From IMG/VR virus record IMGVR_UViG_3300025820_000004, positions 1-37,675 of that record: a stretch of 37,675 bases of DNA. The stretch is one strand, 5' to 3'. A program made the position numbers and the translations under genes. The notes under the pieces were generated by a model. That model had not been told where the DNA came from. It searched no databases and saw only the letters and a list, made by a program, of their open reading frames with translations. Below are positions 1 through 37,675 of this stretch, one piece after another. How positions within the stretch are numbered: the stretch's first letter is position 1; each line of letters opens with the position of its first letter. The stretch comes from a virus.

Positions 1-317
1 CCATTAACTATATAAGGAACTACATAATCATTAATACCAGGTGGTTTAGGTGGAAAACTAACTAAATCATAAATAGCCTTCCATGTTCCGTTACCATCTG
101 TATCAGAAGTTAAAACATAATCAGCATTAGGATTTTGAGATACTTTAATATTAGTAGTAACCAAACTATTGGTTGTAGCAGTCTGTGGTATTTCTAAGTT
201 GTTAGTTGTAATTTTTTCTTCCGATAGAATGGAATTTTGATTTAACTTAAATATCAGATCATCAATTACTGCTTTTATATCCTGTGGCAGTTTTGTAGTA
301 TCAATTATTAATCTCAT
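1..317 (-). CDS. Partial phage structural protein, N-terminus only
   Basis: An open frame starts at ATG 317 and runs off the left edge without a stop (105 codons visible). Its start overlaps the portal stop as ATGA, the usual sign of translational coupling. The visible protein has a predicted helical start and then a Thr/Asn/Asp-rich stretch (NADYVLTSDTDGNGTWKA) of the kind seen in phage fibre or virion attachment proteins. I do not recognise a family. Its place directly after the portal suggests a virion or tail-fibre role, which is inference. The codons make continuous sense to the edge, so truncation comes from the window and not from mutation. Confidence 0.6.
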   Translation of the reverse strand, partial: MRLIIDTTKLPQDIKAVIDDLIFKLNQNSILSEEKITTNNLEIPQTATTNSLVTTNIKVSQNPNADYVLTSDTDGNGTWKAIYDLVSFPPKPPGINDYVVPYIVN

Positions 318-1969
318 CTTTTTCTTTTTTGCTCTGCTTCAATTTTTGCACTATATAAGATTGTAGACATAATTTCAGTCCATGCAGAAGTTGCCTCAAC
401 TCTATATTGCAATGATGTAGGCAAGTCTTCCCATGCTTTTATTTCACTTATTACCTCTCCATCAAAGAATGGTATTGGCTTACCATCTTCATAAAATTCT
501 ACCATTAATCCTACTATTCTTCTACCTAATCTTTCCATTGCATTATCTACAAACTTTGCAATGTTACCTATTAGAAAGTTTCCCTTTTGTTGCATTAGCT
601 CTATTGTTTTTGCGGCAACTGCTTGCCCTGGTGGCAATGGAGGGTCTTGTAATCCTACTTCCTGTTCTATTTTTCTTGTAAAGTAATCTGGCATATCAAG
701 ATAAGCTGAATTAAGCGGTGGTGGTGCTTCTATCCTAAAATTCGTATTTGGTCTTATTCTATATTTTGCTCCAGGAATCATTGCAAGCATATCCCACGCC
801 TCTTCATCCATTGCATTTTCATCTGCTATTACATACAAGGAACAAAACTTAATCATGTTTTCAAGAATTAGCTGAAGTGACTGATTAACTGCTTTTTGTA
901 ACTCTGTAATATCTGAAAGAGGTCCTGGTGCACATAAAGGTGATACATCTTCACTGCCTTGCAAATATATAAAAGGAAATCTATCTTCCCATCCAAAAGC
1001 CTCTCCATATGGGTTAGGGATATCTCTTAAAACAACATCTTTTGTGCAAGTAATCAGCCTCCCATATGGATACTTAGGTATCCATTCTGGTATTTTTTCT
1101 ACAATTGGCATTCCAGTATTTGCATCCACTCCTGTTACTTCTTGCCTCCATGTTAGCTCCAATGATGTATCATTTATCCATACTTCAGTTACAAAAGCTC
1201 TTGCTCTTCTTATATCCTGGTCATTTGTTACCCATGTTCCTACTGGTGCAACTCTTAATGGTGACTGCCAATCACTCTTTTCTGTATAATCTATCCATGA
1301 TGCATCCTCATCTGGCTTTACATATTTTGCCATCTCTGGATATCTCATTGAGATTTCTGATAAATCAAGTGCATCTCTATAAATAACATAATTTGCATCT
1401 GTTAAATTAACATCTGTTGCTTCAGGGTCAACATATATTTTATTTGGATGAATTGCCTCTACTATTACATCAGCCCATCCTTTAACCATAGGATTTCTTT
1501 TCCCGTATCCTACTTTCAACCATCCACCATTACCAACCAATGCCCATAAAAGAGCCTTTGTTAATTTTGCTTGAAGTGCTTCTTTTTTCCATACTGCCCA
1601 TAAAGCATGCTGTAAGACTTCACAAGATTTTATATATTCTTGAGTATTCTTTTGCTCTTCTGGGGTTTTAGGTGGTAACAATGGTTGAGGAACAATTTTA
1701 AGAGTTGGTCTACTGCCTGTCAGAACTGATGAAAGTATTGTTAAAACTCTTCTAACTGAATTGAATTTTAAAGGTAATTTATAGGAAGGAAAAACTTGTG
1801 ATTCCCACTGGTCTCCACGAATAAATTGCCATATTTCATTCCATTTCTTCGGGTCAACTTTTCTATTTCTCTCAGCAGAGGCATGTTCATAAAGAGAATT
1901 AACCCATTGACATATTTTTTCATTTGGTTCAAATTCTTCTGGTTCACGGATAAAGTATTCTTTTAGCAT
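314..1969 (-). CDS. Portal protein, P22-like
   Basis: A 551-residue protein that would form the dodecameric ring at the capsid vertex through which DNA enters and leaves. The N-terminal half has portal-like features: a KWNEIWQFIRGDQWE segment near residue 45, a LKFNSVRRVLTILSSVLTGSRP stretch near 70-95, and an HPNKIYVDPEATDVNLTDA block near 175, where P22-type portals carry a similar proline/aspartate loop. Length fits portals of short-tailed phages (500-750). It lies two genes downstream of the terminase in the same operon, the classic order. The assignment rests on family resemblance and context. The portal class is less certain than the portal role. Confidence 0.85.
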   Translation of the reverse strand: MLKEYFIREPEEFEPNEKICQWVNSLYEHASAERNRKVDPKKWNEIWQFIRGDQWESQVFPSYKLPLKFNSVRRVLTILSSVLTGSRPTLKIVPQPLLPPKTPEEQKNTQEYIKSCEVLQHALWAVWKKEALQAKLTKALLWALVGNGGWLKVGYGKRNPMVKGWADVIVEAIHPNKIYVDPEATDVNLTDANYVIYRDALDLSEISMRYPEMAKYVKPDEDASWIDYTEKSDWQSPLRVAPVGTWVTNDQDIRRARAFVTEVWINDTSLELTWRQEVTGVDANTGMPIVEKIPEWIPKYPYGRLITCTKDVVLRDIPNPYGEAFGWEDRFPFIYLQGSEDVSPLCAPGPLSDITELQKAVNQSLQLILENMIKFCSLYVIADENAMDEEAWDMLAMIPGAKYRIRPNTNFRIEAPPPLNSAYLDMPDYFTRKIEQEVGLQDPPLPPGQAVAAKTIELMQQKGNFLIGNIAKFVDNAMERLGRRIVGLMVEFYEDGKPIPFFDGEVISEIKAWEDLPTSLQYRVEATSAWTEIMSTILYSAKIEAEQKRKR

Positions 1970-1972
1970 TTC

Positions 1973-2365
1973 TTATCCTTTCTTCAGCCCATAAAACCGT
2001 AAATACTTATCAATCATATCCTTTATCCCAATTATAGCTTTATTTTCATATTCGCAGGCAATAGCTTTCAAAAAGCAGTCCCTGTTGTTATAAGTATCAA
2101 AAAATCCTTCAAAAAACTCTGCAGATGGACTAACATTGGAAGTATCATAGTTTTCTGTAATGTATTTTGGCAAAAGAAACATTCTGATATAGTTATTAAC
2201 AATAAATCTAATAGTTTCAGGGACATCCCCACCTGTCATATCCTTACAAATAATTTCAAAAGCTGGGTCACTATAAACTATTGTCTTTTGAAAAAAAAGC
2301 TTCCAATCACCAAAAGACATCTGGGGATCTAACTGTATTCCACCATGTTTTTTTGGGTTTTTCAT
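1973..2365 (-). CDS. Small protein between terminase and portal, function unknown
   Basis: A 130-residue, mostly helical protein with no family I recognise. The start at 2365 lies 59 bases inside the 3' end of the terminase gene and is preceded by AAGGAG at good spacing, so I keep it over the internal Met at residue 16, which has no visible ribosome site. The stop is three bases before the portal start, so it is translated in series with both. Position between terminase and portal suggests a packaging or head-assembly accessory. No motif supports a specific role. Confidence 0.6.
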   Translation of the reverse strand: MKNPKKHGGIQLDPQMSFGDWKLFFQKTIVYSDPAFEIICKDMTGGDVPETIRFIVNNYIRMFLLPKYITENYDTSNVSPSAEFFEGFFDTYNNRDCFLKAIACEYENKAIIGIKDMIDKYLRFYGLKKG

Positions 2366-4010
2366 CTTTAATCACTCCTTGAACATCTATGGTTTCATAA
2401 AGCCTTTGAACTGCAGCTTTTAGGTTTTTAAAAGAAATGCCTGCAAATATATGCTGAAACCAACTTGTAAGAGCAATCATCATAGCATCAATCCTATCAT
2501 CTCCTTTTACTCCCATTGCATCCCCTCCAACGTATTGAAAATAATCAAGCTCTTCTTTAAGAAATCTACTTCTAATCAATATTTTTGAATTCCTAATAAG
2601 CCAGTCTGTTATGGAAAGCATAATCGGTCTTGATGAATGATTAGTTTGCCATCCATATTTATCGGTTCTACTTCTGTAAGCATCCCAGGGTGTCCATCTA
2701 TGAAGATAAGGATAAAAATAAATCTTTTGTAATGCCCCCTGTGTAGCTATACCAGTATTATTTATCTCTACTGCTACGAGTGCATTATTGTAATAATGAC
2801 CTATCAATGCTACATCTTGTGCTAAATCAAGAGGGTCTTTATATCCATGCCATTCTGCTACTTGAGTAGGATATTCATTTTTTCTTCCCACTCTAAATAC
2901 TTCTATTGCCGCAGGATGTCCTTCTGATATTCCTGCTGATGTATCAACTCCTATAACATAGCTTACCCGAGGCTTAGGTTCTTCCCATATTAGCAATCTA
3001 CCTTCTGGGTCTTCTCTTTTACCACTTGCAGATATTTCACCTCTCCATATTGGAGGTTTTATATCACAAACCGCCTCAATAATTTCTCTATCCCACACTG
3101 TATCCCCTAATAAACAAAAACAATCTTCAACTGTAGCTGGGTATTCTCTTCTAAATCTGTTAACATCACCTTGAAAGTCAACCTCTATTTTAAATCTCCT
3201 CCATGCTAATTGTTCTCCATCAAGTCCAAATTGTTTAACAAGCCATTTCTCTTCATCATCCATTTCTGATTTATCAACAGTATATTCTTTTAATCTGTAA
3301 TCAGGGTCTTCAAACCATGCAAAGAAAAGAGGAATAATTTTCAAATTTCCTTTTCCTTTTTGAGCATTTAAAAACAATTCCGAAAACTCATTATCGGGTC
3401 CTGCTGATGTGCTTTCAAGAATAATTAATGAATTCCCCATTACTGGAACTTGAGCAGATACAATTCCAAAAACACCTCCTAAATCTGGATAAAATGCACA
3501 TTCTGAAAGATGAACAATATTACATGAGCCACTTCTTCCACTTTCTTTACCTCCTGCAGTGATGAAATGTAACATACTGTCTATCTCTCTAAATACCATT
3601 GCTCTACCATGAGTTCCTGACCTTTTTGGTTTAATTTTGATGTTATTATAGCTTTCTGGTAAAAACTCGTAAAACCTTCTGTATATATCATAGATTAATT
3701 CAAGGCTTTCTCCTTTATGAGACATAACTATACCAAACTGAAGTGGATTTGTAATAACCCTATAAAAGAAATAACTTGCAATTGCAGTTGAGCATCCCAT
3801 TTGTCTTGACTTAAGAATAGCTATCATAGTTCTTATATTTTTTTTGTGACCTTCTTTTATGACATCTATGATTTTTTTCTGAATTGGTTTAGGAGTAAAA
3901 GGTGTAATTATTCTTTTATCCCTGTGTAAAATCTGTAACAGGGTTTGAGAGTATTTTTCATAATCTGATAAAATACTTGCAACTTCTTTTATCGGCAGTA
4001 GCTCAGACAT
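2307..4010 (-). CDS. terL: Terminase large subunit (packaging ATPase-nuclease)
   Basis: Motor that cuts concatemeric DNA and pumps it through the portal. The N-terminal ATPase has a variant Walker A SRQMGCST (about residues 68-75) and Walker B NIVHLSECAFY with Glu 170. The C-terminal RNase H-like nuclease shows the three acidic motifs: IGVDTSAG (Asp 356), LVAVEINNTG (Glu 415) and KGDDRIDAMMIAL near residue 530. I place the start at Met 4010 (MSELLPIKE), which overlaps the upstream gene by 8 bases. An in-frame ATG at 4034 would add eight residues and a longer overlap. No small terminase subunit is obvious; the upstream small genes are candidates. Confidence 0.95.
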   Translation of the reverse strand: MSELLPIKEVASILSDYEKYSQTLLQILHRDKRIITPFTPKPIQKKIIDVIKEGHKKNIRTMIAILKSRQMGCSTAIASYFFYRVITNPLQFGIVMSHKGESLELIYDIYRRFYEFLPESYNNIKIKPKRSGTHGRAMVFREIDSMLHFITAGGKESGRSGSCNIVHLSECAFYPDLGGVFGIVSAQVPVMGNSLIILESTSAGPDNEFSELFLNAQKGKGNLKIIPLFFAWFEDPDYRLKEYTVDKSEMDDEEKWLVKQFGLDGEQLAWRRFKIEVDFQGDVNRFRREYPATVEDCFCLLGDTVWDREIIEAVCDIKPPIWRGEISASGKREDPEGRLLIWEEPKPRVSYVIGVDTSAGISEGHPAAIEVFRVGRKNEYPTQVAEWHGYKDPLDLAQDVALIGHYYNNALVAVEINNTGIATQGALQKIYFYPYLHRWTPWDAYRSRTDKYGWQTNHSSRPIMLSITDWLIRNSKILIRSRFLKEELDYFQYVGGDAMGVKGDDRIDAMMIALTSWFQHIFAGISFKNLKAAVQRLYETIDVQGVIKDEKPKKTWWNTVRSPDVFW

Positions 4011-4521
4011 GCAAAAACCCCATAGGAGTTGCAAAACTTCTTTTATTGTTTTTCAATGCCAATCTCATCAAATGCTTTTTGTTTGTAATCCATTTGTCTA
4101 AAAAAGCTTTCTTTTTGTTTGATACTTTTTTATAGGCTACCATCCATAAAGTATGATTTCCCTTTTTTACTAATGCTGGAACAACAATATAATGTTTATC
4201 TGTTAAATCATCAACCTTTACCCAATCAACCTTCCTTAAAACATCTACCTTTTCTTTGGTGGTAGCTATTAATGTTTGATTTGTTACTCTCAAAGGTTCT
4301 TCAAATCCTTCTATGTAAACATCTATTGGAACATAATCTATTTCTATCTCTCCTTTTCCTACAGAATAGGGACTGCCACCAACTATATAGACTGGTTCAC
4401 CTTCCACTGAACAGCTAATGCCAATATAATCTTTTTCTCTGAAGTCAGTCAAATAATCTCCCGCTTTTCTTGACCAGTTTGGAGCTATAATGTCTAATAT
4501 CAAACAGTCTAACTGTATCAT
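4003..4521 (-). CDS. Hypothetical protein upstream of terminase
   Basis: A 172-residue protein predicted as mixed beta strands (DCLILDIIAPNW, YIGISCSVEGEPVYIVGG, IDVYIEGFEEPLRVTNQTL) with a very basic helical tail (KKVSNKKKAFLDKWITNKKHLM). It overlaps the terminase start and the preceding membrane-protein gene (ATGA-type overlap at 4518-4521), so it belongs to the packaging operon. The basic C-terminus could touch DNA. I recognise no family and assign no function. Confidence 0.55.
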   Translation of the reverse strand: MIQLDCLILDIIAPNWSRKAGDYLTDFREKDYIGISCSVEGEPVYIVGGSPYSVGKGEIEIDYVPIDVYIEGFEEPLRVTNQTLIATTKEKVDVLRKVDWVKVDDLTDKHYIVVPALVKKGNHTLWMVAYKKVSNKKKAFLDKWITNKKHLMRLALKNNKRSFATPMGFLHV

Positions 4522-4736
4522 ACCTTTCTCTTATTATATTCCTTAAGCATTTTTTCTATAAGAGCTTCCTTTTCTGCTGTCTCCCCTTCTCTATCTTCAG
4601 GCAGTAACATTCTCATTCCTGAAAACTGTTTGCTCTTTTCTTTTAACCATCTCAGTCTCAAATAAATTACAAAGCCTATCCATACTGTGGCAAGTAATAA
4701 AATCCAACTACCTAAGAAAAGAATTACTTTTTCCAT
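4518..4736 (-). CDS. Small single-pass membrane protein
   Basis: A 72-residue protein with one clear N-terminal membrane segment (residues about 4-26, ILFLGSWILLLATVWIGFVI), followed by basic residues (LRLRWLKEKSK) and a charged C-terminal tail. By the positive-inside rule the tail should be cytoplasmic. It sits two bases after the upstream gene and overlaps the next gene by four bases. Role unknown; a membrane protein in the packaging operon could be a holin or an exclusion protein, but nothing in the sequence decides this. Confidence 0.55.
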   Translation of the reverse strand: MEKVILFLGSWILLLATVWIGFVIYLRLRWLKEKSKQFSGMRMLLPEDREGETAEKEALIEKMLKEYNKRKV

Positions 4737-4738
4737 AT

Positions 4739-5056
4739 TTACTCCTCCTGTATTTCTTTAACTATTTTTGCCTCAACAACTTCATTAGTTTTTTCTGTCT
4801 CTTTAACCAATCTTAAAATGTGTTCATAGCTTAAAGAAGTTTGCGTCTTAATAGGATCTGTTCTGTTTATAATTCTATCAAGAATTTTAGCTCTTTTTTC
4901 TAAGGCTGACAAAATTTTATCCAACTTGAGTATATCTTTCTTAGTGAAATTCTTTGTTTTTTTGAATTTGTTTATTTCCTCTTGTGCCATCTCATCAATT
5001 TTAAAAATTTCTTTCCATACTTTATCTCTAACATCCCCAAGAGTAATCCTTGGCAT
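4739..5056 (-). CDS. Small charged helical protein
   Basis: A 105-residue protein rich in Lys, Glu and Ile, predicted as a long helix or coiled coil (MAQEEINKFKKTKNF, then KLDKILSALEKRAKILDRII). Its ATG overlaps the stop of the 48-residue gene upstream as TAATG. Charged coiled-coil proteins a few genes before a large terminase are sometimes small terminase subunits, which makes this one of the candidates. I see no helix-turn-helix, so the idea is weak. Confidence 0.55.
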   Translation of the reverse strand: MPRITLGDVRDKVWKEIFKIDEMAQEEINKFKKTKNFTKKDILKLDKILSALEKRAKILDRIINRTDPIKTQTSLSYEHILRLVKETEKTNEVVEAKIVKEIQEE

Positions 5057-5202
5057 TATCGTCTCCTTCTATCAGACAAAGCTCTTTTTGTCTGCCTTCT
5101 AAGCCTTCTAATAGTATCATGAACTAACTTTCTTGTCCTTGGTGTAGAAGGCATCCTTATTACTGTCTTCTTGCCGTCTATCTTGACTATTACTTCTGGC
5201 AT
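5056..5202 (-). CDS. Arg-rich 48-residue protein
   Basis: A short frame from ATG 5202 to TAA at 5056, with GGGGAAG upstream and a TAATG junction with the next gene, which argues for real translation. The protein starts with MPEVIVKIDGKKTVIRMP, a predicted beta hairpin, then becomes strongly basic with clusters RRLRRQTKRA and a terminal DRRRR. It overlaps the 3' third of the 5117-5515 gene in another frame. Such a basic tail suggests nucleic-acid binding. An internal Met would give a 32-residue version in the same frame. Confidence 0.5.
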   Translation of the reverse strand: MPEVIVKIDGKKTVIRMPSTPRTRKLVHDTIRRLRRQTKRALSDRRRR

Positions 5203-5515
5203 AACTTCCCCGCTTTCTAATTATACCACAAAGATAATCTTGAGTGTCTTCAGGTAACAAAACCATCTCCATTTGGCCTACCTTAAATTTAATGCGTTGC
5301 AATTTAGGATATCTTTGTAAATAGTATGTAATATGTGAAAGATAAAGATTATGCTTTCCTGAAAAACTCCTAATGGAAGGTAAATTATAGCATCTTTTAA
5401 TAAACAATTGGACTGCATACTCATTTGGTGAGACTTTTTTAGCTTCCTCCAAATGGCTACCAGCTACAAAGGCAATTTTTTTGGGTGTGAATGGAGGTCT
5501 AATTTTAATTTGCAT
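5117..5515 (-). CDS. Hypothetical protein, 132 residues
   Basis: Starts at ATG 5515, inside the last 52 bases of the upstream gene, and ends inside the 48-residue basic gene. The N-terminal 95 residues look like an ordinary protein (FTPKKIAFVAGSHLEEAKKV, LYLSHITYYLQRYPKLQRIK). The last 35 residues (RSNSQDRRQEDSNKDAFYTK) are low in hydrophobics and lie over the next gene's frame, so the true protein may be functionally only its first part. No family recognised. Confidence 0.5.
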   Translation of the reverse strand: MQIKIRPPFTPKKIAFVAGSHLEEAKKVSPNEYAVQLFIKRCYNLPSIRSFSGKHNLYLSHITYYLQRYPKLQRIKFKVGQMEMVLLPEDTQDYLCGIIRKRGSYARSNSQDRRQEDSNKDAFYTKDKKVSS

Positions 5516-6354
5516 AATTCATACCATTCCCCATAACTCATTTTATATGGCTTAAATATTTTTTTGAATATTGGTGTTGTATATTTTGCATGCTTTAGCA
5601 AAGAATACATAAAATACCTCCTTATCCCTGACATTCCCCAATTTCCCCAAAGAAACCTTAATTGTAACACCATAAAAGATAGGTCAGCTCTAATATATGA
5701 TCTTTTTTTAGCATAACTAACAGCTAAGCTGGTATCATATATCATATTAATTATCTGAACAAATTTGAACACTTTCCTAAAATAATGATCTGAATATCTA
5801 AAACGCATTAACTCAAATAACTCTTTAGAATGAACCCAATTATAAAAATACTCTTCAGTATCAACAATACTCTTATACCATTCATAACAATCCCTCTGTA
5901 AAAGGGCAAAAGATGCATAATTTAAAGAAAGTTGCATAAATCTTAAGTCAGGTTCTGGAAGTGGATTTCTCTTGTTAAAGCGTGGTAATTTATTCTCTCC
6001 TGTGTTTGGTTCTATCTCTTTTCTGATAAACTCTTTAATAGCAACAAATAAAGGTCTTCCCTTACATAGATTTGCTTGCGTTGCAGCTGAATAGCATTCA
6101 TAAACTCCTTGTGCCTCTTCATAATATTTAAAGCCATGTTCCTGTCTGAACCTTTCAATCTCATCCGATACCACCTGAGTTTTTTCTGCCAAACCTTCCG
6201 TTTGTTTAAACGCCATATATGCATTGCAAAACTCCTGATAATAGTCATCATCTACATCTAAATTTCCACTAATTTTTATCTTACTACCATCTATTAATCC
6301 CGCATCTATTAGTTTTTTAACTACACTTCTTCTAACTGATGTTCCTAATCGCAC
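5464..6354 (-). CDS. Hypothetical protein, 296 residues
   Basis: Helical, aromatic- and Tyr-rich protein with an N-terminal segment (RRSVVKKLIDAGLIDGSKIK) that could be a small winged or helix-turn-helix unit. The later part has many F/Y/W-rich helices but no clear membrane segment. It overlaps both neighbours (start inside the KTSC gene, end inside the 132-residue gene), a dense phage-operon layout. The N-terminus and position upstream of the terminase allow a small-terminase or DNA-recognition role, but this is speculative. Confidence 0.6.
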   Translation of the reverse strand: MRLGTSVRRSVVKKLIDAGLIDGSKIKISGNLDVDDDYYQEFCNAYMAFKQTEGLAEKTQVVSDEIERFRQEHGFKYYEEAQGVYECYSAATQANLCKGRPLFVAIKEFIRKEIEPNTGENKLPRFNKRNPLPEPDLRFMQLSLNYASFALLQRDCYEWYKSIVDTEEYFYNWVHSKELFELMRFRYSDHYFRKVFKFVQIINMIYDTSLAVSYAKKRSYIRADLSFMVLQLRFLWGNWGMSGIRRYFMYSLLKHAKYTTPIFKKIFKPYKMSYGEWYELCKLKLDLHSHPKKLPL

Positions 6355-6574
6355 TTCCTAACCTCTCGTATTTTCTAAATCTACCAAGTTGTTTTATCAT
6401 TCTACCTTTGGAATTAGAATGCATAAACTCTCTAAAATCCTCTTCTGTAATATTGAAGTATCTATAAATTATTCCATTTTGGAATTCCACATCAAGGATT
6501 TTATCCTTTTGGTTGTATCTTACTTTTTTAACATTGGTTGAGTTTATTTTAATCCATCTTTTTGAATAATCCAT
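6332..6574 (-). CDS. KTSC-domain protein
   Basis: An 80-residue protein that fits the small KTSC domain, also found as a C-terminal extension on some lysyl-tRNA synthetases. Visible hallmarks are INSTNVKKVRYN at the start, the LDVEFQNGIIYRYFNI core, and the SNSKGRMIKQ segment. The family's function is poorly known; stand-alone copies are common in phages. It is the first gene of this late block. Its start has a poor ribosome site, while a strong AAGGAGG (about 6607-6613) lies some 35 bases upstream with no ATG behind it. A short leader starting at a CTG near there and overlapping this ATG is possible but unproven. Confidence 0.75.
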   Translation of the reverse strand: MDYSKRWIKINSTNVKKVRYNQKDKILDVEFQNGIIYRYFNITEEDFREFMHSNSKGRMIKQLGRFRKYERLGSAIRNIS

Positions 6575-6621
6575 CTTCCTCTATTAAACCGTTCAGTGTT
6601 TATTGCCTCCTTTTTTGCTTC

Positions 6622-6650
6622 ATTATACACCTTTTTACAAAATTATACAA
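6622..6650 (-). promoter_or_regulatory. Putative promoter of the packaging/late operon
   Basis: On the minus strand, TTGTAT (6645-6650), a 17-base spacer and a perfect TATAAT (6622-6627) lie 48 bases before the first gene of the block. The -10 is consensus, the -35 matches 4 of 6. A phage-specific activator at the adjacent inverted repeat (ACGGTAATATATTGCCGT near 6671) would make sense, which is inference. Confidence 0.55.
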
Positions 6651-6667
6651 CAAAATTAATTAAAAAA

Positions 6668-6815
6668 AGATACGGTAATATATTGCCGTCATTAATTTAC
6701 TTAATAATCTCAATAACTTACAAGAAAAAAGAGACGAAAATTTAACATAATATGGCAATTTTTAAAAGTATTTTCCCGAGTTTGTCGGCAATAGCTACGG
6801 CAAAAAAGGACTATT
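6668..6815. repeat. Regulatory module, copy 1 of 2
   Basis: This block and 7325-7470 share a set of words in the same order: an AATATAT core flanked by CCGT/ACGG arms, then CCGTCAT.AATTTA, CAATA.CTTACA, and finally TTTCCCGAGTT followed by CGGCAAT and CTACGGCAAAAA. In copy 1 the first element is a near-perfect 18-base inverted repeat. Between the words the sequences differ, so the words look selected, as binding sites would be. There is no gene here. Confidence 0.6.
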
Positions 6816-6944
6816 TTTTATTAAAAGCTTTGCGGATAATTACCAATGAGGTTAAACAGTAGACAGGTAGCAGGCAAGAAGTAAATAGGAAATAGACAGT
6901 ATAAACCAATCAGAGAAAGGTAAATAATTATCAGACAAAAAACA

Positions 6945-7008
6945 ATTAACAAGTAGTTAACAACCAGTTAACAGGTAATTAACAAAATAGTTAACAAATA
7001 GTTAACAA
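6945..7008. repeat. Helically phased GTTAAC iteron array
   Basis: Six copies of a (A/G)TTAACA(A) word start at 6946, 6957, 6968, 6979, 6991 and 7002, that is every 11-12 bases, so all lie on one face of the helix. Flanking DNA is AT-rich. Such arrays bind replication initiators or repressors. It lies between the two regulatory modules in a stretch without genes. Confidence 0.65.
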
Positions 7009-7324
7009 AGGGATTAAATAATTAATAAGTAATAAATAATTAATAAATTGAAAAATAAACTCACCAATGAAAATTAATAAAAATTCTGTTGATAGTAAAA
7101 AAGAATAGCTTGTTTAAAGTCTCAAAAAAAATTAAATTTACCAAATGGATAACTAATAAAATAATCCTCTTTGAAAATTGTTAATAAAAGCCAATAATTG
7201 TTAACACTGTTTTGAAAGAAGGGACTTGGTAAAAAGTGGTTTTTTTGTTTTGTGAATAGTAGCATATTGCGAAGAGCAAGAGGGGGTAAAAGCAGGAATA
7301 AAGCAGGAATAAATCACCAAAAAT

Positions 7325-7470
7325 CCCTATGGCAATATATTTCCGTCATCAATTTATCCAAATTTTTCAATAGCTTACAGAGTTTTTAACAGAGTTTTCA
7401 ACAATTTTTAAGAGAAAATAGGTTATACTTTCCCGAGTTCGACGGCAATCCCTACGGCAAAAATAGGCAT
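7325..7470. repeat. Regulatory module, copy 2 of 2
   Basis: Second copy of the module described at 6668-6815, containing ATGGCAATATATTTCCGTC, then TTTCCCGAGTT and CGGCAATCCCTACGGCAAAA. The terminal GC-containing part is the best conserved. The duplication brackets the GTTAAC iterons. Confidence 0.55.
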
Positions 7471-7832
7471 ATTTTCCACTATTACTCGCCATTCAATGAG
7501 TAAAACAATTTTCTGTAGATAGTTTTTATAAGTCATTGAATTTATTGAAGAAATAAAAATTTAACATAATACAGCTTATCGGACACGAAATGCTATAAGG
7601 TATTGATTTTTAAGGAGTTTTTGCACTTTTTAAAGAAAAGATTGAAAAATTTAATAAGGATATAAGAAAATAAAATAAGTTTTCAGGGAATGAGACTGGT
7701 AAAAAAACTGGTAAAGATGAGATTTGAGACAGAAAGGCAAGAACGGACATTGACAAAGCAGTATTATAAAATCTCTTTTTTTTAGCTTTATTCCCCATAA
7801 ATATATATAAAAACCATTTTTACTCGCTTCAT

Positions 7833-7880
7833 CACAGTCAATCCTACTCACACCAACACAGTCAATTCTACTCACATTAA
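7833..7880. repeat. 24-bp tandem direct repeat, two copies
   Basis: Units at 7833-7856 and 7857-7880 share CACAGTCAAT(C/T)CTACTCACA and differ only at three positions. Head-to-tail, non-coding. Function unknown. Confidence 0.7.
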
Positions 7881-8065
7881 CATTGAATTTTTTAATAAAA
7901 CTATAAAAAAACAAATTGGATATTTACATTTCTTACTATTACCTGAATCAACATTTTATAAAGATTACAAAATTAAAACAAATCTAATAAATCCATTTTT
8001 CACTAAAAAGCATTTTTTCAGAAAAATCAATGGCTTTTAGAGAAAGGCAAAAAAGACAAAAAAAA

Positions 8066-8086
8066 GGCACGGCAAAGAGCCATGCC
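8066..8086 (-). terminator. Terminator of cassette 1
   Basis: On the minus strand an 8-bp stem (GGCATGGC / GCCGTGCC, one G-U pair) with a 5-base loop is followed by a run of Ts. It is the same terminator type as in the other five cassettes. Confidence 0.85.
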
Positions 8087-8403
8087 AAAGGATACTAAAG
8101 AATACTATTTGGTAATATCTTTGATGAAATCTTCCAAGCAGCAGGATGGCTCCTTCTGCTTGGAGATTTCAAGAATGTAAAATCTCTTTACTTCTGTTCT
8201 CGGTAGAAGATTTCTGGAAGAGAGAAATTTCCTCAGCTTGGATGGCAATACTGGCAGCACTTCGTAAACGTCTGCCAGGTACCTTTTCCTGTACCTTAGC
8301 AGACGATTCTTAAAAAACAAATAATCATTACCCACACAAAGGTCGTAGCTTTCATCTGCTACGACCCTTATCCCTTGTAGGAGAGAGTCATCAACTTCGA
8401 CTC
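8085..8403 (-). other. Inverted repeats inside cassette 1 gene
   Basis: Arms read on the plus strand: 8126-8141 with 8156-8170 (15 pairs, one bulged base); 8269-8275 with 8299-8305 (7 bp) enclosing 8277-8282 with 8291-8296 (6 bp); 8341-8349 with 8358-8366 (9 bp perfect, 8-base loop); 8385-8389 with 8399-8403 (5 bp). A weaker 5-bp pair (8085-8089 with 8108-8112) encloses the stop codon. All would form stems in the mRNA. Confidence 0.85.
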
Positions 8404-8443
8404 CCTCCCATCTTTCGAAGGTTAATTTTTTTAGAATTTCCAT
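8105..8443 (-). CDS. Cassette 1: small island protein, N-terminal-domain type
   Basis: A 112-residue protein of unknown function. Its start (ERWEGVEVDDSLLQGIRV, then DYLFFKNRLLRYRKRYLADVYEVLP and LRKFLSS) aligns with the N-terminal halves of the cassette 4 and 5 proteins (WEGVEV...QGVRF...LFFVRHELLHAYRY...VKVLNS), so it appears to be a single-domain member of that family. A Cys pair (SCCLED) is near the C-terminus. It has its own promoter, 5' hairpin, GGAGG site and terminator. The coding DNA holds several long inverted repeats (described separately). Neighbouring the ring nuclease cassette, it is a candidate anti-defence protein by association only. Confidence 0.75.
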   Translation of the reverse strand: MEILKKLTFERWEGVEVDDSLLQGIRVVADESYDLCVGNDYLFFKNRLLRYRKRYLADVYEVLPVLPSKLRKFLSSRNLLPRTEVKRFYILEISKQKEPSCCLEDFIKDITK

Positions 8444-8471
8444 ATCTTTTTACCTCCACTTTTTCATTCAA

Positions 8472-8523
8472 CCTGCCAATGGCAGGCATAATATATCATA
8501 CAATATATATATTCTTTTGTCAA
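8472..8523 (-). promoter_or_regulatory. Cassette 1 promoter and 5'-terminal hairpin
   Basis: TTGACA (8518-8523), 17-base spacer, TATGAT (8495-8500), then within about 8 bases the hairpin CCTGCCATTGGCAGG (8472-8486; 6-bp stem, ATT loop). The predicted start of transcription is at the hairpin's 5' edge. A GGAGG site follows. Confidence 0.9.
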
Positions 8524-8690
8524 TACTTTTCTATATTTTTACATCTACTTTTTATGCTATATCTCATTGATTTTTCAAGATTATTTAAATATTTTATGCT
8601 TATATAAAAAAATAAAATAAACAATTTTCAAATCCATTTTTTGTCAGCAGCCAAAAAAACAACAAAAAAAACAAAAAAAACACCAAGCAA
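8524..8690. other. Conserved AT-rich upstream block, cassette 1
   Basis: Upstream of each cassette promoter lies a related A/T-rich block with AAGATTATTTAAATATTT-like words, followed by A-rich tracts. No gene. It may act as an UP element or bend; that is inference from conservation between cassettes. Confidence 0.5.
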
Positions 8691-8755
8691 TAACAGACAC
8701 CAACAGACATAACTAAGCAGGCAATAACAGACATAATCAGACAAAAGCAGACATA
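8691..8755. repeat. AACAGACAT repeats (ATGTCCG-type) between cassettes 1 and 2
   Basis: Five imperfect copies of (A/G)(A/G)C(A/G)GACA(T/C), relatives of the AACGGACAT word found in the other inter-cassette gaps. They lie just past the cassette 2 terminator and upstream of the cassette 1 promoter region. Confidence 0.6.
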
Positions 8756-8781
8756 ACTACCGAAAAAAAGACAAAAAAAAA

Positions 8782-8802
8782 GGCACGGCAAAAAGCCGTG
8801 CC
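8782..8802 (-). terminator. Terminator of cassette 2
   Basis: Perfect 8-bp stem GGCACGGC / GCCGTGCC with a 5-base loop, followed on the minus strand by a long T run. Confidence 0.9.
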
Positions 8803-8807
8803 TTTCA

Positions 8808-9124
8808 GAGGGTGCTCCTCTCGTTTAAAGAGGAACACTCTCTTTTTTAATCTTCACTCCCTTCACTATTTCGTGAAAAGAATAGAGAGGTGTCCCCTTC
8901 CACTCACCGTAAAGGAGGAACACCCTCCTAATTCTCTTATGAGGAGCTTCCTGAACAAACTCCTCATAAGCCTCTTGTATTTTTTCATCGCAGGGAAGTG
9001 GGAGTAACTTTCTTAGAAGCGAGGGAGAAAACGCCCTCATTTCAAAAAAAGTCTCTCCCACTTCCAGGGGTCTTTCACTAAAAAACAAAAGACCCCCTCT
9101 CTGATAGAGGTTGTAAAAACCTCT
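8808..9124 (-). other. Inverted repeats inside cassette 2 gene
   Basis: Plus-strand arms: 8808-8821 with 8829-8842 (13 pairs, one G-U, one internal mismatch; encloses the stop codon at 8825); 8913-8918 with 8924-8929 (6 bp); 8936-8946 with 8960-8970 (11 bp perfect); 8994-9004 with 9055-9065 (11 bp perfect) enclosing 9021-9025 with 9034-9038 (5 bp); 9067-9075 with 9088-9096 (9 bp perfect); 9106-9112 with 9118-9124 (7 bp), which competes with 9096-9100 with 9106-9110 (5 bp). Confidence 0.9.
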
Positions 9125-9202
9125 ACCTTTTAAATAGAAATCCCAGGATAAGGGAGCGTGTATTCCTACCCCCATCCACTTCCGAACCAGTAAGTTTCTC
9201 AT
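8825..9202 (-). CDS. Cassette 2: small island protein, N-terminal-domain type
   Basis: A 125-residue protein of unknown function. The order WMGVGIHAP, then NLYQRGGLLFFSERPLEVGE, FSPSLLRKLLPL and RVFLLYGEWKGTPLY matches WEKVRVF, SLYQYGGHLLVFSKQ, YSPELVRILNS and GILFFYPQDS in the cassette 4 protein, so it is a member of the same family without the C-terminal domain. Promoter, 5' hairpin, GGAGG and terminator are its own. The coding DNA is among the most hairpin-dense of the island and visibly richer in G+C than the late genes. Anti-defence role is inferred from the neighbouring ring nuclease. Confidence 0.75.
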   Translation of the reverse strand: MRNLLVRKWMGVGIHAPLSWDFYLKGRGFYNLYQRGGLLFFSERPLEVGETFFEMRAFSPSLLRKLLPLPCDEKIQEAYEEFVQEAPHKRIRRVFLLYGEWKGTPLYSFHEIVKGVKIKKESVPL

Positions 9203-9228
9203 TCTTTTTACCTCCTTTCTTTATTCAG

Positions 9229-9283
9229 CCTGCCAATGGCAGGTTTCTATATACATACTATCATTTATATGCTCTTTTGTCAA
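9229..9283 (-). promoter_or_regulatory. Cassette 2 promoter and 5' hairpin
   Basis: TTGACA (9278-9283), 17-base spacer, TAGTAT (9255-9260), then CCTGCCATTGGCAGG (9229-9243) about 11 bases later and a GGAGG site before the ATG. Confidence 0.88.
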
Positions 9284-9559
9284 TACTTTTTTATATTTTT
9301 ACATCTACTTTTTATGCTATATCTTATTGATTTTCCGAAACTATTTAAATATTTTATGTTAGCATAAAAAAATTCAATAAAAAAACAATTACCTATTGAA
9401 TTTTCAGAACTATTTAAAATTTTTATACTTGTATAAAAAAAATTAAATCTAACCAAATAAAGCATTTTTTTTCTACTGAAAAAACAAACATCAAGACGGT
9501 AACAGACATTAGCGGACATACCTAAGCGGACATGACTAACCGAAAAAAGGACAAAAAAA
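9284..9559. other. Inter-cassette region 2/3
   Basis: AT-rich block with two related ATTGA(A/T)TTT...ATTTAAA-type segments (near 9330 and 9390), one more than in the other gaps, then the ATGTCCG-type repeats and the cassette 3 terminator. An open frame crossing it (9280-9564) is low-complexity and has no ribosome site. I see no gene. Confidence 0.5.
9495..9534. repeat. GCGGACAT repeats between cassettes 2 and 3
   Basis: Three copies of the word (AACAGACAT, AGCGGACAT, AGCGGACAT) spaced 13-14 bases apart, next to the cassette 3 terminator. Confidence 0.65.
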
Positions 9560-9580
9560 GGCACGGCAAAGAGCCGTGCC
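9560..9580 (-). terminator. Terminator of cassette 3 (ring nuclease gene)
   Basis: Perfect 8-bp stem GGCACGGC / GCCGTGCC with a 5-base loop, then a T run on the minus strand. A second, 12-bp hairpin enclosing the stop codon sits directly before it. Confidence 0.9.
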
Positions 9581-9584
9581 CATC

Positions 9585-9918
9585 AGGGTGAGGATACTAC
9601 CAAAGGGGGGATACCCTCACTCTCAAAATATCCTCACCCTCAAAAAGCAGTAAGGAAGAGCCTCCAACTCTTCCTTACTGTAAACTTTCCCTTCTGGGGG
9701 ACGAGCCCCCAGAAGCTGGAAGAGGTAGACACAATCTCCCTCCTTCAGTTTTAATGTCCTTCGGCAGACATCGATTGGTCTGCCTAAAATTTGGGACAGC
9801 AGCATTGCTGTCCCCTCATGCCCAACTGCACTTTCGCAGTCAGGCACTTCCTCTGCCTGAACGGGGCAAAACTCTACAATTGCCCCGGTCCTTTCTACTC
9901 CCGCGATCATCGCGGGGG
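9585..9918 (-). other. Nine consecutive inverted repeats covering the ring nuclease gene
   Basis: Plus-strand arms: 9585-9596/9629-9640 (12 bp perfect, around the stop codon); 9648-9660/9668-9680 (13 bp perfect, 7-base loop); 9691-9700/9706-9715 (10 bp, 5-base loop); 9716-9725/9739-9748 (9 of 10); 9763-9769/9778-9784 (7 bp); 9793-9801/9806-9814 (9 bp, 4-base loop); 9825-9829/9836-9840 (5 bp); 9840-9846/9854-9860 (7 bp, sharing one base with the last); 9862-9869/9880-9887 (8 bp); 9900-9906/9910-9916 (7 bp, 3-base loop). They follow one another with almost no gap. Confidence 0.92.
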
Positions 9919-9952
9919 TAAAAGCATTGACTAAATATTTCATTTTTTTCAC
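9623..9952 (-). CDS. acrIII-1: Cassette 3: AcrIII-1 viral ring nuclease (DUF1874)
   Basis: A 109-residue protein that matches the DUF1874/AcrIII-1 family (SIRV1 gp29, STIV B116, YddF): start MKYLVNAFTPAMI, the SAVGHEGTAMLLSQILG helix, LKEGDCVYLFQL and RPPEGKVYSKEEL. Established knowledge: these enzymes degrade cyclic tetra-adenylate, the second messenger of type III CRISPR, and so disarm Csm6/Csx1-type effectors. The residues expected for catalysis and binding are present: His 45 in GHEGT, Arg 84 and Glu 87 in ARPPEGK. Length is typical. It has its own promoter, 5' hairpin and terminator. G+C is clearly above the rest of the window and the gene is built of nine consecutive inverted repeats. 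Confidence 0.92.
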   Translation of the reverse strand: MKKMKYLVNAFTPAMIAGVERTGAIVEFCPVQAEEVPDCESAVGHEGTAMLLSQILGRPIDVCRRTLKLKEGDCVYLFQLLGARPPEGKVYSKEELEALPYCFLRVRIF

Positions 9953-9971
9953 CTCCTTTCTTTTTTTTTAA

Positions 9972-10027
9972 CCTGCCAATGGCAGGCTATCTAATTACAT
10001 ATTATCATTTATATTTCTTTTTGTCAA
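9972..10027 (-). promoter_or_regulatory. Cassette 3 promoter and 5' hairpin
   Basis: TTGACA (10022-10027), 17-base spacer, TAATAT (9999-10004), CCTGCCATTGGCAGG (9972-9986; flanks add a G-U and an A-U pair), then GGAGG before the ATG. Confidence 0.9.
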
Positions 10028-10160
10028 TACTTTTTTTATACTCTTTTTTATATATCTCATTGAAAAATAAGGATTATTTAAATATTTTATATTTATATAA
10101 AAAATTTAAATAATTTTTTCTGAAATTGATTTTCTATGCATCAATAAGTTGCAACATAAG

Positions 10161-10183
10161 CATCAACGGACATCAACGGACAT
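10161..10183. repeat. CATCAACGGA tandem repeat between cassettes 3 and 4
   Basis: Two perfect 10-base units followed by CAT, giving AACGGACAT at 10165 and 10175, exactly one helical turn apart. Same word as in the other gaps. Confidence 0.7.
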
Positions 10184-10199
10184 TGTCAGAGAAAAAAAA

Positions 10200-10221
10200 G
10201 GCATGGCTTTTTTGCCATGCC
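10200..10221 (-). terminator. Terminator of cassette 4
   Basis: 8-bp perfect stem GGCATGGC / GCCATGCC with a 6-base loop and a downstream T run. Compared with cassettes 2, 3 and 5 both arms carry a matching change (CATGG for CACGG), so the stem is kept by paired changes. Confidence 0.9.
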
Positions 10222-10227
10222 CTTTTA

Positions 10228-10770
10228 GAGTAAGGGGTTAATCCCCTTACTCATAAGCAAGCATCTCTTTCGTGACTATCTCGCACGGGCAGTCGCAAAT
10301 AAACAGTTCAAAACTTTCTCCTAGCCAGCTTTTTGGATATGGAATTTGTGCTATTCTGTCAATCACTGCTGGGCGACAAACTGGCCCCAAGAATTCTATT
10401 TTTACCAATATCTTGCCACTCCAATTTTTCCACCGTACGTCGCGAAGGTGATAAAGAAAATGAGTTGCCATGGAATCTTGTGGATAAAAGAAAAGAATCC
10501 CCTCAGCTTCCTCAAGTGCTGAGGGGTCTTTTTTAAAAAATCTTTTTACCAGAGCCCGCCACTCCGACATATGTGGCCGCCACTCTGGCATCTTCCTCAT
10601 CTTTTTATTGGAATTTAAGATTCTAACCAGTTCTGGCGAATACTTTTCAATATCCGCCACGTACTCCATATAGTTTTTGATTTGCTTACTAAAGACCAAT
10701 AGATGCCCTCCATATTGATACAGCGAGTATTTGTTGTTTTCCTCCACCCACTTTCCTTGAGTAGGAAAGT
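10228..10770 (-). other. Inverted repeats inside cassette 4 gene
   Basis: Plus-strand arms: 10228-10237/10243-10252 (10 bp perfect, 5-base loop, encloses the stop codon at 10247); 10499-10507/10518-10526 (9 bp perfect); 10750-10757/10763-10770 (8 bp perfect, 5-base loop). Fewer than in cassettes 1-3 but with perfect arms. Confidence 0.85.
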
Positions 10771-10810
10771 TAAAGACTCTAACCTTTTCCCATTTTCTTA
10801 TCTTTTTCAT
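10247..10810 (-). CDS. Cassette 4: two-domain island protein
   Basis: A 187-residue protein, clear paralogue of cassette 5 along its whole length. N-terminal part: WEKVRVFNFPTQGKW, YSLYQYGGHLLVFSKQ, YSPELVRILNS. C-terminal part: EGILFFYPQDS, HFLYHLRDVRWKNWSGKI, IAQIPYPKSWLGESFELFICDCPCEIV. The closing FICDxPCE(I/L)V motif, with conserved Cys, is shared with cassette 5 and, in altered form, with both halves of cassette 6. No known family recognised. Own promoter, 5' hairpin, AGGAGGTAGG ribosome site and terminator. It may be a host-takeover or anti-defence protein, inferred from location. Confidence 0.8.
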   Translation of the reverse strand: MKKIRKWEKVRVFNFPTQGKWVEENNKYSLYQYGGHLLVFSKQIKNYMEYVADIEKYSPELVRILNSNKKMRKMPEWRPHMSEWRALVKRFFKKDPSALEEAEGILFFYPQDSMATHFLYHLRDVRWKNWSGKILVKIEFLGPVCRPAVIDRIAQIPYPKSWLGESFELFICDCPCEIVTKEMLAYE

Positions 10811-10836
10811 TTTTTCCTACCTCCTTTTTTATTTTA

Positions 10837-10892
10837 CCTGCCAATGGCAGGCTATCTATATACATCATACTATATATATATCCTTTTGTCAA
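10837..10892 (-). promoter_or_regulatory. Cassette 4 promoter and 5' hairpin
   Basis: TTGACA (10887-10892), 17-base spacer, TATGAT (10864-10869), CCTGCCATTGGCAGG (10837-10851) and a GGAGG site. Confidence 0.9.
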
Positions 10893-10990
10893 TACTCTTT
10901 TTTATACTCTTTTTTATATATCCTATTGAAAAATAAGGATTATTTAAATAATTTATATTTGTATAAAAAAATAAAATAATTTTTTCTGAA

Positions 10991-11030
10991 GCAGACATCA
11001 ACGGACATAACCAGGCAGAACGGACATGAC
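10991..11030. repeat. AACGGACAT repeats between cassettes 4 and 5
   Basis: AGCAGACATCAACGGACATA and a further AACGGACAT, three copies of the inter-cassette word in 40 bases, next to the cassette 5 terminator. Confidence 0.65.
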
Positions 11031-11054
11031 CAACTGGAAAATGGACAAAAAAAA

Positions 11055-11075
11055 GGCACGGCAAAAAGCCGTGCC
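11055..11075 (-). terminator. Terminator of cassette 5
   Basis: Perfect 8-bp stem GGCACGGC / GCCGTGCC with a 5-base loop and a long T run on the minus strand. Confidence 0.9.
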
Positions 11076-11080
11076 CTCCT

Positions 11081-11521
11081 CTCGGCAAAGTTTATTCCTC
11101 TTTGTCGAGGTAATCTTCAATCACAACCAGCTCGCATGGCTGGTCACAAATGAAGATTTTGAATTCTTCTCCTATCCCTGCCTTCGGGAGAGGAGTACGA
11201 GCAATTTCTTCCATCATGTTTGGGCACTTGCCTGTCGGTTTTAATACCTCATTTTCAATCCAAATCCGTCCTTCATGGTCCCTCCAGCGAACAGACCTCG
11301 TCTGGTAAAGAAAAAATGTCTTTTTTTGCGACGGTTCAAAAACAAAAAGGCCTTTCACTTCTTCTGGTGAAAGATCTGACTTCGTAAAGAAATCCTTTAC
11401 AATCGTCCGTAACTCTGACAATAAATGTGGTAATTTTTCATCAGAGTTCAAAACTTTCACAATTCCTGCGGGAATTTCTTTTATATTGACTGTATACCGA
11501 TATGCATGTAATAATTCATGC
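11081..11521 (-). other. Inverted repeats inside cassette 5 gene
   Basis: Plus-strand arms: 11081-11090/11100-11109 (10 pairs, one G-U, encloses the stop codon at 11092); 11112-11119/11151-11158 (8 bp) enclosing 11126-11131/11139-11144 (6 bp); 11169-11173/11191-11195 (5 bp) with an inner 4-bp stem; 11292-11296/11300-11304 (5 bp, 3-base loop); 11352-11358/11367-11373 (7 bp); 11384-11389/11395-11400 (6 bp); 11411-11418/11441-11448 (8 bp); 11461-11466/11471-11476 (6 bp); 11504-11508/11517-11521 (5 bp). Confidence 0.85.
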
Positions 11522-11661
11522 CTGACAAAAAAAAGCGTATTCCCGTATTGATACAAACCAAACAACTTTTCCTCTTCTTCAAACCGCACCCCCTGCCGAG
11601 GAAAATTAACAACTTCTACCCCCTCCCATTCCCTTATTGCTACACTTTTCTTTTTTTTCAT
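11092..11661 (-). CDS. Cassette 5: two-domain island protein
   Basis: A 189-residue paralogue of cassette 4. Shared landmarks in order: REWEGVEVVNFPRQGVRF, GLYQYGNTLFFVRHEL, GIVKVLNSDEKLP, LSPEEVKGLFVFEPSQ, FFLYQTRSVRWRDHEGRI, IARTPLPKAGIGEEFKIFICDQPCELVVI. The Lys-rich start (MKKKKSVAIREW) follows a GGAGG site. Predicted soluble, alpha/beta, two domains of about 90 residues. Function unknown. Several hairpins in its coding DNA lie where cassette 4 also has hairpins but with different sequence. Confidence 0.8.
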   Translation of the reverse strand: MKKKKSVAIREWEGVEVVNFPRQGVRFEEEEKLFGLYQYGNTLFFVRHELLHAYRYTVNIKEIPAGIVKVLNSDEKLPHLLSELRTIVKDFFTKSDLSPEEVKGLFVFEPSQKKTFFLYQTRSVRWRDHEGRIWIENEVLKPTGKCPNMMEEIARTPLPKAGIGEEFKIFICDQPCELVVIEDYLDKEE

Positions 11662-11686
11662 TTTTTTATACCTCCTTTTTTTTATT

Positions 11687-11742
11687 TAGCCCATCAATGA
11701 CAGGCTATACTATATCATACTATATATATTCTTTTTTGTCAA
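11687..11742 (-). promoter_or_regulatory. Cassette 5 promoter and variant 5' hairpin
   Basis: TTGACA (11737-11742), 17-base spacer, TATGAT (11714-11719). The hairpin TAGCCTGTCATTGATGGGCT(A) at 11687-11707 differs from the canonical 15-mer but still pairs over 9 bp as RNA, using two G-U pairs, with the same ATT loop. Confidence 0.88.
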
Positions 11743-11856
11743 TACCTTTTTTATATTTTTTTATTTATATATCTCATTGAAAAATAAGAATTATTTAAAT
11801 AATTTATATTTGTATAAAAAAACAGATAATTTTTCTGAAATTGGTATTTTTCTTCT

Positions 11857-11875
11857 CAGACATCAATTGATATTT
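11857..11875. repeat. Degenerate ATGTCCG-type word between cassettes 5 and 6
   Basis: One recognisable CAGACATCAA followed by TTGATAT. The weakest of the inter-cassette repeat clusters. Confidence 0.4.
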
Positions 11876-11898
11876 CCATAGAGAAAAAACAAAAAAAA

Positions 11899-11920
11899 GG
11901 ACATGGCAAAATCCATGCCC
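11899..11920 (-). terminator. Terminator of cassette 6
   Basis: Minus-strand stem GGGCATGG / CCATGTCC (one G-U pair) with a 6-base loop and a T run. Diverged in sequence from the other five but same design. Confidence 0.8.
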
Positions 11921-11943
11921 TAAAAATTTTTATTCTTCCTTTT

Positions 11944-12810
11944 TTACTCTTCCACCATTTCTTCCACTTTCTCTGTCTCCTCTATCTTGCATTGTGAACC
12001 CGCTACATACATCTTCAAGCACTCATGTGCACTTTCTGATTTTGCTATCAAGGTTATTTTAGCTTCAGTCCGAGCTGGAACAAGAATTTCTTCCCTTTTA
12101 TAAAATTTATCTCCAAACTTATCTTTCTCCTCCCATTGTAACTCCTGTGTTTGATACAGATAACAGCAAGAGCCACTTTGGGAGGAAACTGGAACGAATA
12201 TTAAATTTTTGTTAGAGGCCCGCCATATTTCAAACGGACCTTCAATGTACAGTTGCCCGTCGTATATCATTGTTTCTAACTCCTTGTTTATTTGGATATA
12301 CCACTCGTCATATCCTACCCCCCACTTGTATATTTTCCTGTCGGGGAGATCTACGAATTTTTTTACCTTCATCCCTGTCTCTTGTATCACCTCCTCTATT
12401 ACCTCTACTTTTTCTACCCTGCAAGGTTTATTTACCACCAGAACTTTAGCCTCTGGTACTTCTATCAGTTTTTTCACCTCCACTTCAAAAGGAACTTTCG
12501 GGACAACAACCTCTCTTACATACTGGTTCAGCTCGCACCATGTGCGCTGCTGGTACATGCACCATTGGCAGGAAGTGGAAGAAGGAAAGAAAAATAAAAA
12601 GTTATCTTGTTTTATTAGGTCAAACACTTCTTTGACTCTTAAGGTCTCTTCGTCTTCATTATAAAGAAAATCAAGTTCCTTATCTACGCAGAAATAGAAC
12701 TCCTCCCCTAAGATGCCCCAACGGAAGACATACCAGTTGGGGAAAAGCTCTTCTGGCTGTGGTCTAAAAACCCTCAGCTCTTTCTCCTGTTTTACTCCTT
12801 TGATTATCAT
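11944..12810 (-). CDS. Cassette 6: internally duplicated island protein
   Basis: A 288-residue protein of unknown function made of two copies of one domain. Copy 1 (about residues 27-139) runs YVFRWGILGEEFYFCVDKEL, FLFFFPSS, MYQQRTW, VVNKPCRVEKVEV. Copy 2 (about 160-285) runs IYKWGVGYDEWYIQINKEL, LIFVPVSSQ, YLYQTQELQW, YVAGSQCKIEETEKV. The FxFxPS...xLYQT...PC pattern is shared with the C-terminal domain of cassettes 4 and 5. Cys is frequent (CQWC at 81-84, CC at 215-216). It has its own promoter, hairpin and terminator, but its coding DNA lacks the long inverted repeats of cassettes 1-5, so it acts as an internal comparison. Confidence 0.78.
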   Translation of the reverse strand: MIIKGVKQEKELRVFRPQPEELFPNWYVFRWGILGEEFYFCVDKELDFLYNEDEETLRVKEVFDLIKQDNFLFFFPSSTSCQWCMYQQRTWCELNQYVREVVVPKVPFEVEVKKLIEVPEAKVLVVNKPCRVEKVEVIEEVIQETGMKVKKFVDLPDRKIYKWGVGYDEWYIQINKELETMIYDGQLYIEGPFEIWRASNKNLIFVPVSSQSGSCCYLYQTQELQWEEKDKFGDKFYKREEILVPARTEAKITLIAKSESAHECLKMYVAGSQCKIEETEKVEEMVEE

Positions 12811-12834
12811 TTTTTTCTACCTCCTTTTTTTATT

Positions 12835-12888
12835 TACCCACCAATGACGGGTATAATATATCATACTATATATATTTTTCCTTGTCAA
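12835..12888 (-). promoter_or_regulatory. Cassette 6 promoter and variant 5' hairpin
   Basis: TTGACA (12883-12888), 17-base spacer, TATGAT (12860-12865). Hairpin TACCCGTCATTGGTGGGTA (12835-12853) pairs over 8 bp as RNA with two G-U pairs and the same ATT loop, though its DNA palindrome is broken. Confidence 0.88.
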
Positions 12889-13146
12889 TATTTTCTTTTA
12901 TATCTTTTTTTATATATCCTATTGAATTTTCAAAACTATTTAAATATTTTATATCCACATAAAAAAAATTAAAACAGATAATTTTTCTGAAATTGGTATT
13001 TTCTGTTTATTCTCCATGGGCATCAATGGACATCATCAAACGGACACAACTAAACGAACATCAACGGATATCAATTAAAGTTTTTAATATGTATATAATT
13101 TTTTTAAATAATCCCAATTTTTAAATAAGTTATAAAAATAATCACC
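12889..13146. other. AT-rich region upstream of cassette 6
   Basis: The conserved upstream AT block (ATTGAATTTTCAAAACTATT, then AAATATTTTATATCC) and the repeat cluster at 13021-13074 are the only structure I see; no gene. Confidence 0.5.
13021..13074. repeat. AACGGACAT repeats upstream of cassette 6
   Basis: Four to five imperfect copies (CAATGGACAT, AAACGGACAC, AAACGAACAT, CAACGGATAT) 13-15 bases apart. No terminator or gene lies just beyond them here, so the repeats belong to the upstream side of the promoter and not only to terminators. Confidence 0.6.
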
Positions 13147-13175
13147 TTGACAAACTAAACCATATTATGTATACT
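13147..13175 (+). promoter_or_regulatory. Sigma70 promoter for a tiny plus-strand ORF
   Basis: TTGACA (13147-13152), exactly 17 bases, TATACT (13170-13175). A near-consensus promoter pointing away from the cassette island. Confidence 0.75.
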
Positions 13176-13210
13176 CTATAAAACCTTTAACAGACAAAGG
13201 AAGAAAAAAA

Positions 13211-13300
13211 ATGAAAAACAAAGGAAAATTGTATCTTTTTACTCTTCTTTTATTTACATTGCTCCAATTACCACAGCCCCTATCAACAATCATGCCTTAA
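13211..13300 (+). CDS. 29-residue hydrophobic peptide
   Basis: ATG 13211 to TAA 13300, preceded by AAAGGAAG at normal spacing and by the promoter at 13147. The peptide MKNKGKLYLFTLLLFTLLQL followed by PQPLSTIMP has a basic start and a run of hydrophobics, like a bare signal peptide, a single membrane span or a small toxin. No similar neighbour and no terminator is evident. The promoter, ribosome site and composition support it together; length alone would not. Confidence 0.5.
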   Translation: MKNKGKLYLFTLLLFTLLQLPQPLSTIMP

Positions 13301-13338
13301 TTTCTACCAAGCAATAAACTGCAACTTTAACACAAAAA

Positions 13339-13361
13339 AACGGACATTGCCAAACGGACAT
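13339..13361. repeat. Pair of AACGGACAT words
   Basis: Two perfect copies starting at 13339 and 13353, 14 bases apart, between the tiny ORF and the next gene. The same word as in the cassette gaps. Confidence 0.65.
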
Positions 13362-13423
13362 CGCCTTTCTAAATCCATTTAGTTTATATGTTTTTGCAAA
13401 AATCTTCTCTTTTTTCCTTAATT

Positions 13424-13675
13424 TTACTTGTTTAGCCATTCTACATCAATTATTATTCCATCAAAGCTATCTTTTGCATATCTTATAACTTCCTTTTGCC
13501 ATGAAAGGATATTTGATAGACCACAAAAGAATAATATTTCTTCAAAATCATCTTTTATAATTTCAACAACACCTTGTTTTTGCAAATCATTGGCAAGTAC
13601 CTTAGGGATTGTTACCACATCGCCTTCTTTTGCATTAAGACCTGCTATCAGTTTTAAAATTTTCACCCTTACCAT
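13424..13675 (-). CDS. Small protein next to the putative origin
   Basis: An 83-residue protein with an N-terminal beta-rich part (VRVKILKLIAGLNAKEGDVV, then IPKVLANDLQKQGVVEII), a pattern common in small phage proteins with an SH3-like or head-completion fold, and a C-terminal part (SWQKEVIRYAKDSFDGIIID) that looks alpha/beta. Transcribed toward the cassette island, just downstream of the GGTAAAC array. No family assigned. Confidence 0.6.
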   Translation of the reverse strand: MVRVKILKLIAGLNAKEGDVVTIPKVLANDLQKQGVVEIIKDDFEEILFFCGLSNILSWQKEVIRYAKDSFDGIIIDVEWLNK

Positions 13676-13704
13676 TCAACACATCCCCCTAATATATATA
13701 TATG

Positions 13705-13948
13705 TGTTTACCACTCCAAAAAATGAAAAAATTGGTAAACAATATATAAAATTGGTAAACACTAAGTAAACACCAAGTAAACAAGTTGGTAAACATATGT
13801 ATATATATAAAGTATTGAAAATATTATATTTATATATATGGTAAACATTTTTATATATAGGGAAATATATCGCATGGTAGGTGTTTACCACTTTGTTTAC
13901 CAATCTGTTTACCATCCTGTTTACCATGTGTTTGTCTGGTGTTTACCA
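13705..13948. repeat. GGTAAACA iteron array with AT-rich core: candidate replication origin
   Basis: Copies of TTGGTAAACA or AAGTAAACA lie at 13732, 13752, 13764, 13775, 13786 and 13839; the reverse complement TGTTTACCA lies at 13705, 13882, 13894, 13906, 13918 and 13940. Spacing within runs is 11-12 bases, so sites share a helix face. The two runs face each other across a core (13796-13880) of almost pure A/T. This is the layout of an iteron-type origin with an unwinding element, directly beside the primase-helicase gene. Confidence 0.75.
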
Positions 13949-13963
13949 AAAGCATAATCTCTG

Positions 13964-15832
13964 TCATTCTGTTGGTAAATCCTCCTCTTCAATAACAGAC
14001 CATGTGGCATTTTCAATTTTTATTTTATTTTTCTTTCTAAGCCGTTGTAGATAAGTCTTTAAAACCTTCGCAGACAAGCTTGGTAATGATTTTTTTAATT
14101 GAGCAAAGGTCTTTGGTTCTTCATTCAGAGACAAAAGTATCATTTCTGAAATGGTGATATAGTCCTCCATGCTTTTTTGTCCAACAAAAATTCTATCATT
14201 GTCATATTTAATCTCATAAATCATAGAAGGAAAAATTTTTGTATAATTGCTTTTTTTATGGATTAATTGGATAATGTTATTTTCATGGTCTTGTATTTTT
14301 TTTGCAAACCAAATGTTTCTTGCATCATTGAAAAAGAAGACAGAGCCATATGGGTCATCTGGAGTAGTTTTTGCAACATGTGAAATAAGTAACCAAGTAA
14401 CAGACACCTGGAATAATGCAGATGTATATTGAGATACAGCTTCTGGTCTAAACACATCATCAAGGATACTTTTTACAACGCTATCAACTATTACAACATG
14501 TATGTTCTCCTTTCTAACAATTTCATAAATTTGTTCAATTTCATTGGTTAATTTTCCTTTGCAGTTTTTAATAAAAATATTTCTTGCTGTTGGATTTATC
14601 CTTGCTATAATGTCTTCAATATTTGCAGGAGTAGGGTTTTCGTAGTCAAGATATAAAACATTATATCCTCTTTTTTCTAACATCACTGCGATGTAGCAAG
14701 CAAAGGTAGATTTTCCAGTAGCACCTAAGCCATATATCATGTTGATGCTGTCTTTTAAGATAAAAGGCATAAACAGAAAATTGGATGAGTAATCTATTTT
14801 CCTTCCTTGTATCTTGGCAATTGGTATTTTAAAGTATGCATTTTTAAATTCTTTTTTAAAACTTTCAATCAGCTGTGTTGGATTTGGTAGAGATGGAATA
14901 TTGGCAGAAAGTATTTTTGTTAACTCTGAAGAGCTCCTGGTGGAGTAGAAATTAAAGTTTGCAGAGTATATATCTTTTGCTTTTGCTCTTTCATCTTCGC
15001 AGAGAATTTCAAGGTAACATTTCAGTCCATCTTTTTCATGGTGGATGTTCTTAACCTTAAAGTATAACTTTAAAGGTGGATAAAACAATTCATATCCGAA
15101 TGGAATTTCAGCAATTTCAAAAGTTGGTGGCAATATATCTATCTTTCTGTGTTTCTCATAGATGCTCTTTACTATTGTTTCTACCTCTTTTTCTGGAAGT
15201 GGTGGAACATTTTTTTCATTTACCGACAATGCTAATGTGAGGCATTCTTCGTAACTTAACCCATCTGATACAGCTGAACCAATTACTTTAGTTAGACTTA
15301 CATTTCTTTCACCTTTTGGAACTCCTTTATACAAATTAGTTAAATCAGATTTTTGCTTTGGTGGTTCAAAGAATATTTGAGGCAGTTCTGGATAGTTATC
15401 TTTTTCAGGAAGATTAATCCATTCATAAAAAGTCTTTGTCTCTGGGTGCATGCTTGGAGGTGCAACAACATATCCACCTTCAGCTCGTAGGTCTATTTCT
15501 TGTAAATCTTCTCTTTTCTGAAAATTGCGGACACCATCTTGATATTTGAAATACATATGATATCCTTTGCCTGTTTTTACAAGTGGAGACTGAATATCTT
15601 TGAATTGTTGATATGCTTCTTCGCTGTCAAAATCAACAACAACAATTCCTGAAATAGAGCCTGTAATAATTCCAATATTGAATTTATTCTCTTGAAACCA
15701 CTCTTGAAGCTCTTCAATGGTAGGCTTCCTTTGTTGGTATTCTTTCCATTCTATGACTGGCTTTTTGCCTTTCAGAGGTATCACTGAAAAGCCGTATACA
15801 TTCACATATACTTCAGCCCATTTGTGTAGCAT
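13964..15832 (-). CDS. Primase-polymerase / helicase fusion, replication protein
   Basis: A 622-residue replication protein. Residues about 5-150 form a prim-pol domain: IVVVDFDSE with Asp 67 and Asp 69, GKGYHMYF with His 92, and IDLRAEGGYVVAPPS. Residues about 170-230 resemble a PriCT-type linker domain (RNVSLTKVIGSAVSDGLSYE). A RecA-fold ATPase follows with Walker A GLGATGKST (368-376), VLYLDYENP (392-400) and Walker B HVVIVDS (445-451), as in RepA-like helicases. The C-terminus looks like a winged helix (LSAKVLKTYLQRLRKKNKIK). It would prime and unwind DNA at the adjacent iterons. Start chosen for AAGGAG upstream of ATG 15832; it follows the AbrB gene by four bases. Confidence 0.92.
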   Translation of the reverse strand: MLHKWAEVYVNVYGFSVIPLKGKKPVIEWKEYQQRKPTIEELQEWFQENKFNIGIITGSISGIVVVDFDSEEAYQQFKDIQSPLVKTGKGYHMYFKYQDGVRNFQKREDLQEIDLRAEGGYVVAPPSMHPETKTFYEWINLPEKDNYPELPQIFFEPPKQKSDLTNLYKGVPKGERNVSLTKVIGSAVSDGLSYEECLTLALSVNEKNVPPLPEKEVETIVKSIYEKHRKIDILPPTFEIAEIPFGYELFYPPLKLYFKVKNIHHEKDGLKCYLEILCEDERAKAKDIYSANFNFYSTRSSSELTKILSANIPSLPNPTQLIESFKKEFKNAYFKIPIAKIQGRKIDYSSNFLFMPFILKDSINMIYGLGATGKSTFACYIAVMLEKRGYNVLYLDYENPTPANIEDIIARINPTARNIFIKNCKGKLTNEIEQIYEIVRKENIHVVIVDSVVKSILDDVFRPEAVSQYTSALFQVSVTWLLISHVAKTTPDDPYGSVFFFNDARNIWFAKKIQDHENNIIQLIHKKSNYTKIFPSMIYEIKYDNDRIFVGQKSMEDYITISEMILLSLNEEPKTFAQLKKSLPSLSAKVLKTYLQRLRKKNKIKIENATWSVIEEEDLPTE

Positions 15833-15836
15833 TTTT

Positions 15837-16154
15837 TTATTCTCCTTGCTGGTTTTTCCTCACTGTGACTTTTTTGGGGGTTATGATTACAGAAACATTT
15901 TCTCCTTCTTTCCATCCATATGCTTTCATTATTTTTGCTGGCAAGACAACTGTGTATCCATTTCTACACAGTTTTTTAGGAATACCCTTTGTATTTCTCT
16001 TTCTTATGACAACTTCATTTTCCATGATGACAATTTTGATACTTTCTCCTTTTTCCCAATTGTAAGCAGACATAATTGAACTTGGTAGAAAGAGACAATA
16101 ATGACTATACCCCCACTTGGTTAGTTTCTTCTTTTTGATTTCAAACTTTAACAT
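15837..16154 (-). CDS. Transcription regulator with two AbrB/SpoVT folds
   Basis: A 105-residue protein holding two swapped-hairpin units: SHYCLFLPSSIMSAYNWEKG with ESIKIVIMENEVVIRK (about 17-53), and GYTVVLPAKIMKAYGWKEGE with NVSVIITPKKVTVRK (about 66-100). Known AbrB-like proteins bind DNA as dimers; a tandem pair can do so as a monomer. It lies upstream of the primase and is transcribed away from the early recombination operon. The 10-bp inverted repeat in the shared intergenic region is its most likely operator, which is inference. GGAGGGG ribosome site before ATG 16154. Confidence 0.85.
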   Translation of the reverse strand: MLKFEIKKKKLTKWGYSHYCLFLPSSIMSAYNWEKGESIKIVIMENEVVIRKRNTKGIPKKLCRNGYTVVLPAKIMKAYGWKEGENVSVIITPKKVTVRKNQQGE

Positions 16155-16182
16155 TTTACCCCTCCTTTTTTTTGATTTTTTG

Positions 16183-16212
16183 CATATTTTAGCATAAATT
16201 CCCTAAAATATG
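16183..16212. promoter_or_regulatory. Operator-like inverted repeat between divergent operons
   Basis: CATATTTTAG (16183-16192) and CTAAAATATG (16203-16212) are perfect 10-base complements separated by 10 bases. The right position for control of the AbrB gene: the minus strand reads TATGCTAAAAT, an extended -10, over the left arm. The plus-strand promoter starts about 50 bases further on. Confidence 0.7.
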
Positions 16213-16260
16213 TTATTAAAAATTTTTATAAATATATTTAAAAATTAAATTACAAAATGC

Positions 16261-16289
16261 TTGACATTTTATATAAGCAAGTATAAAAT
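16261..16289 (+). promoter_or_regulatory. Promoter of the early recombination operon
   Basis: TTGACA (16261-16266), 17-base spacer, TAAAAT (16284-16289). AAGGAGG (16308-16314) precedes the first ATG at 16323. Confidence 0.8.
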
Positions 16290-16322
16290 AAGATTAAAAA
16301 AAAGTCAAGGAGGAAGAAAAAA

Positions 16323-16526
16323 ATGTGGTCAGCAAGAGAATTAACAATCCTTAGCCAAATCAAAAAGGAATTGTTGGATATGTCAAAGTCTCGCCATGAA
16401 AAACTCACTGAAATTCGCAAGATTGTAGATGAGAGACTTAATGAGATTGAAGCAGAGCAAAGAAAATATTATTCTTACTTAATTGAAGAAAAATTAATAA
16501 AAGAAATGGAAGGAGGTATAAAATGA
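16323..16526 (+). CDS. Small helical protein, first gene of early operon
   Basis: A 67-residue, highly charged, all-helical protein (IKKELLDMSKSRHEKLTEIRKIVDERLNEIEAEQRKYYSYLIEEKL) predicted to form a coiled coil. It starts behind a strong AAGGAGG and its stop overlaps the next start (ATGA). No family recognised. As first gene under a strong promoter and coupled to the annealing protein, it may be a regulator or an accessory of recombination, without direct support. Confidence 0.7.
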   Translation: MWSARELTILSQIKKELLDMSKSRHEKLTEIRKIVDERLNEIEAEQRKYYSYLIEEKLIKEMEGGIK

Positions 16527-17362
16527 AAAAAGAAATGGAAGCAAAAGAAGAAATGAAAGAACCAATGGAACAAAGCAAAGTTTTAGAAATCGCAGTTGAA
16601 AAGGGAAATGCTGAAATTACTAAGATGCTAATTGAGTTGGAAGAACAGAGAAAAAAACAAACCGCAAAAGAAGAGTTTTTCAAAGCCTTATCTTCATTTC
16701 AATCCAGCCTAGAACCAATCAAAAAAACAAAGATAGTGCGAAATAAGGATGGCACTATTAGATATTTCTATGCTACCTATGATGATATTATTGAGGCAAT
16801 TAAGCCAATGTTAGAGAAATACGGATTTTCTTATCATTTTAAAACAGAATTTGAAGACAAGGCTGTGATTGTTGAGTGCGTTATTACCCATTCATTAGGA
16901 CATCAAGAGATAACAAAATTCAAAGCACCAATTGAGGCTTCTGTTAGTGAAAAAGAAAAGAGGATGCTTCCTATTCAGGAATGGGGAGCTGCTTTAACCT
17001 ATGCAAAAAGATATTCACTGTCTCTTGGTTTGGGGCTTGCCACAGAGGAAGACACGGATGCAAATTTGGAAATTTCTTCACCATTTGTTCCAGGAACACA
17101 TGAAAAGAAAGAGCCTATAGTTCCTCCTCCTGGGTCAAAAGAAAAACCTCCTGGCGGCTCACACGAAGAAAAAAAGGCAGATTGGCAATCTGAAGAGATT
17201 TCACAACCTCAAATTAACCTTATTTTGGGTTTGTTGAAAAAAAGAGGAGTAGAAAAGGATATAATTGAGACCATAATAGGAAAGAAAATTGAAAGACTGG
17301 AAGAGTTGACCAAAGGGGAAGCTTCAAAAGTTATAACAGAGTTAAATAAAGAACCATTTTAA
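16523..17362 (+). CDS. erf: ERF-family single-strand annealing protein
   Basis: A 279-residue protein with the ERF core: FFKALSSFQSSLEPIKKTKI (about 52-71), YFYATYDDIIEAIKPMLEKY (81-100) and the signature WGAALTYAKRYSLSLGLGLA then TEEDTDAN (154-181). ERF proteins anneal complementary single strands during phage recombination and circularisation. A Pro/Gly linker (about 195-218) leads to a C-terminal helical domain (ISQPQINLILGLLKKRGVEK) frequent in this family. The N-terminus is an added charged helix. Start ATG overlaps the previous stop and has GGAGG. It works with the Cas4-like nuclease and resolvase encoded downstream. Confidence 0.92.
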   Translation: MKKEMEAKEEMKEPMEQSKVLEIAVEKGNAEITKMLIELEEQRKKQTAKEEFFKALSSFQSSLEPIKKTKIVRNKDGTIRYFYATYDDIIEAIKPMLEKYGFSYHFKTEFEDKAVIVECVITHSLGHQEITKFKAPIEASVSEKEKRMLPIQEWGAALTYAKRYSLSLGLGLATEEDTDANLEISSPFVPGTHEKKEPIVPPPGSKEKPPGGSHEEKKADWQSEEISQPQINLILGLLKKRGVEKDIIETIIGKKIERLEELTKGEASKVITELNKEPF

Positions 17363-17374
17363 AGGAGGAAATAA

Positions 17375-17710
17375 ATGACATTTTTAGAATTATATCAAGA
17401 TTATGAAAAATTAAACAAAGAAATGTCTACAAAAAAATTAGAAATCGTTGAAGAATTGAAAAAAGTATTGGAAGGATTGACACCAGGGGGGATTTATTAT
17501 CTCCATGAAAAAGATGGGAAAATATTTCTTACTTCTACAATAAAAACAGACAAAGTCATAGGAGGTGCGAAGTATGATTTAGTAAGTGCAATTGAATATG
17601 TTTTTCCTCTGTTGGTCAATTTCATTGAAAGTGATATAGAAATTTCATTGGCAAGATTTGTAAAAGTAATAAAAAGATTAGAAGAACTTGCAAAAGAGGA
17701 GGAAAAATAA
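17375..17710 (+). CDS. Hypothetical protein, paralogue of the next gene
   Basis: A 111-residue protein with AAGGAGG upstream. After a helical start it has a beta-rich centre (GGIYYLHEKDGKIFLTSTIK) and then DLVSAIEYVFPLLVNFIESD. This order matches the following protein (GKIVFRSEF, LKVAITHAYPLLGEFIKSH), so the two seem to be diverged copies. Stop overlaps the next start (TAATG). Function unknown; the operon suggests DNA metabolism or its regulation. Confidence 0.7.
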   Translation: MTFLELYQDYEKLNKEMSTKKLEIVEELKKVLEGLTPGGIYYLHEKDGKIFLTSTIKTDKVIGGAKYDLVSAIEYVFPLLVNFIESDIEISLARFVKVIKRLEELAKEEEK

Positions 17711-18090
17711 TGACATATTTACAAGAAGAAAAAATGGAAGAAATGAAGTTTTCAAAGCTGTATTCATTTTTTATGCGCCCTATTGTTTATACCATGCCAA
17801 GCGATCAAAAGGAGAAAGTGAAGCAAGAAATCGCCAGAAGGTTTTCAAAAATATTTGACGGCATTATCCCAGATATATCCGTAACATACGGAGAAGGAAA
17901 GATAGTTTTCAGGTCTGAATTCAGAGAAAGTGTGCCTGAAACATACGAAGTTTGCAATTTGAAGGTTGCTATTACGCATGCATATCCTTTACTTGGTGAA
18001 TTTATCAAATCTCATGTAAAACTCACATGTGAAGAGTTATTGTTAGCATATGAAAAATTAGGATACATAGACATATACGCAAAATTGTGA
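17710..18090 (+). CDS. Hypothetical protein, paralogue of the previous gene
   Basis: A 126-residue protein sharing with its upstream neighbour the pattern K(I)xF...(A/V)(I)xxxxPLLxxFIxS near residues 55-105. It adds a helical N-terminal part (SKLYSFFMRPIVYTMPSDQK). Internal Met residues (9, 12) are alternative starts, but the first ATG fits the TAATG coupling. No family recognised. Confidence 0.68.
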   Translation: MTYLQEEKMEEMKFSKLYSFFMRPIVYTMPSDQKEKVKQEIARRFSKIFDGIIPDISVTYGEGKIVFRSEFRESVPETYEVCNLKVAITHAYPLLGEFIKSHVKLTCEELLLAYEKLGYIDIYAKL

Positions 18091-18106
18091 TGCGGAGGTA
18101 AAAACA

Positions 18107-19048
18107 ATGGAAAAATGGAGTTTCAGTAAGATTGATGCAACAAAAGGTTGCAGGATTGCCTTTGAAAAAAAATATATTCAAAATGCACCTCCAGATACAG
18201 AAGTGCCTGAGTTTGTTGAGGCTCATAAAATTCATGAGAACATTCAGCAGGATTTTCTAAAAAAACAAATAGAATATCCTGCCCTTACTCCATACTTAAA
18301 CAATTCTATATTTGTTGAAAAAAAATATTCGCATTATTTTCAACAAGAAGATATTGAGTTTATTGCCTTTGCAGATGTGGTAATGGAAACAGAAGTGAGT
18401 AGGGTAATTATTGATATAAAGTGCAGATACAATAGTGGTATAAATGAAAGAGACAAACTTCAGTTGCTTGTTTATTCAGCACTTGCGAATGAAGAAAGAC
18501 CTACCGCACAAACCAAAATAGGGATATTAGCTCCTTATAACTTGTACTCTCCAATCTCGCTTGTTGAAATAAATCCTCCATCTGTTGACTTTATTCTTTC
18601 TGAAATTGAGAAGGCTAAAAGAAGGATACAAAGAATGCAGATTAAGACCTCAGAATGTGAATACTGCGAATATAGAAAAGGTTGCGAATATGGAAAGACA
18701 GAAACAGATGAAACAGACTTACAGGCAGTTGCTGAAAAGTATTTATACTTAAAAGCTCAGATTGAAAGATATGAAGAGATGTTAAGAAAACATGCAGAAA
18801 TAACAGGCAAAAAAATAAAAGTTGGAGATAAAGAGTTGGGATTTTTTGAAAGATTTTATACAAAAGTTAATGTCTCTGAATTTTTAACATTGTGCAAAGA
18901 TAATAAAATTCCATTTTTAAATTCCATCAAAATTGATACAGCTAAAGCAAAATATCTTGCAAAAAAATACGATATTCTTACTTCAGCTATGGAAAAAGAA
19001 ATAAAATATGTATTTGGAACGAAAAAAATTGAAGAAAAGGAGGAATAG
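18107..19048 (+). CDS. Cas4-like iron-sulfur exonuclease (PD-(D/E)xK)
   Basis: A 313-residue nuclease of the RecB/Cas4 class. Visible active site: His 40/43 (EAHKIHE), Asp 90 in FADVV, Asp 103 and Lys 105 in IIDIKCR, and the QLLVY motif (119-123). Four cysteines fit the Cas4 iron-sulfur site: Cys 15 near the N-terminus and Cys 184, 187, 193 (ECEYCEYRKGCEYG). The C-terminal 110 residues (KYLYLKAQIERYEEMLRKHA and beyond) are a helical extension absent from short Cas4 proteins. Encoded with an ERF annealing protein, it likely resects ends for recombination. There is no CRISPR locus in the window. Confidence 0.88.
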   Translation: MEKWSFSKIDATKGCRIAFEKKYIQNAPPDTEVPEFVEAHKIHENIQQDFLKKQIEYPALTPYLNNSIFVEKKYSHYFQQEDIEFIAFADVVMETEVSRVIIDIKCRYNSGINERDKLQLLVYSALANEERPTAQTKIGILAPYNLYSPISLVEINPPSVDFILSEIEKAKRRIQRMQIKTSECEYCEYRKGCEYGKTETDETDLQAVAEKYLYLKAQIERYEEMLRKHAEITGKKIKVGDKELGFFERFYTKVNVSEFLTLCKDNKIPFLNSIKIDTAKAKYLAKKYDILTSAMEKEIKYVFGTKKIEEKEE

Positions 19049-19049
19049 A

Positions 19050-19769
19050 ATGATTGATGTCAAAACATTCAAAACTGCAATAAAAAAGACTGCACCATTT
19101 ATTAATGAAAAGTTAAATGATTATAAACCATTAAGAGGGTTTTTATTCCATGTTAAAGGTAATGTTTTAAGAATAGTTGGTAGTGACAATATAAGATTGT
19201 CAGTGTTTGCTACCAATTTATCTAAAAACTACGAAGATATGCAGATAGTATTGCCTAAATCGGAGGTTCTGAACTTTACAAAGTCTTTAAACTCTACAGA
19301 TGAATATGTTGAAATTGGCAATGAAGGACAAATAAAAACCAAAAATAAAATCATCCAAATAAAACCTCTTGATGTTAAATATTTTGACTATCTTGCAATT
19401 ATACCAACGAGGTTTAAGACAGAAATTAAAGTCTCCAGAAGTGAATTTATGGATAAAATTAAAAAATTAAAAAAAATGAACATAGATGAATTGACATGCT
19501 TTGTTAAAAATTATACCTTCAAAATTACAGGTGGAGAAAAAGTAACAGAAACAATAAACATTATAAAAACAGAGAATGTTCAAGAATATCCTTTTGACCC
19601 AAATGTAGTTTTGAGATTTGTAGTTAATCTTAAATTCTTACTTGATGCGATTGAAGTTCTTGATGGAGACGAAGTGACAATAAAGTTCAATCAGTCTTGG
19701 AAACCAATTGGGCTTGCGGGCAAAAATACTAACCATCTTATTCTTATTGCAACAAGGAGAGAAGTATGA
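19050..19769 (+). CDS. Short sliding-clamp-like protein (DnaN-related)
   Basis: A 239-residue protein resembling bacterial beta-clamp. The N-terminal part has GFLFHVKGNVLRIVGSDNIR followed by LSVFATN, like the clamp's ligand-free beta sheet with its (T/S)D..RL motif. The C-terminus VVNLKFLLDAIEVLDGDEVT, then IKFNQ...PIGLAG..TNHLILIATR follows the DnaN end (xxYLLDALKAL...MPxR). Bacterial clamps have three domains and about 370 residues; this would be a two-domain form, as in PCNA-length clamps. Start at ATG 19050 follows AGGAGG; an upstream in-frame ATG at 19008 lies within the nuclease gene. It may tether a host polymerase or nuclease. Confidence 0.72.
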   Translation: MIDVKTFKTAIKKTAPFINEKLNDYKPLRGFLFHVKGNVLRIVGSDNIRLSVFATNLSKNYEDMQIVLPKSEVLNFTKSLNSTDEYVEIGNEGQIKTKNKIIQIKPLDVKYFDYLAIIPTRFKTEIKVSRSEFMDKIKKLKKMNIDELTCFVKNYTFKITGGEKVTETINIIKTENVQEYPFDPNVVLRFVVNLKFLLDAIEVLDGDEVTIKFNQSWKPIGLAGKNTNHLILIATRREV

Positions 19770-19981
19770 AAAATTTAAAGAAAAACTTTAACTTTTTACT
19801 TATTGGATTATTTATCGGAGTGATTTTAGGCTATGCGTGGCATTTTTCTGCAGTAAAGGACAAGTTGAATGTATATCAAAATTGCCAAAGGATAATCAAT
19901 CAAAAAGAAGCACAAATAAGAAATTGTAAATTAAGAAGCGAACTCTGTTGTGGATATTTGGAGCATTTGATAAAGAGGTAA
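19766..19981 (+). CDS. Small membrane protein
   Basis: A 71-residue protein with a basic start (MKNLKKNFN), one membrane segment (about 9-28, FLLIGLFIGVILGYAWHFSA) and a charged tail with four Cys (NCQRI, NCKLR, CCGY). The start overlaps the clamp stop by four bases. A Cys-rich tail facing the periplasm would suit disulfides. No family known. Confidence 0.65.
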   Translation: MKNLKKNFNFLLIGLFIGVILGYAWHFSAVKDKLNVYQNCQRIINQKEAQIRNCKLRSELCCGYLEHLIKR

Positions 19982-19987
19982 TAAAAA

Positions 19988-20302
19988 ATGACAAATGTAG
20001 CTAAAAATAGGCAAAGAGGTAAAAGAGTAGAAAGAGCTATACAAAAAAAGATAGGAGGTAAAAGAATAGGAATACTTGGGAAGTGTGACATATCTCATAG
20101 CTTGTTTGATTTTGAAGTGAAAAGCAGAAAAAAATTTGTTGCAGAGAAATGGTTCTTGCAGGCTGCAAGAAATTGCGAAAAAGGGAAAACACCAGCAGTA
20201 ATAGTTCATGTTTTAGGGCAACAATACAAAAATGACTATGTAATTTTAAGATTGAAAGATTTTGAAGATTTGCTCGGAAAAATAAAAAGGAGGGAGAAAT
20301 GA
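19988..20302 (+). CDS. Hjc-like Holliday junction resolvase
   Basis: A 104-residue nuclease of the archaeal-type resolvase class. Pattern: KNRQRGKRVERAIQKKIGG with Glu 15, then Asp 34 in KCDISHSLFDF, and EVKSRK with Glu 43 and Lys 45, followed by a helix (WFLQAARNCEKGKTPAVIVH) that matches the order in Hjc (E, D, ExKSRK). These enzymes cut four-way junctions, here most likely those made by ERF recombination or concatemer replication. Overlaps the next gene by four bases. Other PD-(D/E)xK phage nucleases of this size are possible. Confidence 0.8.
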   Translation: MTNVAKNRQRGKRVERAIQKKIGGKRIGILGKCDISHSLFDFEVKSRKKFVAEKWFLQAARNCEKGKTPAVIVHVLGQQYKNDYVILRLKDFEDLLGKIKRREK

Positions 20303-20517
20303 TAGCAGAAGTTATTGAAACATTAGCTAAAACGGCTAAAAGAGATAGTTGTTTTAACTGCTATTACTTAAAGATTAAAAAAGGAGAAATATGGTGTGAG
20401 AAAGGCATGATAGAGAGGTTTAATCTTCTTGATAAAAAAGAGTTTAATCGCAATTATAAAAAGATTATAAAAGAAAACAAAAACTGTGAATATATAGCCA
20501 CAGGAATATTTGAGTGA
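20299..20517 (+). CDS. Small Cys-motif protein
   Basis: A 72-residue protein with CFNCYYL (Cys 18, 21), EIWCEKG (Cys 33) and NKNCEY (Cys 62), four cysteines in a pattern that could bind zinc or an iron-sulfur cluster. Starts inside the resolvase stop (ATGA) and is followed by a strong ribosome site. Small zinc proteins of this kind are common in phage recombination operons. No named family. Confidence 0.68.
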   Translation: MIAEVIETLAKTAKRDSCFNCYYLKIKKGEIWCEKGMIERFNLLDKKEFNRNYKKIIKENKNCEYIATGIFE

Positions 20518-20530
20518 AAGGAGGTATAAA

Positions 20531-21466
20531 ATGAAAGACTTAGCTTTAAAATCAATGTGTGACACTTATAAGATGGTTCAAAAAATAAGAGTTGCCGCAG
20601 AAAACCGTCTGCGGGCAATCAAGCAAGAGTATGATGAAAAAGACCCAAGAAGAATTATCGCACTCAACCACATCAAAAGTATTGAAAGATTTGAGAAAGA
20701 AGTAGTTAAAGAAGCAGATGAAGTATTAAGTAGTTTTCCTATCTACGCAGAGTTTCTAAGTAAAGTCAATGGAATAAGTGTTAGAACCTCTTTGAGATTG
20801 CTCTCCCTGGGGCTTGACATAAATAAGGAGCTGTCAAGCTGGTATGCATACTTTGGAGTTGTTCCTATTTACTGGGCTTGTACCTGCGAAAAAGGACATA
20901 AGGTCTTATTACCTAAAGACCCTTTTTTAACAGGAGCAACTTGCATTCAATCTGTTAAAACAAATTCAGACAGCGATGTTGTCAAAGATGAAGAAACAGG
21001 AAAAATACAAATGGTTGAAAGAGTAGAGATGAGAAAATGTGGAGCAAAAATTGTCTCTGCAGAACCTAAGCCACCAACAAAGGTTAGAGGATATTACCAC
21101 TTCTGGAATGATTATGCCAAAGAAACATATTTTATTGTTACTGACTATTGGGTTAAAAAACCAGATAATTCTTTTTATGGAAGAGTGTTTATAAATGAAA
21201 GAAGAAAGCTAATGGAAAGAGGCGTTGATTATGTTAGGACTGTTAAAGGCAAGGTAGTTCCAAGTAGAAGAGCTACATTGTCTGCAAGAAGAAAAGCATT
21301 TAAAATATTCCTTGCACATATGTATCAAGCGAGTAGAGAACTAAATGGCATGCAATATAGAATGCCATATAGCTTTGAATTCCTAAAGCATGATGATTTT
21401 ATTGACTGGAAAAAGGTGTTAGAGATAGAAAAAAGTTTGAGAAAAAAAGATAAAAAAATTAGATAA
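20531..21466 (+). CDS. IS110 C-terminal-like (Transposase_20) protein lacking the nuclease domain
   Basis: A 311-residue protein following AAAGGAGGT. Residues about 70-115 (SFPIYAEFLSKVNGISVRTS, then LGLDINKELSSWYAYFGVVP) match the helix-hairpin-helix start of the IS110/IS116 C-terminal domain. Residues about 265-290 (RATLSARRKAFKIFLAHMYQ) match its end. Between them is an insert with Cys 117, 119, 138 and 170 and His 123, a possible zinc knuckle. The N-terminal 70 residues are a charged helix in place of the DEDD/RuvC-like domain of true IS110 transposases. Being the last gene of a recombination operon, next to a resolvase, it may bind branched DNA. It is unlikely to transpose by itself. Confidence 0.7.
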   Translation: MKDLALKSMCDTYKMVQKIRVAAENRLRAIKQEYDEKDPRRIIALNHIKSIERFEKEVVKEADEVLSSFPIYAEFLSKVNGISVRTSLRLLSLGLDINKELSSWYAYFGVVPIYWACTCEKGHKVLLPKDPFLTGATCIQSVKTNSDSDVVKDEETGKIQMVERVEMRKCGAKIVSAEPKPPTKVRGYYHFWNDYAKETYFIVTDYWVKKPDNSFYGRVFINERRKLMERGVDYVRTVKGKVVPSRRATLSARRKAFKIFLAHMYQASRELNGMQYRMPYSFEFLKHDDFIDWKKVLEIEKSLRKKDKKIR

Positions 21467-21492
21467 ACTTAGTAACAGGAAAGTGGAGTAAA

Positions 21493-22611
21493 CTACCACG
21501 CCCTTACGGACGGAGCTTTAAGAGGAATATGAGAACTAATAAAATTCAACATATTCATCTTTTCGGGACGGTTTACGATCGCCCCCCCCAACTGGGCAAT
21601 ATTTATCGCCGCATTGACATCAGAGTCAATGGAATTGCCGCAGTTTGGACAACTAAAGTGCTTGCCATTTCTATTACCAATGCACTTGCATACATTGCAA
21701 ATTTTGCTTGTATAACGAGGGTCAACCACAACAAGAGGGACACCAGCAAGTTTAGCCTTATATTCAAGAAAAGAACGAAGTTGAGAAAAAGCCCAAGAGT
21801 GGTGTTTTCGTCTTTGAGCTTTTCTAACTCTGGTTCTTTCTCTAATGTAGGTCAAGTCTTCAATAGCAATTCCTTTATTTTCAGATTTAGCTTTTTCTAC
21901 AATTTGCTTACTGATAGTGTGATTGGTAATAGTGGCAAATCTCTGTTCTCTGCCTTTAAGCCGTTTCAGAAGTTTTTTGCTTCCTTTTGTGCCTTTGCGT
22001 TGAACAGAGCGACGCACTTTAAAATATTTATCTCTAACCTTATTCAAGTTTTGAGAACTAAAACTCGTTCCATCAGAGAGCGTTGCAGTATCTGTAATTC
22101 CAAAATCCACCCCGATAAATTCTTCAACATCTTTTATATCTTCTTCTGGAACTTCAATGGCTTGGAAAAGATAAAACTTCCCCTTCTTGTAAACAAGGTC
22201 TGCCTCACCTTTAATATAAGGAAGGTATTTAGGATTATGGCAAACAAAAGGGATTTTCAACCTTCCATCCACAGACCAGATAGAGACAGAATTATCTTTT
22301 TTGTAAGAAAGAATGCGAGCATCATAAGTTATTGCGCCAAGAGGTTTAAATTTTCTTTGAAATTTTTTACCAGATTTGTAAGCGTTTGCAACCTTAGAAA
22401 TACAACGAATAAGAACCTGAGCAGAAAGATTAGAGGTGGCTTTAATTTTGTGATAAACAAGATGGTGAAGTTTAAATTGATTGAAAACTTTGTTATCCCA
22501 TGCAACCTTAGAAATTTCATTACAAATACGGTTGCACTCTTTAATAGTTTCAAGAAGATAATTCGCTTGTTCATCAGAAGGCAAAAGTTTTATTTGCAAT
22601 GTAAGTTTCAT
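21493..22611 (-). CDS. tnpB: TnpB RNA-guided nuclease
   Basis: Compact RuvC nuclease related to Cas12; known TnpB proteins use an RNA from the element's right end to cut DNA at old donor sites. All catalytic motifs look intact (numbering from an upstream in-frame Met, six residues before the start chosen here): GVDFGITD with Asp 175, GIAIEDL with Glu 258, DSDVNAA with Asp 337, and the zinc ribbon CNVC...CPNC (311, 314, 327, 330). Start is set at ATG 22611 (MKLTLQIKLLPS), because the upstream ATG lies within the promoter. About 372 residues, normal for the family. The gene likely is active or only recently inactive. It has no relation to phage operons except its position. Confidence 0.93.
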   Translation of the reverse strand: MKLTLQIKLLPSDEQANYLLETIKECNRICNEISKVAWDNKVFNQFKLHHLVYHKIKATSNLSAQVLIRCISKVANAYKSGKKFQRKFKPLGAITYDARILSYKKDNSVSIWSVDGRLKIPFVCHNPKYLPYIKGEADLVYKKGKFYLFQAIEVPEEDIKDVEEFIGVDFGITDTATLSDGTSFSSQNLNKVRDKYFKVRRSVQRKGTKGSKKLLKRLKGREQRFATITNHTISKQIVEKAKSENKGIAIEDLTYIRERTRVRKAQRRKHHSWAFSQLRSFLEYKAKLAGVPLVVVDPRYTSKICNVCKCIGNRNGKHFSCPNCGNSIDSDVNAAINIAQLGGAIVNRPEKMNMLNFISSHIPLKAPSVRAW

Positions 22612-22617
22612 AATGTT

Positions 22618-22646
22618 ATTATACATCATATATTTGAAAATGTCAA
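22618..22646 (-). promoter_or_regulatory. Consensus promoter giving a nearly leaderless tnpB transcript
   Basis: TTGACA (22641-22646), 17-base spacer, TATAAT (22618-22623): both hexamers are perfect. The expected start of transcription falls at or within a few bases of the ATG at 22611, and no ribosome site is visible. Confidence 0.8.
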
Positions 22647-22670
22647 GAGAAATTTTTCAGAAAGGAGAAT

Positions 22671-22709
22671 GGCTTTCCTCCCCTTCCTTACAGAAGGGGT
22701 CTCCGAGCC
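22671..22709 (-). other. Left-end hairpin of the IS605-type element
   Basis: CCCCTTC (22680-22686) and GAAGGGG (22693-22699) form a 7-bp stem with a 6-base loop; GGCT (22671-22674) and AGCC (22706-22709) close an outer stem. IS605-type transposases recognise such imperfect end hairpins. Confidence 0.7.
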
Positions 22710-22740
22710 ATGTTTTGAAATGAACCAACAAGTTTTAAAT

Positions 22741-23975
22741 ATTAAGCAACAGGAGACAAAAAATGAGTTAAAAGTGATAAAAAGTTTGAGTTTGAGTAAG
22801 CAAAAAACATGGAGATTAAATAAATTACAAGGCGCAAGTTAAAAGTGAGAAGCTGCAGAGTTTATGAATGAATTAAAGGATACAAGCTACAGAGTGCTGA
22901 AATGAGTTAGCTTGAATAAGCAACGTAAGAATAAGTTAAAAAATGGAGTGATTGAATAAAAAGTTAACATGAAAAAGTGACATATGAAAAGAACGAGTTA
23001 CCATAGCTAAAGCAACACATTAGAAGAATGAGTTATTCCCTCCAAGAAACATTGGATAAGAATGAGTTATCTTGAACAAGCAACAGGAGAAAAAAATGAG
23101 TTAACAAATGAGAGTTACAAATTGGAAGCAACATGGGTTAAGAATGAGTTTTATTCTGTCAGCAACATGGACTGACAATGAGTTATTTTAAGAGAGCACA
23201 TGGAGTGGGGAATGAATTTGTTGTAACAAGTAACAGAGAGTGTGAATGAGTTATCTCTAAAAAGCAACAGAAAGTTTAAATGAGTTAATCTATGAGAGCA
23301 ACATTGCGTAGGAATGAGTTAAGAGCTGAAAACAACATTAAAAAAAGAACGAGTTGGCATTCAGAAGTAACATGACAAGTAAACGAGTTAGCATGTGAGA
23401 AAAAATGAGTTACTTGGTATGAGCAACAGGCAGTTGAAATGAGTTATTTGTAGAAAGTAACAGAAAGTTTAGAATGAGTTAAAGGTTAGGAGCAAAACCA
23501 GATTAAAATGAATTTAAGAACGGAAGCAACATGGAAAACGAATGAGTTAGTATCTGAGAGTTACACCAGAAAGAAATGAGTTATTTAAAAGGAGTAACAG
23601 AAGGTGTAAATGAGTTATCTTTTGAGAACAACACGGAAGTTAAATGAGTTACAATTAGCAAGCAACAAATGGGTAAAATGAGTTACATAAATGGAGCAAC
23701 AAGCACTTGGAATGAGTTACTAAAACAGAGCAACATGCCTTTAGAATGAGTTATTTTACCAGAGTAACAAGCCTTGGAATGAGTTACTCTTAAAGAGCAA
23801 CAAAAGGTAGGAATGAGTTATTTGGATAGAGTAACAAAAACGCAGAATGGTTCACTCCATTCTCTCAAATTGGAATGAGTTATTTTAGTAGAGCAACATG
23901 CTTTTAGAATGAGTTATTCTTAAAGAGCAACATTAAGTGGGAATGAGTTATTTGGATAGAGTAACAGTATTTCGA
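22741..23975. repeat. 34-bp-period repeat array, about 30 copies, between convergent operons
   Basis: Each unit is (GA)ATGAGTTA, about 10 variable bases, G(C/T)AACA, about 8 variable bases. From 23028 on, the ATGAGTTA box recurs at 23062, 23096, 23144, 23178, 23212, 23246, 23280, 23314, 23349, 23383, 23405, 23439, 23474, 23508, 23542, 23576, 23610, 23644, 23678, 23712, 23746, 23779, 23813, 23875, 23909 and 23943: 34 bases nearly every time. Copies before 23000 are decayed. The linkers differ. No ORF fits it. A protein-binding array (partition, packaging, replication or termination) is most likely; the role is unknown. Confidence 0.9.
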
Positions 23976-24000
23976 AATGGTTTACTCCATTCTTTCAAAA
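23775..24000. repeat. 130-bp tandem duplication including the tail of the adjacent gene
   Basis: The block near 23781-23869 recurs 130 bases later at 23911-23999: TTAAAGAGCAACA at 23790 and 23920, GAATGAGTTATTTGGATAGA at 23811 and 23941, and AATGG(TTC/TTT)ACTCCATTCT at 23846 and 23976. The last element is the 3' end of the giant minus-strand gene; the first copy still reads FERME-stop on the minus strand. Confidence 0.85.
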
Positions 24001-27000
24001 AGGTAATCACCATCATTATAAGGGCTGGTATATAGGCTGGGTGGAAGTTGTTGTAATATTTCATCATCTTCCACTTCAAGCCATGCATCATCTTGATATT
24101 TTCTTTTTTGTTCAGATATGAGTTCACTCTTGATTAACTTTTCTATTACTTTACCAATTTCTGCCTTTGATGGCAGATAAAAAGATACTTTATTTTTATA
24201 CTCTTCTGGAACAACATTTTTAAATTGTTCAATTGAGCGGAACATTTTTTCAACTATCTCATCTGTTTTTTCCCTGCTTAACTTACCTTGACCACTTTTT
24301 GCCAATGACACTGCATCATTGTATTCCAGTCTATAATCTTTATATAGTAATTTTTGAACATTACTATTTATTACTGCATTTCTAAACTGTCTCGGAGATA
24401 GATACCGAGTAGCACCTCTCTTACCGTAAGTGCCATAGCTTTGTTCAAATTCTTGTATTAATTGTTTTCTACCTTCAGGAAGAGATATGTATGTCTCAAA
24501 AGCGGATGGATAGAATATTTTATGTCTGATCATTTCGGATAAAATGTTGCTTGCTGGGACTATCTGTGCTCTTACAGACAGTGCTTGCAGTGTAGTCATA
24601 ATAAAACTGCCTTTTGCATTAATATTATACAATTCTTGATGTGTAAGCAAGTTCTGAATTGGTATAGGTAAGGCAGCTAAAAATGGAAATTGCACCGCCA
24701 AGCCTTTCCATGACCAATGAGTCGGGTCATTTGCTCCAGCTAAATATTGTATAAATCTTATAGGCATAGAAGACCTGTTAAAGTAAATTCTTAATGCTTC
24801 ATGAAAGTCTTGATTAGCAACTATGTCTTTAAATGCTAATATCCAATCAATTGGTTCTTTTTCATAAGCAAAGAAATCCATTTTATATAAAAATTTATCC
24901 CAGTTTAATGCTTCAAATGGATTTTTCTTATCAAACAGTCGGGTTAAAAACCTATCAAAATCATTTACAGGGTCATGGTAACCTCTCATATTAGATTGTT
25001 CAAGTGAATACATTAAATAGTTATAGGCAAATGTAGAAGCTAAGTATCTCAACCTTGCTTCATTAGGTGCAATTATCGGAGTTAAAAATTGTTTCATCAG
25101 AGATAACTGCCAGTCTGGTGCTAATAATATAGTTCTCCATACTCTTCTTGTATCAGCAGATTGTCTTAAGAATTCTATTAATCCTCCATATTTCCAGTTT
25201 ACATCTGTTATGTTTCTTATCATCTCATTTATTATTCTTTGTCTTCCTGATGGATTTGTCTTAATATCTATTAATGCCTTATCCACAACATAGCTTATAT
25301 CTCTTGCCTTTAAATAGGGATACATACCTTCAAATATAATGGCTGTAGGACTTATATCACCAAAGGAAAGTCTTGCAATTGTTTTCATTCTATCTGTTTC
25401 TGCAGAAAGCCATGCAACATCAAGGGTTCTTCCAAATGTAACGGGTAGGTCTTTTGCATCAATTCCTATTTCTTTTAATTTTGGATAAATTTGTTTTAGC
25501 ATCTCAAAACTTTCTTGCCTTTGTTTTGAGATGAAATCTTCCGCTGCTTTTTCAGCGGGATGAGATTTAAACTTTAGCAAAGATTTATAAAATTTAAGCA
25601 TAGCCTTATTGGTATCATAGACAGACTTAATAGCAGTTGCCATGTCACCAGTGGAGTATGTAAATGACTTTGCAAGGGATAGAGTATGAAATGGAGATAT
25701 TGAAAGCATTAAAGCCTTAGGAGGAACAGTAAACCAATCGCTAAATTTAGCAAACTTTGTAGTTCTTAACAAATCTCTTCCAGTTGCTACATCAAACATA
25801 AATCTTGCTTGTTTTGACATTAAGTAATTACTGACTGGAGTTGTTAAAAACCTTTGGCTTGCAGGAATTTTTTCAACAAGTCCATATAACTCAGATATAA
25901 GCCTTTTTGCAATGGATGAGGCAGTTATATCATTAGCTCCTGAAGTTATTAAAATATCTTTTATTCTGCTAACAAGATTGCGAACAGATGGCATTTGTTC
26001 AAGGATTTCAAACAATGTTTTCTCATCTATTTCCATTGCTTTTATTATTTCAGATATTTGTTCTTCCTTTGCTTTAAACGGCAAAGAATGCTTAAACTCT
26101 ATTTCTTTAGTTATTCTTCTTATTGCGGAATCAGGTATACTCATGTCTGTTCCTATAACCTTAGCTATTGCTCTTTTAATTTCGTGTTTTGGAATGTTTT
26201 TATCTTCAATACTTTTAACAAAGCTAATCATGGTCTCAAGTTCAGAAGGCTGTGTTAATGTTCTTTTGAAGTGAACTTGCAGCTCTTTTGGTGACATTCT
26301 GAATATATTGTTAATTACAGTTGTAGCGTCTCTTCTTAATAATGCTCCAATAGGATCTCTGGCAAGTGAAAATCTTTCAAATATAGATGTATCTAAGTTT
26401 TCAAGTAGTTTTTGTTCTTTTTTAAATAATGCTTCTTTTTTATTCTGTATTTTGCCTGCAAGCCTTATGATGCGATTGTCAAGGGTTTTGTCTTTTCTAA
26501 TAACATCTTTGAATAACCTATTTCTTAAAACAAATTTGGTAACTGCATTAGCATATTTACCAATTGAAGTTTTTGTTTCTGCAAAAGGAGTTACTATGTT
26601 TAACAACTCTTGATATTGTCCTTTTCTTAATAACTCAGGCATTTGGTTATATACTCTCTCAAATCTCTCCGCAACATTTAATTCTTCAATGTATTTCCCA
26701 GAAGTATTTATTAGCTCATCTTTTTCTTTCAATAATTTATTAATATGCTCCTTTTTGATTTGTTTTGCTCTCTCTATTAGTGCATCAATATTTTCCAAAT
26801 GGGCTTTGTAACTTCCATAGAGCTCTGGTATTTTCATCTCTTTTCTAAGTTCATTTGCTAAAATCTCTCCTTTCATTTCAGGCGCTATTTCATCTGCAAT
26901 TTTGCCAATATTCCTTATATGACTATTAAATCTACTTATAGAAGGCAAGAGTTCTTTTTTAAGTCGGTTTTGAACATGGCTGTAGGCTTTTATGTAACTA

Positions 27001-28517
27001 TTGAATTTATTCTCAAGTGCTTCTTTTTCTTTAATGGTATTATTTAAAAATCTTTCATATTTTGCTAATCCTTTCTTAGCTTTTTCAATGCTTTTAGGAG
27101 TAACAATTTTAAGTTTTTCAAGCAAATTTAAGTATGTTTTATCTGTATCAAAAAGTCTAATAGAATTAATAGCTTCGTTTTCTACATGATTGTATAAATT
27201 TGGATACCTCTCTTTTAATATTTTGAAAGCTGGATTTTCTGGATTAAATATACCTTCAAACCATAAATAAGAAAACTTTTGTTCTGGAGTATATCTTCCA
27301 AGATTGACAACTCCTTTTTCATCAAGCCATCCTAATTTGATATAAATAGGTCTTCTTTTTTCATTAGATAGAACAACATTTTCAAATAAACTGTTTAGTT
27401 CTTCTGCTACTGCTTTATTTTTAAAGCCAGCATAGGTCTTTTCTGATATACCTGCAGATACATAATTATTTACTCCATGAATATTAGAAAGGATTTTATT
27501 TGTAGCTGATTTTGGAATAACAGACTTAGGGTTAAAAATTCTTCCATAAAGACCCCATAGAATTGATGGGGTATGTTCTTCTATTTTTTCAAGCAATTCA
27601 GGATTTTTCTTTATCTTTTCAATTGCCTTTTGTCCTGCCCATTTAGCTGGATATACTGCAGTTGATACAACTTGCCCTGTAGCTCTTGTAGTTGCTTTTA
27701 GCCCTGATGCTAAAACTGGTGGTAAATATTTTCCTAACAAAAAACTAAAAGCAGTATTGGCAAGCATGTTATGAACAGTCATTTCGCTTTCTTTATCAAG
27801 AAGCTTTGGCATATCATATCCTAATGAAAATCCTGCCCATCCAGCTCCTTCAGCAGTTCCTTTATACAATATCTTAGGCAGTAATTTTTTACCAGCTGGT
27901 GGAATAATCTTTTGTGCTCCTTTAAAAACTAAATATCCTAATTTAGCTGCTGACACAAGAGACAATAATTCTTTATCTACTGTAGATAGCTCTATTGGAG
28001 TTTTTTTATGGAATTGAGATGAAATATATATTTTGTTTAGTTCATTCTCCATGTATTTATCAAATTCTTTTAAGCGTGAAGTTACTTGCTCACTTGTCAT
28101 TCCTTCTTTTTGTAATCTTTCTATAATTTGTAATGTTACTGAACTAACAAGATCATCTTTAAACTTCTTAAGTTCTTGAGTAGACATATGAGGTAGTTTT
28201 CGAAGTATAGGGTCATTAGCATTTGCAGGATTTTTTAACAAATCATCATAGTAAAAAAGATAATCAGGCTTACCTGCAGTAACCCATTTGCCAATAGACT
28301 TTACTGCATCAGCGAATTTGAGGCTAAATAAGCTACCGATAACTTCTTCAGGAAGTTTAGATGTTGCATACCAGAGAGCATATTTATATGGTCTCCTAAA
28401 TTTTTCTACTTCAGGTGAAGACCATTCTTTTATAAATTCTTCTCTCCATTGGTTCGGTGAAGACCATTTTTCTTGGAGTGCTTTAGTATCAAAGGAAGGA
28501 AGTTTAATTACTGGCAT
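23982..28517 (-). CDS. Giant virion protein, putative DNA-ejection protein
   Basis: A 1511-residue protein, mostly helical, with long coiled-coil stretches in the middle (about 480-780, rich in Lys/Glu/Leu) and several hydrophobic helices (VIGSLFSLKF, LANTAFSFLLGKYLPPVL, FPFLAALPIPIQNLL). No enzymatic motif, such as a lysozyme or transglycosylase, is evident. In short-tailed phages, the last large genes of the head operon encode internal proteins ejected ahead of the DNA to cross the envelope; size, position and composition fit. The stop at 23982 touches the repeat array and the 3' end is duplicated within it. Confidence 0.7.
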   Translation of the reverse strand: MPVIKLPSFDTKALQEKWSSPNQWREEFIKEWSSPEVEKFRRPYKYALWYATSKLPEEVIGSLFSLKFADAVKSIGKWVTAGKPDYLFYYDDLLKNPANANDPILRKLPHMSTQELKKFKDDLVSSVTLQIIERLQKEGMTSEQVTSRLKEFDKYMENELNKIYISSQFHKKTPIELSTVDKELLSLVSAAKLGYLVFKGAQKIIPPAGKKLLPKILYKGTAEGAGWAGFSLGYDMPKLLDKESEMTVHNMLANTAFSFLLGKYLPPVLASGLKATTRATGQVVSTAVYPAKWAGQKAIEKIKKNPELLEKIEEHTPSILWGLYGRIFNPKSVIPKSATNKILSNIHGVNNYVSAGISEKTYAGFKNKAVAEELNSLFENVVLSNEKRRPIYIKLGWLDEKGVVNLGRYTPEQKFSYLWFEGIFNPENPAFKILKERYPNLYNHVENEAINSIRLFDTDKTYLNLLEKLKIVTPKSIEKAKKGLAKYERFLNNTIKEKEALENKFNSYIKAYSHVQNRLKKELLPSISRFNSHIRNIGKIADEIAPEMKGEILANELRKEMKIPELYGSYKAHLENIDALIERAKQIKKEHINKLLKEKDELINTSGKYIEELNVAERFERVYNQMPELLRKGQYQELLNIVTPFAETKTSIGKYANAVTKFVLRNRLFKDVIRKDKTLDNRIIRLAGKIQNKKEALFKKEQKLLENLDTSIFERFSLARDPIGALLRRDATTVINNIFRMSPKELQVHFKRTLTQPSELETMISFVKSIEDKNIPKHEIKRAIAKVIGTDMSIPDSAIRRITKEIEFKHSLPFKAKEEQISEIIKAMEIDEKTLFEILEQMPSVRNLVSRIKDILITSGANDITASSIAKRLISELYGLVEKIPASQRFLTTPVSNYLMSKQARFMFDVATGRDLLRTTKFAKFSDWFTVPPKALMLSISPFHTLSLAKSFTYSTGDMATAIKSVYDTNKAMLKFYKSLLKFKSHPAEKAAEDFISKQRQESFEMLKQIYPKLKEIGIDAKDLPVTFGRTLDVAWLSAETDRMKTIARLSFGDISPTAIIFEGMYPYLKARDISYVVDKALIDIKTNPSGRQRIINEMIRNITDVNWKYGGLIEFLRQSADTRRVWRTILLAPDWQLSLMKQFLTPIIAPNEARLRYLASTFAYNYLMYSLEQSNMRGYHDPVNDFDRFLTRLFDKKNPFEALNWDKFLYKMDFFAYEKEPIDWILAFKDIVANQDFHEALRIYFNRSSMPIRFIQYLAGANDPTHWSWKGLAVQFPFLAALPIPIQNLLTHQELYNINAKGSFIMTTLQALSVRAQIVPASNILSEMIRHKIFYPSAFETYISLPEGRKQLIQEFEQSYGTYGKRGATRYLSPRQFRNAVINSNVQKLLYKDYRLEYNDAVSLAKSGQGKLSREKTDEIVEKMFRSIEQFKNVVPEEYKNKVSFYLPSKAEIGKVIEKLIKSELISEQKRKYQDDAWLEVEDDEILQQLPPSLYTSPYNDGDYLFERME

Positions 28518-28522
28518 GGTTT

Positions 28523-30061
28523 TTATTTTTTAACATCAAAGAATTTATTGTATAAGTCTAATAAAAAATTTCCTGTTTGAGGCTGGGTTGTAGGTGTTTG
28601 AGGTTGTGGTGTAGGTGTTTGTGGTAATCCTTTAGGTAAGTATTCCATTATTAACTGTTCTCTTATATCTGGTGGAAGTGGATTTATTATTTCAGCCATG
28701 TGTGCTTCTTTTTTCCTAATTTGTCTTAAGCATTCATCTATTGCAGCTACATCTCCTGTTCTTTTTGCATCAAAAAGCTTTCTTTCAAAGTATTCTTTAT
28801 CTCTGCTAAGTTCTTTTAACCGCTGGGTAATATCTTTTAATCCTATTCCACCTGTTCCTCTTCCACCACTAACCGCTAATGCTTTTTTAAGGTAGAATGC
28901 ATCCTGAAGTGCTTTAATCACTACACCTCCAAAGCTGTTAATATAAGTATCAGCGTAATTGAATAATTCTTTTGGATTTTTAGTTATTAAAGCTATATTT
29001 TGCAAGTGGCCAATTAGATTTTGTCTTAGTTCTTCAAGCCACTTATTTTTATCCTTAATGCCAAAATCTCCTAACACTTTTAAAACTGTTTTATTATCAC
29101 CTTTGAGTAATAACTTAAGACGATTAACTGCTAAGTCAGCTATCTCTTTTACTTTTTCAGGTTCATTAACAAATCTTAAGGCATAGCTTTTGCTTAAAAG
29201 ATTATCAATGTTGTTAAAAGCCTGTAAAGATATTCCTAACTCTGCTGCAGATGCTATTATTTCTGGAGTAACTCCTCCCTTTTCAGCATAAGACTTGGAT
29301 ATTTCATTTATAAATCCGCCGATTTGTTTGTTTTGTGTAGCATCCATAAAATGTTTTTTAGCACCTTCTGTATCTCCTGTATTCAGTAAAAAGCTTATCA
29401 TTTTAAGATTTTCTTCATCTAAATTAGTATTTTGAGCCATACTCCAGATAACAGATTTGTCATGCTCCATCTTGGCAAGTTCAAATATAGCTCCTGCTGC
29501 GTGTGGATTTTCTTTAATCAATTTCAACCATTCATTCATATCAATAAAATTAACAGAAGGAGCAAGATTGAATTTCTGTATGTCTAACTTTACTTTTCTT
29601 GGCTCTCTTGGTGGAGTTAGAGTTGGTTGGGAGGCTTTTGTCTCTATTTGAGGAGTTAATTCTGGTTCCCATTTCATTATCTCTTCATATGGAGTTATTT
29701 CTTTTTGAGGAACTTCTTCTGTTAATTGAACCTCTGGTGGTTTAAACAACAAAGGCATCATTTTTTCATAAACTTTTGCAGTTTGCCCGACTGTTATAAG
29801 TGGGAGGATAGTGCCAAGAGAAGGTAACTCACCAGTTGCAAAAGCATGTCTTTTTAAAGCAGACAAAGTCCCTGGTGGAATATATTCTTCAAGCCCTTTA
29901 AACATTTCTTCTGCTGACTTATGGCCTGCATATAAATAAGCAGGCAAAAAAGGACGAAATCCCCCGCCACGGGCTACCATACTATAAGGCCCAACTCTTA
30001 GCCCACCAAGAGAGCCTAAAACAGTTTGTGTTACTGGTGAAGTCCAAAAACCGCCACCCAT
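28523..30061 (-). CDS. Putative internal virion protein with MGGG start
   Basis: A 512-residue protein beginning MGGGFWTSPVTQTVLGSLGG and ending in a Pro/Gln/Thr linker (TPTPQPQTPTTQPQTGNF) plus a short helix. The middle is helical (IFELAKMEHDKSVIWSMAQN; ALRFVNEPEKVKEIADLAVN). It lies five bases upstream of the giant gene in the same operon. The glycine-rich start is shared with two other proteins of this operon. I recognise no family; an internal, ejection-type virion protein is likely by location. Confidence 0.65.
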   Translation of the reverse strand: MGGGFWTSPVTQTVLGSLGGLRVGPYSMVARGGGFRPFLPAYLYAGHKSAEEMFKGLEEYIPPGTLSALKRHAFATGELPSLGTILPLITVGQTAKVYEKMMPLLFKPPEVQLTEEVPQKEITPYEEIMKWEPELTPQIETKASQPTLTPPREPRKVKLDIQKFNLAPSVNFIDMNEWLKLIKENPHAAGAIFELAKMEHDKSVIWSMAQNTNLDEENLKMISFLLNTGDTEGAKKHFMDATQNKQIGGFINEISKSYAEKGGVTPEIIASAAELGISLQAFNNIDNLLSKSYALRFVNEPEKVKEIADLAVNRLKLLLKGDNKTVLKVLGDFGIKDKNKWLEELRQNLIGHLQNIALITKNPKELFNYADTYINSFGGVVIKALQDAFYLKKALAVSGGRGTGGIGLKDITQRLKELSRDKEYFERKLFDAKRTGDVAAIDECLRQIRKKEAHMAEIINPLPPDIREQLIMEYLPKGLPQTPTPQPQTPTTQPQTGNFLLDLYNKFFDVKK

Positions 30062-30064
30062 GTT

Positions 30065-30199
30065 TTACTTCTTGCCTCTGTTTTCTTTCTTGATTGAGCC
30101 AGGGAAGTTATCAGTATTAGGTGTTATTGTTGAGCTACCTCCCTGAGGAACTGGTCTTGGTCTTGGAGTATCAATTCCTTTCCCTTTTGATTTTGCCAT
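30065..30199 (-). CDS. 44-residue basic protein
   Basis: ATG 30199 follows AAAGGAGGTGATAA, an excellent ribosome site, and the frame ends at TAA 30065, just before the next gene. The protein (MAKSKGKGIDTPRPRPVPQG, then GSSTITPNTDNF, ending KKENRGKK) is disordered, Pro- and Lys-rich. It fills what would otherwise be a 155-base gap in a dense operon. Function unknown. Confidence 0.7.
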   Translation of the reverse strand: MAKSKGKGIDTPRPRPVPQGGSSTITPNTDNFPGSIKKENRGKK

Positions 30200-30216
30200 T
30201 TTATCACCTCCTTTTT

Positions 30217-31356
30217 TTATTTACCAATACCCCAGCCACTACCACCGCTTGTAGTAGTTACAGACCCTGGCTGGGAAATTACTCCTGCAAAAGGTCCAAA
30301 GTATAAAGATTGATATGCTTGCATAATTGGGTCTAATGCACCCCATGATGAACTAATCTGTTGTTGAGCAAACTCTCTTGGCATACCTGCTATAGCTAAA
30401 GCATCTAATAATGATGTTCTATATCTATCTGCTAAGGTAGTTCCCATGCCTGATAGTTGTGAAGCAGCAAGTGCTTGAAGTTGTGCGGCAGACAATGCAG
30501 CTTCTGACCCCATTCCTGATGCCTGAAGCCGTCTTTGGCTTTGGCTTTCTCCCATGCCTGCTATAAAAGGAAGCATTGCAAGTCTTGATTGTAAATCTTG
30601 CTGAATCAGTGGAACAGTCGCTTCAGTTCTTGCTCTTGATAGTGTTTCCGCATATGCCCCACTTGGTGCATATGTCCCTTGTATTGCCATAGCTTGCTCT
30701 ATAGTAGGCTTTGTTAATTTCTCCCAAGCTTTTAATGCTTCAATTGTATATGGAGATTGCCCAAGAGGTCCAAAAAATCTTTGAGCCTCTCCAAAAGCAA
30801 ATCTTTCTTGTTCTGTTTCTGGATGTTCCGCTATTCCTTTAAGAACATCTGTTGCCCATGCTGGAGGTTCATATTTCCCCAGTCCCTGTAATGTTTGAAA
30901 AGCCATTTGCTCAGGTAATGTCATAACACGCTGAACACCTGACATATAGTCTGTTGGTAGTTTTGAAGAATCAGTAGTTGGTTGTTCAGTTGGTTGCGGA
31001 AAAGCTCCAGAAGCTCTACCTACAAGTTCTTGGTAAGCTGCTTGAATAATTGCATCGCTTAATTCTTCTGGTGATAATCCTCCTGCTACTCCCATCCAAT
31101 ATTGAAATCCTTCAGGTTCTGGTTCTCTTCCTAAGACAAGTTGATATGTACTTTTAATTGTTTCTTCTGGTGATGTTCCTATGGGAAATTCTGCCCTAAT
31201 ATCAAACTCTGGAGTTGCCGCAGATACAAATGCAGGGACAAGTTCTTCAAGAGGTAAATTTTGCCCTGTCCAGTATTGAAATCCTTCAGGTTCAGGCTCT
31301 CTGCCTAAAACAGTCCTATATAATAGTTCAATATCAGCTGGTGTTGCTATTGCCAT
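30217..31356 (-). CDS. Virion protein with two DUF4214 repeats
   Basis: A 379-residue protein. Two DUF4214-like units lie near residues 8-50 and 68-112, both with the nearly identical core (R/Q)(T/L)VLGREPEPEGFQYW. DUF4214 occurs in secreted or surface proteins and some phage virion proteins; its function is not firm. The rest is Ala/Gln/Ser/Leu-rich helix (QQDLQSRLAMLPFIAGMGES; GMGSEAALSAAQLQALAASQ) as in internal core proteins, ending with a Gly/Ser tail (TTTSGGSGWGIGK). Overlaps the next gene by one base (TAATG). Probably part of the internal core or tail. Confidence 0.72.
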   Translation of the reverse strand: MAIATPADIELLYRTVLGREPEPEGFQYWTGQNLPLEELVPAFVSAATPEFDIRAEFPIGTSPEETIKSTYQLVLGREPEPEGFQYWMGVAGGLSPEELSDAIIQAAYQELVGRASGAFPQPTEQPTTDSSKLPTDYMSGVQRVMTLPEQMAFQTLQGLGKYEPPAWATDVLKGIAEHPETEQERFAFGEAQRFFGPLGQSPYTIEALKAWEKLTKPTIEQAMAIQGTYAPSGAYAETLSRARTEATVPLIQQDLQSRLAMLPFIAGMGESQSQRRLQASGMGSEAALSAAQLQALAASQLSGMGTTLADRYRTSLLDALAIAGMPREFAQQQISSSWGALDPIMQAYQSLYFGPFAGVISQPGSVTTTSGGSGWGIGK

Positions 31357-31955
31357 TACCCCATCTCCTTTAAACCTTTATAAAATGCTAAATCATAAGC
31401 TCTTTTAGCCATTTCTAATGTGTATTCATTTACAGGTAATCCCTGTTCTTGCAAATGTCTTGCTAACATTTGATTAAACCTCTCTGGATTGAATAATGGA
31501 TTTCTACCTCTTTCCCAAGATGAAGAATGAAAACGTGGTGTACCAAATACTTCTGCAAGCTGTTGAATTAATAACCAATCAGCTATTGGAGATTGCTCTA
31601 TACTTTGTTGAGGTGGAGTTGCTACAGGTGGAGTTGTTACAGGTTGTGGAGTTGTCATTGGAGCTAATGGCATGTAAGGAGGTATAAATATATCTTTATA
31701 TGGGGTTTCAATTGGGGGCTGCTGCCCACTAAAAGGTAATTGTCCACCAAAAGGTAATCCCATGATTACATTTCTTAAAAACATTTCTTCTGGAGAAGGT
31801 GGTAGTATTGGCATAGGTCTATATTGAAAAAGAAAATCTAAGGGATATCGCCCTATTGCTCCTTCTAATGCAGATCCTAACTGTCTTGCATAAGGTTTAA
31901 GTTCCTCTGGAATTTTGGGTTCTGTTGTTTGTGTTGTGCGTCCACCGCCACCCAT
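31356..31955 (-). CDS. Putative virion protein, MGGGG start, Pro-rich
   Basis: A 199-residue protein starting MGGGGRTTQTTEPKIPEELK. The centre is a Pro/Thr/Gln linker (MTTPQPVTTPPVATPPQQ), flanked by helical ends (RQLGSALEGAIGRYPLDFLF; NQMLARHLQEQGLPVNEYTL). Coupled to the DUF4214 gene. Similar Pro-rich proteins occur among structural genes of short-tailed phages. No family recognised. Confidence 0.62.
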   Translation of the reverse strand: MGGGGRTTQTTEPKIPEELKPYARQLGSALEGAIGRYPLDFLFQYRPMPILPPSPEEMFLRNVIMGLPFGGQLPFSGQQPPIETPYKDIFIPPYMPLAPMTTPQPVTTPPVATPPQQSIEQSPIADWLLIQQLAEVFGTPRFHSSSWERGRNPLFNPERFNQMLARHLQEQGLPVNEYTLEMAKRAYDLAFYKGLKEMG

Positions 31956-31957
31956 TT

Positions 31958-32308
31958 TTAATATCCTCTAAATATATTTAGCATGTTAGGCTTAAATAAC
32001 CTTCTTATTACTTCAGGTGGCACTCCAGCTCTTTGCAAAGCAGTTATTTGACTTATAAGAGAAGCAGAGCTTGCAGTAAGTGGTAAATTAGGTGCAACAC
32101 CTGTTTTTAAACCTGTCAATATATCCTTTGCCATAGCTTCTCTGGCTAATGCTCCTTTTATTCCAAGTCCAAGCCCTGTGAGACCTAAGAGATTAGGTCC
32201 TCTAATTTGTCCTGTCAAAGGGTCTCTTGGTCCTATTTTTGGTCCTATTCCAAGCATTGATGCACCAGTCAGGGTTAAAGGAAGTAGAGGAGATATTCCA
32301 CCGCCCAT
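31958..32308 (-). CDS. Small virion protein, MGGG start
   Basis: A 116-residue Gly/Leu/Pro-rich protein starting MGGGISPLLPLTLTGASMLG. Hydrophobic N-terminal third with a possible membrane-active segment, then a helical C-terminus (ITALQRAGVPPEVIRRLFKP). One of three MGGG-starting proteins in a row in this operon, perhaps all in the ejected core. Confidence 0.6.
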   Translation of the reverse strand: MGGGISPLLPLTLTGASMLGIGPKIGPRDPLTGQIRGPNLLGLTGLGLGIKGALAREAMAKDILTGLKTGVAPNLPLTASSASLISQITALQRAGVPPEVIRRLFKPNMLNIFRGY

Positions 32309-32311
32309 TTT

Positions 32312-32758
32312 TTACACCTCCAACAATGTATATTTATTTTTAACATTCATTCCTAATTTTTTAAAATATCTTTCAAAGCCTACTCTTTTAGTCCAAAATC
32401 TAATAACTACATTTTTAGGTAACATCATTCTTATCTCACTCCAAATAGGGGAAATATAGTTACCTAAATTAACATCAGAGACAGCTTGATGAATAAAAAA
32501 TATTTCTTTATCAAATTCTATTATTATCCATCCAACCAAATGTGATATTATTTGATTGTGGTCATTTAATACAACAATTAGAAAAAGACTACTATCATTA
32601 ACAAATCCTTTTTTTAACATAGAAACAAGGATGTCTTCGTTAAAATTACTTAATCCTCTTCTACAAGCTTCTCTTACTCTTCCGCATAATTGGTAAAATA
32701 AATCCCAGTCTTCATCAATTAAAGGATTAAGTCTTTTTACAGTCACATTTGCCCCCAA
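32312..32758 (-). CDS. GNAT-like protein in the virion operon
   Basis: A 148-residue protein whose order of elements recalls an acetyltransferase fold: an N-terminal helix pair (WDLFYQLCGRVREACRRGLS), the strands SSLFLIVVLNDHNQIISHLV and GWIIIEFDKEIFFIHQAV, a helix near SEIRMMLPKN and the closing strands VVIRFWTKRVGFERYFKKLG. GNAT-like proteins are encoded among structural genes of several podovirus-like phages. The acetyl-CoA loop (R/QxxGxG/A) is not evident, so activity is doubtful. Overlaps the adaptor gene by 16 bases. Confidence 0.5.
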   Translation of the reverse strand: MGANVTVKRLNPLIDEDWDLFYQLCGRVREACRRGLSNFNEDILVSMLKKGFVNDSSLFLIVVLNDHNQIISHLVGWIIIEFDKEIFFIHQAVSDVNLGNYISPIWSEIRMMLPKNVVIRFWTKRVGFERYFKKLGMNVKNKYTLLEV

Positions 32759-33615
32759 AATCTTATAAATTTTAAATAGTTTATATCGTGAGGATTAATT
32801 TCATCAAGAGGGCCAATAACTGAAGGATAAGATTTTTTATGCTTCTTATCTTCTCTAAATGCCTCATTTAAAAATACTGATAATTCTTCATTAAACCGTC
32901 CTGCAAGTCCTGTCCATGTATTATCTCCAGTATAGGCATATAAATGATGACATGCTTCTATCTTTGCAGCAATAGATACTATATGTGGGTAGTATTCAAT
33001 TTCATCTGTATCATTAGAAGGCATTGTCATTGCTTGCTTATAGCATATGGTTAATACCATTATGCTGTTAGGAATAGGATAAAAGATAATTTTCTTCGGT
33101 GATACTTCCGCATAATAATATGGTGTGCTTCCAATAAATGTTTTTTTAGGGTTAAGGTAGTCAATAAAGTCATAAGGTCTTTTTTCTACTCTTCCAAGAT
33201 TACTTGTTACAAATAAAATCCTATCACAATCAGAAGGTAAGTCATACATTAACTGCCTTATGGTAACATTATAAGTTCCAGTTGGAATATTTAAAGGAAA
33301 GTCAAGCGTGATTGTAGAAGAAGTGGTATCAACATTTGATATTTTAATTGGCTGTAAATCTGAAACATAGAAATATTTTCCTATATCAGAATTTGAAATA
33401 GAAAAGGAACATACTACTTGATTACTTCCTTTTGTAATGTCTGCATTACCACTAATTGAAGGGATAGTTTCAAGGTAATAATATTTTTGTAGAAACTGCC
33501 AATTGCGTATGTTTATAAATTTTTCATAAGCCTTTAAAACAAAATCCTTCGCTCTCGCACTTGACAGTTGCGAAGATAGACTTTTAACATCAGCAATGAG
33601 GTCTCCAAGAGTCAT
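32743..33615 (-). CDS. Putative head-to-tail adaptor protein
   Basis: A 290-residue protein with an N-terminal helical part (LIADVKSLSSQLSSARAKDF, VLKAYEKFINIRNWQFL), a central beta domain (TLDFPLNIPTGTYNVTIRQL) and a C-terminal helical part (EYYPHIVSIAAKIEACHHLY; GLAGRFNEELSVFLNEAF). This helix-sandwich-helix order, together with a position soon after the coat gene, matches the adaptor or stopper proteins under the portal in short-tailed phages. Assignment is by architecture. Confidence 0.6.
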   Translation of the reverse strand: MTLGDLIADVKSLSSQLSSARAKDFVLKAYEKFINIRNWQFLQKYYYLETIPSISGNADITKGSNQVVCSFSISNSDIGKYFYVSDLQPIKISNVDTTSSTITLDFPLNIPTGTYNVTIRQLMYDLPSDCDRILFVTSNLGRVEKRPYDFIDYLNPKKTFIGSTPYYYAEVSPKKIIFYPIPNSIMVLTICYKQAMTMPSNDTDEIEYYPHIVSIAAKIEACHHLYAYTGDNTWTGLAGRFNEELSVFLNEAFREDKKHKKSYPSVIGPLDEINPHDINYLKFIRFWGQM

Positions 33616-33619
33616 TCAT

Positions 33620-33991
33620 TTATGCTAATTTAAAAAGTTTAATCATGTAATCATATTCAATTCCAGGGGTAGTTCCTCCAAGTGTTACATTAATCTTAAT
33701 ATACCGTTTACCTTCAACAGCTCCACTAAAAGTATATTGAGTTAAACTGCCCTTTGCTGCAGTCTGTGGTATTATATTAACTGCATTTGTTCCACTTGCA
33801 TCATCAGCACAAACAATATCAAATTGATGTGTCGGGTCAGTTCCTGTAAGAGAAGTAACTTTAATGACTACAATATAGTTGTAACTTCCAAGATCTCCCG
33901 TATCAAGATAGTCAGTATTTCCATTTAATCCTGTGCCAGTTAAAATCTTGCTTGCACTTAAAGGTACTATTGGCAGGTACCCTTCTAACAT
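33620..33991 (-). CDS. Putative capsid decoration protein
   Basis: A 123-residue, beta-rich, Thr/Gly-rich protein (YIVVIKVTSLTGTDPTHQFD; AVEGKRYIKINVTLGGTTPG) placed 15 bases after the coat gene. Size, composition and position suit a capsid-stabilising decoration protein, useful in a hot environment. No family recognised. Confidence 0.6.
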   Translation of the reverse strand: MLEGYLPIVPLSASKILTGTGLNGNTDYLDTGDLGSYNYIVVIKVTSLTGTDPTHQFDIVCADDASGTNAVNIIPQTAAKGSLTQYTFSGAVEGKRYIKINVTLGGTTPGIEYDYMIKLFKLA

Positions 33992-34006
33992 CTTTACCCT
34001 CCTATA

Positions 34007-35020
34007 TTAAAAGTTTAAAGCCCTTATTATCTTACCATTAAACCTTAAAATCTTTACTCTCAAATTTCCTGTCCAACAAATCTTAGTATTCATTGTCCTT
34101 TCTGTTGGTGAGCTAAATGTAATTGGGTCAATAACAAAGTTATCTCCTGTATGACTTACTAAGTCAACCCAATTCTCATTGATGAACAATCCGCAACCAG
34201 CAGGCATGTTGTTGTCAACAACTATTGAAGCATTATTAAACATTATTGCTCTAAAACCTGCTTTTGCCATTTCATCGTCTGACATCCATCTTTGCTGTGC
34301 CTGTAATGAGTTCCATAAGAAATTAAATCCAGACTGATTAAAGATACCAAGAGTTGGCATTTCATTTCCATCTGAACATTGCCCGTATAATGTTTGTAAA
34401 TCACTAAGTGTTGCTGAAGATGAATTCTTATCAAGAACTTGTCCTTTCCAATAAGGTTTATCATGAGATATACCAGCATAACTGTCAAATCCTGCTACCT
34501 TAATTCCATCTGCATTGTTAATTCCACTTCCTCCTTCGTCAATTGCCATAAAGAAATGGTCAAGTGCTAAAGATGGAGTTTCATTAGTTGTTACTTTGTT
34601 AAGCAGAGCTCTTGATATTCTGCCTCTTAAATTCATAATCGCCGCATCAAATAGAGTTTTAACCAAGTTAACAACACTATGTGCTGATGTTGCTCTTAAA
34701 ACATCAGTATAAGGTATTGTTACATCTTCATATGCATGTTTCCATTCTACCTCAGCAGGCTGAATAATGTCCTCAGGTCCTCTCATCATTTGCTTAGCTC
34801 CGACATACCATCCACCATACTGTTTTTCGCTTGTCAACACGGGCCACATTAGAGAAGCACCACCGTCAACTACCTGTCCTTTTTTCCAAAATCTATAAAA
34901 GACAGGGGTGGCTTTCATGACTTGGGCAAACACCGTTGGCTCAATGTGCTTTAGCACGATTGAGTTTAAAGTGCTTGCCAGCACAGCTACAGCTGGATTT
35001 ACTCCTGTCCCAGTAGCCAT
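34007..35020 (-). CDS. Major capsid protein, HK97-like
   Basis: A 337-residue protein with an N-arm (VLASTLNSIVLKHIEPTVFA), an E-loop-like region (GGWYVGAKQMMRGPEDIIQP), a long spine helix (SVVNLKFL is not here; the helix is SVVNLVKTLFDAAIMNLRGR) and a C-terminal P/A-domain sheet (ASIVVDNNMPAGCGLFINEN). HK97-fold coat proteins of this length form the icosahedral head. It follows the scaffold-like gene and has an AGGAGG-type site. The exact coat family is not decided. Confidence 0.85.
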   Translation of the reverse strand: MATGTGVNPAVAVLASTLNSIVLKHIEPTVFAQVMKATPVFYRFWKKGQVVDGGASLMWPVLTSEKQYGGWYVGAKQMMRGPEDIIQPAEVEWKHAYEDVTIPYTDVLRATSAHSVVNLVKTLFDAAIMNLRGRISRALLNKVTTNETPSLALDHFFMAIDEGGSGINNADGIKVAGFDSYAGISHDKPYWKGQVLDKNSSSATLSDLQTLYGQCSDGNEMPTLGIFNQSGFNFLWNSLQAQQRWMSDDEMAKAGFRAIMFNNASIVVDNNMPAGCGLFINENWVDLVSHTGDNFVIDPITFSSPTERTMNTKICWTGNLRVKILRFNGKIIRALNF

Positions 35021-35047
35021 CTCCTTTTACACCTCCTATATTATTAT

Positions 35048-35803
35048 TTATTTCGGCCATACAGCCGAAATTTCTTTTACAGCTTGTTTCCATGCACTTT
35101 CATAATCATATTCTGGTTTTGTGTCCACTCCAGTTTGAGGGGTTTCGCTTCCAACTATCTCTGTTGTAGGTGGCAAATTAGGTTTTTGTGCTTCTTGCAT
35201 TTTTAAATCTTTCTTATAGTTATCAAGTGAATTATCTATATGTCTGCTCAAATAAATTTCATAAGCTCCATCCCATGTTCCAATATTCTTTTCCTGTGCA
35301 ATTTTTCTCAATTCTTCTGATAGTATCTTATGGTCAACATCAGGAAGATATTTATATTTTTCTTTATCTTTTAAATATCTTTCCCTGTGTAGTTTCTGAA
35401 CTTCAAGGTTACTGATATAATCAATAAGATTTGTTCTGTCACTTACATAGCTTTGATAAATGCTTGCAAGATAATTTCTAAGTGTGTCAATTTCTTTTTT
35501 ATAGTTATCAATTGCTTGTTTTACTGTTTTAAAAGCAGGTCCATAATTTTCATCTGTAAAATATTGCTCCCAAGATAACTCATCTTCTTGTGGTTGCTGT
35601 TTTGGTTTTTGCATCTGTGCCTGTGCAAGATAATATTGCACCAATTGGTTGTAATAATCAGGAGGATAGTCCTGAGGTTTTTCTGTTCGTGATTTTAAAT
35701 TGTTAATTTCTTCTTCATATTTCTTCATTTTTTCATCCAGCATCCCGTTTATTTTACCGATTGTTTCTTCATCTAATCCCAATTCCTTTAATTTATCTAT
35801 CAT
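35048..35803 (-). CDS. Scaffolding protein
   Basis: A 251-residue, highly charged, Gln/Lys/Glu-rich helical protein (EEINNLKSRTEKPQDYPPDY; NYLASIYQSYVSDRTNLIDY) with a short C-terminal helix ending in Lys (YESAWKQAVKEISAVWPK), similar in form to coat-binding tails of phage scaffolds. Immediately upstream of the coat gene, the standard order. The start has AGGA before ATG 35803. It would be removed from the mature head. Confidence 0.78.
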   Translation of the reverse strand: MIDKLKELGLDEETIGKINGMLDEKMKKYEEEINNLKSRTEKPQDYPPDYYNQLVQYYLAQAQMQKPKQQPQEDELSWEQYFTDENYGPAFKTVKQAIDNYKKEIDTLRNYLASIYQSYVSDRTNLIDYISNLEVQKLHRERYLKDKEKYKYLPDVDHKILSEELRKIAQEKNIGTWDGAYEIYLSRHIDNSLDNYKKDLKMQEAQKPNLPPTTEIVGSETPQTGVDTKPEYDYESAWKQAVKEISAVWPK

Positions 35804-35823
35804 TCTTTATCCTCCTAAAGTTT

Positions 35824-36282
35824 TTATGGTATTCCACCAAATAAACCTCTTGATGCAGGAATTGAAGGTGGTGGCATAGGCATTCCACCTTCTTGCATTG
35901 GTGGTGCACCTTGCATTAATCCACCCATTTGACCTTCTGTTGAAGGAACAGCAATAGGTGGAAACATTTGTAGTAACTGTGCTGCCATTCTTTCAATTTG
36001 TGCTGCCTGCTTTGGGTCTTGTGCTTGTTTAACACTGGCTAACAGCCTTAATCCATTTCTTATTGTTTCCGCTACTCTTGCAAAGACTGCTTGTTGTTGT
36101 CTTTGCATTAATAATCCACCTATTCTGTCGGCCAAAGGAGAAGCCATAATAGTAGCAGGCTCTGGTGTTCTTCCTCCTTGAAACACTTCAGGTGATGGCA
36201 TCTGAGGTCGCATAGGTGGTAACCCCATTGCCCCAGATGCCATTGGTGTTGTTCTTGTTAGTGGTGATGCCAAGTTAAACAT
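35824..36282 (-). CDS. Pro/Met/Gly-rich structural protein
   Basis: A 152-residue protein with disordered, Pro/Met/Gly-rich ends (MGLPPMRPQMPSPEVFQGG; MQEGGMPMPPPSIPASRG) and a central helix (AVFARVAETIRNGLRLLASV, KQAQDPKQAAQIERMAAQLL). Upstream of the scaffold gene in the head operon. Such proteins occur near scaffold genes of podovirus-like phages. No known function. The ribosome site GAAAGG overlaps the stop of the 28-residue gene. Confidence 0.6.
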   Translation of the reverse strand: MFNLASPLTRTTPMASGAMGLPPMRPQMPSPEVFQGGRTPEPATIMASPLADRIGGLLMQRQQQAVFARVAETIRNGLRLLASVKQAQDPKQAAQIERMAAQLLQMFPPIAVPSTEGQMGGLMQGAPPMQEGGMPMPPPSIPASRGLFGGIP

Positions 36283-36287
36283 AATTT

Positions 36288-36374
36288 TTACCTTTCAGTA
36301 ATTAGCTTTCTTGCTAATCTTTTTCTGCGGACTACTCTTTTCTTTCCGCCTTTTCTAACTTTCCTTCTTGCCAT
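36288..36374 (-). CDS. 28-residue Arg/Lys-rich peptide
   Basis: ATG 36374 lies behind GGAAGGAGGTGA; the frame MARRKVRKGGKKRVVRRKRL then ARKLITER ends at TAA 36288, overlapping the next gene's ribosome site. Sixteen of 28 residues are Arg or Lys, and the codon series is clean. An out-of-frame ATG four bases upstream ends after seven codons. A nucleic-acid-binding or virion peptide is plausible. Confidence 0.6.
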   Translation of the reverse strand: MARRKVRKGGKKRVVRRKRLARKLITER

Positions 36375-36524
36375 TCATTTCACCTCCTTCCATTAAGTTA
36401 CTCGCTTTATCCTGTAGGTTTCAACATCTTTCAAAACTATCCCACAAGACAAAGCTGTGAGGGTTACCACCATTGTTATTTTTTATATAACTCATTTTTT
36501 TCTTATTTTCAATATCTTTCAAAA
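36375..36524. other. Gap with a 22-bp direct repeat
   Basis: TTTCAACATCTTTCAAAACTAT (in two parts: TTTCAACATC, TTTCAAAACTAT) at 36419-36440 recurs with one change at 36507-36528, where it forms the 3' end of the spanin-like gene. No gene between. It looks like a small duplication left by rearrangement. Confidence 0.55.
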
Positions 36525-36878
36525 CTATTTTAAGAGCAACAATAATCCAACACCAGCTATGCCAATAATTAAAGTATCAACTGAAAATCCTAAATATTTA
36601 AACTTTTGTTTAGTCATCTCTTTTTTCTGGTCTTCAACTATTTGTTTATATACTTCTGTTTGACCTTTTAGCAAATCATTTTGTTGTTTAAGGAGTTCAT
36701 TTTGTTTTTTTAAGTTATCAATAAGCAATTGCATTTGTTGATTTTCTTGTTCAAGAATTCTCTTTTGCTCCAACTCAACTACTATTTGTTTAGCTTCCTC
36801 TTCTGAAAAACAAATACTACCAGCATAGCTACTTGTAGCAAAAAACAAAAAAGCAACTATGATTGATAAAGTTCTCAT
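36525..36878 (-). CDS. Exported coiled-coil protein with C-terminal membrane anchor, spanin-like
   Basis: A 117-residue protein with a signal peptide (MRTLSIIVAFLFFATSSYAG), a periplasmic coiled coil rich in Gln/Glu/Leu (EQENQQMQLLIDNLKKQNEL, LKQQNDLLKGQT) and a C-terminal membrane span (VDTLIIGIAGVGLLLLLK). A protein that bridges the periplasm from outside to inner membrane is the plan of unimolecular spanins, though no lipobox is present (SIC precedes the first Cys). Overlaps the next lysis-type gene by four bases. Confidence 0.6.
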   Translation of the reverse strand: MRTLSIIVAFLFFATSSYAGSICFSEEEAKQIVVELEQKRILEQENQQMQLLIDNLKKQNELLKQQNDLLKGQTEVYKQIVEDQKKEMTKQKFKYLGFSVDTLIIGIAGVGLLLLLK

Positions 36879-37159
36879 AAGGGATTGTATCCTAATGCTT
36901 TAAATCTTTCTATTGTTTCTTCATTGGTGACTGGTTTTTTAATACTTTGCCTTTTATATTTCAATTTGGCAATTTTATTTTCATATTCCAGTTGCTGTTT
37001 TTGTAAGTCCAATAATTGTGTTTCAATTGCTTCAATTCTTTCATTCAACTTTTTGATTATTTTTTCATTATAAGAGGTTGTTTGCCATAGAAATATATTT
37101 GTTATCAGTAAATAGGCAATTAAGACGATTACTGCTATGATAATAATTTTTTTTGTCAT
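36875..37159 (-). CDS. Membrane-anchored coiled-coil protein, inner-spanin-like
   Basis: A 94-residue protein with an N-terminal membrane anchor (IIIIAVIVLIAYLLITNIFL) followed by a coiled coil (KKLNERIEAIETQLLDLQKQ) and a basic tail. This is the plan of Rz-type inner-membrane spanins. It is coupled to both neighbours by ATGA overlaps. The pair suggests host lysis of a two-membrane cell. Confidence 0.6.
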   Translation of the reverse strand: MTKKIIIIAVIVLIAYLLITNIFLWQTTSYNEKIIKKLNERIEAIETQLLDLQKQQLEYENKIAKLKYKRQSIKKPVTNEETIERFKALGYNPL

Positions 37160-37413
37160 CTCGTTAGAGTGGTTATTAATAAAGTAATTGTTGCTACTGC
37201 TATTGAAACTGTTAGAGATATAAGAGTAAAGTATACTCTATCTACTTTGGAGGTTATTTTATTTAATTGAGATTCCATTTTATCTATAGAATTGACAAGC
37301 TCATTATATCGTTGGTCACATAAATCTCTACTGACAATGTCCATTTCATTTAGAACTTCTTTTACTAAAGCTTTAATTAATATTGGATTAATCTCACCAG
37401 AAGTTGTATCCAT
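37156..37413 (-). CDS. XhlA/holin-like membrane protein
   Basis: An 85-residue protein: charged helical N-terminal part (ALVKEVLNEMDIVSRDLCDQ), coiled-coil centre (NSIDKMESQLNKITSKVDRV) and a C-terminal membrane span (FTLISLTVSIAVATITLLIT). The arrangement resembles XhlA-type proteins that accompany holins. Adjacent to the spanin-like genes. No endolysin gene lies in the window; it may be beyond the right edge. Confidence 0.6.
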   Translation of the reverse strand: MDTTSGEINPILIKALVKEVLNEMDIVSRDLCDQRYNELVNSIDKMESQLNKITSKVDRVYFTLISLTVSIAVATITLLITTLTR

Positions 37414-37675
37414 TATCCCCTCCTGCCCTGTAATATTGCCCCCATTTATAAATATATATGCTATAATTGTAATTTATATCGCAAGCAGACTTAAACATCT
37501 TACAAACTCCATTTACTTTCCATACACAGACATTCCCTCTTAAACAATTGTTTTTGCAGTCTTTCCATTTCCATGAATTAGCTTTCTTACATTCTCTAAT
37601 TACCCAATTACCTCCATTGAACATTTGATAAGTGACAAATAATTTTTTACAAGGATTTTGCTTGTGTATGAGTTT
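37394..37675 (-). CDS. Partial Cys-rich protein, 5' end beyond the window
   Basis: The frame is open to the right edge (93 codons visible), so the gene starts outside; an internal ATG at 37624 has no ribosome site. The visible part is Cys- and Trp-rich (CKKANSWKWKDCKNNCLRGN, then CVWKVNGVCKMFKSAC), suggesting disulfides and an extracellular or virion location, and ends YKWGQYYRAGGDNGYNFW. Overlaps the holin-like gene by 20 bases. Could be the end of a fibre or a secreted protein. Confidence 0.55.
   Translation of the reverse strand, partial: KLIHKQNPCKKLFVTYQMFNGGNWVIRECKKANSWKWKDCKNNCLRGNVCVWKVNGVCKMFKSACDINYNYSIYIYKWGQYYRAGGDNGYNFW

Follow-up and report, generated by a model that had tools for sequence, protein, structure and literature searches.

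Coding sequences packed with stem-loops in a six-cassette array of a tailed phage

Six neighbouring coding sequences (CDSs) of a phage genome are packed with stable local stem-loops, which are made by codon choice and leave the protein unchanged. They lie at 8105-12810 of the window, i.e. the whole stretch of 37,675 nt that was analysed (positions 1 to 37,675 of IMG/VR record IMGVR_UViG_3300025820_000004), within what is predicted from the sequence to be a tailed-phage array in which six one-gene cassettes are transcribed independently of one another. The best explanation, to which we assign a probability of roughly 45 %, is that these are structured early anti-defence cassettes, in which selection acts on the overall structuredness of the sense RNA. 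The initial annotation had pointed instead to one hairpin, supposedly kept at the same codons of two paralogues whilst both of its arms changed; this specific claim is not upheld, although the region is nevertheless unusual.

Layout of the array and its shared leader

In each cassette (c1 to c6; Table 1) a putative sigma70-like promoter and a 5′-leader hairpin are followed by a ribosome-binding site and a short CDS, with a terminator-like hairpin behind it. The same promoter layout precedes all six in an alignment of upstream sequences (A6), and the downstream sequences and their folds reveal a GC-rich hairpin and a run of T residues behind every cassette. The products of c1, c2, c4, c5 and, more weakly, c6 are mutual relatives; in a search amongst the six proteins, BLASTP returns c1 against c5 at E = 9e-9, and c6 against c5 at about 5e-6 when BLOSUM45 is used. 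No known family was matched by any of these five, a profile search of the PDB with alignment A1 returned weak and implausible matches only, and an AlphaFold model of c5, derived from a two-row alignment, was discarded at a pLDDT of 39. Rfam and tRNA searches produced no matches, and a search for relatives of the virus via the portal or the shared leader motif found none that were useful.

As judged by Pfam, the PDB and alignment, c3 is a member of the AcrIII-1 ring nuclease family (DUF1874, PF08960). It matches PF08960 with an E-value of 1.1e-13 and 51.6 bits, above the curated cut-off of 26, and within the PDB it matches AFV3-109 (E = 1.5e-8) as well as the STIV B116 structures. The S-x-x-G-H sequence is kept, with H45 forming an invariant column in alignment A3, and an active-site histidine has been reported for the AcrIII-1 viral ring nucleases (PMC7293037). 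c3 is predicted to be a CRISPR-blocking enzyme.

Archaeal viruses possess small, mostly single early genes behind one promoter motif, for which an anti-defence role has been proposed (PMC11065993). By analogy with these gene sets, and from the presence of c3, the array would constitute an early counter-defence region. The two arrangements share small orphan genes, diverged proteins and near-identical strong promoter regions, and single genes behind one common promoter motif are likewise what alignment A6 displays. The array described here differs in its bacterial sigma70-like promoters, leader hairpin, terminators and hairpin-packed CDSs, and in harbouring AcrIII-1 within it, whereas the AcrIII-1 gene of SIRV is without the early motif.

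Paired change among the cassettes does appear in the 5′-leader hairpin, in a form that is suggestive rather than decisive. Across the six cassettes 97.6 % of cells pair, compared with 19-50 % when the hairpin is slid, and in c5 and c6 two pairs are altered on both sides, accompanied by G-U intermediates; with six related rows, a row-shuffle control does not reject chance for this count. In all six cassettes the hairpin lies close to where the transcript is predicted to start, and in c1 to c4, where it is a DNA palindrome, it could also be an operator. A further motif, TGTCYG, occurs in 34 copies on the minus strand and 8 on the plus strand. It clusters between each terminator and the next promoter (minus-strand sites at 8699-8753, 9508-9532, 10172-10182, 10997-11026, 11862, 13046 and 13346-13360), often at a spacing of 10 bp that would suit a protein docked on a single face of the helix.

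Table 1. Predicted and observed features of the cassette array
Feature	Coordinates	Strand	Remarks
c1 CDS	8105..8443	-	112 aa; paralogue of c4/c5; hairpin-packed
c1 leader hairpin	8472..8486	-	CCTGCC-ATT-GGCAGG
c2 CDS	8825..9202	-	125 aa; paralogue of c4; hairpin-packed
c2 leader hairpin	9229..9243	-	
c3 CDS	9623..9952	-	109 aa; DUF1874/STIV_B116-like, assigned to AcrIII-1 viral ring nuclease family
c3 perfect stems (seven)	9916-9900, 9887-9862, 9860-9840, 9814-9793, 9784-9763, 9715-9691, 9680-9648	-	
c3 leader hairpin	9972..9986	-	
c4 terminator-like hairpin and T run	10200..10221	-	
c4 CDS	10247..10810	-	187 aa; orphan; holds the 9-bp stem of the initial annotation (10499..10526)
c4 second stem, at FNFPTQG	10750..10770	-	8 bp, loop 5; without c5 counterpart
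c4 leader hairpin	10837..10851	-	
c4 sigma70-like promoter	10864..10892	-	TTGACA-17-TATGAT; from upstream sequences and alignment
c5 CDS	11092..11661	-	189 aa; orphan, c4 paralogue; holds the 7-bp stem (11352..11373)
c5 leader hairpin	11690..11704	-	CCTGTC-ATT-GATGGG; helix kept by U-G, G-U and U-A replacements
c6 CDS	11944..12810	-	288 aa; weakly related to c4/c5
c6 leader hairpin	12835..12849	-	CCCGTC-ATT-GGTGGG

Elsewhere in the window, a TnpB-family gene at 21493-22629 has counterparts in Candidatus Lithacetigena glycinireducens (76 % identity) and Candidatus Hakubella thermalkaliphila (68 %, partial), matches that provide a hint of host or habitat. Many GGTAAACA-like repeats, seen by eye at 13690-13930 upstream of or near the prim-pol gene, are possibly the iterons of an origin. 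Two similar non-coding stretches (GCCGTCAT..., CCCGAGTT.GACGGCAAT), also noted by eye, are situated at 6670-6810 and 7320-7470, in an AT-rich region without cassettes.

Stem-loops within the coding sequences

When compared with synonymous codon shuffles, the cassettes display folding-energy z values of -7.3, -8.0, -7.6, -2.7, -2.8 and -3.7 for c1 to c6, respectively, against a range of -1.4 to +1.2 for nine other genes of the virus in the same test. With dinucleotides also preserved, the corresponding values are -4.7, -5.4, -5.6, -1.3, -3.4 and -2.5, and those of 21 other genes extend from -1.6 to +2.2. Five of the six cassettes therefore lie below -2 by the stricter test, with c4 alone not significant, making it the weakest case. 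Most of the effect survives folding with 65 °C parameters, which gives z values of -3.2 to -7.4 for c1 to c4 and c6, and of -1.9 for c5.

The excess is equally apparent from perfect stems, which total 61 bp in c3 (4.0 expected), 17 bp in c2 (two stems of 8 and 9 bp; 2.0 expected) and 17 bp in c4 (two stems; 3.7 expected), totals that none of 200 shuffles reach for any of the three. A scan of all genes shows such stems outside c4 and c5 as well. Local folds consist of chains of stem-loops running from leader to terminator, and c1 and c3 carry hairpins along their whole length. Accessible 8-nt windows, by comparison with shuffles, are not reduced as a fraction in any cassette.

Extreme structuredness of CDSs has been described by Gebert et al. 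2019 (PMC6544989), and there, as in the genome-scale ordered RNA structure (GORS) of RNA viruses, codon arrangement likewise generates far more structure than synonymous shuffles do, and overall structuredness is seen rather than one conserved fold. By a GORS-like measure, namely energy beyond that of synonymous and dinucleotide-preserving shuffles, the cassettes possess the same property, with c4 alone being marginal. In the known cases the property belongs to a few per cent of ORFs or to RNA genomes, whereas here six contiguous cassettes of a dsDNA phage are involved, in association with an AcrIII-1 gene, the remaining tested genes of the virus not departing from background. A search of the open-access literature found no account of extreme CDS structure in phage anti-defence genes, an absence that is weak evidence of novelty.

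It is against this background that the two hairpins of the initial annotation are to be viewed. Both are present on the minus strand: CCCCTCAGC/GCTGAGGGG at 10499-10507/10518-10526 in c4 (9 bp, loop of 10) and CTTTCAC/GTGAAAG at 11352-11358/11367-11373 in c5 (7 bp, loop of 8). They had been taken to cover aligned codons, P-S-A in c4 and L-S-P in c5, and hence to represent paired change at homologous sites. A MAFFT protein alignment of these paralogues (43 % identical), however, pairs KDPSALEEAEG of c4 with KSDLSPEEVKG of c5 free of gaps, so that P-S-A falls one codon away from L-S-P. The stem arms are offset by one codon and two nucleotides and, when mapped onto the codon alignment, have zero column pairs in common, leaving no homologous paired change. 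Transferring the c4 pairs to c5 yields AC,GG,AG,TA,CA,TA,TG,TT,CG, and the reverse transfer TG,CG,AA,GG,CT,AC,CG, both mostly not Watson-Crick; by arithmetic on the coordinates, a gap in the loop would still give a register error of 1 nt. A second aligned site (FNFPTQG/VNFPRQG), also said to carry a stem in both genes, does so in c4, as a perfect 8-bp stem (ACTTTCCT/AGGAAAGT), but c5 has no stem there of at least 4 bp.

The perfect-stem content of c5 amounts to 7 bp, a value reached by 121 of 200 synonymous shuffles, and its stem is at chance level. With c4 held fixed, 33 of 1500 c5 shuffles place a stem at the same location in both genes, which is weak support given that the site was chosen after the fact. 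Searches for c4/c5 homologues by peptide patterns, alignment patterns and tblastn (viral_contigs, genome_contigs and phages) returned none. That a single regulatory hairpin has been kept at homologous codons of c4 and c5 through compensatory change is thus very improbable: the two stems are real and their regions overlap, but for these two genes the register and the lack of a common column pair contradict it, and the chance-level c5 stem and the missing second site weigh against it further. The broader contention, that RNA structure is selected here, loses its argument from homologous hairpins yet gains support from the excess of all six cassette CDSs over synonymous shuffles, an excess that the other tested genes of the virus do not share. 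The two stems are unrelated members of a region-wide population and illustrate how a pair picked by eye can mimic covariation when the true signal spans the whole region. As individual stems differ between paralogues and turn over freely, we infer that selection is on overall structuredness, and that this, not any particular stem, is what is kept.

Structured CDSs around AcrIII-1 in other viruses

DUF1874 genes of other viruses were run through the same shuffle test. A z value below -3.2 is displayed by 10 of 23 non-archaeal representatives; amongst neighbouring ORFs the count is 18 of 212 (Fisher 5e-5), and amongst archaeal DUF1874 CDSs 0 of 11. The contrast between archaeal and other members is descriptive, as members were assigned manually, by virus name and similarity, once the z values had been seen. 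The hairpin-packed CDS of c3 is in this respect unlike the archaeal members tested. In a fresh set the same threshold is passed by 5 of 37 DUF1874 genes and 21 of 306 others, which is not significant (p 0.18), whilst the means differ (-1.77 for the 37 against -0.83 for the 306; p 0.003), as do the proportions below -5 (4/37 against 3/306; p 0.003). The link between structure and AcrIII-1 is thus confined to the extreme tail.

The DUF1874 genes of phiFN37 and THSA-485A are each surrounded by a cluster containing many of the most structured ORFs. Very strongly structured neighbours of AcrIII-1 in phages other than the present one comprise L049:95-589 (z -9.3), L049:960-1508 (-7.2), L047:2092-2430 (-6.6) and L068:1849-2319 (-9.2); of the first three, two are without assigned function and one is RNase H/DnaQ-type exonuclease-like. 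Because the structure-rich neighbours are mostly without any family, the data suggest that excess structure follows a class of genes and not the DUF1874 family alone. Amongst 191 ORFs of the classical phages lambda, JBD30, A006, 2972 and part of T4, no z value falls below -5 and two fall below -4, and T7, likewise a classical phage, has no ORF below -4. Within the Hydrogenobaculum-type DUF1874 genes (six close relatives), 5 of 88 predicted pairs are double-changed and the covariation term of +0.78 lends no support; individual stems are therefore not conserved in any clear way. Cellular DUF1874 genes sought for comparison were too few.

A possible role is protection, in that dense structure might shield early counter-defence mRNAs from type III crRNA complexes or from cA4-activated single-strand RNases. 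The stem-richest gene, c3, is itself assigned to a ring nuclease family that counters type III systems, structured CDSs are found repeatedly near AcrIII-1 in bacterial phages, acrIF1 (z -0.3) and acrIIA1 (z -1.6), both directed against DNA-targeting systems, are unstructured, and an analogous RNAi argument has been proposed for structured viral ORFs (PMC6544989). Set against this are the accessible 8-nt windows, which are no fewer than in shuffles for any cassette, and an association with DUF1874 that replicates in the extreme tail only. The archaeal viruses count against it too, as their hosts commonly carry type III systems and those tested are without such structure. We consider shielding of this kind to be quite unlikely.

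Level of selection and possible function

Whether the stems matter as RNA or as DNA was approached by comparing G-U with A-C at the ends of stems, using 23 genes that a strand-symmetric Watson-Crick stem criterion had selected. The ratio is 50:19 in these structured genes, against 9.1:8.5 in shuffles; unstructured control genes also give 35:19, and part of the G-U excess is thus background. Pooled sense-minus-antisense folding energy is below that of shuffles (p 0.018), although the lean varies by cassette, with c1 and c2 favouring the sense strand, c3 the opposite one, and c4 to c6 near neutral. Selection at the level of the sense RNA is tentatively favoured by the pooled tests, the cassettes on their own being mixed. 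With regard to codon phase, 9 of 15 cassette stems pair third with second positions, the class that is rarest in other structured genes.

A competing account places the origin of the perfect inverted repeats at the DNA level, by template switching at quasi-palindromes or by selection for DNA cruciforms or hairpins, with the proteins tolerating the outcome. The largely perfect Watson-Crick stems of c3, whose antisense strand folds at least as well, are in keeping with this, and arm copying might be tolerated by several of the cassette proteins, which are orphans. It fits poorly with the surplus of G-U over A-C at stem ends across the wider set, with stem arms in c3 that encode family-conserved residues (T-A after G-H; P-E-G), and with a c3 excess that was measured with the protein held fixed. 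Such an origin is unlikely, if the most credible of the alternatives to selection on sense-RNA structuredness.

For that preferred reading, the leading mechanism is stabilisation of the transcript, which taken by itself is tentative and held with less confidence than the reading as a whole. Chains of stable stems, together with the leader hairpin and terminator, would stall exonucleolytic decay; the short monocistronic cassette mRNAs would in turn live longer, and enough protein might be made early, whilst host defence is active. As the accessibility of 8-nt windows is unchanged, simple masking is not supported, and since it is the stability of discrete stems that differs, barriers to decay fit better than a cloak. 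We therefore infer a ranking with mRNA stabilisation first, and with DNA-level causes and a shield against RNA-targeting immunity behind it.

Less probable again than shielding is a tuning of translation or expression, in which CDS structure would delay ribosomes or keep Rho from loading on these short transcripts. Selection on structure within CDSs has been reported for some genes (PMC6544989), but the ribosome-binding sites of the cassettes are strong, and the hairpins of c1 and c3 are distributed over the entire gene.

A wider proposition is that some bacterial phages place early counter-defence genes, AcrIII-1 included, in hairpin-saturated mRNAs that survive or evade RNA-degrading immunity. 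This is doubtful, ranking between a DNA-level origin and shielding in probability; if true, counter-defence would be carried by codon choice and not by protein. Excess synonymous structure is, moreover, a possible sequence-only signal by which orphan genes near AcrIII-1 may be picked out. Hairpin-packed CDSs that are confined to a likely anti-defence array would indicate that phage genes carry information in a second layer.

What the first reader, a model, noticed from the sequence alone, without database searches (positions are those of the whole stretch)
22741..23975. A 1.2-kb array with a strict 34-bp period and two alternating short boxes
About 30 units of ATGAGTTA, 10 variable bases, G(C/T)AACA, 8 variable bases. 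The period is 34 in almost every step while linkers vary, so spacing and boxes are under selection, or the array spreads by unequal exchange and only boxes are kept. Offsets 18 and 16 put the two boxes about 17 bases apart throughout. It is not CRISPR: no full-length identical repeat. Placed at the meeting point of early and late transcription, it could be a partition or packaging site, a replication terminus, a repeated protein-binding decoy, or the source of a repeat RNA if late transcription reads through.
Basis: seen in the sequence. Interest (0 to 1): 0.9.

Follow-up and report, generated by a model that had tools for sequence, protein, structure and literature searches.

The report
A viral TIGR-Tas guide-RNA array
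The repeat array is a TIGR array, a string of about 33 tiny two-part guide RNAs that a virus pairs with its own Tas protein, probably to find chosen DNA sequences; it is a new member of an RNA-guided family described in 2025, and its guide parts change much faster than the rest of the genome.

Summary
The 34-bp array (22727-23999, + strand, 32 parsed units) is two alternating repeats, RAATGAGTTA and RAGYAACA, separated by two 9-nt stretches with almost no conservation. It belongs to the gene just upstream (20531-21466), whose protein matches NCBI's TIGR-Tas model (E 3e-24; four relatives pass the curated cut-off) and the solved TasR and TasH structures. So this is a TIGR-Tas system (Faure et al. 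2025, PMC12045711). No known nuclease domain was found, so it is TasA-like. A TnpB insertion element has landed inside the array and separates unit 1 from the rest. Seven other viral contigs carry the same pair of tas gene and array; their terminases, where found, are only about 25% identical to this one, which argues against a packaging site. Between two close relatives, spacers differ at 29% of positions against about 6.5% in flanking DNA, in an all-or-none pattern: units are either kept or replaced. In one tail duplication spacer A is kept while spacer B has diverged. No target could be identified above chance. RNA processing and DNA binding are inferred from the family, not shown here.

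The parts
20531..21466 (+). tas gene (TasA-like). ORF opens at a TTG at 20510; the ATG at 20531 aligns with the starts of the relatives
   Evidence: NCBIfam NF052498 TIGR_Tas_endo E 3.3e-24, 86 bits against cut-off 100; four relatives 105-111 bits; PDB 9mty TasR E 4.8e-10; phrog_4285 E 2e-19; Foldseek top rows are TasH complexes
21464..21488 (+). first array unit: truncated edge at the tas stop codon, loop repeat AGTAACA at 21471-21477, spacer B
   Evidence: sequence; same start of the array at the tas stop in L013, L014, L017, L019
21489..22725 (.). IS200/IS605-type TnpB element inserted in the array (boundaries approximate); tnpB 21493-22629 on the - strand, hairpin end near 22666-22712
   Evidence: Pfam Cas12f1-like_TNB; NCBIfam guided_TnpB E 1.3e-55; absent from the same place in the relatives
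22727..23999 (+). main TIGR array: 32 units of edge AATGAGTTA, 9-nt spacer A, loop AGYAACA, 9-nt spacer B
23744..23999 (+). 130-bp tail duplication; three unit pairs keep spacer A (3/27 changed) and differ in spacer B (16/26)
   Evidence: Tandem Repeats Finder; Fisher p 1.6e-4
23844..23863 (.). hairpin AGAATGG-TTCACT-CCATTCT inside the array; scored as terminator-like on the - strand only
23976..23991 (.). end of array: 3'-truncated edge AATG forming hairpin AATGG-TTTACT-CCATT, overlapping the end of the convergent late gene
   Evidence: sequence; fold

Best explanation
The array and the gene upstream form a viral TIGR-Tas system. Shown here: a Tas-family protein with no recognised nuclease domain is encoded directly upstream, and the array has the TIGR layout of edge repeat, 9-nt spacer A, loop repeat, 9-nt spacer B, about 33 times. 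Inferred from the family: the array is transcribed in the tas direction, cut within the edge repeats into 34-nt tigRNAs, each tigRNA is held by a Tas dimer, and the two spacers pair with opposite strands of an 18-bp target. Inferred and less certain (about 0.5): being nuclease-free, the complex acts by binding and bending DNA, for example by blocking genes or replication of rival mobile elements or of the host.
For: Protein: NCBIfam TIGR_Tas_endo hits all five aligned relatives, best 3.2e-31; four relatives exceed the curated cut-off; profile hit to TasR 9mty E 4.8e-10 in two collinear stretches, the first at TasR residue 118; Foldseek's best rows are TasH-tigRNA complexes, though from a low-confidence model. 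Array: two conserved boxes and two information-free 9-nt spacers over 133 distinct units. Linkage: tas and array together in every relative. Orientation is always that of tas, and the array starts at the tas stop codon. Spacers turn over faster than flanking DNA.
Against: No RNA data. The window's own protein scores 86 bits against a cut-off of 100. No target was found above chance. The insertion at residues about 110-190 of the protein has no identified fold, so a nuclease there is not excluded. The TnpB insertion may cut the main array off from the tas promoter, so this copy could be poorly expressed.
Confidence: 0.94

Rival explanations
1. The array is a double-stranded DNA site (centromere, origin or packaging site) bound by the upstream protein.
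For: Regular spacing, boxes kept, placed between convergent gene blocks, adjacent to a nucleic-acid-binding protein gene.
Against: The protein belongs to an RNA-guided family. The 9-nt spacers turn over all-or-none while the repeats stay. L013 spreads the units over several intergenic gaps. Terminases of the same viruses are only about 25% identical.
Confidence: 0.03
2. A TIGR array, but decaying or silenced in this virus by the TnpB element.
For: The TnpB element splits unit 1 from the other units; the first units after it are degenerate (22727-22958).
Against: The tas frame is intact and most later units have near-perfect repeats, which would not last long without selection.
Confidence: 0.15
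3. A CRISPR array or an IS110 bridge-RNA locus.
For: Repeat and spacer layout; the protein shares the IS110 RNA-binding fold.
Against: Two alternating repeats of 7-10 nt, not one long repeat; the protein lacks an N-terminal DEDD/RuvC domain and starts at TasR residue 118.
Confidence: 0.01

Closest known systems
TIGR-Tas, TasA type (FpTIGR of Flavonifractor plautii; PMC12045711)
   Same: Nop-domain Tas protein without a recognised nuclease next to a dual-repeat array with 9-nt spacers; array starts with a 5'-truncated edge and ends in a 3'-truncated edge
   Different: About 33 units against the usual 5-15; 34-nt unit instead of 36; own repeat sequences; Tas carries an insertion of about 60-80 residues (relative to TasR and TasH) with four invariant cysteines; a TnpB element sits inside the array
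TIGR-TasR (TaTasR, PDB 9mty) and TasH (PDB 21kl)
   Same: Homologous coiled-coil and C-terminal RNA-binding parts
   Different: No RuvC or HNH domain found in the window protein
IS110/IS621 bridge-RNA recombinases
   Same: Shared RNA-binding fold
   Different: No DEDD catalytic domain; many short guides instead of one bridge RNA

Membership tests
TIGR-Tas | Nop-domain Tas protein encoded next to the array | tested here: met
   found in all relatives. The window's own protein alone is below the NCBIfam cut-off (86 of 100 bits) with E 3e-24.
TIGR-Tas | Two distinct alternating repeats of about 8-12 nt separated by two spacers of about 9 nt | tested here: met
   Information profile and spacer lengths
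[quoted passage not shown]
   Both truncated edges present. Strong terminator-like hairpin in L017 and L019; in the window only a short hairpin without a clear U-run
[quoted passage not shown]
   Both repeats start RA and end in pyrimidine-A, with a possible A-U (edge) or G-C (loop) pair, but the columns vary too little to show covariation
TIGR-Tas | Array transcribed and processed to tigRNAs bound by Tas | not testable with these tools
   No RNA data
TIGR-Tas | Spacers A and B pair with opposite strands of an adjacent target | tested here: inconclusive
   No excess of A + reverse-complement-B sites over controls in 173 kb of own and related viruses; three database scans gave 0-2 hits each, judged chance level
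CRISPR-Cas array | One long near-identical repeat between spacers | tested here: not met
   Two short alternating repeats
IS110 transposon | N-terminal DEDD/RuvC catalytic domain | tested here: not met
   Protein begins at the coiled coil, aligned to TasR residue 118; NF033542 transpos_IS110 hits one of five members at only E 0.07

The most novel reading that the evidence does not exclude
TIGR spacers are actively renewed as discrete 9-nt blocks. Spacers A and B can be exchanged independently, probably by recombination within the loop and edge repeats, giving the virus a fast-changing guide repertoire without any adaptation genes. The Tas protein with its cysteine-rich insertion would be a distinct viral TasA lineage.
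Probability: 0.4. Interest if true: 0.75.

Novelty: new member of a known kind. Interest (0 to 1): 0.56.

Why it matters
TIGR-Tas systems were described in 2025; how their arrays gain and change guides, and what natural targets they have, was left open (PMC12045711). Here is a set of close viral relatives in which spacer turnover can be measured against flanking DNA: 29% spacer change against about 6.5%, in all-or-none blocks. Fresh samples of the same communities could make the origin of spacers and their targets testable. The case also shows one RNA-guided element (TnpB) lodged inside the guide array of another RNA-guided system.

Tried and rejected
DNA search of phage records: only a 40-bp chance match. 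Tas protein against phage and plasmid records by tblastn: none at E 0.01; two weak hits at E 0.07-0.2 from another member. Array pattern and Tas alignment in 84,980 bacterial and archaeal genomes: none, so the host stays unknown. Prim-Pol and TerL as baits for relatives: none. Target search with the TIGR geometry: at control level; three whole-database target scans returned 0-2 hits, about what chance would give. General sharing of spacer A alone or B alone between units is mostly at the shuffled level, with a small excess for near-identical B (10 against a shuffled maximum of 8), so independent turnover rests mainly on syntenic pairs. Mutual information between unit columns: none beyond the shuffled maximum. 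Rfam: no match. PADLOC: no match for the Tas proteins. The predicted structure has mean pLDDT 60.6 and is only supporting evidence.

Full report
What is there. The window is a 37,675-bp virus record with 33.5% G+C. Early genes run on the + strand: ERF recombinase, PD-(D/E)XK nuclease, a sliding-clamp-like protein, a Holliday junction resolvase and a 318-aa protein. Late genes run on the - strand towards them. The array lies where the two blocks meet, on the + strand. The exact box pattern occurs 15 times on the + strand and never on the - strand or reversed. Thirty-two units can be parsed from 22727 to 23966. The unit is AATGAGTTA, 9 nt, AGYAACA, 9 nt.

Relatives. A pattern of two edge boxes and a loop box at exact spacing, searched in 2.9 million viral contigs, found five further contigs; the 318-aa protein, as single query and as alignment, found six each time, and the searches overlap. 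Together these are seven other contigs (L009; L012/L016; L010/L017; L011/L019; L013; L014; L018), of which L014 and L018 carry only a short, degenerate array of about four units. In each, the array starts at or just after the stop codon of the homologous gene and runs in the same direction. L013 spreads 44 parsed units over several intergenic gaps around the gene. The terminases, where found, are only about 25% identical to that of the window while the 318-aa proteins are 60-66% identical, so the array goes with this gene, not with packaging.

Units. Over 133 distinct units the two boxes are sharply conserved and the two stretches between them carry almost no information. Spacer A is 9 nt in 163 of 172 units, spacer B in 132 of 151. 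A purine precedes both boxes. Folded alone, a two-unit stretch has no more structure than shuffled sequence.

The protein. A profile of five relatives matches PDB 9mty at E 4.8e-10 in two collinear stretches, the first starting at residue 118 of the chain. A text search ties 9MTY to the TIGR-Tas paper (PMC12045711), whose solved structure is that of TasR. NCBIfam model TIGR_Tas_endo hits all five; four relatives score 105-111 bits (cut-off 100), L014 99.5 and the window protein 86. Foldseek ranks TasH-tigRNA complexes and then IS621 first, with the caveat of a weak model. The protein begins at the coiled coil, so it has no N-terminal RuvC or HNH domain; this makes it TasA-like. Compared with TasR, about 80 extra residues lie between the two aligned stretches; this part holds four invariant cysteines, C124, C126, C145 and C177. 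That it is a zinc-binding wedge is inference.

Fit to the known system. The paper describes two alternating repeats of 8-12 nt with 9-nt spacers, arrays next to the tas gene, truncated edge repeats at both ends, 36-nt tigRNAs and two spacers pairing with opposite DNA strands. Layout, gene and truncated ends match here. RNA processing and DNA targeting cannot be tested with sequence alone.

TnpB element. Right after the tas stop there is one array unit (21464-21488); then comes a TnpB element with its hairpin end; the array resumes near 22727. No relative has this insertion. It may uncouple the main array from the tas promoter.

Spacer turnover. L009 and L017 differ by roughly 3-11% per 250-bp window over 11 kb (typically about 6.5%), but by up to 32% within the array, which is also the main place with long gaps. 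In 20 syntenic units the spacers differ at 29% of positions on average, with an all-or-none distribution (0-5 or 8-13 differences of 18; dispersion 6.5, p 2e-17). The synteny was read from the alignment by eye. L009 and L016 have identical tas genes yet most of their differences, contig ends aside, lie in the array. Spacers A and B can change separately: one L009/L010 unit keeps B and loses A, and in the window's tail duplication A is kept (3/27 changed) and B is not (16/26; Fisher p 1.6e-4). The L013 internal duplication shows both patterns (read by eye). Outside syntenic pairs, sharing of single spacers is close to chance. Recombination through the repeats, perhaps by the phage's ERF protein, would explain this; that step is inference.

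Targets. With the geometry implied by the published 3' overhangs (spacer A followed by the reverse complement of spacer B, gap 0-2), 131 distinct spacer pairs have no excess of sites in 173 kb of own and related viral DNA over control geometries. Three full-database scans gave 2, 0 and 2 hits, judged to be at chance level. No array and no relative of the protein was found in the species-level genome collection, so host and targets remain unknown.

Verdict. It is a new member of a known kind, with an unusually long array and the first quantified spacer turnover I could find; the literature search was limited to an open-access library in which only one paper uses both TasA and tigRNA.

Noticed in passing
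L009 2402, L010 2216, L012 5831, L019 9315: The array ends with an inverted edge repeat (TTAACTCATT or close) that can pair over about 10 bp with the last edge repeat, and in principle with any other; possibly a terminator, possibly a built-in anti-repeat for processing.
   Followed up: partly
window 8105-12810: A block of small - strand genes that look related to each other (shared YQYG..LLVF-type motifs), with short GCGGACAT-like repeats between some of them.
   Followed up: no
window 6944-7017 and 13882-13933: Iteron-like direct repeats: 11-bp TTAACAAATAG and 12-bp TGTTTACCATTC; candidate replication origin or operators.
   Followed up: no
window 22618-22646: A perfect TTGACA-17-TATAAT promoter-like site on the - strand, placed to drive tnpB away from the array.
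   Followed up: no
L013 3850-6180 and 2400-3290: TIGR units fill several intergenic gaps in one gene block, up to just before the start codons of the next genes, always in the gene direction.
   Followed up: partly
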